DNA of 64,000 nt from Acetobacter estunensis. Its GTDB lineage: Bacteria; Pseudomonadota; Alphaproteobacteria; Acetobacterales; Acetobacteraceae. Positions within the stretch are counted from its first letter, which is position 1, and each line of letters opens with the position of its first letter. The notes beneath the pieces were generated by a model. It was given only the letters and a program-made list of their open reading frames with translations, searched no databases and was not told where the DNA came from. Both the position numbers and the translations under genes were made by a program. Shown here piece by piece: positions 1-64,000 of the stretch. Where the stretch lies: contig NZ_WOTH01000001.1 of NCBI RefSeq assembly GCF_011516945.1, positions 186,001-250,000 of the forward strand. Direction: 5' to 3'.

Positions 1-79
1 AATACTGGTTGATTGCTGTCAGCTCATTGGTGAGCTGGATGTTCAGGTGCTCGATCACCTTGGGATCTTTGACGGCCAT
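1..79 (-). CDS. bfr: Bacterioferritin, N-terminal part (cut by window edge)
   Basis: Reading the minus strand from the ATG at 79 gives MAVKDPKVIEHLNIQLTNEL followed by TAINQYW. This is the well-conserved N-terminal helix of bacterioferritin, the 24-subunit haem-containing iron store that oxidises Fe(II) at a di-iron centre. The Glu in the NELTAINQY stretch is a ferroxidase ligand in the family. An AAGGAA ribosome binding site lies about 6 bases before the ATG. Only 26 residues are in the window, so completeness cannot be judged. The gene diverges from the TadG-like gene at 432. Confidence 0.85.
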   Translation of the reverse strand, partial: MAVKDPKVIEHLNIQLTNELTAINQY

Positions 80-431
80 GACGGCATTTTCCTTCGTGTG
101 GGGAATGTTTCCTGTCCTGTCTCTACGTCAGATTCTGTGACGCATGCAAGAAGAAAATCCTTTATTTCTCAATGTAATAGCAGAAATGACTTGCATTCTC
201 AAGTCGCAGTAAATCTTTGGTGAGACTGTGGTGGGACATGTTCAAGGCAATATTTGGGAATGCTGATATTGCAGGAGGTTTTATCGAAAAAAGTAGGGTA
301 GGTCGGCTGTAGAGAGGAAATTAATCTTTTGCTGATGAAAGAGAAAATTCCACTACCGGCTGATCGCGTTGCCACTGTGAAGGGGCGGATGTGCCGGAAA
401 ACACTTCTTTTTTATAGACTTTCCAAGAGAG
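80..431. other. Divergent intergenic region, bfr / TadG-like gene
   Basis: About 350 bases without a convincing gene. It must hold the bfr promoter on the minus strand and probably the promoter of the gene at 432. At 183-202 there is an imperfect inverted repeat with AATG and CATT half-sites five bases apart, on the bfr side, which loosely resembles Fur-type iron boxes. That link is inference only, based on bfr being iron-regulated in other bacteria. A GCCACTG string at about 370 is not backed by other cobalamin-riboswitch elements. Confidence 0.4.
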
Positions 432-1889
432 GTGCGTTTGCGCCCCCCTGACTTTTCTTCTCTGTATCTCTCCCGTTTTCTTGTTCCCGCCCTGACGAAA
501 TGGTGGATGTGCCGTCGTGGGAGCGTGATGGTGGTCGCCGCACTGTCTGCGCTTCCCGTAATGCTCGGGGTCGCGGCGGCGGTGGATCTGCGCACGGTGG
601 TCAATACCCGCAGCAAATTGCAATCGCTGGCAGATGCCGCCTCTTTGCAGGCGGCGAAGCAGGCCAACAACAGTCTGGCATCAGGCAGCAGCACGACCAC
701 AGACGCCGCGTTGGCCGTCGCCCGTACGACGGCTCAGTCAATGGTTACGGCCAATGCACAGATCAGTGGCCTTTCTTCCGTTCCATCGGTGACTGTCAGC
801 TACACGCCCCAGACAAGTTATTCGGGCAGCGTCACCGTCGCTCTGAGCCAGACGCCACAGTTGTTCTTTTCTGGACTGTTGCCTGCAGGCAATAAGACCG
901 TCTCCGTTCAGTCAACGGCCACCATGGCGCAGGGCAATTCCTATATTCAGGTGTTGTTTCTTGTGGATATTTCCAATTCGATGGGAATTGGCGGCACACC
1001 TTCGGACATCCAGCAATTGGAGAACGGTCCGGGTCAATGCGCCTTTGCCTGTCACGATCCACATGGATACGACGCCATCAGTAATAACTGCGTTCTATCG
1101 AGTTCTGGCCAGTGGCAGGGATCGGGCTGGTATAGTGTCTGGCGTCCTCCCTGCGACATGCGGACCGTGGCAAAGGCATCGGGGATCAGCCTGAAAATCG
1201 ATTATGTCAGTCAGTCCTTGCAGGCGTTCGTTTCTCAGCTTGTCCAATATGCTCAGGATGACCGTAATCACATTACGGTTGGGATCGATACGTTTGGCAC
1301 TGTATTCTCCCGTGTGGTGCTCCCGACCACGGACCTTTCCCAGGCCACGAGCGCTGCAGCCAATGTGGATATCGAAGACGCCACGCCTTTTGCCAATCAG
1401 TATAACAATCCCAACCGGTCTCCCTCGGATTGGGCGGATTACAATGGCGGTTACACGAAAACACAGGCGGCTCTGCAACAGGTAGCCACCGATCTTCAGA
1501 ATGTTGGGGATGGATCCTCATCCTCCAGCATGAAAACCTATATCATCTTCATTTCGGACGGGGCCGAGGAACTCTATTCGGCCAGTGGTAAATGGCATAC
1601 GGCTGTGGACGTGAATTACGGCGCAGCCTGCACAGCACTGAAGAACAAAGGCGTGCGCCTCTTTTCTGTTCTGGTTCCCTATTATCCCATTCCCGGTAAC
1701 ACGCTTTATGACGCGCTGGTGGCACCGTTCGATGGAACGGGCGAAGGCAGCATGCAGTACACCATGCAGACCTGTGCTTCTGCCAGCACCGATTTCATTC
1801 AGGCCGATGACGGCCCCGCCATCAAGCAGGCCCTCTCGTCCGTGTTCGACACGATCATTGCGGACAGCGCCCTTCACCTGACGCACTGA
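432..1889 (+). CDS. TadG-like pilus-associated protein with von Willebrand A domain
   Basis: The N-terminus carries the RRGSV motif followed by a hydrophobic segment ending in AAAVDL (roughly residues 27-52). This is the signature of TadE/TadG-like pseudopilin-type proteins that anchor in the inner membrane and face the periplasm. From about residue 175 a von Willebrand A domain begins with VLFLVDISNSMG, containing the DxSxS metal-binding motif, and continues to a second acidic strand (IIFISDGAEE, near residue 370). The family belongs to Flp/Tad pilus systems, but no other tad gene is visible here. The first start is a GTG at 432; an in-frame ATG at 507, right before RRGSV, is also possible. 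No strong ribosome site separates them. Confidence 0.75.
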   Translation: MRLRPPDFSSLYLSRFLVPALTKWWMCRRGSVMVVAALSALPVMLGVAAAVDLRTVVNTRSKLQSLADAASLQAAKQANNSLASGSSTTTDAALAVARTTAQSMVTANAQISGLSSVPSVTVSYTPQTSYSGSVTVALSQTPQLFFSGLLPAGNKTVSVQSTATMAQGNSYIQVLFLVDISNSMGIGGTPSDIQQLENGPGQCAFACHDPHGYDAISNNCVLSSSGQWQGSGWYSVWRPPCDMRTVAKASGISLKIDYVSQSLQAFVSQLVQYAQDDRNHITVGIDTFGTVFSRVVLPTTDLSQATSAAANVDIEDATPFANQYNNPNRSPSDWADYNGGYTKTQAALQQVATDLQNVGDGSSSSSMKTYIIFISDGAEELYSASGKWHTAVDVNYGAACTALKNKGVRLFSVLVPYYPIPGNTLYDALVAPFDGTGEGSMQYTMQTCASASTDFIQADDGPAIKQALSSVFDTIIADSALHLTH

Positions 1890-1947
1890 GGGCACAGACG
1901 GGTCAGGTGAAGAAGCGCGAACACTCCGTGGACTGGGGCCTGTCTCG

Positions 1948-4113
1948 CTAAAGCGGCAGCGTTTCCAGACGCTCAAGGGCTGAGGCGGTTCCCAACGCAG
2001 CCGCTTTTTCCTTGGGCGTCAGTTTGCGTTCCGCCTCGGTGAGCGAGCGCGCTTCGTCCACTTTCAGGACGCCGACAAGCTGGTCCGGGTCAATCGGGTC
2101 CCCCGGTTTGCGAGGCGGTGGCAGCATGGCGCGGTGGGCGGCCAGCAACGTGGGATCGGAGCGCAGCGCTGCCATGGCTTCTTCCGGCAGATCCGACCCG
2201 GGTGCGGCGATAGCCTGAGCCGCTTCCACCAGAACTTCGGGAGGATGCGTTTCTTCGGGGACCAGCAGCAGTCCTGCGCGACGGAAAGCCTGTCCCACGT
2301 CGCGACTTCCGGTAATGGCCGCCAGTGGAATGGCCAGCACCAACCCGATCAGCACTGGCGTCATCCACAGAAACAGCGAGAACGACACGGCCCATGCACA
2401 GGCGCCGAGGATTACCCCGAAGAGGGTGTAGCGCCAGTATCCGCGCACGATGGTGCTCAGCGGGATGCCGCCGTCATCGCGTCGCTGGGCATTCCAGCCC
2501 GAATCCTGTCCGCTGAGGATCGAGATGACGCCGCTTGTCTGGATCAACATCGCAATCGGCGCGATCAGACCGCCGATGAGGGTTTCCACCAGCACGGAGG
2601 CCGCAGTGCGGATCATGCCGCCGCAGCCCTTGAGGGAGGCGCGATCGAACAGCAGGGCGATATAGGCGAACAGTTTGGGGGCAAGCAGGATCGCCATCGT
2701 GGCGATGAACACGAATTTCGCGCGCACGGGATCGACCTGCGGCCAGTGCGGATAAAGCGTCTTGGTGTCCCCGAAATATTCCGGCCGCACGAAGTGCGCC
2801 TGGAGCGAGATCAGGATGCCCACCAGCAGAAAGATCAGCCACAGGGGCGATGTGAGATAGGCCGAGATGCCCACGATCATGTGCATCCGACTGACCCAGC
2901 TCAGCCCTTTGGTGGGCAGCACCTTGTAGTGCTGGAGATTGCCCTGACACCAGCGGCGGTCACGGATCGCCACATCGGTGAGGGAGGGGGGGCTTTCCTC
3001 GTATGAACCCGACAGGGCAGGAACCATGTGAATGGCCCAGCCGCCGCGTCGCATCAGCGCGGCCTCCACAAAGTCGTGGCTGAGGATATGGCCGCCGAAA
3101 GGCTTGCGGCCCGGAAGCGCCGGAAGCCCCGCCTGTTCGGCGAAGGCGGCGGTACGGATGACGGCGTTGTGGCCCCAGTAATTGCTGCTGGCCCCATGCC
3201 ACCATGCAATACCATGGGCGATCAGCGGCCCATACACACGTCCTGCGAACTGCTGCATACGGGCAAACAGCGTCGTGCCGCCCGTGATGACCGGCAATGT
3301 CTGGATCAGCCCCACGCCGGGATTGCGTTCCATGGCAGCAGTAATGCGCACCAGCGTGCGGCCATCCATCACGGAGTCCGCGTCCAGCGTGACCATCAGC
3401 GGATAGGTCGCGCCGAAGCGACGGACCCATTCGCCGATGTTGCCGGCCTTGCGTTCCGTGTTCTTGGGGCGGCGACGATAGAAGATGTGCGCCGCATCGT
3501 TCGTGTCGTGGCGCAGTTTGAGGAACGCGGCTTCTTCCGCCACCCAGACATCGGGGTTGGTGGTGTCGGAAAGAATGAAGATATCGAACCGATCCGCCTG
3601 TCCCGTCTCACGCAGGCTGTCGTGGATCGCGCGCAATCCCGCCATAACCCGGTGCGGGTCTTCGTTGTAGGTGGGCATCAGAAGGGCGGTGCGGGTGTTC
3701 AGGGACGGCAGGGGGCCATCCTTTGTGATGCCAAGGCCGAGGCCGCCCCCGGTGAGAAGCGACCAGAATCCGCCCAGCGCGGAGGTGAAAGACAGCGCGA
3801 TCCAGAAGAAGAGCAGGACGAACAGCACTTCCATGATGACGCCCAGCACGGATGCGCCGTTGGCGTCGAGCACGAGATGCGTCTGCCACGCGCCATAGGC
3901 CGTGAGCGCCAGCGCTGGGCCGATGACGGCAAAGCGGCGGAGCGCGATCAGCTTCGGCTCGGTGGATGGCGTGGCGTCACGTCCATGCCGATCGGGTGCC
4001 GCGTGCAGATCCTGCACGTCCATGCGCAGGGGGGCATCGGGCGGCAGGGCGCGGAAAACGCCAGTCGCCGCCTGCGGAGGAACGGAGGTCACGGTGTCCA
4101 ACGATACATCCAT
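1948..4113 (-). CDS. mdoH: Glucans biosynthesis glucosyltransferase H (OpgH/MdoH)
   Basis: Inner-membrane GT2 enzyme that makes the beta-1,2 backbone of osmoregulated periplasmic glucans from UDP-glucose. At 721 residues it is somewhat shorter than the E. coli protein (about 850). The cytoplasmic domain shows LLMPTYNEDPHRV, the acidic motifs SDTTNPD and DADSVM, and the RRWCQGN acceptor motif. Hydrophobic segments lie on both sides of that domain and near residues 410-590. The start overlaps the end of opgG by 25 bases, so the two are one operon read from the minus strand. The short C-terminal tail has no obvious extra domain. The gene converges with the TadG-like gene, 58 bases away. Confidence 0.95.
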   Translation of the reverse strand: MDVSLDTVTSVPPQAATGVFRALPPDAPLRMDVQDLHAAPDRHGRDATPSTEPKLIALRRFAVIGPALALTAYGAWQTHLVLDANGASVLGVIMEVLFVLLFFWIALSFTSALGGFWSLLTGGGLGLGITKDGPLPSLNTRTALLMPTYNEDPHRVMAGLRAIHDSLRETGQADRFDIFILSDTTNPDVWVAEEAAFLKLRHDTNDAAHIFYRRRPKNTERKAGNIGEWVRRFGATYPLMVTLDADSVMDGRTLVRITAAMERNPGVGLIQTLPVITGGTTLFARMQQFAGRVYGPLIAHGIAWWHGASSNYWGHNAVIRTAAFAEQAGLPALPGRKPFGGHILSHDFVEAALMRRGGWAIHMVPALSGSYEESPPSLTDVAIRDRRWCQGNLQHYKVLPTKGLSWVSRMHMIVGISAYLTSPLWLIFLLVGILISLQAHFVRPEYFGDTKTLYPHWPQVDPVRAKFVFIATMAILLAPKLFAYIALLFDRASLKGCGGMIRTAASVLVETLIGGLIAPIAMLIQTSGVISILSGQDSGWNAQRRDDGGIPLSTIVRGYWRYTLFGVILGACAWAVSFSLFLWMTPVLIGLVLAIPLAAITGSRDVGQAFRRAGLLLVPEETHPPEVLVEAAQAIAAPGSDLPEEAMAALRSDPTLLAAHRAMLPPPRKPGDPIDPDQLVGVLKVDEARSLTEAERKLTPKEKAAALGTASALERLETLPL

Positions 4114-5693
4114 TGTTCCGAAACGGGTCCCTGTTCATCGGCAAGCACGACGCTCATTTCGGCCAACTTGGCGTCACCGGGATAGAACTCGAACGTCGTG
4201 CGCCAGCCGTTGATGTTGGGATTGGGTTCCACCACCACATTTCGGATGGTTCCTGCGGACGTATTGGGAATGAGGTGGAACTTCGCGTCCTGTCCCTTGT
4301 CGGCCACCGGGCCGCCGGTGAAGTCGATGGCAAAGAACCGGCCGTCCTTGTGGTCCGTCACGGCGCCCTCACGGGTTGCGCCGATACGGGCGAGATCGGT
4401 CGGGAACGGCACGTCCCAGCCCCAATACATGCGGTAGGTGTAGGTGTATTCGTGCCCGGCCTGCAGTGGTTCCTTGGGCCGCCAGAACGAGACGATATTG
4501 TCGTTCACCTCGTTGGGGGTGGGGATTTCCACGAGATCGACCGCGCCCGCGCCCCAGTCCCCGATCGGTTCGATCCACAGGGAGGGGCGCTTTTCGTAGT
4601 CGAGAGCCAGATCTTCGAAATCGTGGAAGGACCGACGACGCTGCATCAGGCCGAAACCGCGTGGGGAGATGTCGGTGAAGGCTGAGAACTGAAGATCCAG
4701 CGGATTGCGCAGCGGGCGGTAAAGCTGGAGGTCCGAGCCGGTCCAGATCTGGAGCGCCTCGCTGTCATGGGCCGCCGGTCGCCAGTCGTCGATGTGGTTG
4801 CGGTCGTTGGCATCGAAATAGAACATGCCCGTCAGGGGGGCGATGCCGGACTGCTCGATTTTCACGCGCGGAAAGAGGGCTGACTGCACATCGAAGATGG
4901 TGGTGTCGCCCGGACGGATGGTGAAGCGGAACGCACCCGCAAGGGAGGGACTGTCGAGCAGCGCATGAATGACGATCGAGTCCACGCCCGGCTGCGGTTT
5001 TTCCAGCCAGAAGGCGCGGAACAGCGCAAACTCCTCGCCCTTCGGATCGCCCGTGCCATCGGCGAAGCCGCGCGCGGACAGGCCGTAATTCTGCCCCTTG
5101 GCGACGGCGCGGAAATAGGAGGCGCCGAGAAAGACCGCGCACTCCTCCATCACGCCCGGCGTGTTGATGGCGTAGCGTAGCCGCAGGCCGGCGAAACCGA
5201 GATCATCGGTTACGCGGAGCATCGGATCGCCGAAATTGAAGAGATCGGGAGTGTAGGGCACGGCGGTCGATTTGCCGTCCACGACTTCATGAATCGCTAT
5301 GCGTGGGCGGTAGAGGAAGCCGCGATGGAAGAACTCCACGTCAAAGGCGAGATTCTGTCCGTGCCACAGGGCCTGATCCGGACGGTATTCGATGGAGCGG
5401 AACTGATCGAAATTCAGATTGTCGAGCGCCTTGGGCAGCGACTGCTCGGGCGCGCTGTAAGGCTTTGCAGCCAGTTCGCGCGCCATGCGGGTAACGGTTT
5501 CGTGATCGAACGGCACGGAGGCGGGTACTATGGGAGCGCTCTCGGCGGCACGAGCGGAGGAAGCAAGGAAGTCCGTTGCAAGAGCGGCAAAGGCGGCGCC
5601 ACTGCCCGCACGCAGGAGGTCGCGGCGGAAGACTGGGGGTGTCACGCTTCGTGTTCTCCCGACTCTGTTCTTGGAAAAAGGGTCATGCGGCAT
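4089..5693 (-). CDS. mdoG: Glucan biosynthesis protein OpgG/OpgD family (Tat-exported)
   Basis: Periplasmic partner of OpgH, needed to process or branch osmoregulated periplasmic glucans; 534 residues is normal for the family. The N-terminus has a twin-arginine signal, FRRDLLRAGSGAAFAALA, ending near SSARAAES (about residue 50). Tat export is typical of OpgD, while E. coli OpgG uses Sec, so this could be named opgD as well. Family motifs visible include VARLAGKPY-like MARELAAKPYSAP, YRPDQALWHG and the beta-sandwich C-terminus ending EQWMYRW. It is the first gene of a two-gene operon with mdoH, overlapping it by 25 bases. Confidence 0.93.
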   Translation of the reverse strand: MPHDPFSKNRVGRTRSVTPPVFRRDLLRAGSGAAFAALATDFLASSARAAESAPIVPASVPFDHETVTRMARELAAKPYSAPEQSLPKALDNLNFDQFRSIEYRPDQALWHGQNLAFDVEFFHRGFLYRPRIAIHEVVDGKSTAVPYTPDLFNFGDPMLRVTDDLGFAGLRLRYAINTPGVMEECAVFLGASYFRAVAKGQNYGLSARGFADGTGDPKGEEFALFRAFWLEKPQPGVDSIVIHALLDSPSLAGAFRFTIRPGDTTIFDVQSALFPRVKIEQSGIAPLTGMFYFDANDRNHIDDWRPAAHDSEALQIWTGSDLQLYRPLRNPLDLQFSAFTDISPRGFGLMQRRRSFHDFEDLALDYEKRPSLWIEPIGDWGAGAVDLVEIPTPNEVNDNIVSFWRPKEPLQAGHEYTYTYRMYWGWDVPFPTDLARIGATREGAVTDHKDGRFFAIDFTGGPVADKGQDAKFHLIPNTSAGTIRNVVVEPNPNINGWRTTFEFYPGDAKLAEMSVVLADEQGPVSEQWMYRWTP

Positions 5694-5698
5694 CGTGG

Positions 5699-6058
5699 TC
5701 AGGATGCTGCGTCATTTTCAGGGCGGAGCAGGCTCGCCAGTTCGTCCAGTGGCGCGCGGGCGCCTGCGCGGGCGTCATGCTCCGCCTGTCGGTAACAGCG
5801 GATCACGGTCTTGCCCGTTTCGGTCAGACGCGCGCCGCCGCCGCCGCCGGGCCGGGTTTCCACCACTGGTGTGTGGAACTGGCTGTTCAGCGCATCAATC
5901 AGCAGCCACGCCCGACGATAGGACATGCCCATGGCACGCCCGGCGGCGGAAATGGAGCCGCTTTCCGCCAACTGTTCGAGCAGGCGAATCTTGCCATGTC
6001 CCAATGCCGGATGGCCGTCCACATCCATACGCAGGGTGAGACGTATCTCAGCCGACAT
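5699..6058 (-). CDS. ModE-type winged helix regulator, DNA-binding domain only
   Basis: A 119-residue protein matching the N-terminal LysR-like winged helix of ModE: GHGKIRLLEQLAESGSISAA followed by GRAMGMSYRRAWLLIDALN and a Gly-rich wing (RPGGGGGARLTETG). The C-terminal molybdate-binding domains of full ModE are absent, as in many alphaproteobacterial stand-alone versions. The start at 6058 is preferred because GGGGGA lies 4-5 bases upstream; a longer form could start at the ATG at 6091. It lies 5 bases upstream of opgG on the same strand. No molybdate transporter is nearby, so its effector is unknown and it might act on the opg genes. Confidence 0.8.
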   Translation of the reverse strand: MSAEIRLTLRMDVDGHPALGHGKIRLLEQLAESGSISAAGRAMGMSYRRAWLLIDALNSQFHTPVVETRPGGGGGARLTETGKTVIRCYRQAEHDARAGARAPLDELASLLRPENDAAS

Positions 6059-6118
6059 CACGATCCCCCATTGTTTTGCTGCCCCGTCCATCTGCGCATA
6101 ACATCGTGAGGTGGGAGG

Positions 6119-7681
6119 TCAATGGTCGCCATCCAGCGGGAAGGGAACCCAGCGAAGACCGTCCATGTCGTGGACCAGAAGCAGCACGGAGTGGCGTTTG
6201 TCTTTGCGCGCCGCCTCGATACCCTGCCGCAATTGAGCGGGCGTGCTCACGGGTGTCTGCTGTACTTCGGTGATGACATCGCCGGGCTTGAGGCCACGAT
6301 CCATGGCGGGACCGCCTTCGGCCACGTCCGTGATGACCACGCCTTTCTGATCTTCCGACAGGCGGAACTTGCGGCGTGTTGCGTCCGTGATGGAACTGGC
6401 GCGGAATCCGAACGGCCCGAGATCGACGGATTTTTCAGCAGGACCGGCATCCGGGTGCGCGGGTTTGCTTGTCTGTGCCTCATCCTTGGGCTCGGGGAGC
6501 GCGCCGATGGTAATGGGCACATCAATGGTCTTGCCCTTGCGCCAGACACTCAGATGCGCCTGCGCTCCCACCGGGAGATCCGCGATCAGGCGGGGCAGTG
6601 CGCGGCCTTCGATCGGCTTGCCGTCGAGTTGCTGGATGACGTCACCCGTTGCGAGTTGAGCCTGCGCTGCCGGGCCCTTGGGCTCCACGCCCGCGACCAG
6701 AGCGCCCTTGGCGGGTTTCAGCCCTAGCCCATCGGCGATTTCCGCCGTGACAGCCTGAATTCGCACGCCGATCCATCCGCGTGAGACGTGGCCGGTCTTG
6801 CGAAGCTGCTCAAGAACACGCCGGGCCTCATTGGAGGGGATGGCGAAGCCGATGCCGACCGAGCCGCCCGAGGGCGAGTAAATGGCAGTGTTCACGCCAA
6901 TGACCGCGCCGTGCATGTCGAACAGCGGGCCGCCGGAGTTGCCCTTGTTGATGGGGGCGTCCGTCTGGATGAAATCGTCATACGGTCCTTGGTCGATATT
7001 GCGCCCGCGCGAGGACACGATGCCCGCCGTGACGGTGCCGGAAAGACCGAACGGGTTGCCGATGGCCAGCACCCAGTTGCCCACACGGGCCGTGTCGCTG
7101 TCACCGAATGCAACGAAGGGAAGCGGCTTGGGCGCGCTGACCTTGAGCAGGGCGAGATCGGTGCGGTCATCGTGACCGATGACCTTGGCCGGCAGGGTGG
7201 TGTTGTCCTGCAGGGTGACGGTGACGCGGTCGGCATGGCGGATGACGTGGTTATTGGTCACCACGTAGCCCTCGGGGTCGATGATGAAGCCCGAACCCAG
7301 CGCCTGCATCCGGCGGGGCGGCGCGTTGGGGGCAGTTTTGCGGTTCATGAAGTCGTGGAAGAACTTCTCGAACGGAGAACCGGGTGGGAACTGCGGTACC
7401 TGCGGGGTCTGTCCGCCTTCGTCCTCATCCTCGTCTTCATCGGAGTCGCCCTTGAGCGTCTGCTGGGTGGAGACGTTGACAACGGCGGGCAGAAGCCGGT
7501 CCGCAAGGTCGGCAAAGCTGTCGGGCACCCCCTGCGCGTTGGTGGAGATCGATGGCATGGGAGCCGTCGCGGGCGGTGCCTGTGGCTCGGCGCATGCTGG
7601 CGAGAGCATGGTGCCGACACATAATGCGCAGGCAAGGCCGAGGGAGAGAAAGAGCGGACGGGAAGGGCCGGAAACGCGCAT
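6119..7681 (-). CDS. degP: HtrA/DegP-type periplasmic serine protease
   Basis: Envelope quality-control protease of the Do family. A signal peptide covers about residues 1-32. The trypsin-like domain shows the full triad: His145 in VVTNNHVI, Asp175 in RTDLALLK and Ser249 in NKGNSGGPL. Two PDZ domains follow, around residues 280-370 and 410-505. An unusual acidic stretch (DSDEDEDEDE, about residues 79-88) lies in the LA-loop region before the protease core. The ATG at 7681 is preferred to the TTG two codons upstream. It diverges from lysK across about 140 bases. Confidence 0.93.
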   Translation of the reverse strand: MRVSGPSRPLFLSLGLACALCVGTMLSPACAEPQAPPATAPMPSISTNAQGVPDSFADLADRLLPAVVNVSTQQTLKGDSDEDEDEDEGGQTPQVPQFPPGSPFEKFFHDFMNRKTAPNAPPRRMQALGSGFIIDPEGYVVTNNHVIRHADRVTVTLQDNTTLPAKVIGHDDRTDLALLKVSAPKPLPFVAFGDSDTARVGNWVLAIGNPFGLSGTVTAGIVSSRGRNIDQGPYDDFIQTDAPINKGNSGGPLFDMHGAVIGVNTAIYSPSGGSVGIGFAIPSNEARRVLEQLRKTGHVSRGWIGVRIQAVTAEIADGLGLKPAKGALVAGVEPKGPAAQAQLATGDVIQQLDGKPIEGRALPRLIADLPVGAQAHLSVWRKGKTIDVPITIGALPEPKDEAQTSKPAHPDAGPAEKSVDLGPFGFRASSITDATRRKFRLSEDQKGVVITDVAEGGPAMDRGLKPGDVITEVQQTPVSTPAQLRQGIEAARKDKRHSVLLLVHDMDGLRWVPFPLDGDH

Positions 7682-7825
7682 GAACAATGGGGCTTTTCAG
7701 TCTGGAGCGGCGAGTCGTTCTCTCACCCATAGCTCACCCGTTCGTGCCGTTACAGTCCGGCGGTGTATGTAACAGCGCGTGATTTGCATTGACCGGACGC
7801 GCGCGTCTTCCTAGCTTCCGCCACC

Positions 7826-9481
7826 ATGTCCGAGAACAGTGCCAATTCCGCAGTCCGTTCCCTCCTTCCGGCCGGTAGTGCGCCCAAGGCGTGGCCGTTC
7901 GAGGAAGCCCGAAAACTTGCCGAGCATGTGGCGAAAAAGGGCGACGAGCGCCCGGCGCTGCTGGAGACGGGATATGGCCCCTCCGGCCTGCCGCATATCG
8001 GCACCTTCGGAGAAGTGGCGCGCACGAGCTGGGTGCGTCAGGCTTACACCGCGCTGACGGGACGTCCCTCGCGCCTGCTGGCCTTCTCGGATGATATGGA
8101 CGCGCTGCGCAAGGTGCCGGACAACGTGCCGAACCGCGAGATGCTGGAGCAGTTCATCGGCAAGCCCTTGACGCGCGTGCCCGATCCGTTCGGCAAGTAT
8201 GACTCCTTTGCCGCCCACAACAACGCGCGCCTGCGTTCTTTCCTCGATGGCTTCGGCTTCGAGTACGAGTTTGCGTCTTCCACCGAATATTACACGTCGG
8301 GTCGCTTCGACGCGGCGCTCAAGCGCGTGTTGGAGGTGCATGACGAGATCGTGGCCGTGATCCTGCCCACGCTCGGCGCGGAGCGGCGTGAGACCTACTC
8401 CCCGGTGCTGCCCATTCACCCCGAGACCGGCAATGTCATGCAGGTGCGCATGGACAAGGTGGACCCGGTGGCGGGCACGGTGTCGTGGACCGATGAAAAC
8501 GGCAAACGCTTCGAGACGCCGGTGACGGGCGGCGCTGCCAAGATGCAGTGGAAGGCCGATTGGGCCATGCGTTGGTACGCGCTGGGCGTGGATTATGAAA
8601 TGTCGGGCAAGGATCTGATCGACAGCGTGCGTCTGTCGGGCAAGATCTGCCGCATTCTCGGCTCCGCTCCCCCGGCAGGCCTGACCTACGAGCTGTTCCT
8701 CGATGAGCACGGACAGAAGATTTCCAAGTCCAAAGGTAACGGTCTGTCCGTTGAGGAGTGGCTGCGTTACGCCCCACCCGAGAGCCTTGGGCAGTTCATG
8801 TTCAATCAGCCGCAGCGGGCCAAGCGCCTGTTCTTTGACGTGATTCCGAAAGCGGCGGACGAATATCTCGCACATGCGGACAAGGCGGCAGCCCTTCAGG
8901 CGCGCGTGTCCACGGGCGCGGAAGACGCGACGCTGGATGCGGATCGTCTTGCTCTGTGCGCCAATCCGGCGTGGTTCATCCATGGTGGCCACATTCCCGA
9001 TCATGCGGGCAGTCCGCTGTCGTTCGCCATGCTGCTCAACCTCGCCAGCGTGGCGAATGCCGAGACGCCGGACGTGTTGTGGGGCTTCATCCATCGCTAC
9101 GATGCGAATGTCTCGCCCGAGACGCATCCGATGCTCGCCACGTTGGTGGAACGCGCCATCACCTTCTATGCGGATTTCGTGCGCCCGGCGAAAAGCTATC
9201 GTCTGCCGGACGAGAAGGAACATGCGGCCCTCGTCGATCTGGCCAACTCGCTGCGGATGTATGAGGACGAGGCTCCGGACGCGGAGACACTTCAGAATCT
9301 TGTCTTCGAGATTGGCAAACGTCACCAGTTCGAGCCGCTGCGGAGTTGGTTCACCTGTCTGTACGAAGTGCTTCTGGGGCAAAGCGAAGGGCCGCGTTTC
9401 GGTGGGTTCATCGCGCTTTATGGCGTGCGCGGCACCATTGCGCTGATCGAGGCCGCGCTGGTGCGGAGCGCCGAGGCCTGA
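7826..9481 (+). CDS. lysS: Lysyl-tRNA synthetase, class I
   Basis: Charges tRNA-Lys with lysine. This is the class I enzyme (LysK type, 551 residues) found in archaea and alphaproteobacteria, unrelated to the class II LysRS of E. coli. The Rossmann-fold HIGH-like motif is PSGLPHIGTFGE (near residue 55) and the KMSKS loop is KISKSKGN (near residue 300). The C-terminal half is the all-helical anticodon-binding part. The next gene, 22 bases downstream on the same strand, is an MprF-like protein; MprF enzymes use Lys-tRNA as donor, so the order is suggestive. Confidence 0.95.
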   Translation: MSENSANSAVRSLLPAGSAPKAWPFEEARKLAEHVAKKGDERPALLETGYGPSGLPHIGTFGEVARTSWVRQAYTALTGRPSRLLAFSDDMDALRKVPDNVPNREMLEQFIGKPLTRVPDPFGKYDSFAAHNNARLRSFLDGFGFEYEFASSTEYYTSGRFDAALKRVLEVHDEIVAVILPTLGAERRETYSPVLPIHPETGNVMQVRMDKVDPVAGTVSWTDENGKRFETPVTGGAAKMQWKADWAMRWYALGVDYEMSGKDLIDSVRLSGKICRILGSAPPAGLTYELFLDEHGQKISKSKGNGLSVEEWLRYAPPESLGQFMFNQPQRAKRLFFDVIPKAADEYLAHADKAAALQARVSTGAEDATLDADRLALCANPAWFIHGGHIPDHAGSPLSFAMLLNLASVANAETPDVLWGFIHRYDANVSPETHPMLATLVERAITFYADFVRPAKSYRLPDEKEHAALVDLANSLRMYEDEAPDAETLQNLVFEIGKRHQFEPLRSWFTCLYEVLLGQSEGPRFGGFIALYGVRGTIALIEAALVRSAEA

Positions 9482-9503
9482 GCGTCGGTGCGGAGACGGT
9501 CCG

Positions 9504-11579
9504 ATGACACGCCTGCCTGAGGACGAGCGCCTCGCACTGCCGCCCGATGACACGGAACTGACCGCACGGGCAGATGAGTCGGGCGATCCGGTTCTCAAGG
9601 AGCGCCCCAGAGGATGGAAGCGCTGGCTCCGGCACGCGCCGCATCTCCTTGGCCTGCTGCTGATGATCGCCGCCATCGTGGTGGTGCGGCGCGAACTGCA
9701 CTCGCTCAGCATGGCGGACATCCGTGCTGCTCTCGCCAGTATTCCCGACACGGCGTTGCTGGCGGGCGTGGGCTGCACGTTCCTGTCTTACTTCATCCTG
9801 TCCTTCTATGACCGGCTTGCGGTCATTCAGGTGGGACATCCACAGATTTCGTGGCTGCGCACGGCGTTCGCCGCCTTCTGCTCCTATGTGCTCTCGCACA
9901 ATCTCGGCTTTTCCGCCGTCTCCGGCGCGGCGGTGCGGTTTCGGCTCTATCGCAACTGGGGCCTGCCGCCGTTCGCCATCGCGCATATCATCGCGTTCTG
10001 TTCCGTCACCTATCTTTTGGGCGCTGCGGTTCTGATCGGCAGTGTGCTGCTGATCGAGCCGGGCGCCGTGCCGGGGCCGGGCGGTCATGTGCCCACGCCG
10101 GTCGTGGCGGGCGTGGGAATCGCGCTCTGGCTGGGTGTGCTGGCCTATATTCTGGCGGGCCTGAAATGGCGGGAGTTCACCTTCCGCGGCAAGACGGTGG
10201 AATTGCCTTCCGCACCCATGGCCATCGCGCAGACCGTGGTGTCGGCGGCCGATATGGCAGCGACGGCCGCCATCGCGTGGGTGCTGCTGCCGCCCGATAC
10301 GGTGGATTATCCGTCGTTCCTTGCCATCTACATCGCGTCCTACACGGCGGGATTGGTGGCGAGTGTGCCGGGCGGCCTTGGGGTGTTCGACAGCGCCATG
10401 CTGCTGGCCCTCGGGCCGTATATGCCAAAAGCGCAGATCATTGGCGTGATCCTTGTTTTCCGTCTGTTTTACTACATCGTTCCGCTTTTCCTCGCGGGCG
10501 GCATGTTCGCGGCGCACGAGTTGTTTCTGCGCGGAGACGCGGTGCTGGCGCGTAAAAAGGGCAAGTCGTGCGAAAGCGATGAAGTGCGTGAGCGACGCCC
10601 AAGTCTGGCGGTGCGCGAGAGCGAGGCGGATTTCTCCGTGGGTGTGTCCACCGGTACGGTGTCCATGTGCGGCGTGCTGCTGATGATCCTGCCGCTCATC
10701 AATCCGATCGTAGTGCCGGACGGCGCGTCTCGCGTGACGGTTCTGGCCGCGCATTATGTGGGTGATTATGTGCTGACGCTGGTGGGTGCGGTGCTGATTG
10801 CATTGGCCGTGGGGCTGTCGCAGCGCGTGACGTTGGCGTGGGGGGCGACGCTGTCACTTCTGGTGGCGTCTGCCGCACTGACCTTCCTGCGTGGCAATGC
10901 GTTGCCGGTGCCGGCGGTGCTGGCCTTCTCGGCCTTTCTGATCGCGCCATTCCGTCGTTGTTATTACCGTCACGCGCGTTTGCTGAGCGAGCCGCTGTCT
11001 TTCTCCACGCTGCTCTCGTTGCTGCTGTTGATCGGTTGCGCTGTGGTGATCGCCACGCACCGCGAAGGCGCGGACGGATGGTGGGATTTGCTGGTGCCCG
11101 AGGGCAGTCACGCGCGCTGGGTCATGTTGTTGGCGGTATTGTTGTCCGTGGTGGTGATCGCCCGTCTGGCGCGGCCCGGTCGTGTGGTGGTGCGGTCTTG
11201 GAATGACAAGACGGCGAACTGGTATCACGCGCACGATCACGCATTGCCGCGCCTGCCGGGCACAGTTGTGGATGGCGTGGTGGCGGGGGAAGCCGGGACG
11301 GCGGTGCTTCCGTTCCGTCGCCGGGGCATGTTGCTGGTCGGGCTGGGTGATCCCGCCGGGGACGATGTGGATTGCGCTTCGGCCATCTGGCGCTTGCGCG
11401 ATCTGGCGATGCAGGAAGGATTGCAACCCGTGTTCTGGCGCACGGGGGCGACGTTCCTGCCGATTTATGCCGATATCGGGCTGGTGGCGTGGCCGCTGGC
11501 GGACGGGCCGGGGAGTTATGTGTGCTGCCCGTCGGAGCAGATCGGACTGGTGCGGGCGGTGTTGGTGGGGCGGAAGTAG
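9504..11579 (+). CDS. MprF-like membrane protein with shortened synthase domain
   Basis: A 691-residue integral membrane protein. The N-terminal part (to about residue 340) is the UPF0104/lysylphosphatidylglycerol flippase-type domain, with conserved YIASYTAGLVASVPGGLGVF. More hydrophobic segments run to about residue 560. The soluble C-terminus (560-691) resembles the first half of the MprF DUF2156 synthase: LVGLGDPAG, then RDLAMQEGLQPVFWRTG and LPIYADIGL. It stops there, where full MprF proteins continue for 150-200 residues with the second GNAT half. No continuation is seen in other frames downstream. It may transport lipids without making aminoacyl-phosphatidylglycerol, or depend on a partner. 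Co-directional with lysK, 22 bases apart. Confidence 0.8.
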   Translation: MTRLPEDERLALPPDDTELTARADESGDPVLKERPRGWKRWLRHAPHLLGLLLMIAAIVVVRRELHSLSMADIRAALASIPDTALLAGVGCTFLSYFILSFYDRLAVIQVGHPQISWLRTAFAAFCSYVLSHNLGFSAVSGAAVRFRLYRNWGLPPFAIAHIIAFCSVTYLLGAAVLIGSVLLIEPGAVPGPGGHVPTPVVAGVGIALWLGVLAYILAGLKWREFTFRGKTVELPSAPMAIAQTVVSAADMAATAAIAWVLLPPDTVDYPSFLAIYIASYTAGLVASVPGGLGVFDSAMLLALGPYMPKAQIIGVILVFRLFYYIVPLFLAGGMFAAHELFLRGDAVLARKKGKSCESDEVRERRPSLAVRESEADFSVGVSTGTVSMCGVLLMILPLINPIVVPDGASRVTVLAAHYVGDYVLTLVGAVLIALAVGLSQRVTLAWGATLSLLVASAALTFLRGNALPVPAVLAFSAFLIAPFRRCYYRHARLLSEPLSFSTLLSLLLLIGCAVVIATHREGADGWWDLLVPEGSHARWVMLLAVLLSVVVIARLARPGRVVVRSWNDKTANWYHAHDHALPRLPGTVVDGVVAGEAGTAVLPFRRRGMLLVGLGDPAGDDVDCASAIWRLRDLAMQEGLQPVFWRTGATFLPIYADIGLVAWPLADGPGSYVCCPSEQIGLVRAVLVGRK

Positions 11580-11805
11580 GGCCGGTTTCGCCTCCATGTC
11601 AGAAATCAATGCTTGCGAATGTTGGGTATCTCAAAAACAGGCACTACTCCCGTATTGAAGCCCGTGATGCGGCAATGAAAGCAGCCATTGCCGAGGAGTG
11701 TTGTCGTCGGTTGGGGTAGTAAAAGGTGATAGGGTTCGAAGACCTTTCGCCGTTCGGAGAGTAGGCCGATCAGTTCCGAAAAGCGGGCGTCGTACGGTGG
11801 CCCAA
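11580..11805. other. Intergenic region, no gene recognised
   Basis: Between the converging MprF-like and TetR genes. Short open frames on both strands look like they could be debris of an older gene, but none matches a family I recognise. No terminator with a clear T-run was found. Confidence 0.4.
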
Positions 11806-12414
11806 TCAATCGGTGCAGCACATGCCATCCAGTAATACATCCAGCGCGGCAGGGACTGGCGCTGGCCCGACCTTCTCATCAAGAAGTTGGCCATTGATGG
11901 CCAACATGGCCAGGCCGTGCACCTGCGCCCAGCTTGCCGCCGCCATGGCGCTGACGGCAACCGGCCGGAAGCTTCCGTCGCGTTGTCCTCGTTCCAGAAG
12001 ATCCAGAAGAATCCCGAAAGTGCTCTTGGCCGCGTCATGCAACTGCGGATCTATCGTTTTGTCGGCATCGGAACTGAACATCAGACGATAAAGGCCGGGA
12101 TTTTGACACGCAAACTCGATACAGGCCTGCGCCGCCGCCATGAAGTGCGCGCGTGTGGAAGGAAGATCCGGGCACATGGCCTCGGTCATGGCTTTCCCAA
12201 GCCTGACGAAACCGATCCTGGCCAGTTCTCGAAGCAGTTCTTCCCTGTCGCGAAAATGCTTGTAAGGCGCTGCGTGACTGACTCCCGTGCGCCGCGCCAC
12301 TTCCCGTAGGGTGAAGGTCCAGTTCTGATCTGCGGCGAGCATGGCAAGCGCCGTGTCGATCAGTGTGCGACGTAGATCGCCATGATGATAGGGATGGTCT
12401 TTCGTTTCACTCAT
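11806..12414 (-). CDS. TetR/AcrR-family transcriptional regulator
   Basis: A 202-residue one-domain repressor type protein. The helix-turn-helix lies at about residues 20-55 (FTLREVARRTGVSHAAPYKHF), followed by the helical ligand domain with IEFACQNPGLYRLMF, which matches the TetR C-terminal family 33-type fold. A second ATG at 12426 would add four residues and lies inside one arm of the inverted repeat at 12424-12504. It diverges from the aldehyde dehydrogenase gene, and this layout usually means it represses both itself and the dehydrogenase, with an aldehyde or alcohol-derived inducer. The inducer is not known. Confidence 0.88.
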   Translation of the reverse strand: MSETKDHPYHHGDLRRTLIDTALAMLAADQNWTFTLREVARRTGVSHAAPYKHFRDREELLRELARIGFVRLGKAMTEAMCPDLPSTRAHFMAAAQACIEFACQNPGLYRLMFSSDADKTIDPQLHDAAKSTFGILLDLLERGQRDGSFRPVAVSAMAAASWAQVHGLAMLAINGQLLDEKVGPAPVPAALDVLLDGMCCTD

Positions 12415-12423
12415 TCGTGAGAC

Positions 12424-12504
12424 CATGTTTACACAAGAAACTTTCATTGACGCCAGATCGTCATACTCCATATCCTGCCCACATAAGTTTCTCCTGTAAA
12501 CATG
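12424..12504. promoter_or_regulatory. Long inverted repeat between divergent TetR and aldehyde dehydrogenase genes
   Basis: Arm 12424-12443 (CATGTTTACACAAGAAACTT) and arm 12485-12504 are reverse complements over 20 bases with two mismatches, 41 bases apart. Each arm overlaps the start region of one gene, so the element is symmetrical about the divergent promoters. Each arm also has GTTT and AAAC ends, as expected for a dyad operator half. Inferred to be two operator copies for the TetR protein at 11806-12414. Confidence 0.7.
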
Positions 12505-12513
12505 GAGGGTGCA

Positions 12514-13920
12514 ATGTCCGATGCTGCTCCCGCTGACCTGCTCCGTATTCTCGACCGCCAGCGTGCCGCATGCCTGCGTGCCGGACCACCCGATCTGAAA
12601 CAGCGTCGGACTGATCTGCGTCGTCTGAAAGCTGAAATCCTGAAGCGACGTATCGAGATCGTGCGCGCCCTGAAAACCGATTTTGGCCAGCGGTCGGAGC
12701 GGGAAAGCGCCATTGTGGAACTGATCCCGCTGGTGCAGTCGATCAATTACATGATCCGGCATGTGGGACAGTGGATGAAGCCGGAACGTCGGCATGTTTC
12801 CACATATTTTCAGTTTGGTCGTGCGTGGGTGGTTCGTCAGCCGGTTGGGGTCGTGGGCATTATCGCTCCGTGGAATTATCCGGTCTCCCTCGCCCTTGTG
12901 CCGCTGGCGACAGCGATTGCCGCCGGCAACCGGGCCATGCTCAAACCCTCTGAATTCACACCGGCCACATCGGCTGTGATTGGAGAGATTGTTCAGGCCG
13001 TCTTTCCGCCGGAGCAGATTTCTGTCGTCACGGGAAATGGCGAAATGGGCGCGGCATTCTCAGCTCTGCCCTTCGATCATATCCTGTTCACCGGCAGTAC
13101 GGCGGTCGGAAAGAAGGTCGCAGAGGCAGCGGCAAGTAACCTGACCCCGGTTACGCTCGAACTCGGCGGCAAGTCTCCCGTGGTGATCGAGCCCGGCTTT
13201 TCCATGCAATGGGTGGCAGACCGTGTGGCATTCGGCAAGCTGATCAATGCCGGACAGACCTGTGTCGCGCCGGATTACGTGTTGATTCATGAAGGCGACA
13301 AGGACGTTTTTGCCACGGCCTATCAGGACGCTGTGAAAAAACTGCATCCGGGCGGTTACGCCGGGTCACCCGATTATACGGCCATCCTCAACCAGCATCA
13401 TTACGAGCGGTTGAGCGGTCTGATCGACAATGCCGAAACACAGGGCGCCCGGGTGATCCGGTTGGGGAACGACTCAACTGCGGATCATGTTCTGGCGCCG
13501 GTGCTGCTGCTGGATGTGACACCGCAGATGGCGGTGATGGAGGAGGAAATTTTCGGACCTGTTTTGCCCGTACTGACGTACCGCACACTGGATGAGGCGA
13601 TTGCCTTTATTAACGCGCGTCCCCGGCCTCTGGCCCTGTATTATTTTGGCGACAACCGCATTGAACGCGACAGGCTTCTCAAGCGCACGGTTTCAGGAAA
13701 CGTGACGATCAACGGCACATTGATGCATTATGTGCAGGACGATCTGCCGTTTGGCGGCGTGGGGGAAAGTGGCATCGGAGCGTATCATGGAAAGGAAGGC
13801 TTCATGGCGCTTACGCATCCTCGCGGCATTTATAAGCAAGGCCGGTTCAACGTGGCAACGATGCTTCAACCGCCATTCGGCAAGCTCACCGATGTCATCA
13901 CAAATTTTATTCTGCGATGA
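12514..13920 (+). CDS. Coniferyl-aldehyde-type NAD(P) aldehyde dehydrogenase
   Basis: A 468-residue aldehyde dehydrogenase of the coniferyl aldehyde dehydrogenase subgroup, recognised by the N-terminal RRTDLRRLKAEILKRR region, IIAPWNYPVSLALVPLATA, ILFTGSTAVGKKVAEAA, and [12 protein letters not shown] with the general-base Glu. The catalytic Cys is in INAGQTCVAPDYVL. Such enzymes oxidise aromatic or medium-chain aldehydes to acids. The ATG at 12514 is chosen because GGAGGG lies 6 bases upstream; an ATG at 12502 falls in the inverted repeat. In related bacteria this gene is often followed by a GMC-type alcohol oxidoreductase; here only a remnant follows. Confidence 0.92.
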   Translation: MSDAAPADLLRILDRQRAACLRAGPPDLKQRRTDLRRLKAEILKRRIEIVRALKTDFGQRSERESAIVELIPLVQSINYMIRHVGQWMKPERRHVSTYFQFGRAWVVRQPVGVVGIIAPWNYPVSLALVPLATAIAAGNRAMLKPSEFTPATSAVIGEIVQAVFPPEQISVVTGNGEMGAAFSALPFDHILFTGSTAVGKKVAEAAASNLTPVTLELGGKSPVVIEPGFSMQWVADRVAFGKLINAGQTCVAPDYVLIHEGDKDVFATAYQDAVKKLHPGGYAGSPDYTAILNQHHYERLSGLIDNAETQGARVIRLGNDSTADHVLAPVLLLDVTPQMAVMEEEIFGPVLPVLTYRTLDEAIAFINARPRPLALYYFGDNRIERDRLLKRTVSGNVTINGTLMHYVQDDLPFGGVGESGIGAYHGKEGFMALTHPRGIYKQGRFNVATMLQPPFGKLTDVITNFILR

Positions 13921-14037
13921 CAACGCGCTCTGCTTATCGGGGGGCGGCCTTGCCGGGCATCGTGTTGATGCGGAGCTTGCCACACGGCCCGCTACCCACG
14001 TCACCAGCATTACCGTCACTGATTATCTTACCCCGCG
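13917..14037 (+). pseudogene. Probable remnant of a GMC-family oxidoreductase N-terminus
   Basis: The ATG at 13917 overlaps the stop of the aldehyde dehydrogenase (ATGA), the usual coupling for a next gene in an operon. In the +1 frame shortly after, the sequence reads LSGGGLAGHRVDAELATRP, which resembles the FAD-binding GGGxAG start of GMC oxidoreductases. The reading frame is broken between the ATG and this motif, and homology ends within about 100 bases at the converging DUF4142 gene. It fits a gene lost by deletion. Short length makes chance similarity possible. Confidence 0.4.
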
Positions 14038-14559
14038 TTACTTTGGTAAGTTCTCAGCCATTTTCAGATGTTCCTCAAGAGTAGGTATGGTGTCGCCAGC
14101 CCACTTCTTCAGCGCTTCATTTTCACCGCTCTTCGCATAACGCCGGAAGAGTGACAGAGCATCTTTGTGAGCGGAAATCTGATCCTTTCGATATTGGCTG
14201 ACGAAGCTGTCACCATGCAGACCCTGCAGTGTGTCCAGTTTCTTTTGATGTGTATCGTCAACAGAAGATGGAGGCGTAGTTGCTATATTGCTCGTGCTGA
14301 GAATCTGTTTCAGTTCTGATGAAGTTTTCTGGTGGTCCGCGATCATCTTGGAAGCAAATGTGTTAAGTGAGGGATCTGGCAGGGCTATCTGGCTGGACTG
14401 AATCTCAAACAGATCGCTCCAGGCAACGCTCCGGATGAAATCATCCGTTTTTGGTGCAATTCCCATCATGGAATTGACTCCTGTTTTTTCCGGGAGAGAT
14501 TGAGCAAGAGCAGGTATTGAGAAACACAATCCTGCGACAAGAAGATAAGATTTTTTCAT
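14038..14559 (-). CDS. DUF4142 family periplasmic protein
   Basis: A 173-residue protein with a Sec signal peptide (MKKSYLLVAGLCFSIPALAQ) and a helical DUF4142 domain: FIRSVAWSDLFEIQSSQIAL then FASKMIADHQKTSSEL and the C-terminal LKKWAGDTIPTLEEHLKMAE. These two-helix-pair, ferritin-like proteins are frequent in acetic acid bacteria, often many copies per genome; the function is unproven. Ribosome site AAGGAA lies upstream of the ATG. A second member is at 29304-29888. Base composition upstream is AT-richer than neighbouring genes. Confidence 0.85.
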   Translation of the reverse strand: MKKSYLLVAGLCFSIPALAQSLPEKTGVNSMMGIAPKTDDFIRSVAWSDLFEIQSSQIALPDPSLNTFASKMIADHQKTSSELKQILSTSNIATTPPSSVDDTHQKKLDTLQGLHGDSFVSQYRKDQISAHKDALSLFRRYAKSGENEALKKWAGDTIPTLEEHLKMAENLPK

Positions 14560-15132
14560 CTTCGCTTTCCTTATGCGACGGAAAAGGGATGGTCTTGGGA
14601 AGGCATCAGGACAGATATTGGCGATAGAAAGCCAATATGTGCCGATATTTTCTAAAGTTTAGCATAGATGTCGATTGCTGAGGATAACTCTGTAAAGAGC
14701 ATAAATTCCGAACGACACGTTCAGAGGAAAGTTGCACGGTTTTTATTGCTTTTGAATATTTTTCTACTTGGTAGGAACTTTTATAAAATGCAGCCTTTTT
14801 CGAGGAACTAAAGAAGTTATGTCCAATCAGAGTTATGGTTTTCGTAACGCGCTTTCTCAACAGTGAAGGCGTCCTTCCCTATCTTGGATATTGGAGTGGC
14901 GTTCACACTGGTACGCATGTTGGACGCTCTGCATCTGTCGTTTTCATTCCCCAGCGTGCTGCCCACCTTTCCCGGAAAAAGGAAGAAAATATCACAGATC
15001 GAACGGATATAAGCGTCATTGGACCGTGTGCTAACGGACGACAAACCCCACAATCCGGACAAAACTGATCGCAATGAGGCCAAGCTCCTCACAGCTATTG
15101 CGGCAGGTGCCCATAGATCGGCGCATCTCTGT
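14560..15132. other. Long intergenic stretch, AT-richer, no gene recognised
   Basis: About 570 bases between DUF4142 and the radical SAM gene, both on the minus strand. The part at 14640-14830 is clearly lower in GC than the surroundings. Open frames here (for example minus 14606-14860 and plus 14835-15068) lack recognisable domains and ribosome sites. It may hold the DUF4142 promoter and debris of lost genes. Confidence 0.45.
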
Positions 15133-16737
15133 TCACGCCACTGGCTCAAGCGTGTCCTGAGCAGCCTGCCGCATGAGCGGCGGTGCCTGCCAGCGCCCCT
15201 GATCCACATTCTCGATTTCCCGATCGATCTCAGAGATGACCTGTCGCGAAAACGGTCCAAGATGCAGATAAAGCGCGCTGGTCATAACCACATAAGGCAG
15301 CGCCTTCGGGTTGTGCAGGGCGCAATCCAGCAGCATACGCCAGAATTGCTTGCTCGTTCCGGGTCCGGCGCGATGTATCCGAAAGAGAAGACGCAGGAAA
15401 CTGCGGAGATCGCCCCGGATCATCCGGTGGGTGCGCTCGCGCTTGAGCATCCGCCCCAAGCGGCGCACGCGACCGAAATACGCCATCGGATCATAGATCG
15501 CGGCCAGAACGGTCCGGTAATCGTTCAGCACGTCGCGACGCGGTCGCTTCGTCTCGAAGTTCAGCCCGGCGGTGCATTGATCTCCTGATTGTGTTTGGTC
15601 ATCACTGGAGAAAAGACGTCCCTCGGCCAGCAGGCGGCGCGTGAGTTGTGTGGTGGGCAGGGCGTAGAGCAGACCCACCATGCAGACCGGGATCGACGTA
15701 TCCTCGATACATTCGATCATGCCTGCGGCGACACTGCCTTTTTCGCTATCGAACCCGACGATGAACCCGGCATTCACGAAAATCCCGGCTTCATGGATTG
15801 TGGTGATGCTCTGTTGCAGGCTGCGGCGGGTGTTCTGCTTTTTCTGCGTCATGACCAGAGTGTCCGTATCCGGACTCTCGATGCCTACGAACACTGCGAA
15901 GAAATTCGTCTCCGACAGACTGCGGAGCAGATCGGCATCGTCGGCGAGGTTGATCGAGGCTTCGGTTGAAAATTCGAAGGGAAAATTCTTTTCATTTTGC
16001 CAGAGTTTCAGATCCGGCAGGAATTTCTTGAGCGCTTTTTTGTTTCCGATCAGATTGTCATCGACAAAATCGACATGCCCGCGATAGCCCAGAGCATACA
16101 GGGCATCGAGTTCCGCCATGACCTGTGCATTGGTCTTGGTGCGTGGCACCCGGCCATACAGTTCGATGATGTCGCAAAACTCGCAACTGAATGGGCAACC
16201 GCGCGAGAACTGAACCCCGACATGCAGATACTGGTCCAGCTTGAGCAGATCGAAGCGGGGAAGCGGGCTTTTGGTGACGTCGGTCTTTCCCATCGGTGCT
16301 TCGAAGACGCCCTGTCTGTCACCCCTGCGCCATGCCGCGATGAAATCGCCCATAATTTCTTCGGCTTCTCCGAGAACCTGAAAATTGGCGGCGCTGTAGA
16401 GAGAGGGGCTCGACGTGACATCGGGGCCGCCAACTACCACCGGCTTGCCGTCGGCGCGACATCTCTCGATGATATGCAGCGCGTCGTTTCGCTGGGGAAG
16501 CATCCCGCCGGTCATCACCATGTCGGCCCACGCGAAATCCGCATCTGTCAGAATCTCGGTGTTACGATTGACCAGCCTGATCTCCCAGTTCTTGGGGAGT
16601 AGGGCGGCAACGGTAATCAGACCGAGCGGGGCCGCTGGGTAGCGGGCTCCCGCCAGATCGCAGGCTTCTTTGTAGTTCCAGAAGGAATGTGCGTTGAAAA
16701 GCGGAAAGATCATCAAGACCTTGCAGCTGTCGGTCAT
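15133..16737 (-). CDS. B12-binding domain radical SAM protein (DUF4070 type)
   Basis: A 534-residue cobalamin-dependent radical SAM enzyme. The N-terminal B12-binding domain (residues 5-150) has APLGLITVAALLP, GGMLPQRN and VVGGPDVTS. The radical SAM core begins at FSRGCPFSCEFCDII with the Cx3Cx2C cluster motif (near residue 190). A DUF4070-like C-terminus follows with ALPTTQLTRRL. The closest well-known relatives in architecture are the hopanoid C-2 methylase HpnP and similar methyltransferases; acetic acid bacteria make hopanoids, but the substrate here is not shown by the sequence and no hopanoid gene is adjacent. A strongly folded segment lies 120 bases upstream. Confidence 0.85.
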   Translation of the reverse strand: MTDSCKVLMIFPLFNAHSFWNYKEACDLAGARYPAAPLGLITVAALLPKNWEIRLVNRNTEILTDADFAWADMVMTGGMLPQRNDALHIIERCRADGKPVVVGGPDVTSSPSLYSAANFQVLGEAEEIMGDFIAAWRRGDRQGVFEAPMGKTDVTKSPLPRFDLLKLDQYLHVGVQFSRGCPFSCEFCDIIELYGRVPRTKTNAQVMAELDALYALGYRGHVDFVDDNLIGNKKALKKFLPDLKLWQNEKNFPFEFSTEASINLADDADLLRSLSETNFFAVFVGIESPDTDTLVMTQKKQNTRRSLQQSITTIHEAGIFVNAGFIVGFDSEKGSVAAGMIECIEDTSIPVCMVGLLYALPTTQLTRRLLAEGRLFSSDDQTQSGDQCTAGLNFETKRPRRDVLNDYRTVLAAIYDPMAYFGRVRRLGRMLKRERTHRMIRGDLRSFLRLLFRIHRAGPGTSKQFWRMLLDCALHNPKALPYVVMTSALYLHLGPFSRQVISEIDREIENVDQGRWQAPPLMRQAAQDTLEPVA

Positions 16738-16854
16738 CGCGGAGAGGTCCTTTGATTTAACAGCTGATCACGATCTAAGCGGACGATCTCTCGTGCTCTT
16801 CGACAGCGCGCCGGGTTTTGGAAAGTCGGGTTCAATGGGGAAACAGTAGAAGGG

Positions 16855-16993
16855 CGACACCATTCAGGGCGGTGTCGGCAGGGAGACTTGGGACGGCGCA
16901 AGTCTCCTTTACGGTCGTCCTCGCTGACGGGCGGGGCATGCGGATGGGCTGTTCCATGTCTTGTGGAACAGCGAGGTTTCAGCGAACGACCGT
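16855..16993. ncRNA. Unassigned highly structured RNA candidate
   Basis: Three near-perfect stem-loops are packed in 139 bases. Hairpin A pairs 16855-16861 with 16871-16877. Hairpin B pairs 16882-16890 with 16899-16907 (9 bp, GGAGACTTG/CAAGTCTCC). Element C pairs 16911-16918 plus 16921-16927 with the continuous strand 16979-16993 (15 bp with a two-base bulge), encloses an internal loop, and ends in a 9 bp hairpin, 16948-16956 with 16964-16972. The strand cannot be decided from pairing alone. It could be the 5' leader of the radical SAM gene on the minus strand or a free small RNA. It lacks the conserved cores of tmRNA, SRP RNA and RNase P RNA. Confidence 0.5.
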
Positions 16994-17211
16994 CGTAGGG
17001 ACGCTCCATCCGGATCGGTAAGGGTTTATACACCCAACATCCCATGATGGCGACAGGCCAACTTTCAGGACGTAAGACACTGATAATAGTAACGGCATAT
17101 GGGATCTCTGCATGTAACGAAGAGAAGCGAAGCTGCGCGTCCCGTTACCTGCCTCAGAGAAAGGAGGCGTTCAGCCGTTGGCCTTCGATAGTCAGGCCAT
17201 AGGGCGGAACA
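16994..17211. other. Intergenic region downstream of dnaB with small hairpins
   Basis: No gene seen. Small hairpins occur at 17150-17169 (GCCTC/GAGGC), 17180-17200 (GGCCT/AGGCC) and across the dnaB stop at 17204-17222 (GGGCGG/CCGCCC). None has a T-run, so they are only possible termination or processing sites for dnaB. Confidence 0.35.
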
Positions 17212-18732
17212 TCACCGCCCATACTCCTCATGAATCGTATCCAGATCCGCAAACCGCGTGTATTCGCCCTCGAAGTACAGCGGTACCATTCCGGTCGGGC
17301 CATGTCGCTGTTTCTCAAGAATCAGTTCGGCCTTGTTGTGGACCAACTCCATCTTGCGCCGCCAGTCTTCCAGCGCGGCCTGATACTTCTCCGAAGACTC
17401 GAAGCTCGCTTCTTTCGGTTCGCGTTGCTGGAGGTAATATTCGTCGCGATAGACAAACATCACGGCGTCCGCGTCCTGCTCAATCGAGCCGGATTCACGC
17501 AAATCCGAGAGCATCGGGCGCTTGTCCTCGCGGCTTTCCACCTGACGGGAGAGCTGCGACAGCGCCATGACGGGCACTTCCAGTTCCTTGGCGATGGCCT
17601 TCAGGCCCTGCGTGATCATCGAGATTTCCAGCACGCGGCTATCGGGACGGGTGCCCACGGCGGGCCGCATGAGCTGGAGATAATCCACGACCACAAGGCT
17701 CAGCCCTTTGGTGCGCTTGAGGCGGCGGCAGCGTGTCCGCATGGCGGACAGCGAGATGGCGGGCGTGTCGTCGATCACCAGCGGCAACTGGGTCAATTCG
17801 CGGCTGACGCGCACGAAACGGTCGAACTCTTTCTGCCCGATGTCACCGCGCCGGATGCGCTCGCCCGAAACTTCGGCCTGTTCGGAGAGGATACGTGTGG
17901 CCAACTGCTCGGCGGACATTTCCAACGAGAAGATCGCGACAGTGCCTTCGGGCTGCACACCCTCGCCCTTTTCGCGTGCGGCGTTGAGCAGCGCGCGGGC
18001 GGCGGAAAAGGCAATCTTGGTGGCAAGTGCCGTCTTGCCCATGGCCGGACGCCCGGCGAGGATCAGCAGATCGGAGGGATGCAGGCCGCCGGTCTTGCGA
18101 TCGAAATCGCGCAGGCCGGAGGTCAGGCCGGAGACATCGCCTTCATTGCGGAACGCCTTCTCGGCGGTTTCGATGGCCGAGGTGAGCGCGCGATCGAAAC
18201 CGGTGAAGCCGCCGTCCTGCCCCTTGTCGGTGGCGAGCTTGAACAACTGCTCCTCGCCTGAGGCGATCTGGTCCTGCCCGTCGAGGTCCGTGGCGCCGAA
18301 GGCGTTGTTGACGAGGTTTTCGCCGATGTCGATCAACTGGCGACGAATCCAGGCGTCATGGATGGCGCGGCCATAGTCGCCCGCGTTGATGATGCCCACG
18401 GTGGAGGTCAGCAGCCGCGCCAGATAGGCCATGCCGCCGACTTCATCGAGGAGGCCGGAGTTTTCCAGCGTGCCGCGCAGCGTCACCGGGTCGGCGAGCA
18501 TACCCGCTTCGATGCGCTTGCCGATGGCGTCGAAGATCGCCCCGTTGACCCGGTTGGCGAAATGCGCGCCGGTCAGGAAGTCCGAGACGCGGTCATAGGC
18601 GCGGTTATTGGTCAGCAGCGCGCCGAGCAGCGCCTGTTCGGCGTCCACATTGGCAGGTGGCTGACGCAATGAGACGCCGACGAGACCGTCCTTGCCAGAG
18701 TCCGGGGTGGGTGCGGGGGAGGAGTCCATCAT
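17212..18732 (-). CDS. dnaB: Replicative DNA helicase DnaB
   Basis: Hexameric helicase that unwinds the replication fork. The N-terminal helical domain begins at ANVDAEQALLGALLTNN, and the RecA-like C-terminal domain carries Walker A GRPAMGKTALATK (near residue 235), Walker B LVVVDYLQLM, and the DnaB motif LRESGSIEQDADAVMFVYRDEYY. About 506 residues is usual. Start chosen at the ATG at 18732; a GTG two codons upstream and a second ATG right after are alternatives. It diverges from hldD. Confidence 0.96.
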   Translation of the reverse strand: MMDSSPAPTPDSGKDGLVGVSLRQPPANVDAEQALLGALLTNNRAYDRVSDFLTGAHFANRVNGAIFDAIGKRIEAGMLADPVTLRGTLENSGLLDEVGGMAYLARLLTSTVGIINAGDYGRAIHDAWIRRQLIDIGENLVNNAFGATDLDGQDQIASGEEQLFKLATDKGQDGGFTGFDRALTSAIETAEKAFRNEGDVSGLTSGLRDFDRKTGGLHPSDLLILAGRPAMGKTALATKIAFSAARALLNAAREKGEGVQPEGTVAIFSLEMSAEQLATRILSEQAEVSGERIRRGDIGQKEFDRFVRVSRELTQLPLVIDDTPAISLSAMRTRCRRLKRTKGLSLVVVDYLQLMRPAVGTRPDSRVLEISMITQGLKAIAKELEVPVMALSQLSRQVESREDKRPMLSDLRESGSIEQDADAVMFVYRDEYYLQQREPKEASFESSEKYQAALEDWRRKMELVHNKAELILEKQRHGPTGMVPLYFEGEYTRFADLDTIHEEYGR

Positions 18733-18857
18733 GTTCACGGGAGCCTGTGTATCACCGAGGCGGGGGCGCGGGACAGTGCTGATGCATCCGTGAACCTTTG
18801 TCGCATCGTTCTCGCTTTCCTTGTCGCCCCCCTGCGCTTGCCTGTAAGGCAGGACAC

Positions 18858-19838
18858 ATGATTATCGTCACCGGCGGGGCCGGATTCATTGGGTCGTGTC
18901 TCGTCGCGGCCCTTCATGCGCGGGGCCATGAGGTGATCGTGGTCGATCGTCTGCGCGATGGAGGTAAATGGCGCAACCTGCGCCGTCATGCGCCCGCGCG
19001 GCTGGTGGCGCCGGAGGATCTTGACGCTCTGCTCGACAGCGATATCGCGGTCGAGGCAGTCTTTCATCTTGGCGCGATCAGCGCCACCACGGCGCGCGAT
19101 GGGGATCTGGTGTGGAACACCAACGTGGCCCTCTCGGAAAAGCTGTGGGTGTGGTGCACAGAACGGCAGGTCCGTTTCCTCTATGCGTCGTCCGCCGCGA
19201 CTTATGGAGCCGCCGACCGACCCGAACTGTTCTCTGACGATCCGGCGCGGCTGGAAACGCTTGAGCCACTCAATCTTTACGGTTGGTCCAAGCAGGTGTT
19301 CGACCTGCATGTGAAGGCCAGGCTGGTCCGGGGTGAAGACCGTCCGCCGCAATGGGGGGGGCTGAAGTTTTTCAACGTCTATGGCCCGAACGAATACCAC
19401 AAGGGCGGCATGATCTCCGTCGTGAAGGTGAAATACGACGAGGTGAGCGCAGGCCGCCCCGCACGTCTGTTCCGCTCCGACTGCCCTGCGATTGCGGACG
19501 GTCAGCAGAAGCGGGACTTCATCTGGGTGGGAGATGTGGTGGATGTCATGCTCTGGTTGTTCGATCATCCGCATGTGAGCGGATTGTTCAACTGCGGCAC
19601 GGGAGTGGCGCGGAGCTATCTCGACCTTGCCCATGCGGTGTGCGACGCGGTGGGTGTGGCCCGTGTGGTGGAGTTCATCGACATGCCCGAGAGTCTGCGG
19701 GGGCAGTATCAGTCCTTCACGCAGGCCGACATGACGCGGTTGCGGGCCGTGGGGTATGACGCGCCGTTCACGTCTTTGGAGGAGGGCGTCACGCGATATG
19801 TGCGTGACCATCTCTCCAAGGCCGATCCCTACATCTGA
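18858..19838 (+). CDS. hldD: ADP-L-glycero-D-manno-heptose 6-epimerase
   Basis: Makes ADP-L-glycero-beta-D-manno-heptose for the inner core of lipopolysaccharide. A short-chain dehydrogenase-like fold with the NADP-binding GGAGFIGSCL at the N-terminus, LYASSAATYG with the catalytic Ser/Thr, YGWSK with the Tyr-x3-Lys pair, and the family motif FFNVYGPNEYHKGGM. 326 residues, the normal length. The start at MIIVTGG is preferred over upstream codons because it begins the first beta strand. 29 bases before lgt on the same strand. Confidence 0.94.
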   Translation: MIIVTGGAGFIGSCLVAALHARGHEVIVVDRLRDGGKWRNLRRHAPARLVAPEDLDALLDSDIAVEAVFHLGAISATTARDGDLVWNTNVALSEKLWVWCTERQVRFLYASSAATYGAADRPELFSDDPARLETLEPLNLYGWSKQVFDLHVKARLVRGEDRPPQWGGLKFFNVYGPNEYHKGGMISVVKVKYDEVSAGRPARLFRSDCPAIADGQQKRDFIWVGDVVDVMLWLFDHPHVSGLFNCGTGVARSYLDLAHAVCDAVGVARVVEFIDMPESLRGQYQSFTQADMTRLRAVGYDAPFTSLEEGVTRYVRDHLSKADPYI

Positions 19839-19867
19839 CGGCCGGTTCCGTTTCAGGAAGGACCTTT

Positions 19868-20695
19868 ATGCTGCCTGTTCTCATGTTTCCGCAGTTCGAT
19901 CCGGTGCTGATCCATTTCGGACCGCTTGCGATCCGCTGGTACGCGCTGGCCTACATTGCGGGCATCGTGCTCGGTATCCAGCTTCTCAAGACGCTGGTGA
20001 CATGGGCGCCACGGGCTGCGACACGCGAGATGGCAGACGATTTCCTCGTCTGGGTGACGCTGGGCGTCGTGCTGGGCGGCCGCACAGGCTATGTCCTGTT
20101 CTACCAGCCGGAGTTTTTCCTCACCCATCCCCTGCACATTTTCGAGGTATGGCAGGGCGGCATGTCCTTCCACGGTGGGGCGTTGGGAGTGATCCTTGCG
20201 TTGTTTTTGTTTACCCAGCGCTTCGGGTTGAACTTTCTGGCGTTTTCGGACCGGGTGACGGTGTGCGTGCCGATCGGGTTGGGGTTCGGGCGGCTGGCCA
20301 ACTTCATCAACGGAGAATTGTGGGGTCGCTACGCCGACCCGTCGCTGCCTTGGGCGATGATCTTCCCCGGCACGGATGGGATTCCGCGCCATCCGTCGCA
20401 GATTTATGAGGCGCTGACGGAAGGGCTGCTGCTGTTCCTTGTGCTGTTTACGGCAGCACGGCGGAAATCGCTGCGGGAGCATCCGGGTTTCCTCGCGGGC
20501 CTGTTTCTGGCGGGTTATGGTTGCGCGCGTATTTTCTGCGAATGCTTCCGTGAGCCGGATGCTTTCCTCGGGTATTTTCCCTTCGGCGTGACGATGGGCC
20601 AGATCCTGAGCATTCCCATGATTCTGGCGGGTATTGGCCTGATGACATGGGCCATGAAGCACAAGCCTTACGCTGGCATTGCGAACGCGGAATGA
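19868..20695 (+). CDS. lgt: Prolipoprotein diacylglyceryl transferase
   Basis: Inner-membrane enzyme that moves diacylglycerol from phosphatidylglycerol to the lipobox cysteine of lipoproteins. 275 residues with about seven hydrophobic segments. The Lgt signature GRLANFINGELWGR is present (Ala for the common Gly), as are MSFHGGALG with the essential His and the C-terminal REPD motif. AGGAAGGAC lies just before the ATG. The stop overlaps the start of the next gene (ATGA), so translation is likely coupled. Confidence 0.96.
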   Translation: MLPVLMFPQFDPVLIHFGPLAIRWYALAYIAGIVLGIQLLKTLVTWAPRAATREMADDFLVWVTLGVVLGGRTGYVLFYQPEFFLTHPLHIFEVWQGGMSFHGGALGVILALFLFTQRFGLNFLAFSDRVTVCVPIGLGFGRLANFINGELWGRYADPSLPWAMIFPGTDGIPRHPSQIYEALTEGLLLFLVLFTAARRKSLREHPGFLAGLFLAGYGCARIFCECFREPDAFLGYFPFGVTMGQILSIPMILAGIGLMTWAMKHKPYAGIANAE

Positions 20696-21723
20696 GCAGC
20701 GCGGGAGTGGGCTGTGGAGAGCGGCTGGACGCCTTCATGGGGCGGGCCAATGCTCTTTATTACGCGACCCGCGATCCGTTCGCGGACTTTGTGACGGCTC
20801 CCGAGGTTTCGCAGATTTTTGGGGAACTGCTTGGCGCGTGGTGCGCGGTGGTGATGGACACTCTTGGCCCGGACGTGCGGCTGGTGGAAGTTGGGCCGGG
20901 CCGCGGCACGCTGATGGCGGACATGCTGCGTGTGCTGGCGCGGGTGGCGCCTTCGCGTCTGGGCGGGCTGTCGGTGCATCTTGTGGAAACATCGCCACGG
21001 TTGCGGACGGCGCAGGAACAGGCTTTGGCGCAATTCGATGTCAGGGTGCAGTGGCATGATGCACTGGGCGATGTGCCGGAGGAACCGATACTGCTCGTGG
21101 GCAACGAGTTTCTCGATGCTCTGCCAATCCGTCAGTTCGTGCGGACGGAAACCGGATGGCTGGAACGCTATGTGCGGGATGGGCAGTGGGCTTTGCAGGC
21201 GTGTCCAGATGTGCCGCTGGACGTGACGGAGCGGAATGCGGCACCCGGTGAGGTGATCGAGACGTGTCCGGCAGGACAGGCGTTCATGCGTGAGCTTGGC
21301 CGCCGCGTGTCGGAGGCGCCCGGCGCGGCTCTGTTGATCGATTACGGCACGTCCCGTTCCTGCGTGGGCGAATCGCTTCAGGCTTTGTGTCAGGGGCAGC
21401 CGGTTTCCGCTCTGGTGGAGCCGGGCACGGCCGATCTGACGGCGCATGTGGATTTTGCGAGCATGGCGCACGCGGCGGTGGAGGCTGGCGCTGTATGCGA
21501 CGGCCCTGTGGAGCAGGGCGCGTTTCTCATAGCGTTGGGCGCGATCCAGCGTGCGGATGCGTTATGCAAGGTGGCGCCTGCGCAGGCGGGTTCCGTCCGT
21601 GCCGGGCTGGACCGGTTGATCGGGCCGGAGCGCATGGGGCGGCTGTTCAAGGTGCTGGGTGTGCGCTCGCCGCACGGACCGCCGTTGCCGGGTTTCCCGC
21701 AAGAACATGGAGAAAAGACATGA
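20692..21723 (+). CDS. MidA/NDUFAF7-type SAM-dependent methyltransferase
   Basis: COG1565 (DUF185) protein of 343 residues. Motifs include FVTAPEVSQIFGELLGAW, LVEVGPGRGTLMADMLR (SAM-binding glycine loop), LLVGNEFLDALPIRQF and LLIDYGTSRS. The mitochondrial relative NDUFAF7 methylates an arginine of a complex I subunit; bacterial members often sit beside lgt and pgeF, as here, and their target is less clear. The start at 20692 overlaps the lgt stop, and the stop overlaps the pgeF start, both as ATGA. Confidence 0.88.
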   Translation: MSSAGVGCGERLDAFMGRANALYYATRDPFADFVTAPEVSQIFGELLGAWCAVVMDTLGPDVRLVEVGPGRGTLMADMLRVLARVAPSRLGGLSVHLVETSPRLRTAQEQALAQFDVRVQWHDALGDVPEEPILLVGNEFLDALPIRQFVRTETGWLERYVRDGQWALQACPDVPLDVTERNAAPGEVIETCPAGQAFMRELGRRVSEAPGAALLIDYGTSRSCVGESLQALCQGQPVSALVEPGTADLTAHVDFASMAHAAVEAGAVCDGPVEQGAFLIALGAIQRADALCKVAPAQAGSVRAGLDRLIGPERMGRLFKVLGVRSPHGPPLPGFPQEHGEKT

Positions 21724-22520
21724 GTGCTGATCTGGTGCCTGAATCGGTCGTACAAAGCCCCTATCTGTCTCATGTTCGGCACGGGTTCTTCACCCGGATC
21801 GGCGGTGTGTCGGAGGGGCCGTACGCCAGCCTGAACTGTTCCACTAAGTCGGGGGATGATCCGGACCACATCACGGAAAATCGGCGGCGTGTGGCGGATT
21901 TTTTTGGACTGGGCGGTGAGGCGCTTCTGGGTGTGACGCAGGTGCATGGCGATGGTGTCGTGAGCGTGACACAGCCGTGGAAGCCGGGTGAAGGTTCTCC
22001 TGCGGACGCCATGGTGACGACGCGTGAGGATGTGGCGCTTGGCGTCATCACAGCGGATTGCGGTCCGGTGCTGTTTGCCTCTCGCGATGGATGTGTGGTG
22101 GGCGCGGCCCATGCGGGCTGGCGTGGCGCGGTCGGTGGCGTGCTGGAAGCGACGTTGGACGCGATGGCGGCCTGTGGTGCGGCACCCGAGGAGATCGTCG
22201 CGGTTGTCGGCCCCTGTATCGCGCAGGCGAGCTATGAGGTGGGGGCGGATATGCGGGCGGCGGCCCTCGTGTCGGATGCGCAGGCAGCGGCATTTTTTCT
22301 GCCCGGCGAGCGGGAGTCGCACTGGCAGTTTGATCTGGCGGGGTATTGCGTGGACCGGCTGCGTCGCGCAGGAGTGGGGCAGGCCGCAGCCATGGGTATC
22401 GACACACTGCCTGACGAGCGGCGCTTTTTCAGCCACCGGCGGCGCACCCTCGCTGGCGGTGGTCCGATCGGTCACCAGATCTCGGTGATCGCGGCTGGAA
22501 CCGGAGCTGTTGCGCGTTGA
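21720..22520 (+). CDS. pgeF: Purine nucleoside phosphorylase / laccase-domain protein (PgeF, YfiH)
   Basis: Member of the YfiH family, once called polyphenol oxidase, whose members act as purine nucleoside phosphorylases or as a peptidoglycan editing factor. 266 residues. Conserved metal-site motifs are TQVHGDGV, VITADCGPVLF and GAAHAGWRGAVGGV, followed by VGPCIAQASYEV and FFSHRR. It starts on the stop codon of the MidA-like gene and ends on the start codon of the next lipoprotein, so it sits in the middle of a tightly coupled operon beginning at lgt or hldD. Confidence 0.92.
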   Translation: MSADLVPESVVQSPYLSHVRHGFFTRIGGVSEGPYASLNCSTKSGDDPDHITENRRRVADFFGLGGEALLGVTQVHGDGVVSVTQPWKPGEGSPADAMVTTREDVALGVITADCGPVLFASRDGCVVGAAHAGWRGAVGGVLEATLDAMAACGAAPEEIVAVVGPCIAQASYEVGADMRAAALVSDAQAAAFFLPGERESHWQFDLAGYCVDRLRRAGVGQAAAMGIDTLPDERRFFSHRRRTLAGGGPIGHQISVIAAGTGAVAR

Positions 22521-23488
22521 TGAAACGGTCGTTCTCTATCCTTCTTTCCCTCTCGACGATGTGCCTGCTTTCAGGGTGCCTCAGTGTTCCGCACCCGTTC
22601 AGTCATCCGGGGAAAGAGACGCAGAATCTGACCGACCGCACGGCCACCTCGCGGCTGGATGTGCCGGTGCCGAAAGATGAAGCATCCGGAGATGCCGTCT
22701 CGAAACTGTGGGCGCAGCAGGTGACGGAGGCGCTTCTGGAGCAGTCGGTGCCCGCCATTGCCCAGCCCGTGCGCCCGGGAGACTGGTGGCTGCGGCTGCA
22801 CACGGAGCGCCGTGGCGATGTGATTGTGCCGCTGTATTCCGTCATGACCCCCAAGGGCACGATCCGCGCCACACAGGAGGGGCCGGGTGTGTCGGTGGCG
22901 GACTGGAATGCCGCCAATCCGGACGCCATCCATACCGCTTCGATGTTCGGGGCAGGGCAGGTGGCCAATACGCTCACCGGCATCATGGCGCAGGACATGG
23001 AGGATGACCCGCACAGCCTCAAGCATCGCGGCGCGCGCATCTGGTTTCAGGGTGTGACGGGCGCACCCGGAGATGGGGATGTGTCGTTGGCGCAGGCTTT
23101 TGTCGCGGCTTTCCGTGGTATGAAGGATTCGATCCAGAGTTCGCGGACGGATGCGGATTTCATTGTGGCCACCACGGTCAAACTGACGGATGGGCCCGAA
23201 GGCACGCACGGTCATCCCTTGCAGCATATTCGCATCGACTGGCGCGCGACCGACAAGGATGGACATGAGGTGGGGATCGCCACCCAGTTGCATGACATCT
23301 CGGCGCATGAGCTGGACGGTATGTGGGGCGATGTCGCTATGGCGGCTGCCGGTGAAGCGGCTGGCGCTGTGGAAGAGATGATCACCCGTTATTCCAGCCG
23401 GGACGCGAAACCCATTCCCGATACAACGAAAGGGAATGGAAAAAAGGCCGCGACCCCACAGACGGCGGCACCCGGCACGGGAGGCTGA
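22520..23488 (+). CDS. Predicted lipoprotein, function unknown
   Basis: A 323-residue protein with a lipoprotein signal: a basic start (MKRS), a hydrophobic stretch and the lipobox LLSGC at about residue 21. The rest is a soluble domain with WWLRLHTERRGDVIVPLYSV and a central region ending IRIDWRATDKDGHEVG; I do not recognise a named family. The ATG at 22520 overlaps the pgeF stop, so it is the last gene of the hldD-lgt run. Being co-transcribed with lgt is notable because Lgt would modify it. Confidence 0.8.
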   Translation: MKRSFSILLSLSTMCLLSGCLSVPHPFSHPGKETQNLTDRTATSRLDVPVPKDEASGDAVSKLWAQQVTEALLEQSVPAIAQPVRPGDWWLRLHTERRGDVIVPLYSVMTPKGTIRATQEGPGVSVADWNAANPDAIHTASMFGAGQVANTLTGIMAQDMEDDPHSLKHRGARIWFQGVTGAPGDGDVSLAQAFVAAFRGMKDSIQSSRTDADFIVATTVKLTDGPEGTHGHPLQHIRIDWRATDKDGHEVGIATQLHDISAHELDGMWGDVAMAAAGEAAGAVEEMITRYSSRDAKPIPDTTKGNGKKAATPQTAAPGTGG

Positions 23489-23665
23489 TGGTTGTGCGGC
23501 GCCTATGCCGTTGAGGCATGAACGCCGCATGGCTGCCGGGAAACATTCCGGCTTGACATCGTCTGTTGCCGGGAAGCCACGCTTGTAATTTTCCGTTTCG
23601 AACGGGTTGCAAACCCTTCCACCGCGCAGTCTATATATGGACAAATATACATATATGGGTGAGCG
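23489..23665 (+). promoter_or_regulatory. Probable promoter/operator region of the iron-uptake pair
   Basis: Between the lipoprotein gene and the iron-binding protein gene. At about 23630-23655 there is an AT-rich stretch with repeated TATATATGGACAAATA- and ATACATATATGG-like units in a GC-rich setting, directly before the GTG start. It may hold a -10 element and an iron-regulator site, but no clear Fur or Irr consensus was recognised. Confidence 0.35.
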
Positions 23666-24724
23666 GTGAATCGCAGATCTGTCCTTTCGGAAGTGTTACG
23701 GCTTGTGCTGTCGGTCGCCACGGTGGCGGTCATGGCCATGCCGTCGGCGTATGCCGAAACGGAACAGCGGACCGTCCACGACATGACGGGCGCTGCTGTG
23801 GCGGTGCCTGTCGCTCCCAGGCGGATTGCCGATCTCTGGTTCGCTCATAACGAAGTTCTCGCGATGTTGGGGGCTGCGGATCGCATTGTTGTAACGGTGG
23901 ATCGACCGCAACAGCAGCCGTGGCTGTTTTATCTCGTGCCGGAATTGGCAAAGGCGCGACATGTCAGCCCCGGTGGCATCGATCCGGAATCTCTGCTGGC
24001 GGATCGCGTGGATCTGGCGTTCGTGTCGTCCGGTCTGACGCAGGCATCCGGCTTGCGGCAGGCTAGTTTGCCGGTACTGGATATGACGTTTCAGGACGTT
24101 GGCGGGTTGTTGCGCTCCCTGACGCTGACGGCGGATGCGCTGAATGATCCCATCGCCCGGGAGCGAGCGGCACGCTATCGCCGCGAACTTGATGAGGAAC
24201 TCGCCCGTATTGAGAAGATTATTGGCAATGTAAGCGAGGATCGGAAGCCGCGCGTCCTCCATCTGACCAGTATTGCGCCTCTTCAGGTCGATGGGGCGCA
24301 CACTATTGTCGATCAGTGGATCCACAGTGCAGGCGGACGGAATGCCGCCGCCAGTGTCTCGGGCGTCAAGCGCCCGGTGACAGCGGAACAGATTGCAGCA
24401 TGGGATCCGGACATCATCATCGTGCAGGGTGGTGTCGCCCTGCCGGGACACGATGCCAATGGAGATGTGCCGACGGGGTGGGATAGCTTCCGGGCTGTCA
24501 AATCCGGACATGTCTTTGCAAATCCTGTCGGTATGTTCCCATGGGATCGCTACGGCACGGAATTTCTTCTTCAGGTTCGTTGGGCGGCGGGCGTGCTGCA
24601 TCCGGACCTGTTCGCTTCATCGGATCTGAAAGACGCGATGAAGCGGTTTTATCATGACTATATCAGTCGGGATCTTTCGGATGCCGATCTCGACCGGATG
24701 CTCTCGGGGCGCGGACCTGTCTGA
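23666..24724 (+). CDS. Periplasmic iron-siderophore/haem-type ABC substrate-binding protein
   Basis: A 352-residue type III (FecB/BtuF-like) binding protein. A signal peptide ends near AYAETEQ (about residue 30). The first lobe starts with TVHDMTGAAVAVPVAPRRIA, the typical opening of iron-siderophore binding proteins, and the second lobe has EQIAAWDPDIIIVQGG. The start is a GTG. No ABC permease or ATPase gene is adjacent; the next gene is a TonB receptor 27 bases downstream, so the two form an uptake pair for a ferric chelate that must use a permease encoded elsewhere. Cobalamin or haem cannot be ruled out as ligand. Confidence 0.85.
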   Translation: MNRRSVLSEVLRLVLSVATVAVMAMPSAYAETEQRTVHDMTGAAVAVPVAPRRIADLWFAHNEVLAMLGAADRIVVTVDRPQQQPWLFYLVPELAKARHVSPGGIDPESLLADRVDLAFVSSGLTQASGLRQASLPVLDMTFQDVGGLLRSLTLTADALNDPIARERAARYRRELDEELARIEKIIGNVSEDRKPRVLHLTSIAPLQVDGAHTIVDQWIHSAGGRNAAASVSGVKRPVTAEQIAAWDPDIIIVQGGVALPGHDANGDVPTGWDSFRAVKSGHVFANPVGMFPWDRYGTEFLLQVRWAAGVLHPDLFASSDLKDAMKRFYHDYISRDLSDADLDRMLSGRGPV

Positions 24725-24751
24725 GTCGACAGTGTGTCTGCATGCAGGAAT

Positions 24752-27130
24752 ATGAGGAATGTTTTCGTGAAATCGATTTCGGGTTGGGCAGTTTTTGTGT
24801 GTGGGTGCGTCGCCGGGAGCGCTGTGCACGCAGCGGAGATGCCTGCTGGAACCACGACACACAGCACGGCAAAGACGGCCAAAGCAGCGGTTGCCCCAAA
24901 ACAGAAGACGGCTGCCCAGACGGCGGCGAAGACGACGACCACCACGGCTCCCATTACCGGGACACTGGATGGGTCCAAGGGTGAGACCGTAATCGTTCAT
25001 GGCATTCATGTCGCGGACGGTACAAGTGCAAGATATATGAACAAGACGGTCTATCTCGGACCGTTGGGCAATCGGGATACGCTGAACACGCCTTATTCCG
25101 TCATGGGTGTTCCGCATGACGTCGTGGTCAATCAGCAGCTCCGCAACGTCAACGATATGGCGCAGTATCTCCCTTCGGTGCAGTTGGAGATTCGAGGAGA
25201 TCCCAATACCTCGCGTCCGCAATCCCGTGGGTTTGAGGCCGATGTGATCGCCAATTCCCGTCTGGACGGGCTGAATGTGGTCTCCACGACCCCTTATCCG
25301 GCCGAATGGGTTGACAATCTTCAGGTGCTCAACGGCTTGGCCGGGGCGATGTACGGACCGGAAAACCCGGCGGGTGTCTTCGAATATACGCTCAAGCGTC
25401 CGACCGATCGGCGGACCGAGCGGTTTTCGGTCGGTGCGGATTCCATCGGCACTCCCATCGTGAATGGCGATATTTCCGGTCGTATCGGCAAGAATCGCTG
25501 GTTCGGTTACCGTCTGAACATGCTGCATGCTGATGGCACGGGCTATGCGTCAGGCAGTTCGATCCGGCGTGAAATGGTCAGCGCTGATTTCGATATCCAT
25601 CTGGACGACAAGACCGTTATCGAAATCGACGCCAGCCATTATACCTATGCTGCGCGTGGTCTGGCGCCGGGCTTTGGGATTCCGGCCGGCACCGCTGCCA
25701 ACCCCACCGGTATTAGCGGGAAATTGCCTGAGGCACCGGATCTGGGCAGGCGGATGGCGCCCGGCTGGAGCGGCTATAACATGGAAACCAACACGTTTCT
25801 GGCCAAGATCAAGCATCAGATCAATGATAACTGGAGCTTTACGCTCGGTGGTCTTTATCAGGACGCCATGCGGCAGTCCTTTGGTATCAGTGATACATTG
25901 ACGGCGGCGGGCGGAACGAACGGTTTCTATTCCTCGAAAGCGACAGCGACCACGACCGCAGATGATTTCCGCGTCGGCAGTAACATGGCTTATTTCAACG
26001 GTCGTGTTTTTACCGGACCGATCCGGCATGATCTGGTGATTGGCACCAATGGCTACATGATGGGGAATTATAATCCTGTCAGAGGCGTTACGCCTGCGCA
26101 AAGCCTCGGAACGTACAACATGTATGGCGCTGCGCCCACTGATGGCAGGCAGCCTTATTATGAGGGGCGTTATAAATCCAGCAGCATTACCAGCCAGTCT
26201 TTTATCGTTGGCGATACGCTGACGATCAACAAGCATTGGTCGATTATGGGAACGCTCGCTTGGAGCTGGATCGACCAGTCCGGCGCGTTGAATGCCAATA
26301 CCGCCATGAGGAAAACCTTTCAGGCCAATGCGGCTTTCAGCCCGACGACCAGCCTGATGTATAAGCCGACCGAGAACCAGACCATTTATTTCACCTATGG
26401 ACGCTCGGTGGAGGCGGGACCGGTTACACCGAACAGTCAATATTATACCAATACAAATATTGCCTTGCCGATTGCGCACTCTGAAGAATATGAAGTCGGC
26501 TATAAGCTGCGTTATAAGACAATGCAGTTTAACGTCGCCGGATTCCGCATGACCTCGCCGTATGCGATGTATGTGAGTGCGGCCAGTGGTTCTTGCGCTG
26601 GCGGCACGAACTGTCAGACCTATACCTATGGCGGCACGCAGCGCAATTATGGTGTGGAAGCCCAGATTTCGGGTGAAGTTCTGCCAAATCTTTCCGTTCT
26701 TGCTGGTATGACCTGGCTAGATGCGGAATTGGTTCACAGCAAAACGGCTTCCTATAATAACAAGGAGATTGTCGGGGCCGCGCCGTTGCAGGCCAGTTTG
26801 TTGCTGGATTACCGTTTGCCGGCAACATTGGGCTCCTTCGCGTCAGGTTGGGCGTTTAATGCCGGCATCCATTACATGGGTAACCGTGCGGCTAACGTGA
26901 CCAATACGCTCCACACTGGATCGTATACGACGCTGGAACTGGGAACACGTTATGCTTTCCACGTTGCCCGTTTTCCATGGGTCGCGCGTTTTGGGGTCAG
27001 CAATGTTACGAACGAGCGCTACTGGGCGTCGGTTTATACCGGTGCGCCAAGTGGCACATCCGGCGCGGCTTCGACACTGTATGCAGGACTACCCCGTGTC
27101 TATCATTTCACTCTGTCGGCTGAGTTCTGA
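24752..27130 (+). CDS. TonB-dependent siderophore receptor
   Basis: Outer-membrane receptor of 792 residues. The start at 24752 has AGGA 5 bases upstream and gives a signal peptide ending at VHAAE; a GTG at 24734 is an alternative. A Thr/Lys/Ala-rich spacer (residues 30-70) precedes the plug, which shows TPYSVMGVPHDVV, the RGF motif in SRGFEAD and LNGLAGAMYGPENPAG. The 22-strand barrel follows and ends FTLSAEF with the terminal Phe needed for BAM insertion. It resembles the siderophore receptor family (TIGR01783 type). Transcribed with the binding protein upstream and followed by a strong terminator. Confidence 0.93.
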   Translation: MRNVFVKSISGWAVFVCGCVAGSAVHAAEMPAGTTTHSTAKTAKAAVAPKQKTAAQTAAKTTTTTAPITGTLDGSKGETVIVHGIHVADGTSARYMNKTVYLGPLGNRDTLNTPYSVMGVPHDVVVNQQLRNVNDMAQYLPSVQLEIRGDPNTSRPQSRGFEADVIANSRLDGLNVVSTTPYPAEWVDNLQVLNGLAGAMYGPENPAGVFEYTLKRPTDRRTERFSVGADSIGTPIVNGDISGRIGKNRWFGYRLNMLHADGTGYASGSSIRREMVSADFDIHLDDKTVIEIDASHYTYAARGLAPGFGIPAGTAANPTGISGKLPEAPDLGRRMAPGWSGYNMETNTFLAKIKHQINDNWSFTLGGLYQDAMRQSFGISDTLTAAGGTNGFYSSKATATTTADDFRVGSNMAYFNGRVFTGPIRHDLVIGTNGYMMGNYNPVRGVTPAQSLGTYNMYGAAPTDGRQPYYEGRYKSSSITSQSFIVGDTLTINKHWSIMGTLAWSWIDQSGALNANTAMRKTFQANAAFSPTTSLMYKPTENQTIYFTYGRSVEAGPVTPNSQYYTNTNIALPIAHSEEYEVGYKLRYKTMQFNVAGFRMTSPYAMYVSAASGSCAGGTNCQTYTYGGTQRNYGVEAQISGEVLPNLSVLAGMTWLDAELVHSKTASYNNKEIVGAAPLQASLLLDYRLPATLGSFASGWAFNAGIHYMGNRAANVTNTLHTGSYTTLELGTRYAFHVARFPWVARFGVSNVTNERYWASVYTGAPSGTSGAASTLYAGLPRVYHFTLSAEF

Positions 27131-27138
27131 GGGGTGAA

Positions 27139-27172
27139 AGGCAGGCAGCGCCTATGCCTGCCTATCGTTTTT
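27139..27172 (+). terminator. Rho-independent terminator after the TonB receptor
   Basis: A perfect 9 bp stem (AGGCAGGCA/TGCCTGCCT, 27139-27147 with 27155-27163) with a 7-base loop is followed by ATCGTTTTTC. It ends the iron-uptake operon. Confidence 0.85.
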
Positions 27173-27198
27173 CATGGAAAGCGAATGCCTGAAAAGGA

Positions 27199-27639
27199 TC
27201 AGTCAGAGTCGGGCTGATTGCGGATTGCATACAGGGCGACAGCTTCCGTGCACAGGGCTGGCAACAGCAGGGCGGCGACAGGCGTTCCAATGAGAACGCC
27301 TGCGCCCCCATGAAGACTCAAGCATGACCATAACAATGTCGGTTGCCGTCGTCCCGCTCCACTGGCCACGATGAAGAGCAGCAGTCCGGCTGCGATAAGC
27401 AGGGCGGGCAGATAATCGTGTAGGAGCGCCCAGGAGGGATCGGTCTGTGTGGATGACCGCCCCACCTCCGACACGGCATTACCGATGTCATTGCCGGTCG
27501 TCAGCCAGAGAGCCAGACCGAAAAGCAGGCGAAAGGGGAGAAAGAGGGCTTCAAGCGTGCTGCGGAAAAGCAGCAGGAAGCCCGAGATCAGTCCCGGGAC
27601 GAGGAGCGTGGCCATCATGCAGGCGCATGAGAAGGCCAC
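27199..27639 (-). CDS. Small integral membrane protein, unknown
   Basis: About 146 residues with four hydrophobic segments (near residues 5-25, 28-48, 75-95 and 105-130) and no family I recognise. The frame stays open upstream to the stop codon of the next gene at 27703, with no ATG; GTG at 27639 is taken as start, with ATG codons at about 27618 as an alternative. It follows the coiled-coil protein on the minus strand at 60 bases and may be in its operon. Confidence 0.55.
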   Translation of the reverse strand: MAFSCACMMATLLVPGLISGFLLLFRSTLEALFLPFRLLFGLALWLTTGNDIGNAVSEVGRSSTQTDPSWALLHDYLPALLIAAGLLLFIVASGAGRRQPTLLWSCLSLHGGAGVLIGTPVAALLLPALCTEAVALYAIRNQPDSD

Positions 27640-27702
27640 GATGATCCGCTGAATCAGCGCACGGCTCAGATCATGCCGAAGCGTGGTCGCTGGTGGAATG
27701 GA

Positions 27703-28335
27703 TCAGTCCTTCCACCATTTGATGGGCTGCTGACCGTTTTCATCGGTGGGCACGTCATCGTGGATGCCAGCGCTTTCGTTCCGGGCGGAGCTTTTGCGGA
27801 TCTGCTTGCGCAGCGCACGAATTTCCTCGGCAGCCTGCTGGACCGTGGCGCGTTCCCGAACGAGTTCAGCCGTCCGGTCGGCCAGTTCCTGATCGCGAAC
27901 CGCCAGCGTCTGCTTGAGTTCCGCCATCAGAACTTCGGCATGTCCCAGTCGGGTGGTCAGGGAACGCTGCGCGACCTCAAGATCGTGGATCTGGCGTTCA
28001 GCGTCGCCACGAGCGCGCCGTTCGTTTTCCAGCGCTTTGTTCAGTCGAACTTCGTCCGCGCCCGTGGAGGCTGCAACCGGTCGCGCGGAAGTGCGGGCCA
28101 GTTGGTGGTGTTCCACCGGCACATCGCCGTCGCGCACGAAACGGCGCTTGCGCGCAGTGCCTGTATTATCCGTGTTGGAGGACAGTCGCAGGGTGGCGGC
28201 GGGTTTTGCGGCACCTTTTCGCGAACCCATGCGATTGAGGGCGCGGAGCGCTGCCTCTTCTGCGCCTGCGTCCGACATGTCGTCGTTATGTGTTTGGGGA
28301 AGCCGGTTGGATATTTTCAGCAATCCGCTATCCAC
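27703..28335 (-). CDS. Coiled-coil protein, unknown function
   Basis: Up to 210 residues, hydrophilic, no signal peptide. Residues 95-185 are a long charged heptad region (VRLNKALENERRARGDAERQ onward to IRALRKQIRKS), likely a coiled coil, and the protein ends with the short motif IKWWKD. The start is uncertain: GTG at 28335, or ATG at 28278 giving MSDAGAEEAALRAL, which looks natural. No function can be assigned. Confidence 0.6.
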   Translation of the reverse strand: MDSGLLKISNRLPQTHNDDMSDAGAEEAALRALNRMGSRKGAAKPAATLRLSSNTDNTGTARKRRFVRDGDVPVEHHQLARTSARPVAASTGADEVRLNKALENERRARGDAERQIHDLEVAQRSLTTRLGHAEVLMAELKQTLAVRDQELADRTAELVRERATVQQAAEEIRALRKQIRKSSARNESAGIHDDVPTDENGQQPIKWWKD

Positions 28336-28621
28336 TGTGATGTTTCTTTCAAGTATTCACTCAAAGTCCTGCTCTCGGAAAGACGCAGGATTGAGGGTCC
28401 ATATCGGACAGTGCGGAAATCCGCTTTTTTCGATTCGGAAGGGGGACGGACGATAGGCGGCTTGGCCCGCGGATTTTGTCCGCACAAGACGTGTCAGACA
28501 ACTCCGGCACCCCGGTCGTGCTGTGCCAATACCACGACCGGTAAGGGAGTTCAAGCAAGGCTTGACAATTTCTTTTTACGACGGCTTGCGATTCGGATCG
28601 GATGAGATCTCTTCGTCTGCT
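28336..28621. other. Intergenic region, nothing recognised
   Basis: About 285 bases between two minus-strand genes. A TTGACA string at 28562 points along the plus strand, where no gene follows. Short open frames lack any family resemblance. Confidence 0.35.
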
Positions 28622-29200
28622 TTATCCTTGATGAAACAGCCCACGTCCCGGTTGCCACACGGCATCTTCCTGCCCGTTTGCATTGAGGTGACGCGCCAGC
28701 ACGAAAAAATAGTCAGACAGGCGGTTCAGCAGGGGCACGAGCGCTGGGTTTATCGGAGTGTCCGCAGACAGCGCCACGACAGCTCGTTCGGCCCGTCGTA
28801 CGGAGGTGCGGACCATATGGGCCCAAGCCGCAGCAAGGGAGCCGCCGGGCAGAACGAAGCTGGTGAGGGGCGACTGAAGCGCTCTCAGGCGCTCGATTTC
28901 GGCTTCCAGTGTGACGATGACAGTCGGCTCGACCCGTTTCGCGTGAGCGCTGCCTTCAGGCATGCACAGATCGCCGCCCATATCGAAGAGAAGGTTCTGA
29001 ATGTCCGCCAGACGCTCCGCCAAGACGGCATCGACGGCCTGCACATGGCAGCGCAGAACGCCAAGAGTGGCGTTCATCTCGTCCAGTGCGCCGATGGCTT
29101 CCACATGAGGGGCGTTCTTGGGCAGACGTGTGCCATCGCCCAGTGACGTCTGGCCCTTGTCGCCTCCTCGTGTGACGACGCGATCTATTCTGACGGACAT
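28622..29200 (-). CDS. Cob(I)yrinic acid a,c-diamide adenosyltransferase, PduO type
   Basis: Adds the adenosyl group from ATP to cob(I)alamin to make coenzyme B12. 192 residues. The PduO/MMAB signature is clear: VVTRGGDKGQTSLGDGTRLPK (ATP-binding loop), GALDEMNATLGVLR, IQNLLFDMGGDL, and the C-terminal ARRAERAVVAL and LNRLSDYFFVLAR. The presence of an adenosylation step fits the B12-dependent radical SAM enzyme at 15133, although that class uses methylcobalamin. Transcribed alone or with the coiled-coil gene downstream. Confidence 0.94.
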   Translation of the reverse strand: MSVRIDRVVTRGGDKGQTSLGDGTRLPKNAPHVEAIGALDEMNATLGVLRCHVQAVDAVLAERLADIQNLLFDMGGDLCMPEGSAHAKRVEPTVIVTLEAEIERLRALQSPLTSFVLPGGSLAAAWAHMVRTSVRRAERAVVALSADTPINPALVPLLNRLSDYFFVLARHLNANGQEDAVWQPGRGLFHQG

Positions 29201-29303
29201 TGCGTAAAGGGCTCCAGTTTCGGTAGGGCAAGGACGTTTCGAAAAGGGGACAGTTCGGAGCCTGTTCTGTCAAGCGCCCGCCGCCCACCTTGCCGCACTC
29301 TGT

Positions 29304-29888
29304 TCAGTGATGTCGCGACTGGCGGGCACCGGCATAGCCTGCCGGATGACCGGGATGACGTGTGAGCGCGCGGGCGGCTGTCAGGTGCTGCTGCGCCATC
29401 TGCTCCAGTTCCTGCGCGTAGGCTTTCAGGCCTGCATCCGATGTGGTTGCGGCTTCTGTGGCGGCGAAGGTTACGGCGTTTTCGTGTGCTTGGATCGTGG
29501 CCGCGAGATAGGCCTGATCGAAGCGTGCGCGTTTCATGCCGCCGAGCGATGTGATGGTCTGCTGGTTGTCCGCATCCGGTGCGGTGGGAAGCGTGACGCC
29601 ATGAGTCGATGCAATGGTGGCGAGCTTGTCCTGTGCACCGCTATGGGCGGCAATCAGGCGCTGGGCATAGTTCTTCACTGTGCTTTTTGCGGCCTTGGTG
29701 GGCGCAAGTTTCCCTAGTGCGATTTCGGTCAGGTTGAGCTGCGCGGCCTGCTGAACGAAGTCCGCATCGGACGCGGCCAGTGGTGCGGGAGCGGCTGGCG
29801 GAGGGGGAGGTGGCGGAGGCGTTGTGGGGGCGCAGGCCGCGAGAAGGGCGAGTATCGTGAGGGCGCTGAGGCGATGGGAAGGTTTCAT
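29304..29888 (-). CDS. DUF4142 family lipoprotein
   Basis: A 194-residue protein with a lipobox (LLAAC, about residue 19) followed by a run of eight prolines and an Ala/Pro linker. The DUF4142 domain begins at SDADFVQQAAQLNLTEIALG and includes VKNYAQRLIAAHSGAQDKL and YAQELEQMAQQHLTAARAL. It is the second member in the window; unlike the one at 14038 it is membrane-anchored. No defined function for the family. Confidence 0.87.
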   Translation of the reverse strand: MKPSHRLSALTILALLAACAPTTPPPPPPPPAAPAPLAASDADFVQQAAQLNLTEIALGKLAPTKAAKSTVKNYAQRLIAAHSGAQDKLATIASTHGVTLPTAPDADNQQTITSLGGMKRARFDQAYLAATIQAHENAVTFAATEAATTSDAGLKAYAQELEQMAQQHLTAARALTRHPGHPAGYAGARQSRHH

Positions 29889-30043
29889 GACGAGACTCCG
29901 GCTGGAAAAGGCGAGTAGGTGCCATTGCGTAACAACATTTGGCTTTCTTGTCGGTTCCGTATCGGGCGGCTAGACCACGAAGCCTGTTCTCCATGGGGAT
30001 CGACACCCATGACCGGGCATGTGGGGGACGAGGAGAGGACGTA

Positions 30044-30418
30044 ATGGAGCTTGCACGATTCTGGCGCGTGGGCGGTGCCTGGGCAGCGGCGACCGGCGTG
30101 GCGATGGGTGCCGTGGCCGCGCATCTGCCGTCCGAGCGTTTCGGTCTGCCTGAGGGCCGCACGATCGTGCAGGAAGCCGTGCAGATGCAGATGTGGCATG
30201 CGCTGGCGCTTCTCGCGCTGGGAGTGTCGGTGCGCCGTTCCTCTCGGCTGACGGCGCTGGCCGGCTGCGGACTGTGGTGCGGCATGGTGATCTTCTGTCT
30301 GGCTCTCTATGTCACGGCTTTCTCCGGCCATCATCTTGGGCCCGTTGCCCCCACCGGTGGTTCGATGCTGATCGCTTCGTGGACGTTGCTTGGCGTGGCG
30401 TTTCTGCGTCATGACTGA
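30044..30418 (+). CDS. DUF423 family membrane protein
   Basis: A 124-residue protein with four hydrophobic segments and the DUF423 features GVAMGAVAAHLP, a central MWHALALLALG and the C-terminal APTGGSMLIASWTLLGVAF. The function is unknown. ATG at 30044 is chosen because AGGAGAGG lies 6 bases before it. The 3' end overlaps the start of the RlmM-like gene by 8 bases, so the two are co-translated; DUF423 genes are often found beside rlmM-like genes. Confidence 0.88.
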   Translation: MELARFWRVGGAWAAATGVAMGAVAAHLPSERFGLPEGRTIVQEAVQMQMWHALALLALGVSVRRSSRLTALAGCGLWCGMVIFCLALYVTAFSGHHLGPVAPTGGSMLIASWTLLGVAFLRHD

Positions 30419-31346
30419 ATCGCTAATTCGCAGTGTCTACGTGGCTCCTTCCGGATTTGAGGAGGTGTTGGGCGCGGAACTGGAACGGCTGGGCACACCA
30501 CCGGAAAGATGGTGGGGACGGCTGGCCTTGTGCGCGCTCCCTCCGGTGGCGAGCGTCTGGGCGCTGGATGTGTGGACGGCGCCGGAGGTTCAGGTCATTG
30601 CTTCCATCGGGGAGGCGGCGCGCCTGCTGAAAAGCCGGCAGCGGAACTGGTCGGATGTGCCGGTGGAGTTTTTCCGGCGGTCCTCGCTCATCAAGGACAA
30701 GCTGCCTCCCGTGAAGGCGGCTCCATTGGTCTTTCCACAGATGCCGCCCACCAGTCCTTTGGGTGGGTGGACATTGCTGGCTCCGGACCGTCTGCTGTTT
30801 TCCCAGACCAAAACCAGTCCTTTTCCGATGGGCGAACCACGTTTCGTGGAAGATCGGGAAGGCCCGCCGTCTCGGGCGTATCTCAAACTTTGGGAAGCCT
30901 GCACGCGCATCGGACGCTGGCCGGTTGCGGGAGAGCGTTGTCTGGACATGGGGGCGACGCCGGGTGGCTGGACGTGGGCGATTGCCCGACTGGGCGCGCA
31001 GGTGATGGCGGTGGACCGTGCGGTTCTTGCGCCGCAGGTGGCCATGATGCCGGGCGTTACGTTTCGACAGGAGAGCGCCTTTGGCCTTGATCCTGTGAAA
31101 GAAGACCGTGTGGACTGGCTGTTTTCAGATGTGATCGCTTATCCGGATCGGCTTCTCACTCTGGCGCGGCGCTGGATCGAAGCCGGAAAGACAGCGCGTA
31201 TTGTCATGAGCGTGAAATTTCAGGGTGAGACGGATTTTGCGATCATGGATGCGTTCGCTGCGATACCGGGCGGACGGCTGGTTCATCTGTTTCACAACAA
31301 GCACGAAGTGACGTTCTTTTGGAGCGAAGACGGAACATTCTCCTGA
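30411..31346 (+). CDS. RlmM-like rRNA 2'-O-methyltransferase
   Basis: A 311-residue FtsJ-fold methyltransferase resembling RlmM, which methylates C2498 of 23S rRNA. The N-terminus (to about residue 100) is a THUMP-like RNA-binding part. The Rossmann domain has RCLDMGATPGGWTWAIARLG (SAM loop), VMAVDRAVL, WLFSDVIAYPDRL with the catalytic Asp, and MSVKFQG with the catalytic Lys; the ending FHNKHEVTFFW gives His and Glu. It overlaps the DUF423 gene by 8 bases. Confidence 0.88.
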   Translation: MTESLIRSVYVAPSGFEEVLGAELERLGTPPERWWGRLALCALPPVASVWALDVWTAPEVQVIASIGEAARLLKSRQRNWSDVPVEFFRRSSLIKDKLPPVKAAPLVFPQMPPTSPLGGWTLLAPDRLLFSQTKTSPFPMGEPRFVEDREGPPSRAYLKLWEACTRIGRWPVAGERCLDMGATPGGWTWAIARLGAQVMAVDRAVLAPQVAMMPGVTFRQESAFGLDPVKEDRVDWLFSDVIAYPDRLLTLARRWIEAGKTARIVMSVKFQGETDFAIMDAFAAIPGGRLVHLFHNKHEVTFFWSEDGTFS

Positions 31347-31429
31347 CCGCATCTGAGTGTTGCACTCGTGGGTTGTGACAGAAAGAAGACGACATCACCG
31401 GGTTTTTCCCGCTCCAAGGAGGAATCGTG

Positions 31430-31948
31430 ATGCGTCTGAAGAATCTTTCCCTTGCCGTCCTATGTGCCATCTCCACGGCGCTGCCGTGTTCTCTCGGCCT
31501 TGCCCATACGGTGACGGCAACACCACAGGTCGGAGAGGCACCTGTGCGTCCTGTTGTGGTCCCCTATCCGGCAGCCGAACTGGCTCCCGCCGCCGTCGCT
31601 GCGGCGCTGACACGCGCAAAGACGAGCGGCAAGCCAGTGCTGCTGGATTTTGGCGGCAACTGGGCCCCCGATTGCTGGGCGCTCTCGGGCGTGTTGGCCA
31701 CGCCGGCGGTGGCGGCGTGGGTGGCGCAGAATTATGAGGTGGCGGTTGTGAACGTGTCGCGGTTCATGACCAATATGAGCATCGCAAAAGGATATGGTGT
31801 GACGGTCTCGGTCGTTCCCACGGTTCTGATCATCTCACCTTCCGGCAAGCTGTTGAACGGGGACGGCGTGGTGGCTTTGGCGCATGCCCGGCAGATGACG
31901 CCGCAGGCCGTGGTCGATCAGCTGGCCGCATGGGCAAAACTGGACTGA
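31430..31948 (+). CDS. Thioredoxin-fold periplasmic protein with a single active-site cysteine
   Basis: A 172-residue protein: signal peptide (to about ALAHT, residue 25), then a thioredoxin fold with KPVLLDFGGNWAPDCWALSG, VAVVNVSRF, and the cis-Pro region VSVVPTVLIISPSGKLL. The expected WCxxC is WAPDC, so the first (nucleophilic) Cys is Ala. It therefore cannot work as a normal disulfide oxidoreductase; it might bind a thiol, a metal or a protein instead. Start at 31430, 7 bases after AAGGAGG. Converges with sodB across a strong hairpin. Confidence 0.82.
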   Translation: MRLKNLSLAVLCAISTALPCSLGLAHTVTATPQVGEAPVRPVVVPYPAAELAPAAVAAALTRAKTSGKPVLLDFGGNWAPDCWALSGVLATPAVAAWVAQNYEVAVVNVSRFMTNMSIAKGYGVTVSVVPTVLIISPSGKLLNGDGVVALAHARQMTPQAVVDQLAAWAKLD

Positions 31949-31973
31949 GTTTTTCAAAGCAGAGTGTGGAATG

Positions 31974-32007
31974 AAAAACGGGCCGGGGAAATGCTCCCCG
32001 GCCCGTT
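31974..32007 (-). terminator. Strong terminator between converging thioredoxin-like gene and sodB
   Basis: A perfect 13 bp stem, 31977-31989 with 31995-32007, loop of five bases. On the minus strand it is followed by TTTTTCATT, so it ends sodB; it may also stop the plus-strand gene. Confidence 0.88.
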
Positions 32008-32019
32008 GCCCGTGTGGCC

Positions 32020-32628
32020 TCAGGCGGCCTGAAGCTGAGCCTCGGCAAACTCGTAATTGGCGAGCTTGTCGAGGTAGTTGGTGATGTAGTCCGGGCGACG
32101 GTTGCGGAAGTCGAGATAGTAAGCGTGCTCCCACACATCGAGGCCCAGCAGCGCCTTGCCCTGACCTTCGGCCAGCGGGTTGGAGCCGTTGCCGGTCTTG
32201 GTCACAGCCAGCTTGCCATTCGGCGCCAGCACGAGCCACGCCCAGCCGGACCCGAACTGCGAAGCAGCCGCCTTCTTGAACTCTTCCTTGAACTTTTCGA
32301 CGCTGCCCAGATCTTCCTTGATCTTGGCTTCCAGCGCCGGCGGGATCGCGCCGCCGTTGGGGGAGAGATTTTCCCAGAACAGGATGTGGTTCCAATGCTG
32401 GCCAGCGTTGTTGAACACCGGAGCCTGTGTCGCATCACCTTTTACGGCGAGAATGATTTCATCGAGCGACTTGCCCTGAAGTTCCGGCTTCGCCTCGACG
32501 AAGTTGTTCAGCGCCGTGACATAGGCCTGATGATGCTTGTCGTGATGGAGTTCCAGAGTCTCCTGGCACATGCCACGCGAAGCGAGGGCATTGTAGGAGA
32601 AGGGAAGGGCTGGCAATTCGAAAGCCAT
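32020..32628 (-). CDS. sodB: Superoxide dismutase, Fe/Mn type
   Basis: Converts superoxide to oxygen and hydrogen peroxide. 202 residues. Metal ligands are visible: His in ETLELHHDKHHQAYV, His in GQHWNHILFW, and Asp/His in GLDVWEHAYYLDFRNRRPDY. The GGAIPPAL and FGSGWAWLV stretches and a Gln in the N-x-x-GQHWNH region suggest an iron enzyme, but Fe versus Mn cannot be settled from sequence alone. Start at 32628 with AAGGAG upstream. It has its own strong terminator. Confidence 0.95.
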   Translation of the reverse strand: MAFELPALPFSYNALASRGMCQETLELHHDKHHQAYVTALNNFVEAKPELQGKSLDEIILAVKGDATQAPVFNNAGQHWNHILFWENLSPNGGAIPPALEAKIKEDLGSVEKFKEEFKKAAASQFGSGWAWLVLAPNGKLAVTKTGNGSNPLAEGQGKALLGLDVWEHAYYLDFRNRRPDYITNYLDKLANYEFAEAQLQAA

Positions 32629-32766
32629 GATGCTGGTCTCCTTGGATTGCAATCACGAATAGGTGGCGTATGGACGCCGCTCCCAAGTGCTATGTGCCGT
32701 CCACCAGACCGTCAAGGGACGGTTGAGTGATCGGAGGCACAGGCACGACATGAAGGGTCCAACGCG

Positions 32767-33600
32767 ATGAACGGACAAAAGGATGCCTCCGAGGGTGCGG
32801 AGCTGTCCTGTGCAGCGATTGCACGTCTGCGTGATCGGGATCGCTTTTTCTGCGCCATGTTTCTTCCACCCGAAATACGCGAGGCGGCTTTTGTGCTGAT
32901 TGCGCTGAATGTGGAACTGTCGAAAGCGCTCGTGCTGCCGGTTTCGGGGTCCGTCACCGGCCCGATGGCCGGGCTGATCCGCCTGCAATGGTGGCGCGAT
33001 GTAGTGCAGGAACCGGCTCAGGGGCGGGCATCCCGAATGCCTGTGGCTATGGAACTGGCCGAACTTCTGGAGGGAGGGCGGATCGCACCGGAGTCCGTGT
33101 TGCGGTTGATCGATGCGCGGGAAGCGGAACTGTGCGGTCTGCCTGACTGGGTAGCATGGCGTACGGCGATGCTCGACGGAGCCGGCATGATGCAACGCAT
33201 GGTTGGGGAATTGCTTGGCGTGGTGGACGCCGCCCAGCTGGCCATGATTGTTCATGCGGGTGCCGCATTCGGAACGGGCACATTGCTGCGTCATCTGCTG
33301 GACGTACTGGCTGCGGGGCGCATGCCGCTTCCGCAAGAGGCGCTGGAACAGGCCGGCCTGCCACGGGACGCAGACGGTACGGCCTTTCTGGAGGGGGAGA
33401 GGCTCGCTCCCGTCGTGACGTGTCTGCGTCAGGAGGGGCGGGCGTTTCTGCCTTCGCGTGCGGAATGTCGCAAGGCGAGGCTGGCCACGCTCCCGGCGGT
33501 TCTGGCCGATCGCGATCTCAGACGCGGGCCGGTCCCGTCTGGTATGTCACGCGGGCTTGGGGACCGGCTGGCGGTGATGAGGCGCGCTTTTTTCAGATAA
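32767..33600 (+). CDS. Squalene/phytoene synthase-fold protein, NDUFAF6-like
   Basis: A 277-residue protein with an all-helical isoprenoid synthase fold: RDRDRFFCAMFLPPEIREAA at the N-terminus, LIRLQWWRDVV in place of the substrate-binding helix, and GAAFGTGTLLRHLLD. The DxxxD aspartates required for prenyl synthase chemistry are not clearly present. This matches the alphaproteobacterial relatives of the complex I assembly factor NDUFAF6, rather than hopanoid HpnC/HpnD. No complex I gene is in the window. Converges with the large glycosyltransferase, one base between stops. Confidence 0.75.
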   Translation: MNGQKDASEGAELSCAAIARLRDRDRFFCAMFLPPEIREAAFVLIALNVELSKALVLPVSGSVTGPMAGLIRLQWWRDVVQEPAQGRASRMPVAMELAELLEGGRIAPESVLRLIDAREAELCGLPDWVAWRTAMLDGAGMMQRMVGELLGVVDAAQLAMIVHAGAAFGTGTLLRHLLDVLAAGRMPLPQEALEQAGLPRDADGTAFLEGERLAPVVTCLRQEGRAFLPSRAECRKARLATLPAVLADRDLRRGPVPSGMSRGLGDRLAVMRRAFFR

Positions 33601-33601
33601 A

Positions 33602-36600
33602 TCAGCCCCGGCTGCGGGCCTCATGATGCATGTCGAGCCATGGATGACGTGCCTTTATATAGGTCACGACGTTGGCTTTGTGTGTGTGTGTCTCCGTGAC
33701 GCTGTTGGTCATGGACTCTCCATGTACGCGGTATTCCGCCACAGGCTCGGAGACATGCACGCCCTTGAGGCCCAGTTCCGCCAGCGTGCACCACAGATCG
33801 TAATCCTCCCATCCCATGGCGTCGCGCTTCACGTAATAACCACCGGCAGCGGACCACGCCCATTTTGCGACCAGCGCCATGGCGTCGATGTAGTTGCCGT
33901 TGCGAAGCTGGAGCGGACGGCTGGGGATATTGCCCATCAGATCGTGCGCTGCTCCGAACTGACGCAGAGTGGGATAGGCGTAAGCGGTCAAGGGATCGCA
34001 GGCGGCAAGAAGTTTCTCGCAGGCATCGGCGCGGAGGCGGTTATCGGCATCCAGCGAGAGGAAATACGGTGTCTCACTGGCGGAAACGCCGATGTTGCGC
34101 GCGCCCCCGAGACCCACATTGGCCAGAGGCGCGAGCACGAGAAGCCGGTTGAAGCGGGCAGCGTTTTGCTGGGCCCAGTGGGTGATGAGGGCTACGGAGT
34201 CGTCGGTCGAGGCGTCATCGACGATAATCAGGTCGAGTTTCTGCACGCTTTGGCTTCGGACCGATTCGAGCGCATCGAGAATGACATCGTGATAATTGTG
34301 AGACGTGATGATGACGCTTACATCCGCCGCTTCCAGGGCGTCATGTGCGAAGAGCGTCTCATACTCCGGAACTTCCGGCACGCCACGGCCCTGATAGCGA
34401 CCGCGGGCAATGAGGGTCTCGCTCGCTCTGGCTGTCGCGGCGTCATTGCAGAATGACATGATGATGCTTTCGAACAGCAGGGCCTGCCGCTGAGGACCGA
34501 ACGTCCACAGCACCTGATTGAGAGCGTTGCGGGCAAGGCTGCGACGCAAGGACGGATCGGTGACAAGACGGGTCAGGGCGTCTTCCCATTGTGTGGGAGT
34601 TTCGGCAAGGAAGCCGGTCACGCCATCGGTGACGCAGTCACGATAAGGCGCTGTCGGGGAAACCACGGACGGCACACCTGCGAGGGCGGCTTCGAGATAT
34701 TTGATTTCGCTCTTGGCCTCACAGAACACGTTGTCGAGTTCCAAGGGAGCGATGGAAATATCGAAGCGTGCGAATTCTTCGGGCAGACGTTCGAGGGGCA
34801 CCATATCGCGCCATTCGATCTGATCGGCCACGGGAAGGAGGGCTGGAAATTCGTCCATCAGCAGAACCGGCCGCTTGTTGCCGGTTTCGTGGAAAAGCAC
34901 GAGACGCACCTCGGAGTGCTTTTGCATCAGGCGCGCCAGAACCTCGGCTACGAGCGCAAAGTCACGCTGATGGGTCCGGGTGCCGGATGCGTATCCGATG
35001 CGAATGAGGCCGTCGCCGGGAACGGAGGCGAGGATGCGCGCGGCCATGCGGCTGCGGCGTAGGCAGGCCGCGTCATAGATATTGGGTAATGTGAACGACT
35101 GCCGGGCGATGCGGCGCATTTCGGTCGCCATGAAATCGGTGGTGGCGAAACAGGCGTCGGCCCGCTCCATCGTTGCGCGCATGTTTTGGAAAGTGATGTG
35201 GACGATGGATTCGGTTGCGCAGTCCACTGTCCGGATGCCGTCGATGATTGCGATACTGGCGAGTGCCGGGATGAAAACCAGATCATCCGTATCGAAGATG
35301 ACGGTTGTTCCCTTTTCCTTGCTCAGCCGGATGAGGATGGCCACATGCGGGCTGTATTCCACCCGCCACAGCACGATGACATCGGCCCATTCCACATCGG
35401 CCGGCCCGACATCGGCACAGGCCAGCACACGGGTAAAGTGTCCGACAAGCGCACAGGCGGCGGCATTGCGCGTGCAGCGGTACAGGGTGCCGGGAGTGGC
35501 GGGTTCGCCGCTGACAAAGAGAACATTACGCCTGAGAGCGGAAACCGGAAGCGGCGACGCGGGGTTGTGCGTGCCAGCGACGGCGCTTTCGATTTCCGGA
35601 AGGGCGGGAAGTTCCAATGGGGCGGGGACGGTGGGAATATGTGGCGAAAAATTCGGGTGGCGCAGCGTGCGTAAAAGGCCACGAAACAGGCCGGAGCGGG
35701 CCTGTATGGCGCTTTGCAGGGCCTGAATCTCCGTCTGCAATGTAGCAAGACGGCTGTTTTGTTCCTCGATGAGTGTGCGGGCCTGCTGCATCCATGTGGG
35801 ATCGACCGTGGTGGGGGCGACCGCCTGGGATTCCTCAGGGGGTTCGCTGGGTTGCTGGTCGATTTCTGCTGCGGAGGCGGCGGCTTGGGACAGGCGTTCC
35901 CGTGTTTCCAGCAGCGCCAGCCGGGTCTGGAGGAGATCGTGGCGCGTTGCGTCCAGAGAATCTTTCTGATGCAGGCTTTCCGCATCAAACGTGCTCTGCC
36001 GGACGGCACCGGCCCATGCCGACCCGAGACGGCTGAGGCGTATCCGCAGGCGGGCAAGCTGCGTGGAGGAGGTGCGTGCCTCGAAAAGAGGGTTCAGGCC
36101 GCACGGGATAGCACCCAGCGCCACGATTCCAGCACCGCCGGTATCCGGGAAGAGGCAGTGGGGATGTGTCGCGGCAAGTGCGTTCCACACGGCGGCTCCG
36201 GTGTCCGTCTCCGTACCATTAAGGAAGAGGAGGGCGTCAGGAGCGAGAGAGGGACGAAGGGTGGTGAGCGTCTCTGCCGCGCGTTTCAGGCGTGTAAGAT
36301 CGAGCACCGCAATATCGAGTGGGGAGCCGGTGCGTGCAGGCGCTTCGGAGGCGTTCAGGCTCTGCGTGCGGGTGTCGAAGGCCTGCAGGATCAGAAAGGA
36401 CCGGACGTAATCGGCAATGGCCGGGGGTACTCCGACAAGGGCGAGAGAATGGGGCCGCGTACTTATAAGTATGCCGAGAAGAAGCGGCATGTGGGCCGCA
36501 GTATCGGGCGGCACATCTCTGAGAGCCGGGGGCGCGAAAAAAACGTCCAGTTCCGGGGATGAGAGCAGGCTGAAGATGGAAACGGGCAGGTCGGACATGT

Positions 36601-36607
36601 CGCTCAT
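33602..36607 (-). CDS. Very large multi-domain glycosyltransferase (GT4-like + GT2)
   Basis: 1001 residues, cytoplasmic. Residues 1-190 are of unknown fold; about 195-320 hold a coiled-coil-prone stretch. From about 355 to 700 comes a GT-B domain: VLFVSGEPATPGTLYRC, FDTDDLVF, IGYASGTRTHQRDF, and a donor-side motif SEIKYLEAALAGVPSVVSPT. From about 745 a GT2 domain follows with VSVIITSHNYHDVI, VDDASTDDS, LDADNRLRAD (DxD) and MGWEDYDLW. Such proteins assemble surface polysaccharide or glycosylate surface proteins. The GT-B part is related to the first one in the gene at 38367. It diverges from the beta-roll gene. Confidence 0.88.
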   Translation of the reverse strand: MSDMSDLPVSIFSLLSSPELDVFFAPPALRDVPPDTAAHMPLLLGILISTRPHSLALVGVPPAIADYVRSFLILQAFDTRTQSLNASEAPARTGSPLDIAVLDLTRLKRAAETLTTLRPSLAPDALLFLNGTETDTGAAVWNALAATHPHCLFPDTGGAGIVALGAIPCGLNPLFEARTSSTQLARLRIRLSRLGSAWAGAVRQSTFDAESLHQKDSLDATRHDLLQTRLALLETRERLSQAAASAAEIDQQPSEPPEESQAVAPTTVDPTWMQQARTLIEEQNSRLATLQTEIQALQSAIQARSGLFRGLLRTLRHPNFSPHIPTVPAPLELPALPEIESAVAGTHNPASPLPVSALRRNVLFVSGEPATPGTLYRCTRNAAACALVGHFTRVLACADVGPADVEWADVIVLWRVEYSPHVAILIRLSKEKGTTVIFDTDDLVFIPALASIAIIDGIRTVDCATESIVHITFQNMRATMERADACFATTDFMATEMRRIARQSFTLPNIYDAACLRRSRMAARILASVPGDGLIRIGYASGTRTHQRDFALVAEVLARLMQKHSEVRLVLFHETGNKRPVLLMDEFPALLPVADQIEWRDMVPLERLPEEFARFDISIAPLELDNVFCEAKSEIKYLEAALAGVPSVVSPTAPYRDCVTDGVTGFLAETPTQWEDALTRLVTDPSLRRSLARNALNQVLWTFGPQRQALLFESIIMSFCNDAATARASETLIARGRYQGRGVPEVPEYETLFAHDALEAADVSVIITSHNYHDVILDALESVRSQSVQKLDLIIVDDASTDDSVALITHWAQQNAARFNRLLVLAPLANVGLGGARNIGVSASETPYFLSLDADNRLRADACEKLLAACDPLTAYAYPTLRQFGAAHDLMGNIPSRPLQLRNGNYIDAMALVAKWAWSAAGGYYVKRDAMGWEDYDLWCTLAELGLKGVHVSEPVAEYRVHGESMTNSVTETHTHKANVVTYIKARHPWLDMHHEARSRG

Positions 36608-36881
36608 ATAGCAGGGGACGATCTGCTGTGGTTTGTCTGCGCTCGTGACTTCGACGACAAGAGGGAATGGAAAGCTAAAGGTTAACCGAATGGGCGATAG
36701 ACAAAGTATTTGTTAAAAAAACGCAGGAAACTGCGATTCGCAGTGTATTTTTTTCGAGCCGCTAGCCTTGTTTTCTGTTGCGTGTGTCGGAGGTTTCAAC
36801 GTAGAAAGGCCATGGAAAAATGTCTGCCCGTGTGTGATGCTGCGACTGACCATGCTGGGTTACAAAGCAAGGGACTGAATA
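36608..36881. promoter_or_regulatory. Divergent upstream region of the beta-roll gene, with hairpin and T-run
   Basis: AT-rich compared with the coding neighbours. At 36730-36754 a 6 bp stem (ACTGCG/CGCAGT, loop ATT) is followed by GTATTTTTTTT, which looks like a terminator or leader attenuator on the plus strand, 130 bases before the beta-roll start. With no gene upstream on this strand, it would only make sense in the 5' leader. Promoters for both divergent genes are expected here but not located with confidence. Confidence 0.45.
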
Positions 36882-38282
36882 ATGCCTATTATTACCGTTC
36901 AGGGCGCGTCCTCGGGTTCACATGTTGTCGTTACCGTTGATGGTGCCGGCAGCGGCACGCTCGCGGGTCTTGTCTCGTCGTTCAGCAATACGCTGGCCAG
37001 CGGCATTGCCGGTGGTTCGATCAGCGGCCAGAACCTGACGCCGGGTTCGACCGAGTTTGCGTCCAACGCTTCGGGTTATGGCGTCATCACGGCGGCAGGA
37101 TCCTATCAGGTTTCCGGAGATGTCGGCGCGATCGTGTTCGGCGGTCTGCCGGGCACCAACCAGATTCCTAGCGCGCATGTTCAGATTGATGCCAGCAAGG
37201 GTACGGCCTCTTTCGTGAGCGTTGAGGGCGGCACCACGCAGGGCGTGCAGTTCCAGGCCGGTTCGTCCAACGGTGTCTTTGTGGCTGGCACGGGCAACAA
37301 CAGCTTCCTTGGCGATCAGCTTGCGGGTGGCGGCAACTGGTCGATCTATGCTGGTTCCGGCAACGATACGGTTATTGCGGGCACGGGTAACAGCACGATC
37401 AACGCTGGTACGGGCAATAACTACATCAGCATCAGTCAGGGCACGAACGTCGTCGATTCGTACGGCCAGGACACCATCTTCGGTGGTGACTGCAACCCGG
37501 ATCAGACTGTCAACCTGTACGGTGGCAGCTCTTTCGTTACGGTTGGCAAGGATTCTCAGGTCAGCGATCTGTCCGGTGGCAACAATGCCATCACTGTTGG
37601 CGGTGGCTCGACGGTTCGTGGTGGCGCAAACGACTCGATCAACCTGAATGGTGGCAGCTCCACGATCCTTGGTGGGTCTTCGGACACCATTTCGGCCAGT
37701 GGCGACGCGCTGATCGCAAACTCCGACATTGCCAATGTGAGCGTTTCCGGTTCCCTCACCTTTATCGGTGGCACGGGCCAGAGCACGATCACGGCGGCTT
37801 CCAGCACGATCTTCGGTGCGAGCGGTCTGGATGCGATCGTCAATGGCACCAGCAACAGCGCCGAAACACTGTTCGTGGCCAATGCAGGCAACGAGACGCT
37901 CGACGGTTCCAACTCCGTTTACGGCATTCACGCTTTCGGTAACGTTGTGGGCACGTCTGGCACGCAGACCTTCATCGGTGGCACAGGCTCCGATACGCTG
38001 GTTGCAGGTGTGGGTGACGCCACGATGACAGGTGGTTCCGGTGACAAGAACTACTTTGCATTCCGTGATGGAATTGCGGGTGGCGACTACACCATTACCG
38101 ACTTTGGTTCCGCTGCTGGCAATGTTGTCGGCCTGCTCAACTATACGCAGTCCGATCTGACGAATGCGCTGAACAACGCGACGACGTCTGGCAACAACAC
38201 CACCATCAAGCTGTCTGACAACACGACCATTACGTTCGACAATGTCACCAGCCTCAACTCGAACGACTTCCAGATCTGGTAA
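36882..38282 (+). CDS. Beta-roll repeat surface protein, likely type I secretion substrate
   Basis: 466 residues, very rich in Gly, Ser, Thr and Asn, with only one Cys. There is no Sec signal. From about residue 125 to 400 short degenerate repeats run through the protein, such as AGSGNDTVIAGTGNSTINAG and FIGGTGSDTLVAG, which resemble RTX/hedgehog-type beta-rolls but with few full GGxGxD calcium sites. The end (TITDFGSAAGN, then TTIKLSDNTTITFDNV, NDFQIW) matches the C-terminal pattern of RTX substrates exported by ABC-type secretion. Ribosome site AAGGGA precedes the ATG. Flanked by giant glycosyltransferases and followed by a strong terminator. An S-layer or adhesin role is inferred. Confidence 0.78.
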   Translation: MPIITVQGASSGSHVVVTVDGAGSGTLAGLVSSFSNTLASGIAGGSISGQNLTPGSTEFASNASGYGVITAAGSYQVSGDVGAIVFGGLPGTNQIPSAHVQIDASKGTASFVSVEGGTTQGVQFQAGSSNGVFVAGTGNNSFLGDQLAGGGNWSIYAGSGNDTVIAGTGNSTINAGTGNNYISISQGTNVVDSYGQDTIFGGDCNPDQTVNLYGGSSFVTVGKDSQVSDLSGGNNAITVGGGSTVRGGANDSINLNGGSSTILGGSSDTISASGDALIANSDIANVSVSGSLTFIGGTGQSTITAASSTIFGASGLDAIVNGTSNSAETLFVANAGNETLDGSNSVYGIHAFGNVVGTSGTQTFIGGTGSDTLVAGVGDATMTGGSGDKNYFAFRDGIAGGDYTITDFGSAAGNVVGLLNYTQSDLTNALNNATTSGNNTTIKLSDNTTITFDNVTSLNSNDFQIW

Positions 38283-38306
38283 GATCGGCAGTACGTTTCG
38301 TAAGAA

Positions 38307-38333
38307 ACCGGGCTTCGGCCCGGTTTTTTTTTG
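38307..38333 (+). terminator. Rho-independent terminator after the beta-roll gene
   Basis: AACCGGGC, loop TTCG, GCCCGGTT, then nine T residues (38325-38333). A textbook strong terminator, so the downstream glycosyltransferase at 38367 should need its own promoter or read-through. Confidence 0.95.
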
Positions 38334-38366
38334 CCGTAAGATGATTGATGGCAAGCAAACAGGGGA

Positions 38367-41123
38367 ATGGACACGTCTGTGACAGATCGTCAGCTCGAAG
38401 CATTGGAAAAGCGTCTGGAGAATGCCGAGTCGCTTCTGAAAACGTACAAGGCGACTTCCGCCTTGCATGGAATGAGAGCGGATGGACTGGAATGGGAGGC
38501 GGGTCGGCTTCGGCGTACTCTGTTTGGTTTGGATCGCGGGCCAGTAGTGAGGGGGCTGCGGACAGCATGGCTGTTGGCGCATGGGGAGCTGCCGTCCGGC
38601 GTTCCGTTACGGCTGATCGCTCGCAGAGCGCGGGAAATTGCTGAGCAGGACGGCATCCGGATTCTGTGGGGGAAAGTGAGGCAGCGTGTCGGCGGTCGTG
38701 TGGCGCGGGAATGGGAAAAGCGTCGGACGGCCCGCTCTTCCACACTCGTCTCACCTCCTGTCGAGGACGGAGAAGCGGTCTATCGTCGCTCTGTTTCCTC
38801 GGAACGGCTACGTGATTTCACGCCCCGGGTTCTGATCGTTGCGGAGCTCTCCATTCCGCAGTGCGCGAAATACCGTGTCTGGCAGCGCAAGGAAGAACTG
38901 GAACGCCTTGGTTGGCAGGTAGACGTCATGAATTGGCATGACGTCCAGAGTGTTCTTTCCGGCTTGCAGGTGTGTACGGACGTCATTTTCTACCGCACGC
39001 CGGCCGTGCCAGACGTCCGCAAGATGATCGACGAAGCAAGGCGACTTGGTCTTTCCCCTTGGTGGGAAGTGGATGATCTGATCTTCGATGTCGAACTTTA
39101 CCGGCAGAACAGCAATCTTTTATCCCTGCCGCCCGTAGAACAGGCCGAATTATTGAAGGGGGCGGCTCTCTACAGAGAATGTCTGGAATTGTGTGGACGT
39201 GGGATCGCCTCAACCCGGGTTCTCGGTGAGGCCATGAGCCGGATCGGTATCGGCGAAGTGGGTGTTATCGAGAATGCACTCGATGATCAGACACTGGCCG
39301 CTGCCGAGACGGCGCTGACTGGGCTGACCCAAAAAAACCAGAAGACGACGGACGATATCGTCATTGTCTATGGGTCGGGTACGCGAACCCATGACGGAGA
39401 TTTTCTTTGCTGCGCCGAAGGTCTGGCCGCCGCCATGGAGGCGGAGCCACGCCTGCGTTTGCGGATTGTGGGCGAACTGACGGTGCCGCCCGTGTTGCTA
39501 CGCTTTGGCAGTCGCGTCGAAACCTTGGAAGGGCGGGATTATCCCACCTACATGGCCATGCTGGCGGCTGCCGATCTGACGGTCACACCGCTGGAACTCA
39601 CGATTTTCAACGACGCAAAAAGCAACATCAAGTTTCTTGAAGCCTCCATCCTGCGCGTTCCGTCAGTCTGTTCACCCTGCGATGCGTTTCGGGGCGTGAT
39701 TGTGGAAGGACAGAACGGTTTTCTCGCTGAAGGCACGGAGGCTTGGCGGGATGCTGTGCTGGCACTGGCGCGCGATCCGGTGTTGCGTCGGGATGTCGGC
39801 GAATCCGCACGTCGCGACGTCCTTGCGCATTATCGTCCGGACGTTATCGCCCGCGAACAGGTCGCTCGTTATTTCCCTTTGCCTGCTCCACAAGCGCGAC
39901 AAGGTTTACGGGTTCTGTCGGTAAACGTGTTTTTCGAACCACGTTCTTTTGGCGGTGCGACGCTGGTGGCCGAAGAAATGGCGACCCGGCTTTCTGCCAT
40001 GGGGTGTGATGTCGGCGTGTTCACCTCCGGTCCTTCTTTTCCAGAGCGCGCAGGCGCTCCCATACGGCATGAAATACGTGGCATGCCCGTTATGGCTTTC
40101 CCGCTGCCATTGGACGTGGATCCTGTTGGCGCACTGGATAATCCGCGCTGCAGCACCCAGTTCGCAGCATGGTTGGATGCCTTTCGGCCGGATGTCGTGC
40201 ACTTCCATTCCGTGCAGGGGCTGGGTGTCGGGATCTTGCAGGTCTGTGCGGAGAGGGGAATTCCGCATGTGATAACACTGCATGATGCGTGGTGGCTGTG
40301 TGAGCGTCAGTTCATGGTGAAAGCCGATGGACGCTATTGTTTCCAGCGACATATCGATCTGACGGCGTGTCAGAGATGTGTGCCCGGAGCGCATCATCTT
40401 CAACTGCGTCAGGATATGATGCAGGGGGCGTTGTACAGGGCGCAGCTTCTTCTGTCTCCAAGTGCCTCCCATCGCGCGTTGTATCTGGAAAATGGTATAG
40501 AGCCAGAACGCATACAGGTGAATCGCAATGGCTTCTCATGGCCTGTGAAGGCACGGACCCCACGAAAGGCTGGGAAGCCTCTCCGTTTCGGTTTTGTCAG
40601 TGGAACGGCGGAGGTCAAGGGGTTCTCACTGATCCGCAAGGCGTTCGAGGCGCTTGAAAGAAACGACTGGGAACTGGTGCTTATCGACAACACGCTCAAT
40701 CTCGGATTTTCCTCGGTCAACGTGTCGGGATGGAGAGTGAAGGGGGAGGTTGTGATCCGTCCGGCCTATACGGACGAAACACGGGATGATTTCTTTAATG
40801 CGATTGATGTCCTGCTGTTTCCGTCTCAATGGATGGAGAGTTATGGCCTGACCGTGCGTGAGGCTCTTTCGCGGAATGTATGGGTGATTGCCACGGCGCC
40901 GGGTGGACAGGCGGAGGATATCGAGGACGGCGTGAACGGGACGCTGATTCCGCTGGACGGTCGCTTTGAGAGTTTGCAGACAGCTATTGAAGGTGTTCTG
41001 ACTAACAAGGAGCGGTTTTCCTCCTATGTGAACCCGCATAGGGAGGAATTGCCGACTTTTGAAAGTCAGGCTGCGGAACTCAAAGCCTATCTGGAATCGG
41101 TTATACGGAAGCAGGAGGCCTGA
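38367..41123 (+). CDS. Very large glycosyltransferase with two GT-B domains
   Basis: 918 residues. Residues 5-60 are coiled-coil-like. The first GT-B domain (about 150-500) shows VLIVAELSIPQCAKYRVWQ, WEVDDLIFD, YGSGTRTHDGDF and SNIKFLEASILRVPSVCSP, clearly related to the GT-B part of the protein at 33602. The second GT4 domain (about 510-910) shows RSFGGATLVAEEMATRL, HFHSVQGLG, ITLHDAWWLCERQFM and the EX7E motif in MESYGLTVREAL. Two transferases in one chain suggest two sequential sugar additions. An ATP-grasp gene follows 45 bases downstream, likely in one operon. Confidence 0.88.
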   Translation: MDTSVTDRQLEALEKRLENAESLLKTYKATSALHGMRADGLEWEAGRLRRTLFGLDRGPVVRGLRTAWLLAHGELPSGVPLRLIARRAREIAEQDGIRILWGKVRQRVGGRVAREWEKRRTARSSTLVSPPVEDGEAVYRRSVSSERLRDFTPRVLIVAELSIPQCAKYRVWQRKEELERLGWQVDVMNWHDVQSVLSGLQVCTDVIFYRTPAVPDVRKMIDEARRLGLSPWWEVDDLIFDVELYRQNSNLLSLPPVEQAELLKGAALYRECLELCGRGIASTRVLGEAMSRIGIGEVGVIENALDDQTLAAAETALTGLTQKNQKTTDDIVIVYGSGTRTHDGDFLCCAEGLAAAMEAEPRLRLRIVGELTVPPVLLRFGSRVETLEGRDYPTYMAMLAAADLTVTPLELTIFNDAKSNIKFLEASILRVPSVCSPCDAFRGVIVEGQNGFLAEGTEAWRDAVLALARDPVLRRDVGESARRDVLAHYRPDVIAREQVARYFPLPAPQARQGLRVLSVNVFFEPRSFGGATLVAEEMATRLSAMGCDVGVFTSGPSFPERAGAPIRHEIRGMPVMAFPLPLDVDPVGALDNPRCSTQFAAWLDAFRPDVVHFHSVQGLGVGILQVCAERGIPHVITLHDAWWLCERQFMVKADGRYCFQRHIDLTACQRCVPGAHHLQLRQDMMQGALYRAQLLLSPSASHRALYLENGIEPERIQVNRNGFSWPVKARTPRKAGKPLRFGFVSGTAEVKGFSLIRKAFEALERNDWELVLIDNTLNLGFSSVNVSGWRVKGEVVIRPAYTDETRDDFFNAIDVLLFPSQWMESYGLTVREALSRNVWVIATAPGGQAEDIEDGVNGTLIPLDGRFESLQTAIEGVLTNKERFSSYVNPHREELPTFESQAAELKAYLESVIRKQEA

Positions 41124-41168
41124 CGGTCTTTACCTGACTTTAGAGAAGGGCGCGTTAGGCATGGCAAC

Positions 41169-42323
41169 ATGCTTGACCTCGCCGAATTCGCTAATGATCC
41201 CTCTGTCGCTCGTTCCGTTCTGACCGAACGTCTGGGCAGAGCCTCTGATCCCTCGGAGCGTGCCCAGATCCATTACCGGCTATGGGAGATGTGTCAGGTG
41301 TGCGGAGAGCCGGCTGCGGCCCTGCGTCATCTTGATGAGGCCATGCAACTCGACCCGATGCAGAGGCCGGATTCTGTCTCTTCCGATGCATGCCGCCGCA
41401 TTGTGGTCATGAATGCTCCCGGCACATTTCAGGCGAATGCGCCACTTGCGTTTCTTCTTGATGATACCACCCAGATTTTCACGCTGTGGGTGTTGGGAGC
41501 CCCTGCTGCACGGGGAGTTCTCGTTGCAGCCGTCAGGGCAGTGCAGGCCGAATGCGCGTTTATTGCCATTGCGGAGGACGAACGGCAGGCACAGGCCCTC
41601 GCGGAAGCGGAGATCATCGCGCACGAGGCTGGATTACCTGTTCTCAATGGGAATGATCGTATTATGCAGGTGGGGCGTGCCCGCGTTCCGCAACTTCTGG
41701 CTGGTATTGCGGATGTTCTAGTGCCGCAATGTACGGTGATACGATCCTTTGGTGACAAGATACCGTCTTTTCCTGTTCTGATAAGACCGCTTGCCTCGCA
41801 TGCTGGAGACGGACTGGCACGGATCGATACGAAGGCGGAACTGGAGACCTATATTCGTTCAGCGTCTCCGGGCACGTCTTTCTATGTTACGAAATTCATT
41901 GATTTTATCAGTTCCGATGGTTTGTACCGCAAATATCGAGTCGTGTTTGTTGAAGGGGAACCTTTTCCGGTTCATTTGGCCATCCATGATGGCTGGGCGA
42001 TCTGGTATTACAACGCGAAGATGGAAAATTTTCCTCAGAGACGCGCCGAAGAAGCGCGTTTCATGACAGATATGGCGGGGTATTTTCCTTTTGGTGTTCT
42101 GGAAGGGCTAAAGGCGATCGCTCGTGCCGTACAGCTTGATTATTTCGGGCTGGACTTTGGTGTGTTGCCGGATGGAACATTGGTTGTGTTTGAAGTTGAG
42201 ACCGGCATGATCGTACATGATCGGGATCCGGCGGATATCTATCCTTATAAAAATGCTGCCATTGCCCGTATTCGGCATGCTGTTGAAGCCATGATCGATC
42301 AGAAGTCCCATGCGCCCTCATGA
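41169..42323 (+). CDS. ATP-grasp domain protein with short TPR-like N-terminus
   Basis: 384 residues. Residues 20-60 look like one or two TPR helices (QIHYRLWEMCQVCGEPAAAL, RHLDEAMQLDP). The C-terminal ATP-grasp part (about 170-370) shows FPVLIRPLASHAGDGLARID, FYVTKFIDFISSDGLYRKYR and LDYFGLDFGVLPDGTLVVFE. The usual E-x-N metal motif reads EVET, with Glu in the Asn position. ATP-grasp enzymes ligate a carboxylate to an amine or thiol; a peptide- or sugar-modifying role next to surface glycosyltransferases is inference. Confidence 0.75.
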   Translation: MLDLAEFANDPSVARSVLTERLGRASDPSERAQIHYRLWEMCQVCGEPAAALRHLDEAMQLDPMQRPDSVSSDACRRIVVMNAPGTFQANAPLAFLLDDTTQIFTLWVLGAPAARGVLVAAVRAVQAECAFIAIAEDERQAQALAEAEIIAHEAGLPVLNGNDRIMQVGRARVPQLLAGIADVLVPQCTVIRSFGDKIPSFPVLIRPLASHAGDGLARIDTKAELETYIRSASPGTSFYVTKFIDFISSDGLYRKYRVVFVEGEPFPVHLAIHDGWAIWYYNAKMENFPQRRAEEARFMTDMAGYFPFGVLEGLKAIARAVQLDYFGLDFGVLPDGTLVVFEVETGMIVHDRDPADIYPYKNAAIARIRHAVEAMIDQKSHAPS

Positions 42324-42662
42324 CAGGCGGTGGAAAATCAGTTCGTATGAATAATGATATCTGCGACTGAGCGATGATGGCACCGAGGTGCGCGTGGGAA
42401 AGAGGCTGATGCCATCAGGCACAACGGAGAGAGATGGCTCCATCCCTGTTTCGGAATGTTTCCATGTGTCCGACAGACGTGGTACTTCGGCTGCATTGAA
42501 GAGTTTTTCCCTCCTGTTTAAGCTGTTTCTCTCGCGGTATGGATTTTTTTTCTGGTTTCTTCAGGTGTGGCACGTTAGAAGCCGCGATATTGGCCGACCT
42601 ATTGTCGACAGTCGCCGTCCATAGTAATCGGTCCAGCCCACATTTCAGGAGTTGAGAGATCC
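42324..42662. other. Intergenic region upstream of HU
   Basis: About 340 bases with no supported gene. A small hairpin (GCACC/GGTGC) lies at 42381-42392. The HU promoter is expected in the 42520-42620 part, which has a run of eight T residues near 42546, but no consensus boxes were identified with confidence. Confidence 0.4.
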
Positions 42663-42932
42663 ATGAGTAAGGCTTTCATTGCGGCGGTCATCCAGGATTC
42701 TATTGATTGCACCGGGGTGGCTGCTAACAAGGCCGCTGCGGATCTGATGGACGCGATCGTGAAGGAACTGAAGCGCGAAGGTGGTTTCACTCTGCCGTCG
42801 TTCGGTACGTTCACGGTTCGTAAGACCAAGGCACGCAAGGCCCTCAATCCTCGCACAGGCGAGCCCGTAAAGGTGAAGGCTGGCAAGACCGTCCGGTTCA
42901 AGGCCAGTCCCAATCTGAAGAAGGCTGTCTGA
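42663..42932 (+). CDS. hup: HU-family nucleoid protein
   Basis: An 89-residue DNA-bending protein. The dimerisation helices (MSKAFIAAVIQDSIDCTG) are followed by LPSFGTFTVRKTKARKALNPRTGE, where the RNPRTG-like beta arm intercalates DNA, and the C-terminal FKASPNLKKAV. Length and motifs are standard. It is probably strongly expressed and transcribed alone, ending at the hairpin at 42946. Confidence 0.95.
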   Translation: MSKAFIAAVIQDSIDCTGVAANKAAADLMDAIVKELKREGGFTLPSFGTFTVRKTKARKALNPRTGEPVKVKAGKTVRFKASPNLKKAV

Positions 42933-42945
42933 AGGTCATCTGCTG

Positions 42946-42972
42946 ATGCGGCGGGCTTTGCCCGCTGCATCG
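42946..42972. terminator. Hairpin between converging HU gene and tRNA-Gln
   Basis: A 12 bp stem with one mismatch (GATGCGGCGGGC with GCCCGCTGCATC, loop TTT). It has no long T-run on either strand but lies exactly between the HU stop and the 3' end of the tRNA, so it probably serves both. Confidence 0.6.
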
Positions 42973-42974
42973 AA

Positions 42975-43049
42975 TGGCTGGGGTGGGAGGGATCGAACCT
43001 CCGCATGGCGGAATCAAAATCCGCTGCCTTACCGCTTGGCTACACCCCA
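42975..43049 (-). tRNA. tRNA-Gln (anticodon TTG)
   Basis: On the minus strand the 7 bp acceptor stem TGGGGTG/CACCCCA encloses a D arm (AGCCAAGCGGTAAGGC), an anticodon arm with loop TTTTGAT (anticodon TTG), and a T arm with GGTTCGATCC. The 3' CCA is encoded. 75 bases with discriminator G. Confidence 0.97.
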
Positions 43050-43117
43050 ATCGCGGCCAGTCGCCTGTCCCGCTTTCTACTGTGACACGACCGGCTCGTA
43101 AAGAGGGTCAGAGCCCT

Positions 43118-43810
43118 CTATCCGTTGTTCTCGGTGAAATCGGCATCCGGTTCTTCCTGCAAGGGAGGAAGCGTGTCGCCATCCTCTGATGGATAGGCGG
43201 ACTGAAGCTCTTCGGTCGGCGCGTGATCCACGCCATTGAACAGGCCCATGCGCTCGGCCCGGTCCAGCCCCTGCTCCAACGCTGCCATGGTGGTGCCGAG
43301 ATCTTCGCTCTCGTCTTTTTCCCAAGCGCGCAGCGTATGTGTCCAGAGCGCCACGACACCCTGCACGCGAAGCAGTCCACCAACGCCACCCGTGGAAATA
43401 CCCGCCGCGCCCGCAATCCATTTCATGCTGTCCATGGTGGCGGCACCCAGAAGCAGCAGGAGAGGGGGATCGAACGGCAGCCCCCGGAGTACAGCCAGAA
43501 GGCCGGCACGATATTGCTGAAAAACGTCGATCCGTCGCATGAGCAGATCGAAAAGCGTTTCACGCGGTGTGCCGAGCGAGCCGTCATCGATGAGGGCCGA
43601 CTGGTCCGCCATGCGGCCAAGCAACAGAAGAACGGACGCCTTGAAGGGATAACGGCGGCGAACCTCTCCCATCTCCAGTCCGGCATGCCGGGCGATCTCG
43701 GGCATGGTGAGGGAAGCCCATCCCTTGCTGGCGGCCAACGCCATGGCGGCGTCAAGCAGGGCTGAATCGAACTGGTCGTTGTCTTCCGAGGTCATGCAGG
43801 GGAGGCTCAT
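43118..43810 (-). CDS. COQ9-like / TetR-fold protein
   Basis: 230 residues. The N-terminal part resembles a TetR helix-turn-helix (WASLTMPEIARHAGLEMGEV), while the C-terminal part has the COQ9 pattern: LFDLLMRRIDVFQQYRAGLL, MDSMKWIAGAAGISTGGVGG, VVALWTHTLRAWEKDES and TMAALEQGLDRAERMG. COQ9 binds lipid and helps COQ7-step hydroxylation in ubiquinone synthesis; alphaproteobacterial homologues are often labelled TetR regulators. ubiK lies three genes upstream in the same cluster, which supports a quinone role. ATG at 43795 is an alternative start. Confidence 0.72.
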   Translation of the reverse strand: MSLPCMTSEDNDQFDSALLDAAMALAASKGWASLTMPEIARHAGLEMGEVRRRYPFKASVLLLLGRMADQSALIDDGSLGTPRETLFDLLMRRIDVFQQYRAGLLAVLRGLPFDPPLLLLLGAATMDSMKWIAGAAGISTGGVGGLLRVQGVVALWTHTLRAWEKDESEDLGTTMAALEQGLDRAERMGLFNGVDHAPTEELQSAYPSEDGDTLPPLQEEPDADFTENNG

Positions 43811-43824
43811 GGTTTTTCGATGGA

Positions 43825-44652
43825 TCAGGACGCGAGTTCATGTGACCGGAGGACGTTGGCCTCCAAGGCTTCGCGCAGGATGCGGGGGCAGTTGTCTGGT
43901 GCGTCAAGCACAGCGAGGGCAGCAGCCGTAGTGCCGCCGGGGCTCGTGACACGCCGACGCAGTTCAGTGGCGTCTTCGGAACTGCGTTCAAGCAGTTCGC
44001 CCGATCCCGAAACCGTCTTGCGGGCCAGCAGACGGGCCGTGTCTGGAGCGAGCCCCATGCTCACGGCTGTCTTTTCCAGAAGCTCCGCAAGAAGGAAGAC
44101 GTAGGCCGGCCCACTGCCGGAGACGGCGGTCACGATATCGATCTGTTCTTCCGGATGAACCCATGCGGTCGCGCCGACAGCCGAGAGGAGGCGGTCACAG
44201 AGTGTTTTCTGCGCAGGTGTTACAGCATTTCCGGCGAACAGCCCTGTAGCACCGCGTCCGATGGCGGAGGGTGTATTGGGCATGGCGCGCACGACGGCAG
44301 GACGCGCCGTTGGAGCGTTCGTTTTCAGGAAGGCGGAGATTGTGCTGGTGGACAGGCCGGCCATGACTGAGACGATCACGGCATCTGTCACGATGTCTGG
44401 ACGCAGGCGTGCCAGTTCTTCCAGAACGGGCCGTGCTTTTTGAGGTTTTACAGCGAGGATGACGGCCGCAGGATGAAAATCCGCAGGGATATCTGTCAGA
44501 GCGCGCACGACCTGATGGGGTGAGGACAGATCTTCCCGGTGCCGGTCGATGACAACGGAAGGTTCCAGCCCATGTGCGATCCAGGCGTTGAGGAGAGCCC
44601 CTCCCATCTGGCCGCAGCCGACAAGGAGTAGGGACGGAAGGGGCTCACTCAT
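43825..44652 (-). CDS. proC: Pyrroline-5-carboxylate reductase
   Basis: Last step of proline synthesis: reduces 1-pyrroline-5-carboxylate with NAD(P)H. 275 residues. The dinucleotide fold starts with LLLVGCGQMGGALL; ILAVKPQ, VRAMPNTPSAIGRGATGLF and the C-terminal signature VTAVSGSGPAYVFLLAELLE with LRRRVTSPGGTTAAAL are all present. Its start overlaps the stop of the YbjN gene (ATGA), so they are coupled, and the COQ9-like gene follows after 14 bases. Confidence 0.95.
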   Translation of the reverse strand: MSEPLPSLLLVGCGQMGGALLNAWIAHGLEPSVVIDRHREDLSSPHQVVRALTDIPADFHPAAVILAVKPQKARPVLEELARLRPDIVTDAVIVSVMAGLSTSTISAFLKTNAPTARPAVVRAMPNTPSAIGRGATGLFAGNAVTPAQKTLCDRLLSAVGATAWVHPEEQIDIVTAVSGSGPAYVFLLAELLEKTAVSMGLAPDTARLLARKTVSGSGELLERSSEDATELRRRVTSPGGTTAAALAVLDAPDNCPRILREALEANVLRSHELAS

Positions 44653-45155
44653 CAGGCTTCTCCGGCGCAGTCCAGCATGGCGGCTTCAAGTGCTTCTGCT
44701 GGAGGCTTGCCGCCCCAGAGAACGAACTGGAATGCCGGGTAGAAACGTTCGCACTCGGTCAGGGCGATATCGATCATGTCCTCAAGACTTTCCATCGACG
44801 CGCCGGGTGCGCCGCGCAGGAGGACGGCGTGACGGAACATCGGCGTCCCACTGTCCACGTCCAGTGCGAAGTGACCGATCCACAGCCGCTCATTGGCCAG
44901 AGCGAGCAGTTCGAACAGAGCCTTGCGTTGTGGCTCGGGCACCTTGAGGTCGAAGGTGCAGGTGAAATGCATGGCGCTGAGTTCCGCCGACCAAGCGAAA
45001 TACAGCCCGTAGTCGCACCATTTCCCCGGAGCCTCTGCGGCCATTTCGGATGAATTGCGGCGATCGAACGCCCATTCATAGCTGCACACGATCTGTTCCA
45101 TCAGATCGAGCGGGTTGGAGTTGGGAGTGGCGGTTGTCATCGTCAGAGCTGGCAT
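44652..45155 (-). CDS. YbjN domain protein
   Basis: 167 residues. The YbjN fold (related to type III secretion chaperones) is recognised by YEWAFDRRNSSEMAAEAPGKW, YGLYFAWSAELSAMHFTCTF and LWIGHFALDVDSGTPMFRHA. Its cellular role is unknown. The start at 45155 is chosen because GGGAGG lies 5 bases upstream; an upstream in-frame ATG at 45209 has no such site. Between ubiK and proC, a gene order common in Alphaproteobacteria. Confidence 0.85.
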   Translation of the reverse strand: MPALTMTTATPNSNPLDLMEQIVCSYEWAFDRRNSSEMAAEAPGKWCDYGLYFAWSAELSAMHFTCTFDLKVPEPQRKALFELLALANERLWIGHFALDVDSGTPMFRHAVLLRGAPGASMESLEDMIDIALTECERFYPAFQFVLWGGKPPAEALEAAMLDCAGEA

Positions 45156-45317
45156 GCTTGCCTCCCAAACCGGAAAACCATCGCAGATAGGGTCGATGGT
45201 TTTGTCCACGAATCAGTGGGAAAGCGGTTGCTGCTCCCCACTTCCGCAAACCTATGGACACCCGGCAAATACGGCAAGACAAGGGCGGCGTGTTTTTGTC
45301 TGTCCCGCGGTGTCAAT

Positions 45318-45668
45318 TCAGTTGGGAAACGCGCTGCTGTCGCCGCTCCAGCCGGTAGCTTCCCCGGAGTCCGGCGTTGCTTTTCCTGTGGCATGTGCTG
45401 GCGCTGTCTGCGCTTCTTCCAGATCCGCCACCCGGCGTTCCAGCGCTCCGATGCGCTGTTCGGCATCTTCGCTGGCGGCGCGCGCATTGGCGGCCAGTTC
45501 GCGAATGACTTCGAATTCCTCGCGGCGGACGACCTGCAACTGACCGAGCACCTCGTCCACGCGGGAGCGCACGAGTGTGTTGATCTCTTCCTTCACGCCT
45601 GCGAGAGCGGAGAAAGCGCCGCCGGCAACGCCGGCGAGATCATCGAAGAAACGCGGGCGGTCGGACAT
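45318..45668 (-). CDS. ubiK: Ubiquinone biosynthesis accessory factor UbiK (BMFP family)
   Basis: 116 residues. N-terminal FFDDLAGVAGGAFSALAG, an amphipathic helix that binds membrane, then REEFEVIRELAANARAASED and a C-terminal coiled coil (RIGALERRVADLEEAQ) that makes trimers. In E. coli UbiK joins UbiJ in the soluble ubiquinone-synthesis complex. It leads a minus-strand cluster with ybjN, proC and the COQ9-like gene. Confidence 0.9.
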   Translation of the reverse strand: MSDRPRFFDDLAGVAGGAFSALAGVKEEINTLVRSRVDEVLGQLQVVRREEFEVIRELAANARAASEDAEQRIGALERRVADLEEAQTAPAHATGKATPDSGEATGWSGDSSAFPN

Positions 45669-45836
45669 TCCGGTGCTCCTGAGTGAGATAGGCGATCATG
45701 GGAAGGCAGGCTTTCCCGTGTTGGGAGCGGTTTATACCCTTGCCGTCGGGCATAAGCCAAGGGCGACGGGTTTGAGCGAGAGGAAAATGCGCGAGACATC
45801 AGGGGCCTGAGCGGCCTCCTGACGCTTTCTCCTCTG

Positions 45837-46019
45837 TCAGTTGTTGCTCTCGGTCGCCCGATCAACCGAACGACCGAATTTCTCGACGGGGCCTTTGGGC
45901 GGGTCGAGCGTGTCCTGCACCTTTTCACCGAAGGTCCGCTTGTGCGGCTTGCAGGCGGTCAGGCTGGTGCAGGCGATCGTTGCGACCAGTAGGGCCATAA
46001 GTGAGGAACGTAGGCGCAT
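45837..46019 (-). CDS. Small lipoprotein, unknown
   Basis: 60 residues with a lipoprotein signal (MRLRSSLMALLVATI then the lipobox LTAC, Cys near residue 22). The mature part is about 38 residues, charged: FGEKVQDTLDPPKGPVEKFG. GGAGAA lies 6 bases before the ATG at 46019. Short entericidin-like or stress-related lipoproteins have this build, but I do not recognise a family. Confidence 0.72.
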   Translation of the reverse strand: MRLRSSLMALLVATIACTSLTACKPHKRTFGEKVQDTLDPPKGPVEKFGRSVDRATESNN

Positions 46020-46343
46020 ATGGGTTCTCCGTAATGAATGAGGCCAACAACGACCCATGACGGTGGGAGTTGCGGAGTTGTCATGGCGTTCCGTGCGGAA
46101 ACTGGCGCCGTTTTGTACGGAGACGCTTATTTTCCTGTGTGATCATTTCTTCATCGCACCGGGATTGCGGTGCGTTTCAGCCTGTCCGTCACGTTGTGCG
46201 TGAGGGAAGGGCGGCGTGCGCGGTTGTGGCGGGGTGGAGAGCCATCGGGCGTGATCGTGGTTGCGTCCGGCAGGGCGGCGGGTTTCTCCGTAGCCCTGTT
46301 GAGGACGTTTTTCGAGATACCCTCATTTCAATATCGGAATTCG
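46020..46343. other. Divergent intergenic region, lipoprotein / glycosyltransferase
   Basis: About 325 bases. The frame of the downstream glycosyltransferase is open back to 46170, but that part has no family resemblance, so it is treated as non-coding. Must contain both promoters; none was identified with confidence. Confidence 0.4.
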
Positions 46344-47414
46344 ATGTCCAACCGCATTCTTTTTATTCTCAAGTCCCGCGAAGGCAACTGGGGGTACGGC
46401 TCGAAAGAGTCCGGCCTGTCCAACTCGGTCCGCTTTGTGGTGGATATGCTCACCGCGCGTGGCATTGTCGCGAAAGCTGTCGAGGTGAACGACAACAATG
46501 ACATCGACCGCGAAGTTACGGCCTGGCGGCCATCGCATGTCGTGATCGAAGCATTCTGGGTCGTGCCCGAGAAGTTCGATGTGTTACGTCCACTGCATCC
46601 GGACGTGCAGTGGATCGTGCGCGATCATTCGGAAACACCTTTTCTGGCCAACGAAGGAATCGCATTCGGCTGGACAGTCGATTATCTGCGGCGTGACATC
46701 GAGGTGATGTGCAACTCTCCCCGCGCCGTGGCGGATATGGCTACTGTGGCCATGTCGTGCGGTCAGTCACCGATCAATGTGACCTATGGCCCGAATGTTT
46801 ATCCTGTGCCGTCCATGGAGAATATGGTTCCGCATGTTCGTAAGACGGATGTCGTGGATATCGGCTGCTTCGGTGCGGTTCGGCCGCTCAAGAATCATAT
46901 GACACAGGCCATAGCGGCCATGGCGTTTGCAGATTCCGTCGGTGTGACATTGAAATTTCATATCAATGCCACGCGTATGGAAGGCAAGGGCGAGCCGGTC
47001 CTGAAGAATCTGCGGGAGTTGTTCGCGCGCTCACGGCACACGCTGGTCGAACATGGCTGGATGCCTCATGCCGATTTCCTCGATGTGCTTCAGGACATCG
47101 ACATCCTGATGCAGGTTTCGTTTACGGAGACGTTCAACATTGTGGCGGCGGACGCCATGGCGGCGAGTGTTCCGGTTCTGGTGTCGCGTGAGATTCCGTG
47201 GGTTGGCGCTTATGCGCATCGTGACCCCACGGATGCGGCGGACATGGCGCAGGGGCTGTTTGGCATCTGGATTGAGGATGAACGCGAGCGGGTTGCAAGA
47301 TTGCTGGCCCAGCGCCGTGACATGGAGCGCTATGTCGCGTGTTCAGTCCACACATGGGTGCGTCGTTTTGGCGGCTCGTACATGGCTCGTTCCCTAAAGG
47401 TCGCTCATGCCTGA
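46344..47414 (+). CDS. Glycosyltransferase, GT-B fold
   Basis: 356 residues. N-terminal ILFILKSREGNWGYGSKESGL, central IVRDHSETPFLANEGI, VDIGCFGAVRPLKNHMTQA at the start of the donor-binding domain, and SFTETFNIVAADAMAASVPV with an EX7D variant of the GT4 acidic motif. It is a cytoplasmic sugar transferase of unknown substrate. The start is the ATG at 46344, before the first beta strand. A 42-residue membrane peptide overlaps its 3' end by 8 bases and a lipoprotein follows, forming a three-gene unit. Confidence 0.8.
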   Translation: MSNRILFILKSREGNWGYGSKESGLSNSVRFVVDMLTARGIVAKAVEVNDNNDIDREVTAWRPSHVVIEAFWVVPEKFDVLRPLHPDVQWIVRDHSETPFLANEGIAFGWTVDYLRRDIEVMCNSPRAVADMATVAMSCGQSPINVTYGPNVYPVPSMENMVPHVRKTDVVDIGCFGAVRPLKNHMTQAIAAMAFADSVGVTLKFHINATRMEGKGEPVLKNLRELFARSRHTLVEHGWMPHADFLDVLQDIDILMQVSFTETFNIVAADAMAASVPVLVSREIPWVGAYAHRDPTDAADMAQGLFGIWIEDERERVARLLAQRRDMERYVACSVHTWVRRFGGSYMARSLKVAHA

Positions 47415-47535
47415 ATGGGCGTTCTGTGTTGGAGCAGGAGCGCTTGGCGCCACGCTGATCAATGGGGCGTTAGTGGCATTTTTTGTCAGAATGCAGCGCA
47501 GGCGTGAGGAGAAAATCTGGGAGCAGGGGGAATGA
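47407..47535 (+). CDS. 42-residue single-pass membrane peptide
   Basis: A short gene reading MPEWAFCVGAGALGATLING and on through ALVAFFVRMQ to a basic/acidic tail (RRREEKIWEQGE). It has one hydrophobic segment (about residues 5-27) followed by positive residues, so the C-terminus should stay in the cytoplasm. Its ATG overlaps the end of the glycosyltransferase by 8 bases, and its stop overlaps the ATG of the lipoprotein (ATGA). The overlaps on both sides are the main evidence that it is translated. Confidence 0.65.
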   Translation: MPEWAFCVGAGALGATLINGALVAFFVRMQRRREEKIWEQGE

Positions 47536-47906
47536 GGAGATTACGTGCCTGCTTTCCGATGCTGTGCTGCCTGACGGCTTGCACCACGCTTCCCGAACGT
47601 GGACGGCAAGCTGTGCTGGGCCATTCCCGGGCGGAGCTTGTGGCTTGTGCGGGCGTGCCGGATCAGGAGGAGAGCCGTGACGGGCAGGAGGTGTTGGTCT
47701 GGAAAATCGAACGTGCCTCTTCGGGCGCCCTGACGCTGCCTGCACCGCTGGATATCTCTTTGAGCTTCAATAAAACGGCGGCCTGTCATGTGGTGGCTAC
47801 TGTGCGGGATGGGGAGGTGAGACAGTTTGTCTACACGGGTCCGGCCCAGACATGGGAGGGCAAGGACGCAGCCTGCGCGCCTATTATTCGGGGTTGTATT
47901 CCGTAA
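47532..47906 (+). CDS. Small lipoprotein with SmpA/OmlA-like fold, unknown
   Basis: 124 residues. Lipobox LTAC (Cys about residue 17), then TTLPERGRQAVLGHSRAELV and a region rich in beta strands (EVLVWKIERAS, LSFNKTAACHVVATVRDGEV). The 'LGHSRAELVACAGVPDQEE' opening resembles the small outer-membrane lipoproteins related to BamE. Two extra Cys pairs near the C-terminus may form disulfides. Last gene of the unit with the glycosyltransferase and the membrane peptide. Confidence 0.72.
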   Translation: MRRLRACFPMLCCLTACTTLPERGRQAVLGHSRAELVACAGVPDQEESRDGQEVLVWKIERASSGALTLPAPLDISLSFNKTAACHVVATVRDGEVRQFVYTGPAQTWEGKDAACAPIIRGCIP

Positions 47907-47933
47907 TCGAATATCGAGGTGAGAGAATTGGAG

Positions 47934-47972
47934 ACAGCCCCGGCCCATGCTGCGACACGGGACGGGGCTGTG
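47934..47972 (+). terminator. Possible terminator hairpin after the lipoprotein
   Basis: ACAGCCCCG at 47934-47942 pairs with CGGGGCTGT at 47963-47971 (9 bp) with a 20-base loop. No T-run follows, so termination here is only possible. Confidence 0.4.
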
Positions 47973-48102
47973 CCCGAACACGACCTGATCGGATCGATCC
48001 TATCGCTCAAGACAGTTCTAGAGCCGGAAGTTTGACGACAGATTGACAACATTCCGGCGGGGATGTGTCACGGGATCGTGAGTATGCGGTTGCGGCTCCC
48101 GT

Positions 48103-48336
48103 TTACCAGGCAGACCAGTCGAGAAGTTCCCAGTGCTTGTAGCCAAGTTCCCAAGCGGCCCGCTGATCTTTCTCTCTGAAAGGGCAGGACGTTTCTTCCT
48201 GCCCTACTTCCGCCGCTTCGCGTCCCTTCTGATAACAGCGTGCGAGCAGGGGATCGGTCGGTGCAGGTGTGTGAAGGGCATCTTCTTCTGTGGGAGTGTC
48301 GGGAAAACCCAGAGAAAACCAGCTTTTCCGTTTCAT
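48103..48336 (-). CDS. RMF/CrpP-like small protein
   Basis: 77 residues from the ATG at 48336. The C-terminal half has the pattern of ribosome modulation factor-like proteins: ARCYQKGREAAEVGQEETSCPF, then KDQRAAWELGYKHWELLDWSAW. RMF dimerises ribosomes in stationary phase in Enterobacteria, and alphaproteobacterial relatives of unclear role are common. An upstream ATG at 48408 gives a poorly conserved extension and is rejected. Confidence 0.7.
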   Translation of the reverse strand: MKRKSWFSLGFPDTPTEEDALHTPAPTDPLLARCYQKGREAAEVGQEETSCPFREKDQRAAWELGYKHWELLDWSAW

Positions 48337-48687
48337 GCTGTCCTCAATTCTTCGGACGGAGGGATAGCATGGGCCAAAAAAGAAACAATGATTCAAAAAA
48401 GATCGCACCCACCTGCGGGGGCGGTTGAATCGGCGACACGGGAGGGGTGGTTATGCGATTCATAAACATGATGTATTTTTGTGCGTTTTCTAACTGTTTG
48501 ATTTTAAATAAATAAATATATTTTTAAGTGGCACTAAGTGCCATCTCTCACGATTACGTGAACTCGGAATCAATTGAGATGGCGCGGACTCATCTATATC
48601 CACATGAATATAGATGGCGTGGAAACGGCGGACGGCATGGGCCGGTTTCTCCTTTTTCTCCACGTCCGGTAATGACGGAGTCAGCTC
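48337..48687. other. Intergenic region upstream of aldehyde dehydrogenase
   Basis: 350 bases without a gene. The part at 48470-48525 is very AT-rich (runs such as AAATAAATAAATATATTTTT) and probably holds the promoter; the rest, 48529-48660, is a structured leader described separately. Confidence 0.5.
48529..48660 (+). promoter_or_regulatory. Hairpin-rich leader of the aldehyde dehydrogenase gene
   Basis: Three inverted repeats are packed before the start codon. TGGCACT-A-AGTGCCA (48529-48543) is a perfect 7 bp dyad. GCCATCTC (48540-48547) can pair with GAGATGGC (48576-48583), overlapping the first dyad, so the two are mutually exclusive. CATCTATAT/ATATAGATG (48591-48599 with 48608-48616) is a perfect 9 bp hairpin. 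A fourth, imperfect stem near 48620-48652 is followed by TCCTTTTTCTCC. This fits operator sites, attenuation, or both. Confidence 0.55.
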
Positions 48688-50193
48688 ATGACCATCTCTC
48701 AGGAACCCCCGTTCAAGTCTCGCTACGAAAACTTCATCGGCGGCGAATGGAAGGCGCCGGTGAAGGGCGCCTATATGAAAGACATCTCGCCTGTGGACGG
48801 TCGCACGCTGTGTGAAGTGCCGCAGTCCACAGCCGAAGACGTGGAGCTTGCGCTCGATGCTGCCCACAAGGTGTTCAAGAGCTGGGCTCATACATCCATC
48901 GCCGAACGCTCGAACATCCTGCTCAAGATCGCTGATCGCATGGAGGCCAATCTCGACCTCCTCGCCCGGGCGGAAACATGGGACAACGGCAAGCCGATCC
49001 GTGAGACGCTGAACGCCGACATTCCTCTGGCCGTCGATCATTTCCGTTACTTCGCGGGCTGCATCCGTGCTCAGGAAGGTGGCATCACCGAGATTAACGG
49101 TGAGACCATGGCGTATCATTTCCATGAGCCGCTTGGTGTGGTCGGGCAGATCATCCCGTGGAATTTCCCGCTGCTGATGGCGTCATGGAAGCTGGCTCCG
49201 GCTCTGGCCGCAGGCAACTGCATCGTCATGAAGCCCGCCGAGACGACGCCCGCCAGCATTCTGGTGCTGATGGAACTGATCGGTGATCTGCTGCCACCCG
49301 GCACGCTCAACATCGTCAATGGTCTCGGCCGTGACGTGGGTGCGGCGCTTTCCACCAGCCCGCGCATCGCCAAGGTGGCCTTCACCGGTTCCACACCGAC
49401 CGGCAAGATGATCTACCACGCCGCTGCCGAAAACCTGATCCCGGCTACGCTGGAACTGGGCGGCAAGTCCCCCAACATCTTCTTCGCTGACGTGATGGAT
49501 CACGACGACGATTACCTCGACAAGGTGCTGGAAGGCTTCACGCTGTTCGCCCTCAATCAGGGTCAGATCTGTTCATGTCCGAGCCGCGCGCTGGTGCAGG
49601 AATCGATCTATGAGAAGTTCATGGAGCGTGTCCTTCCGCGCGTGAAAGCCATCAAGCAGGGCAACCCGCTCGATCCGCAGACGATGATGGGCGCGCAGAA
49701 CTCGCTCATGCAGCAGAACAAGATTCTGGAATACATCGACATCGGCAAGAATCAGGATCACGCCCAGCTTCTGTCCGGTGGTGCGCGTCCCGATCTTGGG
49801 AATGCGTTCAAGGACGGTTTCTACGTGCAGCCGACCGTCTTCCGCGGCGACCGCAACATGCGTATCTTCCGGGAAGAGATTTTCGGTCCGGTTCTGACGG
49901 TCACCACCTTCAAGGACGAAGCGGAAGCGCTGGCTCTGGCCAACGATACCGAGTTCGGTCTGGGATCGGGCGTGTGGTCGCGTAACGGCAACACCTGCTT
50001 CCGCACGGCTCAGGGACTGGAAGCCGGTCGCGTATGGGTGAACTGCTACCATGTCTATCCGGCTGGCGCGGCCTTCGGCGGCTACAAGAAGTCGGGCATC
50101 GGCCGTGAAACTCACAAGATGGTGCTTGAGCATTATCAGCAGACCAAGAACATGCTGGTAAGCTACAGCGAAAAGAAGCTCGGATTCTTCTGA
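48688..50193 (+). CDS. NAD-dependent (acet)aldehyde dehydrogenase, ExaC/AldB type
   Basis: 501 residues. Oxidises short-chain aldehydes such as acetaldehyde to acids in the cytoplasm. The motifs are [59 protein letters not shown] (general-base Glu) and [15 protein letters not shown] with the catalytic Cys next to a second Cys. The end, [20 protein letters not shown] followed by [15 protein letters not shown], is typical of the ExaC/AldB group. Followed by NDH-2 75 bases downstream, which would reoxidise the NADH it makes. Preceded by a structured leader. Confidence 0.94.
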
Positions 50194-50205
50194 GCCACAT
50201 CAGGG

Positions 50206-50223
50206 CGGGGTGCATGCACCCCG
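50206..50223 (+). other. Palindrome between aldehyde dehydrogenase and ndh
   Basis: CGGGGTGCATGCACCCCG is an 18-base perfect palindrome in the 75-base spacer between the two genes. It has no T-run. It may act as a processing or stability hairpin that sets relative mRNA levels. Confidence 0.45.
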
Positions 50224-50268
50224 TCCGCTCTGACACGACGTTTCTTACGAAGGACTAAAGACATCGCC

Positions 50269-51558
50269 ATGCCTGCAAGAACCGAAATCCTGATTGTTGG
50301 CGGCGGCGTCGCAGGCCTTGCTCTCGCCACCCGGCTTGGCAAGGCCTTCGGGCGGCAGGGTCAGGCGCGTATTACGCTGATCGACAAAAGTTTCTCGCAT
50401 GTCTGGAAGCCGATGCTGCATTGCTTTGCGGCCGGCACCGCCCAGAATGAGAATGACCGCATCAGCTTCATGGCACAGGCAAGCCGTCATGGTTTCGAGT
50501 TCTGGCCGGGTGAAGTGGTGGGGCTTGATCGCGACAAGCGCGAGGTCATGCTCGGCCCTGTCCGGTCGTCGGAAGGCGAGGTCGTTCTGGAAGGCCGTAC
50601 CGTAAATTACGATGCGCTGGTCCTGTCCATCGGCAGTTGCGCCAACGATTTCGGCACTCCCGGCGTGGCCGAGAACTGCCTCTTTATCGACAATCTGGTC
50701 GAGGCCAACGGATTCAACGAGAAGTTCCGCCTCGAACTGCTGCGCGCCTTCGCCGATGACAGCGAACTCGACATCGCCATTGTCGGCGGTGGGGCGACCG
50801 GCACGCAGTTGGCTGCCGAACTTCACAAGGCGCTTGAGCTTGTAGGGCTGCATTCCTTCAGCCAGAAGCCGCCCACCCTTAAGATCACCCTGCTGGAAGC
50901 GGGTCCGCGCATTCTGCCGGCCTTCCCCGAAGCTGTGTCGGCAGCGGCGCAGAAGGAACTGGAGCGGATCGGCGTGGAAGTGAAGACCTCCGCGATGGTC
51001 TCGGGGGCCGATGAACGCGGTTTCAGCTTGAAGGACGGCAGCCATATTCCCGCCAAACTGCGTGTATGGGCGGCAGGTGTGAAGGCACCGACCGTCACGC
51101 GCGGATTCGGCGGTCTGTCGCTCAGTCGGTCCGGTCAGATCATCGTCAAGCCGAATCTTCAGTCAGTGGACGATCCGCACATCTTCGCCATGGGAGATTG
51201 TTCGTTCATTCAGGATGGCCCACTGCCGCCGACAGCGCAGGTGGCGCGTCAGCAGGCGCATCATCTTGCCGCCCAGCTTCCGGCATGGGTGCGTGGCGGT
51301 GGAGAGATCCCGCCCTGTGTGTTCCGCAACAAGGGCGCGATCGTGGCGCTTGGCGATTACAACGGCTGGGGCACGTTGCCCGGCGGCACGGTCTTCGGCG
51401 GTGGTTTCCTGCGTGGACTATCGGCACGACTTGGGCATCTCATGCTTTATCGTCAGCATCAGGTGGAACTGTTCGGTGTCGTGCGCGGGCTCCTGTCCTG
51501 CCTGGCCGATGGCCTCGATACCATCGTGCGTCCATCTCCATCAGTGCGGCTGGACTGA
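50269..51558 (+). CDS. ndh: Type II NADH:quinone oxidoreductase (NDH-2)
   Basis: 429 residues. A peripheral flavoprotein that passes electrons from NADH to ubiquinone without pumping protons. The FAD motif ILIVGGGVAGLALATRLG is at the N-terminus, the NADH motif IAIVGGGATGTQLAAEL near residue 165, and the second FAD motif is HIFAMGDCSF. The C-terminal helices (HLMLYRQHQVELFGVVRG) bind membrane. Acetic acid bacteria rely on such dehydrogenases for fast oxidation. In likely operon with the aldehyde dehydrogenase and followed by a terminator. Confidence 0.93.
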   Translation: MPARTEILIVGGGVAGLALATRLGKAFGRQGQARITLIDKSFSHVWKPMLHCFAAGTAQNENDRISFMAQASRHGFEFWPGEVVGLDRDKREVMLGPVRSSEGEVVLEGRTVNYDALVLSIGSCANDFGTPGVAENCLFIDNLVEANGFNEKFRLELLRAFADDSELDIAIVGGGATGTQLAAELHKALELVGLHSFSQKPPTLKITLLEAGPRILPAFPEAVSAAAQKELERIGVEVKTSAMVSGADERGFSLKDGSHIPAKLRVWAAGVKAPTVTRGFGGLSLSRSGQIIVKPNLQSVDDPHIFAMGDCSFIQDGPLPPTAQVARQQAHHLAAQLPAWVRGGGEIPPCVFRNKGAIVALGDYNGWGTLPGGTVFGGGFLRGLSARLGHLMLYRQHQVELFGVVRGLLSCLADGLDTIVRPSPSVRLD

Positions 51559-51566
51559 ACAAGCGT

Positions 51567-51613
51567 TGTCCCGCTTGCCTTATGTTCAGGTGAGCGGGAC
51601 ATGTCCTATTTTT
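51567..51613 (+). terminator. Terminator after ndh
   Basis: TGTCCCGCT (51567-51575) pairs with AGCGGGACA (51593-51601), 9 bp with a 17-base loop, and TCCTATTTTTA follows. Ends the aldehyde dehydrogenase-ndh unit. Confidence 0.75.
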
Positions 51614-51636
51614 AGGGGTTTATGCCCCCTTCTGCA

Positions 51637-52296
51637 TCAGTCTGAGTGCTGAGGTTGAAAACACGCGGCCTGCAAACTCAGGACGCGCCGCAGCAGTGGA
51701 ACAAGGCCAGCTCGTCCTTTTACCCGAATCCATTCGTCAACTGCCGTGCGAAAGGCCGCAATGGCGGAGCGTGCCGTTACGCGGGCAGCGAGCGTGCCGT
51801 CCGTGGTGGGTGGGAGGCGACGTTCCAATGCCTCTGCGAGACTGTCTTCCCACTTGGCGTATTTCTGAAGGCTGACGGAGAGCAACGCTGGCGTGCGTTC
51901 GATCAGGCAGACGAATGCGAAGGCTTCTTTCTTGGTGGGCGCCATGTGCGGCACCACGGCTTCTAACGCGACGGACACCATCTCCTGAAGCGAGAAATGG
52001 AGCGGACAGGAATTGACCGTTTCGGTCAGTACGTCGGTCATCTGCCACGTCCAGGCGGTGACGAGATCGGCTTTGGTGGGAAAGTGCCGGAACAGCGTGC
52101 GCCGTGAAATGCCAGCCGCCGCCGCGATCTCGTCTACCGTCGTCTCATCGAAGCCCTTTTCGGACAGCAGGCGCATGGCCGCCTCGATCAGGGCCTCACG
52201 GGTCTGTTCACGCTTCGCCTCACGCCGGGTGGGCGGGGCGGGTTCAGGCGCGGAGCGGGGGCGCTGGGAGAGAGCGGAAGCAGAAGAAATGGGCAT
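51637..52296 (-). CDS. TetR/AcrR-family transcriptional regulator
   Basis: 219 residues from the ATG at 52296; an upstream ATG at 52362 gives an unlikely extension. After a Pro/Ala-rich leader, the DNA-binding domain reads REALIEAAMRLLSEKGFDET with TVDEIAAAAGISRRTLFRHF, followed by a helical domain of the AcrR C-terminal type. It converges with ndh across the terminator. It could regulate the aldehyde dehydrogenase unit or an efflux system elsewhere; nothing in the sequence decides. Confidence 0.88.
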   Translation of the reverse strand: MPISSASALSQRPRSAPEPAPPTRREAKREQTREALIEAAMRLLSEKGFDETTVDEIAAAAGISRRTLFRHFPTKADLVTAWTWQMTDVLTETVNSCPLHFSLQEMVSVALEAVVPHMAPTKKEAFAFVCLIERTPALLSVSLQKYAKWEDSLAEALERRLPPTTDGTLAARVTARSAIAAFRTAVDEWIRVKGRAGLVPLLRRVLSLQAACFQPQHSD

Positions 52297-52570
52297 CAGC
52301 CAGACAGGGCTCTTGTGACAGGGGAAGAGGAGGAACCAAGCTGCATGGCTTGTCGTCCTCATGCAAGCAAATGAAAGTCTTTTGTAGAAATGTGTGTGTG
52401 ACCGCGCAATGCCACACCCTCTATGGTTTGCGATGACGGCGGGATCAGAAGGGCGGCATGGGTGCGCCTTACGGTTACGGAACGCATGTGCTAACCTGAG
52501 ACCCCTTATGCGCTGACCGTGTCACGTGGCCCGATTGCGCGCCACCTGACCGTGAGATGACGGAAGAGCC

Positions 52571-55360
52571 TTGACCGAGAACCCTGACCTGACCGCGCCG
52601 CCCTCCGACCTTTCCGTTCCGGTCGCCATTGAGGAGGAAATGCGCTCCTCCTACCTCGCCTATGCGATGTCGGTGATCGTCAGCCGCGCCCTACCGGACG
52701 TGCGCGACGGTCTCAAGCCGGTGCATCGCCGTATTCTTTACGCCATGCGCGAGAGCGGGTTCACAGCGGACAAGCCTTATCGCAAATCGGCCCGCGCGGT
52801 CGGTGACGTGATGGGTAAATATCACCCGCACGGGGACTCTTCGATTTATGACGCCATGGTGCGCATGGCGCAGAGCTGGTCGATGCGCGTCAAGCTGATC
52901 GACGGGCAGGGTAATTTCGGCTCCGTGGACGGCGATAGTCCGGCGGCCATGCGTTACACCGAGGCGCGTCTGGCCAAGGCGGCGTCGTTCCTTCTGGACG
53001 ACATCGACCGCGACACTGTGGACTTTCAGCCCAACTACGATGAGAGCGAGCAGGAACCGACGGTTCTTCCGGCTTCGTTCCCCAATCTTCTGGTCAATGG
53101 TGCCACCGGTATCGCGGTGGGTATGGCGACCAACATCCCCACGCATAATCCGGGGGAGGTCATCGACGCCACGCTGGCGATGATCGCCAATCCCGACATC
53201 ACCCTTGAAGAGGTGATGGAGATCATGCCGGGGCCGGACTTCCCCACGGGCGGCACGATCCTTGGGCGTTCGGGCATCCGCAGCGCGTTTGCCACCGGGC
53301 GCGGCTCCGTGTTGGTGCGTGCGAAAGCCGAGATCGAGGAGGTCCGTAAGGACCGCCGCGCCATTATCATTACTGAGATTCCCTATCAGGTGAACAAGGC
53401 AACGCTTCAGGAGAAGATTGCCGAACTGGTGCGCGACAAGAACAGCGACCGGCATATCGAGGGGATCGCGGACATCCGTGACGAGTCCGATCGCTCGGGC
53501 ATGCGTGTGGTGATCGAACTCAAGCGCGATGCGACGCCGGAAGTGGTGTTGAACCAGCTCTACCGCTTCACACAGCTTCAGACCTCGTTCGGCGTGAATA
53601 TGCTGGCGCTCAATGGCGGTCAGCCCAAGCTGATGGGACTGATGGAGGTTCTCTCAGCCTTCATCGCGTTCCGTGAGGAAGTGATCCTGCGTCGCGCCCG
53701 TTTCGATCTGGGTAAGGCACGCGATCGTGGGCATATCCTCGTCGGTCTCGTCATCGCGGTGGCCAATATCGATGAGGTGATCCGCATCATCCGTGCGGCG
53801 CCCGACGCCGCGACGGCGCGTGAGGAACTGATGGCCGCGCAGTGGGACGCCGCCGAGGTCGCGCCGTTGCTGGCTCTGATCCATGACGAAGGCAATGTCG
53901 TCGTCGATGGCAAAGTGCGCCTCACGGAAGCGCAGGCGCGCGGTATTCTGGAACTGCGGCTCCAGCGCCTGACCGGTCTGGAACGCGAGAAGATCCAGAA
54001 CGAGCTGAACGAGGTGGCGCAGAAGATCAACGAGCTTCTGGAGATCATCGGCAGCCGTCCCCGCCGTATGGAAGTGATGCGCGACGAATTGCTGGCGGCC
54101 CGCGCTGAGGTTGCCACGCCGCGCATGACGGACATCGCTGACTATGCTGGCGATCAGGACGACGAAAGCCTGATTGAGCCGGGGCTGATGGTCGTGACCA
54201 TCACGCGTGACGGCTTTATCAAACGCACACCGCTGGAAGTGTTCCGCGCCCAGAACCGTGGTGGCCGTGGTCGCACGGCGGCGGGGCGTCGTGGTGACGA
54301 CGTAGTGGTGCGCTCCTTCAATGCGCACACGCATCAATGGGTGCTGTTCTTCTCCTCGGGCGGCAAGGCTTACCGTGAAAAGGTGTGGCGTCTGCCGGAA
54401 GCCAGCCCGACCGCGAAGGGACGCGCGCTCGTCAATCTGCTGCCCGATCTGGGTTCGGACGAGATCACGGCGGTGCTGCCGCTGCCGCAGGATGAGGAAT
54501 TGTGGGATTCCCTGCACCTTGTCTTCGCGACCGCCAGCGGCGGTGTGCGGCGTAACCGTCTGAGCGATTTCCAGAACATCCGGTCCTCCGGCCTTATTGC
54601 CATGAAACTGGACGAAGGTGATCGGTTGATCGGTGTCGCGACGTGCCGTGAAGGACAGGATGTGTTCCTTGCCACGCGAAAGGCGCGTTGTATCCGTTTC
54701 CAGATCACGGACGACACGTTGCGTGTGTTCGCGGGCCGTGGTTCGACCGGTGTGCGCGGCATCCGTCTGGCAGAGGGCGATCAGGTGGTGAGCCTGTGCG
54801 TACTCAATCATGTGGAGGCCACGGTGGAGGAACGTACGCTCTATCTGCGTGCGGCCAACGCCAAGCGCCGGGCTGAAAACGCAGCGGATGAGGCGGATGC
54901 CGAGGAAGTGGGCGTCGAGGCCGAAGAGGTCGTTCTCGAAGAGGGTTCCGCGCTTACGCCCGAGCGCTTTGCGGAGCTGGAAGCGGCCGAGGAAATCCTG
55001 CTCACCGTGAGCGATGGCGGCTTTGGTCGCCGGTCTTCCGCCTATGACTATCGCGTGAGCGGGCGCGGTGGTCAGGGTATCTCCAATATGACGCTCTCGG
55101 GCAGCAAGCGCGGGTCTGCCGTGGTGGCGACGCTTCCGGTGCTGGCGGGAACGGATGTGATGCTGGTGACCGATGCCGGACGTTTGATTCGCGTTCCGGT
55201 CGATCAGGTGCGCGTCATGTCGCGTCAGGCCAGCGGCGTTACGCTGTTGCGTCTGAACGAGACAGAGGCTGTGACCAGCGTGTTCCCTGTTCTGGAGGAC
55301 GACTCGTCCGATGAGGAAGAGGCTGGTCCGGACGGGGAAAGCGGGGGCGATGAAAGCTGA
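52571..55360 (+). CDS. gyrA: DNA gyrase subunit A
   Basis: 929 residues. Breakage-reunion subunit of gyrase. N-terminal [20 protein letters not shown], catalytic Tyr129 in [10 protein letters not shown], and quinolone-determining residues Ser90 and Asp94 (matching E. coli Ser83 and Asp87), so the wild-type susceptible pattern. The C-terminal pinwheel carries a GyrA-box variant, QNRGGRG. A 35-40 residue acidic insertion ([20 protein letters not shown], near residue 780) and an acidic tail are notable. The start is a TTG with GGAAGAG upstream; the ATG at 52557 reads out of frame. The stop overlaps coaD by 11 bases. Confidence 0.96.
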
Positions 55361-55865
55361 GATCACCCGACGGATCGGGTTCTATCCGGGCACGTTCGAT
55401 CCGGTGACGTTCGGTCACATGGACATCATTGAGCGTGCGGCCCGACTGGTGGATCGTCTGGTGATCGGGGTGGCGGTGAACGCAGGCAAAAGCCCGCTTC
55501 TCCCGGTTGAAGCGCGGGTGGATTCCCTGTGCGAGGAAGTGCCGGGACTGGAGACACGGACGGGGGCCGAGATCAAGGTGATCTCGTTCAACGAGCTTCT
55601 GGTGGATGCGGTGCGACGTACAGGAGCCACGATCATCGTGCGAGGTCTGCGTCTGTTGGTGGACTTCGACTATGAGGCGCAGATGCAAGGCGCCAATCGC
55701 AAGCTGGCCCCCGAGATCGAGACGATTTTCCTGATGGCGTCCGAGCGCACGCAGTTCGTCTCGTCGCGCATGGTGCGTGAGATTGCTTCCTATGGTGGCG
55801 ATATTTCGGAGTTTACGCCGCCGGGTGCCGCGCGGCGTGTGGTGACGGCACTGGAGCGCGCCTAG
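55350..55865 (+). CDS. coaD: Pantetheine-phosphate adenylyltransferase
   Basis: 171 residues. Joins ATP and 4'-phosphopantetheine in coenzyme A synthesis. [18 protein letters not shown] holds the T/HxGH nucleotidyl transfer motif; [23 protein letters not shown] and [18 protein letters not shown] complete the family pattern. The ATG at 55350 lies inside the end of gyrA (overlap 11 bases), so translation is likely coupled; coaD beside gyrA is common in Alphaproteobacteria. Confidence 0.95.
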
Positions 55866-55966
55866 AGGCGGGTCTTTGCGGTTTGTGGCGAGGTGGCCTA
55901 AGCCTTGCGTTCGGAACGGTGTCCGTGGACGGATGCCGGATTTTCAGAACGTGATTGGACAGGCAG

Positions 55967-56455
55967 ATGGCCGATATCGACAAGAACGACCTCCTGAACA
56001 TGGATCTGGCAAAAGGCCGCGTGGTGATCCAGCTTCGCCCGGACATCGCACCGCTGGCCTCCGAGCGCCTGCGCTCCCTGTCGGCTGAGGGCTTTTACGA
56101 CAACACGCCGTTTCATCGCGTGATCGAGGGCTTCATGGCACAGGGCGGCGATCCGACCGGCACCGGCACGGGCGGCAGCAAGCTTCCCGATCTGAAGGCC
56201 GAGTTCACCAAGGCGGCGAAGTTCGAGCGTGGCACCGTGGGCATGGCGCGCACGATGAATCCCGACAGCGCGAACAGCCAGTTCTTCATCATGTTTGAGC
56301 CGGCTCCCCATCTGGACGGTCAGTACACCATTGTCGGTCAGGTGATCGAAGGCATGGAACTGATCGATGGCGTAAAGCGTGGCTCGGGCATGAGCGGCAT
56401 GGTCACCGATCCGGACCGTATCGTAAAAATGCGTCCGGCTTCCGTCGAAGACTGA
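55967..56455 (+). CDS. ppiB: Peptidyl-prolyl cis-trans isomerase, cyclophilin type
   Basis: 162 residues, no signal peptide, so cytoplasmic. Cyclophilin motifs: FYDNTPFHRVIEGFMAQGGD with the catalytic Arg, GTVGMARTMNPDSANSQFFI and HLDGQYTIVGQVIEGMELID. It catalyses proline isomerisation in folding proteins. It follows coaD by 100 bases; a common gyrA-coaD-ppiB order. Confidence 0.93.
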   Translation: MADIDKNDLLNMDLAKGRVVIQLRPDIAPLASERLRSLSAEGFYDNTPFHRVIEGFMAQGGDPTGTGTGGSKLPDLKAEFTKAAKFERGTVGMARTMNPDSANSQFFIMFEPAPHLDGQYTIVGQVIEGMELIDGVKRGSGMSGMVTDPDRIVKMRPASVED

Positions 56456-56516
56456 CCATTTTTGCAAGGCGACTGTTGACAGAGTTGGCGGTCGCCTTTA
56501 CCCGGTGGCGCGTGGC

Positions 56517-56592
56517 GAGCCGGTAGCTCAGTCGGTAGAGCATTCGACTTTTAATCGAATGGTCGTGGGTTCGAATCCCACCCGGCTCACCA
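56517..56592 (+). tRNA. tRNA-Lys (anticodon TTT)
   Basis: Acceptor stem GAGCCGG/CCGGCTC, D arm GCTCAGTCGGTAGAGC, anticodon loop CTTTTAA with anticodon TTT, T arm GTGGGTTCGAATCCCAC, discriminator A and an encoded CCA. 76 bases. It is a substrate for the class I LysRS at 7826. Confidence 0.98.
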
Positions 56593-56766
56593 TCATTCCT
56601 GATGAAAATCTTTCCCCTCGGTGGGGTTCCCCTGCAAAATTAGATGATTCTTAAGCGTCCGGATTTACCTCTCGGAACTGCGAGCGGCTGTCTCTGATTC
56701 GTCCCTCACCAAAGGTGGGATGGGAGGTCGCCGCGATGCAACCAGTCACGCGGTTTCGGGGAACGG

Positions 56767-57246
56767 ATGGCGGAAGAAGAGGAAACGGAAGGCGCTGTGG
56801 CGCCTCCGCCCAAAAAGAAAAAGAAGCTGGTGCTGATCGCAGGCGCTGCGGTGGCTGTGGCTCTTCTGGGTGGGGGTGGCTGGTTTTATCGCCAGCACTC
56901 GGCCGCCAAACCGGAAAAAACGCCGCCTCAGGCAGTGGTCCAGCAGGAGCCTTTTCTCGTCGATATTCCGACGGTCATCTCGAATCTGGACAGTTCCACG
57001 GGGCGGCCGGTTTTCGTGAAGATTTCCGCCAAGCTACAGGTGCGTGGCACGACCCGCGATGCGGTGGACGCGTTGATGCCCGAAATCCAGAATGTCTTTC
57101 AGACCTATCTGCACGAGAGCACCCAGAGCGATCTGGGTGGCAACGGCATCTATCGCCTTCGTGAAGCCCTTCTGGCGCGTCTTGTCGTGCAACTGGCCCC
57201 CATTGAAGTACGAGATCTTCTGTTCACGGAATTCCTGATCCAATGA
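56767..57246 (+). CDS. fliL: Flagellar basal-body-associated protein FliL
   Basis: 159 residues. A short acidic N-terminus, a basic patch (PPPKKKKKLV), one membrane helix (residues 20-42) and a periplasmic stomatin-like FliL domain with FLVDIPTVISNLDSSTGRPV and the C-terminal VRDLLFTEFLIQ. FliL surrounds the stator units and supports motor torque. The stop overlaps fliM (ATGA). Confidence 0.9.
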   Translation: MAEEEETEGAVAPPPKKKKKLVLIAGAAVAVALLGGGGWFYRQHSAAKPEKTPPQAVVQQEPFLVDIPTVISNLDSSTGRPVFVKISAKLQVRGTTRDAVDALMPEIQNVFQTYLHESTQSDLGGNGIYRLREALLARLVVQLAPIEVRDLLFTEFLIQ

Positions 57247-58352
57247 GCGATAGGCAGGACGCAGTGAATTCATCCATCCCACGTCCCGCTCCCACGGCGT
57301 CCCTGAACGATCGGACGCCGTTTCCGGACGGTGCTGCGGGCGGCATGGACGGCGAAGATGATCGTCTTCTGGATCAGGCCGAAATCGACAGCCTGATGGG
57401 GCATGCCTATGTGCCCGATGAGGCCGAGGGCAAGGCCAGCGGGCTGGAGCGTATCATCGGCTCCGGTGTGGTGACGTATGAGCGGTTTCCCATGCTGGAA
57501 ATCGTCTTCGACCGACTCATGCGCATTGTTTCCACGTCGTTGCGCAGCTTCACGAACGACAACGTGGATGTGACGCTCGATGGCATCAGTTCCATGCGGT
57601 TCGGAGACTATCTGAACTCGGTACCCCCTTCCTGCGTCTTCGCGGTTTTCAAGGCCGAAGAGTGGGAAAATTACGGCCTGATGGTGATCGATTCCGCACT
57701 GACCTATTCAATGGTCGATGTCCTTCTTGGCGGTGCCCGGAACCCTCGCACGCTCAACGTGGAAGGACGGGCGCACACGACCATCGAGCGCGCTTTGATC
57801 GAAAAGATGGTGCGGTTGGTCCTTGCGGATCTGACCACGGGCTTCGATCCGATCTGTGCAGTCAATTTCCATTTCGAGCGACTGGAAATCAGCTCCCGTT
57901 TCGCCACGATCTGTCGTTCCTCCAATGCGGTTTTTCTAGCGCGCATGAGGGTGGAGATGGATGATCGCGGCGGCCATATCGATGTGCTGCTGCCCTATGC
58001 CACGCTCGAACCCGTGCGGGATCTTCTGGTTCAGCAGTTCATGGGGGAGAAATTCGGACGCGATTCGATCTGGGAGACGAACCTGACCGAGCATCTTCAG
58101 GATACCGATGTGGTTGTCGAGGTCGTGCTTGCTGAACAGAAGATGTCGTTTCTGTCGGTGTCGGACCTCAAGCCGGGGATGGTTCTGCCGTTCGAACAGG
58201 AAGTCGGACAACCGGTAATGCTGCGATGTGGTTCCGTACCGCTTTTCAGCGGCAAGCTTGGGCGCAAGAAGGAACAGATGGCCGTACGTGTCGAGGAGGA
58301 TTTCTTGACAGCGCGCGAGAGCCTCGATTCCCCTGATACATTGTATAACTGA
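57243..58352 (+). CDS. fliM: Flagellar motor switch protein FliM
   Basis: 369 residues. The CheY-P binding motif LDQAEIDSLMG lies at about residue 34-44, after an N-terminal extension longer than usual. The middle domain (YERFPMLEIVFDRLMRIVST, DYLNSVPPSCVFAVFKAEEW) and the C-terminal SpoA domain (LKPGMVLPFEQEVGQPVMLR) follow. Part of the C-ring that sets rotation direction. Coupled to fliL. Confidence 0.95.
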   Translation: MSDRQDAVNSSIPRPAPTASLNDRTPFPDGAAGGMDGEDDRLLDQAEIDSLMGHAYVPDEAEGKASGLERIIGSGVVTYERFPMLEIVFDRLMRIVSTSLRSFTNDNVDVTLDGISSMRFGDYLNSVPPSCVFAVFKAEEWENYGLMVIDSALTYSMVDVLLGGARNPRTLNVEGRAHTTIERALIEKMVRLVLADLTTGFDPICAVNFHFERLEISSRFATICRSSNAVFLARMRVEMDDRGGHIDVLLPYATLEPVRDLLVQQFMGEKFGRDSIWETNLTEHLQDTDVVVEVVLAEQKMSFLSVSDLKPGMVLPFEQEVGQPVMLRCGSVPLFSGKLGRKKEQMAVRVEEDFLTARESLDSPDTLYN

Positions 58353-58369
58353 GTATTGGAGATAAATTC

Positions 58370-58906
58370 ATGACTACATTCCAGTATTCAATAGAAATAC
58401 TCCTTTGTGCGCTTCTCCTGATGGGCATTGTGTATAGCATCCACTTGGGACGTGCCCTTGCCGTTCTGCGTCGTGATCGCCGTGAGTTGGCTGATCTGGT
58501 GGCGCGGCTGGATGAAAGCGGGCGGCGGGCGGAAGATGGTGTGGAGAAGCTCCAGGCGGCGGCGGATGTGAGCGGCCGGAGTCTCGGGCGCATGATCGAT
58601 CAGTCGAAAATGTTGAAGCATGAGCTTGAGGCGCTTTCTGAGCGGGCGGATGCCATGGCTGAGCGTCTGGAAGGCTTGTTGCGGCAAGGTAATCGCGCAA
58701 TGCCGGAGAAACAGACACCCTTCGCTGCCGTCGTTGGGGACAAGGCTGTGAATGACGAAATGCCTGTGGAGGTAGAGGACGTGCGCAATCCGCTTGCGTC
58801 TCTTCCCGCCAGTCCGCCGAACGGGGGAAGCCGCCCCTATGAAACGCGTGCGCGTCAGAAAACGGCAGCGGAACAGGATTTGATCCGCGCACTGCGTATG
58901 AGCTGA
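58370..58906 (+). CDS. DUF6468 flagellar-cluster membrane protein
   Basis: 178 residues. One N-terminal membrane helix (YSIEILLCALLLMGIVYSIH) followed by a long coiled-coil-like stretch (residues 25-105: LAVLRRDRRELADLVARLDE and on). The build and position between fliM and the MotE-like gene match the DUF6468 proteins of alphaproteobacterial flagellar clusters. The function is not established. 17 bases after fliM. Confidence 0.78.
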   Translation: MTTFQYSIEILLCALLLMGIVYSIHLGRALAVLRRDRRELADLVARLDESGRRAEDGVEKLQAAADVSGRSLGRMIDQSKMLKHELEALSERADAMAERLEGLLRQGNRAMPEKQTPFAAVVGDKAVNDEMPVEVEDVRNPLASLPASPPNGGSRPYETRARQKTAAEQDLIRALRMS

Positions 58907-58911
58907 GGACC

Positions 58912-59682
58912 ATGCCGAAACTGCCGTTTTCCCGTCTTTTCCAGCTTTCCTCCTGTCTCATGGGCGGTTTGCTGACACTCAAGATTTATCTTCTGAGCAG
59001 TTCATTGCTGTTCGCGAACACGCCGGAAATGACGGCAAAACAGGCGGCCAAGGTATCATCGACAGCGACGGGAGCCCCGCAGGAAGCAAATGTCCCGGTT
59101 CAGACAGCGGACGGTTCAACGCCTGTTGTCCAGTCCCCGGCAGGGGCCAAAGCCGGCGATGGGAAGGTTGCGGCTACTCCGTCTTCTCCTTGTGGGGATA
59201 AGCCTTGTATCGGACAGGAAAACCGGCCTGACCTCGATGTGGATCATCGTTCGGATTCCGCGCGCAATGAAATACTGACTGATCTTGCCGGACGCACGAA
59301 AGAACTCGATCAGGAATCCCAACGTCTGACCGATTTGAAAAAGGCAATCGATGCGTCACAGGCGATCCTTGATGCTCGAATGCAAAAATATACGCAGGAA
59401 CAGACATCCCGGGCGGGGGAAACCAAGCGCCTCCAGCAACTTGGGGATGCGGATCTCGACAGGCTGGTGAAGATTTATGAGGCCATGGCGCCACGCGACG
59501 CAGCTTCCATTTTCAATGTGCTCGATCCGCGTGTGCTTGTTCCCGTCATGGGGCGCATGAATCCGCGCAAGGCTTCGGCAATTCTTGCCAGCATGTCTCC
59601 CGAGCGTGCGACCGTGACGACCCAGTTGCTCGCGGGACTTCCTCGCAAGCCGGTTGTAGCGCGTGTGGAAACAAATGGTTAA
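58912..59682 (+). CDS. MotE-like flagellar protein with MgtE N-terminal domain
   Basis: 256 residues. N-terminal membrane segment or signal (about residues 12-35), a low-complexity spacer, a coiled coil (residues 130-175) and the C-terminal MgtE-N type helices YEAMAPRDAASIFNVLDPRV and RMNPRKASAILASMSPERAT. In Rhizobium MotE is a periplasmic chaperone for MotC. 5 bases after the DUF6468 gene, so co-transcribed. Confidence 0.82.
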   Translation: MPKLPFSRLFQLSSCLMGGLLTLKIYLLSSSLLFANTPEMTAKQAAKVSSTATGAPQEANVPVQTADGSTPVVQSPAGAKAGDGKVAATPSSPCGDKPCIGQENRPDLDVDHRSDSARNEILTDLAGRTKELDQESQRLTDLKKAIDASQAILDARMQKYTQEQTSRAGETKRLQQLGDADLDRLVKIYEAMAPRDAASIFNVLDPRVLVPVMGRMNPRKASAILASMSPERATVTTQLLAGLPRKPVVARVETNG

Positions 59683-59740
59683 ATCCAATAGGCCGCCCGA
59701 CGGGCCGGGAAGTGCCCGGTAATGGGGCCGGTGTGAATAC

Positions 59741-62398
59741 ATGATGGCGCAGGGCCGGAATTGGGGTGTGTGGGTGCGAACAGGTTTTTCTCTGACGTTA
59801 TGTCTTGCAACATGTCTGAGTGTTCCTGGCGTGGCCTTTGCCGAAGGCGTGGGGTCTCAGGCTAATCCCGTAAAAACGGGTGGCGACGTTCCGTCTTCGA
59901 TCGTCGCGAAAAGCATGACTGCCCCTGCTGTAACGTCTCGCGCCCACAAGATAAGCTCGCGTAGTCATGTAACGGGTGAAAAGAAGACCTCCGTGGTCCC
60001 TGAGGCGACATCGAACGCACAGGTAAAAGGTGCCAGCGCGTTGCCGGCGGAATGGCAGGCCCAACGAATCGGTCAGCAGCCAGACAGCCAGGATGTCGTG
60101 ACAACGCCAGTGCCGGCTGCACCGGACAAGACGAGTGCAGCCCCGACCGCAGGTGCGTCACCAGCAGGTTCTTCCGCTTCCGATCAAAGGAGCGATTCCA
60201 CCGGGCAGGCTGCCGTGGAACGGATATTTCTCCCGTTCGGAGATAGCACCGCTGTGGCGGGATTTTGGAGTGGGAACGATTTTCTTCTTGTCGCGGATCG
60301 TGCGGTGCCCATGGATGCCAGTGCTCTGAAGGACACAGGCCCATTCTCGCATGCCAGCGTGCAGACGATGGGCAATACCACGGTGGTTTCGATTCATTTC
60401 GATCAGTCCCGTGAACTGAGTTTGCACAAACAGACGGGCGGATGGATTCTGTCGCTTGTGCATCCGCAGGATGAAGGGGCACATCGGTCGTCCATTTCCC
60501 CAGAACAGCGCGATGGTGGTCTGCTTTACCCTCTGCCGGGTGCGGGGCGGGTGATCGAGATTGCGGACCCCGCGTCGGGTGCGCGTCTGCTGGTGGCTCC
60601 TTCATCGGCGGAAGTGCCCGGTCCCGTGCTGACCCGGCATCATGTTGGCTATGAACTCCGCCCCTCTCTGCAGGGACTGGTTTTTGCCGTCGAATCCGAT
60701 CAGGTCGAAGTGCGGAACGGTGATGGTGGCCCCTTTCTCGATATTCTTGGAAAAAACGGGATTCCCTTGGCCGGTGGGGCATCTGGCCGTGTGGCGGATG
60801 ACCGGGTTGACTGGGCATGGCTTGGGTTGAGGGCGCTCCCTTCTCCCATGCTGCGGGAGGATTATCGTCGTCTGTGGACACGGGCGGCCATGTTGCCCCC
60901 GCCCCAACGTGACGAGGCGCGACTGGCGGCGGCGCGTGCAGCCTTTGCCATGGGAGATGCACCCGGAGCGCGGGCCATTCTGGCGACCGCCATTCAGGAC
61001 CGTCCGGATCTGGCCTCGCTGCCCAATGTTGCCTTCCTTCAGGCAGCATCTGAATTGCTGGCGGGCAATACGGCGGGTGCGGGGGCGCTGGAGAGTCCTG
61101 AAGCGGGAGCGGATGGCGTGTTGTGGCGTGGCCTCTACATGGCGCGCAGTGGTGGCAATCCGAAACGCGCAGCGTCCCTGCTGGCTGAGGGATATCTGCA
61201 ACTGCGGGATTACCCCGAGCCTTTGCGTCAGAAACTTGCGCCGGAGATCGCGCATTACATCGCGCAGTATGGGTCTGATGAGGACCGGACGGTTCTGACG
61301 CAACAGGACACCCCACCTCTGGACGACCTGACTCAGGCTCTTCTGACGTTGCGTAACGGTGATCAGGAGAAAGCCTTGGGCATGTTCAGCCATCTGGCTG
61401 CGTCCAAGGACCCCGTTGTGTCGGAACGGGGCAATGAAGAAGCCATTGCCCTGAAGCTGGCTATGAAACGGATTCGTCCGGCTGAGGCCGCCACGGCCTA
61501 TGATCGGCTACTCTTTGCAGCACGTCAGGCCGGTCGCGAAAAAGACGTGCGACACGGCTTGATCGATGCGCTCATGCAGGCAGGGGAATGGCCTCGTGCG
61601 CTTGTGGCGCTCGACAAGTCTGTGGAACTTTTCCCCGAAGAACGGGTGAGCCTTACGCCGAAGGTGGAAGAGATTCTCATCCATCTGGCCGAGAGCAGTG
61701 CGGATGAACACAGCGGTGCGGATACGATCGACACTGTGGCGATGATCCAGAGCCACGTCGATCAGATTCCTGACGGTCCCGCCAAGGGTCGGATTCTTGC
61801 CGGTTTGGGGCAGAAACTGATGGCCATCGGTCTGCCGGGAAAAGCGGCTACGGCGTTTGAGCGGGCGCTGCCGCTGGCGCCAGATGAAACACGCCGGGCT
61901 GCATGGGGGGGGGAACTCGCGCAGGCCGATATAGCGGCTCAGCGTCTGGGGCAGGCGCGGCGTGCTCTGGATGAAACGGCCGATACGTCCGTGGATGGGG
62001 ATGTCGCGTCAAAACGTCGGGTCATTGCCGCGGGCTTGCTCCTGCGGGAGGGAAACCGCGATCAGGCTTTGCTGATGCTGGCGCAGGATGAGAGTGATGC
62101 CTCGCTGGATTTGCGCGGGCGCATCCTTGAGGAACAGCGGAAATGGCCGGACGCTGTGCTTGTCGTCGGACGTCTGGCCACTCACGCCCTGCCTGAGACG
62201 GGTGTGCTGTCTCTCTCCCAGCAGGAACTGGCTTTGCGGCTGGCGACGGATGCGGCGCGGGCGAATGACTGGGGGACATTGGACCGGCTGCGTGAATGGG
62301 TGGGAAGTCGCAAGATGACACCGGAGCGCCAGCGGGTGTTCAATCTGCTTGTAACATCGCCGGAAGAGGATCTCCGCCGGCGGGCGGAGGCACCGTGA
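59741..62398 (+). CDS. Large exported TPR-rich protein in flagellar cluster, unknown
   Basis: 885 residues. The signal peptide ends near VAFAEG (residue 36). A Ser/Thr/Ala-rich spacer (40-150) precedes a beta-rich domain (about 155-350: IFLPFGDSTAVAGFWSGNDF onward), and helical repeats with TPR character fill the rest (ARLAAARAAFAMGDAPGARA, LAGLGQKLMAIGLPGKAATA). The layout resembles exported TPR proteins found in Alphaproteobacteria beside motB/motE genes. Inferred to help build or anchor the motor; the function is unknown. 58 bases after the MotE-like gene. Confidence 0.72.
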   Translation: MMAQGRNWGVWVRTGFSLTLCLATCLSVPGVAFAEGVGSQANPVKTGGDVPSSIVAKSMTAPAVTSRAHKISSRSHVTGEKKTSVVPEATSNAQVKGASALPAEWQAQRIGQQPDSQDVVTTPVPAAPDKTSAAPTAGASPAGSSASDQRSDSTGQAAVERIFLPFGDSTAVAGFWSGNDFLLVADRAVPMDASALKDTGPFSHASVQTMGNTTVVSIHFDQSRELSLHKQTGGWILSLVHPQDEGAHRSSISPEQRDGGLLYPLPGAGRVIEIADPASGARLLVAPSSAEVPGPVLTRHHVGYELRPSLQGLVFAVESDQVEVRNGDGGPFLDILGKNGIPLAGGASGRVADDRVDWAWLGLRALPSPMLREDYRRLWTRAAMLPPPQRDEARLAAARAAFAMGDAPGARAILATAIQDRPDLASLPNVAFLQAASELLAGNTAGAGALESPEAGADGVLWRGLYMARSGGNPKRAASLLAEGYLQLRDYPEPLRQKLAPEIAHYIAQYGSDEDRTVLTQQDTPPLDDLTQALLTLRNGDQEKALGMFSHLAASKDPVVSERGNEEAIALKLAMKRIRPAEAATAYDRLLFAARQAGREKDVRHGLIDALMQAGEWPRALVALDKSVELFPEERVSLTPKVEEILIHLAESSADEHSGADTIDTVAMIQSHVDQIPDGPAKGRILAGLGQKLMAIGLPGKAATAFERALPLAPDETRRAAWGGELAQADIAAQRLGQARRALDETADTSVDGDVASKRRVIAAGLLLREGNRDQALLMLAQDESDASLDLRGRILEEQRKWPDAVLVVGRLATHALPETGVLSLSQQELALRLATDAARANDWGTLDRLREWVGSRKMTPERQRVFNLLVTSPEEDLRRRAEAP

Positions 62399-62597
62399 GA
62401 TATGAAAGTAGTTTTCGTATCGAAATGGTGTCGCACAGAAAAGTGCAAGGCCAAGTCAAACGCGCTAACATAAAAATGTAACTGGCGTGTCGCACGAATT
62501 GTCTTGCAACACGTAAGAGGAAGCCCTATCAACCGCGCTTCTTGGCCCAAGGGGGCGATTTCGCCCAACAGGCTGTCTACTGGTTTGGGGGTACGTC

Positions 62598-63062
62598 ATG
62601 AACGCACTTGCTCAACTGGGGATGGTCTCGGAACTCCCGAGCAATAACCAGATTTCTGCCATCGCTGAGTCCTGTGAGGACGAGCGGAAGGATTATTTCG
62701 TCGAACGGGACGGCGAAAAGTTTGCTGGCACTCATCTTCTGATTGATCTGTGGGAAGCGACCAATCTGGACGATCCCAAGCGGATTGACGAAACGCTGTG
62801 CGAGGCCGCTGTGGCTGCGGGCGCCACGATTCTGCACAGTCATTTTCACCACTTCTCCCCCAATGGTGGTGTGTCCGGTGTGGTGGTTCTGGCGGAGAGC
62901 CATATCTCCATCCACACATGGCCTGAGCGTAACTTCGCTGCCATCGACATTTTCATGTGTGGCGAGTGCGATCCGCATCTGTCCATCCCTGTGATGCAGC
63001 GCCTGTTTCAGGCAAAACGCGTGCTGGTGGACGAGCAGCGCCGTGGACGTGTGGCGGCCTGA
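62598..63062 (+). CDS. speD: S-adenosylmethionine decarboxylase proenzyme
   Basis: 154 residues. Makes decarboxylated SAM, the aminopropyl donor for spermidine. The pyruvoyl precursor cleaves between Glu100 and Ser101 in VVLAESHISIHTWPE; the nearby THLLIDLW and ILHSHFHHFSPNGGVSGVVV are family motifs. It is the short class 1 form. Spermidine synthase follows after 103 bases, so both enzymes of the pathway are together. Confidence 0.94.
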   Translation: MNALAQLGMVSELPSNNQISAIAESCEDERKDYFVERDGEKFAGTHLLIDLWEATNLDDPKRIDETLCEAAVAAGATILHSHFHHFSPNGGVSGVVVLAESHISIHTWPERNFAAIDIFMCGECDPHLSIPVMQRLFQAKRVLVDEQRRGRVAA

Positions 63063-63165
63063 GCGTCGTCACGTCCCAAGAGACCATCCGAAATCACGAT
63101 ATGTCTTCTTGCCTGATTGAAAGATCGGGAGAGGAGGCATGTCGTTTCTATGTGGAGAGACCGCC

Positions 63166-64000
63166 ATGGCCGAGCAATGGCTGAACGAAGGACTGTACGA
63201 CAGCTGGGGACAGCGTTTCCGGGTGCGTAAGGAACTCGCGCACGTCAAAAGTCCTTTTCAGGACATTGTGGTGTTCGAAAGCGACTCCCACGGACGGGTG
63301 CTCATGCTCGATGGCGTGGTGCAGATCACGGAAGCGGATGAGTTCGTTTATCAGGAAATGCTGACGCATGTTCCGCTGTTCACGCACCCTGATCCCAAGC
63401 GTGTGTTGATTATTGGCGCGGGCGATGGCGGCGTGCTGCGCCGGGTTCTGGAGCACAAGGCGGTCGAGAAGGCCGTCATGGTGGAAATCGATGGTGCTGT
63501 CATCGAACTTTCCAAGAAGCATTTGCCGATGATCGCGGGCGAGGCATGGAATGATGCGCGCGCGGATGTGATCGTGGGTGACGGCATTGCGTATGTGGCG
63601 GAAGCTCCGGATGCATCGTTCGATGTCATCATCGTGGACAGCACCGATCCGATCGGTGTGGGCGAGGTTCTGTTTACCGACAGTTTCTATGAGCACTGTG
63701 CACGTATTCTCGGACCTGAGGGCCTGATCGTTAACCAGTGTGGCGTGCCCTTCATGCAGGCGGATGAACTGCGTGAGACGAGCCTGCGCCGTGCGAAGTT
63801 CTTCCCTCATGTCTCCGCCTATGTCGCGGCTGTACCCACTTATGTCGGGGGTTTCATGACGCTGGGCATCGCAGCGAAAGGGAGCGATCCGACACAACAG
63901 GATACCGTTCATGTGCGTAATCGTGCGCAATCATCCGGCATTCTTGGAAAGACGCAGTACTGGACGCCGGAAATTCACACGGGATCGTTCAATCTTCCGC
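63166..64000 (+). CDS. speE: Spermidine synthase (cut by window edge)
   Basis: Starts MAEQWLNEGLYDSWGQRFRV; at least 278 residues are in the window and the frame is still open at the edge. Transfers an aminopropyl group from decarboxylated SAM to putrescine. The motifs are VVFESDSHGRVLMLDGVVQI, EFVYQEMLTHVPLFTHPDPK, RVLIIGAGDGGVLRRVLEH (SAM-like fold), VEIDGAVIELSKKHLP and FDVIIVDSTDPIGVGE. The ATG at 63166 has GGAGAG 7 bases upstream; an in-frame ATG at 63139 sits one base after GAGGAGG, too close. Confidence 0.95.
   Translation, partial: MAEQWLNEGLYDSWGQRFRVRKELAHVKSPFQDIVVFESDSHGRVLMLDGVVQITEADEFVYQEMLTHVPLFTHPDPKRVLIIGAGDGGVLRRVLEHKAVEKAVMVEIDGAVIELSKKHLPMIAGEAWNDARADVIVGDGIAYVAEAPDASFDVIIVDSTDPIGVGEVLFTDSFYEHCARILGPEGLIVNQCGVPFMQADELRETSLRRAKFFPHVSAYVAAVPTYVGGFMTLGIAAKGSDPTQQDTVHVRNRAQSSGILGKTQYWTPEIHTGSFNLP

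Follow-up and report, generated by a model that had tools for sequence, protein, structure and literature searches.

A locus of Acetobacter estunensis encodes an RTX-like beta-roll protein (RPT) between two giant glycosyltransferases (GT1 and GT2), and comparison of sequences indicates that the GT1-RPT-GT2 order recurs across the Acetobacteraceae more than expected by chance. By the same comparison, the association of RPT with both enzymes is real and old. Its preservation across many relatives suggests that RPT is coated with sugars prior to export, and we consider it an even question whether RPT is a type I-exported RTX protein that receives its glycans in the cytoplasm from enzymes dedicated to it.

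The window analyzed is a stretch of 64,000 nucleotides from A. estunensis contig NZ_WOTH01000001.1 (GCF_011516945.1; positions 186,001 to 250,000, forward strand). GT1 (1001 aa; 33602..36607, minus strand) is transcribed divergently from RPT (466 aa; 36882..38282, plus strand), which is followed on the same strand by GT2 (918 aa; 38367..41123) and, 45 bp further on, by an ATP-grasp gene (384 aa; 41169..42323). Examination of the ORFs bore out this gene order and these lengths, as given in the preliminary description. The strong terminator noted downstream of RPT (38302..38329, plus strand) was also recovered; it consists of two 12-nt arms and a T run, with a folding energy of -18.8 kcal/mol (z -3.5) that was equalled by none of 200 shuffled sequences. 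Because this terminator sits between RPT and GT2, expression of GT2 would require read-through or a promoter of its own.

RPT is rich in glycine (84 residues), serine (62), threonine (51) and asparagine (41), with lysine and arginine together contributing 6 of 466 residues, and no Sec signal was seen by eye; the Gly/Ser/Thr/Asn bias and this absence had been reported. RTX nonapeptide repeats (PF00353) are detected at 26.1 bits (Pfam gathering score, 23), and RPT is the single locus matched by this profile in its genome. There are just two repeat matches and one GGxGxD, the calcium motifs are degenerate, and no catalytic domain was recognized in RPT. Structure prediction, proposed in the preliminary description as a check, yielded a beta-roll with a C-terminal capping region. 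Foldseek returned nothing below E 0.001 for this model; on re-examination, matches that were all weaker than this value align the C-terminal half (residues about 265-466; 37674..38279, plus strand, as an alignment range) with serralysins, PML lipase, CyaA RTX block V and RsaA. This region is predicted to hold the type I secretion signal. RPT combines features expected of RTX proteins, with PF00353 repeats, a beta-roll with a C-terminal cap and an HlyB/HlyD exporter encoded in the same genome. There are 16 N-glycosylation sequons, compared to 9.7±2.6 in shuffled sequences, a weak excess that is not decisive.

The only RTX-type exporter found in the genome is an HlyB-HlyD pair about 84 kb from RPT, to which it is unlinked. 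HlyD scores 321.6 bits against TIGR01843 (cut-off 208.65), while the best match of HlyB, to TIGR01846, reaches 537 bits and is under the cut-off of 725.55. Two HlyD-type adaptors were found in the genome, only one of which exceeds the TIGR01843 cut-off and has an adjoining HlyB-type ABC protein; the second, on contig C12, accompanies an NHLP bacteriocin-type ABC protein. Taken with the C-terminal alignment and the sole RTX gene found, this makes type I export of RPT well supported, in line with the type I secretion style end that had been described; RPT probably leaves the cell by this route, presumably through HlyB-HlyD.

The exporter operon encodes glycosyltransferases of its own. HlyB and HlyD, followed by a Sel1 protein, a giant glycosyltransferase with TPR, GT2-type and GT4-type regions (TPR-GT) and a further GT4 enzyme, form a complete set in 35 of the 39 loci examined, the four incomplete ones being a second exporter copy in G108 (L169), two loci at contig ends (L193, L194) and a decayed locus in G111. 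Of 150 Acetobacteraceae genomes, 41 encode a close orthologue of HlyD, matched at E 1e-138 or better in all but G111, where it is broken. RPT is matched at 1e-16 or better in 40 of these 41 genomes vs. 4 of the other 109, for thresholds chosen after the lists were seen and 41 genomes that look like one clade; G064 has the exporter operon and no RPT match. TPR-GT was found at E 1e-30 or better in 4 of 114 genomes of the class, two of them outside the Acetobacteraceae, and in those two no HlyB or HlyD was seen near TPR-GT within the 20 kb and 10 kb viewed.

Pfam matches uphold the earlier assignment of GT1 and GT2 as giant glycosyltransferases. GT1 has a variable N-terminal third, a GT4-type domain (residues about 538-700) and a GT2-type domain (about 762-967), with a DxD at residue 853 in the GT-A domain. 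The N-terminal third has no Pfam domain (maximum E of 1); judged by eye, it may be methyltransferase-like. GT2 has GT4-type matches in two places (about 355-496 and 528-883), with an EX7E at residue 824 in the last GT-B domain. Both DxD and EX7E are known glycosyltransferase motifs. Among the 150 genomes, 46 encode a GT1 orthologue (better than 1e-150), and GT2 has orthologues in 34 (E at or below 1e-110). GT2-like paralogues are present in G023, G044 and G002. An apparent GT2-GT1 fusion in G045, seen as one long open frame, was rejected, as the two are consecutive same-strand genes in different frames.

Adjacency was counted by hand from match positions in the 150 genomes. RPT lies within 1 kb of GT2 in 27 of the 34 GT2-bearing genomes (G111, one of them, is decayed); GT1 flanks RPT divergently on its far side in 21 of the 27. 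Other species and genera show the same gene order, with proteins about 35-68% identical, and G071 and G036 carry two RPT copies within the triad. An RPT-like protein is also the immediate neighbour of GT1 in G059 and G125, and one is found two genes away from GT1 in G089; all three genomes lack a GT2 orthologue. In G030 and G118 the same TetR/ProC site holds shorter forms of RPT (284 and 363 aa) and neither GT1 nor GT2, and RPT in G055 and G067 has no GT1 or GT2 match in the surrounding 20 kb. The Ser+Thr fraction is 0.212 in four RPTs without GT1/GT2 and 0.237 in 23 others (p = 0.09), a slight drop that was given no weight. Conversely, G070, G039, G001 and G045 encode GT1 and GT2 together without RPT in the surrounding 20 kb, and G012 has GT2 without RPT; G072 was dropped from the former group, as its contig ends inside GT2. 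Another acceptor or a free glycan is thus possible, and coupling of the enzymes to RPT is not exclusive.

The preliminary description treated the four genes as one set; GT1, RPT and GT2 do recur together, but the ATP-grasp gene is beside GT2 only in the window's own genome within the 150-genome sample, where homologues occur in 37 genomes. It is 3' of GT2 in each of six Acetobacter loci that were themselves retrieved with the ATP-grasp gene, and sequence comparison places it in the locus only in the Acetobacter aceti/estunensis group, as a lineage-restricted addition. Its status as a core gene was rejected: when 18 relatives' loci were compared by non-overlapping gene lists, homologues of any one neighbour were present in at most 4 of the remaining 17. 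The protein has no Pfam match. Its model (pLDDT 93.2), with TPR-like helices, has an ATP-grasp fold (Foldseek E about 1e-10 against Ddl and LysX and 5e-9 against RimK), which predicts a Ddl/RimK-like ligase activity; K255, R257 and E342 are invariant in 37 sequences. A different neighbour is common in relatives: an RgpF-type glycosyltransferase (PF05045) occurs in 20 of 27 clustered loci, convergent with GT2 or RPT and above the Pfam cut-off in the two proteins tested, with matches covering only positions 26-199 of the 503 in the profile for RgpF (rhamnan synthesis protein F). In the window and in L002, no such gene separates the ATP-grasp gene from TetR. As read from these sequences, the gene set extends past the four genes to the RgpF-type enzyme and to the exporter operon with its own glycosyltransferases.

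Cargo cluster and exporter operon have decayed together in G111, in which all eight alignable genes of the two are broken vs. 9 of 22 other genes in both stretches (Fisher p = 0.004, for a gene set named after the breaks had been seen). The same genes are intact in the sister genome G042, and the decay in G111 also struck unrelated neighbours such as metH.

Under the reading that we favor, RPT would be an RTX-like surface or extracellular protein that is O-glycosylated in the cytoplasm and subsequently exported by the dedicated HlyB-HlyD system. The exporter-encoded TPR-GT and GT4 enzymes would form the core, starting or extending a glycan that the cargo-side GT1, GT2 and, in the majority of relatives examined, the RgpF-type transferase would extend; in the A. 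aceti/estunensis group the ATP-grasp ligase may attach an amino acid or a comparable moiety to the glycan. The use of this exporter by RPT, the acceptor role of RPT, the order of steps, the part played by the ligase and the final location at the cell surface are all inferred elements of this scheme.

A doubtful but serious alternative is that GT1, GT2, RgpF and the exporter-linked glycosyltransferases make a surface polysaccharide (an LPS side chain or capsule), to which RPT would bind outside the cell as an S-layer-like or matrix protein, much as RsaA binds Caulobacter LPS. The NAD-epimerase and acyltransferase genes beside GT1 in G059 and G089, respectively, would fit this proposal. Among the subset of neighbours scanned, however, no polymerase or flippase was recognized, two of the glycosyltransferases are encoded with a protein exporter, and GT2 so frequently has RPT beside it. 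It is improbable that the adjacency is simply gene order inherited within one clade without functional coupling: the unrelated TetR, ProC and YbjN are kept at the locus too, but the order survives at about 35-56% protein identity, GT1 is beside or near RPT-like proteins in the different surroundings of G059, G125 and G089, and GT1 and GT2 remain neighbours in the four genomes where RPT is absent. Slightly less probable still is that GT1 and GT2 glycosylate flagellin or another protein and that RPT is merely adjacent; large multi-domain glycosyltransferases are typical of flagellin glycosylation and FliM lies in the same window (57243), but the flagellin of this genome is on another contig (C14), and nine RPT-GT2 genomes have no flagellin match (G028, G103, G144, G007, G011, G036, G042, and G107 and G148, for which absence was deduced from not appearing among genomes with matches), so that flagellin is not an obligate acceptor and is weakened as a general one.

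Acetic acid bacteria are important in vinegar and cellulose production and in insect guts, and work on their surface proteins seems sparse. Full-text searches of a collection of open-access papers turned up no description of type I secretion with coupled glycosylation in these bacteria, in agreement with the earlier view that the gene set is not a recognized system. With a single RTX gene, a single RTX-type exporter and few glycosyltransferases, the glycosylation hypothesis is tractable by a few single-gene deletions.

Like serralysin, PML lipase, the CyaA RTX region and RsaA, RPT has PF00353 repeats, a beta-roll, a superposing C-terminal half, an HlyB-HlyD exporter and almost no Lys/Arg; it differs from them in its few repeats, degenerate calcium motifs, lack of a recognized catalytic domain and accompanying glycosyltransferases. 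TibA and AIDA-I, self-associating autotransporters glycosylated by TibC-type heptosyltransferases, differ by description in that they leave the cell by a type V route and are modified by a different type of transferase. Gram-positive serine-rich repeat protein systems combine the repeat protein with GtfA/GtfB, further glycosyltransferases and accessory SecA2/SecY2, and would thus share with the RPT system one repeat-rich surface protein, several cytoplasmic glycosyltransferases and a dedicated exporter; compared by description, the RPT system differs in its RTX-like beta-roll cargo, type I exporter, two-domain GT1 and GT2, and an exporter unlinked to its cargo. More tentatively, a family-wide type I pathway for a glycoprotein, perhaps an S-layer protein or adhesin, could exist in acetic acid bacteria and their relatives. 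It would comprise the exporter operon with its own giant protein glycosyltransferase of TPR type, a single RTX beta-roll as cargo, and exchangeable glycosyltransferase modules on the cargo side through which the coat varies. If so, the serine-rich repeat protein systems would have a Gram-negative counterpart that relies on type I export.

All four ORFs claimed in the preliminary description were found exactly as stated, as was the strong terminator after the repeat gene, which lies inside the 84-bp gap between RPT and GT2. Pfam assigns one GT4-type and one GT2-type domain to GT1 (1001 aa, divergent), two GT4-type regions to GT2 (918 aa) and RTX repeats to RPT (466 aa), whose repeats and fold both mark it as an RTX protein; the ATP-grasp protein (384 aa) gave no Pfam match. 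The divergent starts of GT1 and RPT are 274 bp apart, and 45 bp separate GT2 from the ATP-grasp gene. The assembly is 3.45 Mb, with the window on contig C1, and the four proteins share 95-98% identity with those of the nearest named relative, Acetobacter estunensis. Elsewhere in the window are a TadE/G-like pilus protein followed by a convergent 721-aa GT2-family glycosyltransferase (432-4113) and, 15 kb downstream of the set, the flagellar gene FliM (57243-58352).

One sample of 150 Acetobacteraceae genomes served for all four protein searches. RPT matches occur in 113 (many weak, to other RTX proteins), GT1 in 46 (better than 1e-150) and GT2 in 34 (E 1e-110 or better). By match positions, RPT lies <1 kb from GT2 in 27 of the 34 GT2 genomes, counting the decayed G111, and GT1 is divergent on the other side of RPT in 21 of these 27; a GT1 orthologue is absent from G127, G020, G076, G007, G042 and G111. 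Seven GT2 genomes have no adjoining RPT: G070, G039, G001 and G045 have GT1 beside GT2 and no RPT match within the stretch examined, GT1 is on a different contig from GT2 in G012, GT1 and RPT are both on contigs other than that of GT2 in G008, and the G072 contig, which stops inside GT2, is uninformative on neighbours. Three genomes that lack the GT2 orthologue have an RPT-like protein close to GT1, immediately adjacent in G059 and G125, two genes away in G089. A shorter RPT occupies the same TetR/ProC site without GT1 or GT2 in G030 and G118, and G071 and G036 have two RPT copies each. An RgpF-type glycosyltransferase (PF05045, an assignment resting on two proteins tested) is convergent after GT2 or adjoins RPT at 20 of the 27 clustered loci, and is missing at the set in the window and in L002. 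Genes immediately beside GT1 encode an NAD-epimerase in G059 (L140:7486-8451) and an acyltransferase in G089 (L142:7117-8223), and an MsbA/HlyB-like ABC transporter is divergent from the RPT-less GT2-GT1 pair of G001 (L138:4935-6773).

In relatives RPT and GT2, and often GT1, are kept together, but the ATP-grasp gene is beside GT2 in just one of the 150 genomes, the window's own. It also follows GT2 in six Acetobacter contigs, which were retrieved with the ATP-grasp protein itself as query. Homologues occur in 37/150 genomes, and at the loci of 18 relatives no neighbour is common to more than 4 of 17 others. In the predicted structure (pLDDT 93.2; structural matches to Ddl and LysX at about 1e-10) the ATP-grasp fold is clear; the N-terminal helices appear TPR-like, and some distant homologues have annotated TPR domains. 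The gene is a lineage-specific add-on, its product perhaps a ligase that decorates the glycan. In G077 (L083) a homologue is flanked by homologues of window genes 30390-31346 and 31427-31948 (10 kb upstream in the window), which we take to be methyltransferase-like and thioredoxin-like, respectively.

No PF00353 match occurs in the window's own genome outside RPT. Two HlyD-type adaptors are encoded there. One (C12, L124) is paired with an ABC protein of the NHLP bacteriocin type. The other, over the TIGR01843 cut-off, lies with a HlyB-type ABC protein at C1:135-139 kb, which is some 84 kb away from RPT and 47 kb beyond the edge of the window, in an exporter operon conserved across Acetobacteraceae (L123, C1 about 127000-139000, ending 47 kb before the window). 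Downstream of HlyB-HlyD come first a Sel1-repeat protein, then TPR-GT (1148 aa; TPR, GT2-type and GT4-type domains), a 391-aa protein with a ChW match barely above its cut-off, and GT4 (PF12000 type in the G042 relative). In P0300 of Gluconacetobacter tumulisoli, TPR-GT and a ChW-type domain form one protein, ChW being a separate next gene in exporter operons elsewhere. A tblastn survey of 39 loci (own, G042, G111 and 36 others picked by HlyD) found HlyB, HlyD and Sel1 each in 39 (fragmented in G111; Sel1 weak in L169), TPR-GT in 36, GT4 in 36 and all five genes in 35; the four that fall short are the decayed G111, L169 (second exporter copy, G108) and two loci at contig ends, L193 and L194.

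Of the 150 genomes, 41 carry a close HlyD (one broken), and with thresholds set after the lists were seen, RPT at 1e-16 or better is present in 40 of these 41 (exception G064) versus 4 of the 109 others, a co-occurrence that may largely follow one clade. In G111, a 2.0-Mb genome of the same genus as G042, all eight alignable genes of the set are interrupted (RPT, GT2, a DUF2142 neighbour, HlyB, HlyD, Sel1, TPR-GT and GT4), and the ninth, a small ChW-type gene, has no match there; G042 keeps cargo, GT2 and exporter genes intact. Of 22 other genes within the two stretches concerned (L158, L159), 9 are broken, one of these nine being cut by the end of the stretch and one just missing the length limit (p 0.004 versus 8/8, for a gene set named only after the breaks had been seen, and with adjacent genes decaying jointly). 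metH is likewise broken. This joint decay is supporting, not decisive, evidence for coupling.

Cytoplasmic glycosylation of one RTX cargo, then type I export, fits best: RPT would be glycosylated in the cytoplasm and the glycosylated protein then exported by the type I system, with the identity of the glycan acceptor, the linkage and the order of steps as we infer them. The main rival, in which a surface glycan is made and the secreted protein binds it, stays alive because GT1 and GT2 occur without RPT, RPT occurs without GT1 and GT2, and an epimerase or acyltransferase gene can lie beside GT1. Flagellin as a general acceptor is unlikely, since nine RPT-GT2 genomes have no flagellin match. For glycosylation followed by export, two layers are suggested, a core of cargo, exporter, TPR-GT and GT4 and an accessory layer of GT1, GT2, RgpF and ATP-grasp, because seven RPT genomes without a GT1 or GT2 orthologue (G067, G055, G030, G118, G090, G135, G104) retain the exporter operon with its glycosyltransferases.

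The set had not been recognised as a described system, and a search of open-access full-text literature likewise found no description. TibA is among the structural matches of RPT. In its way of working the set would resemble both the TibA/TibC pair and serine-rich repeat protein systems, without being classed as a member of either.
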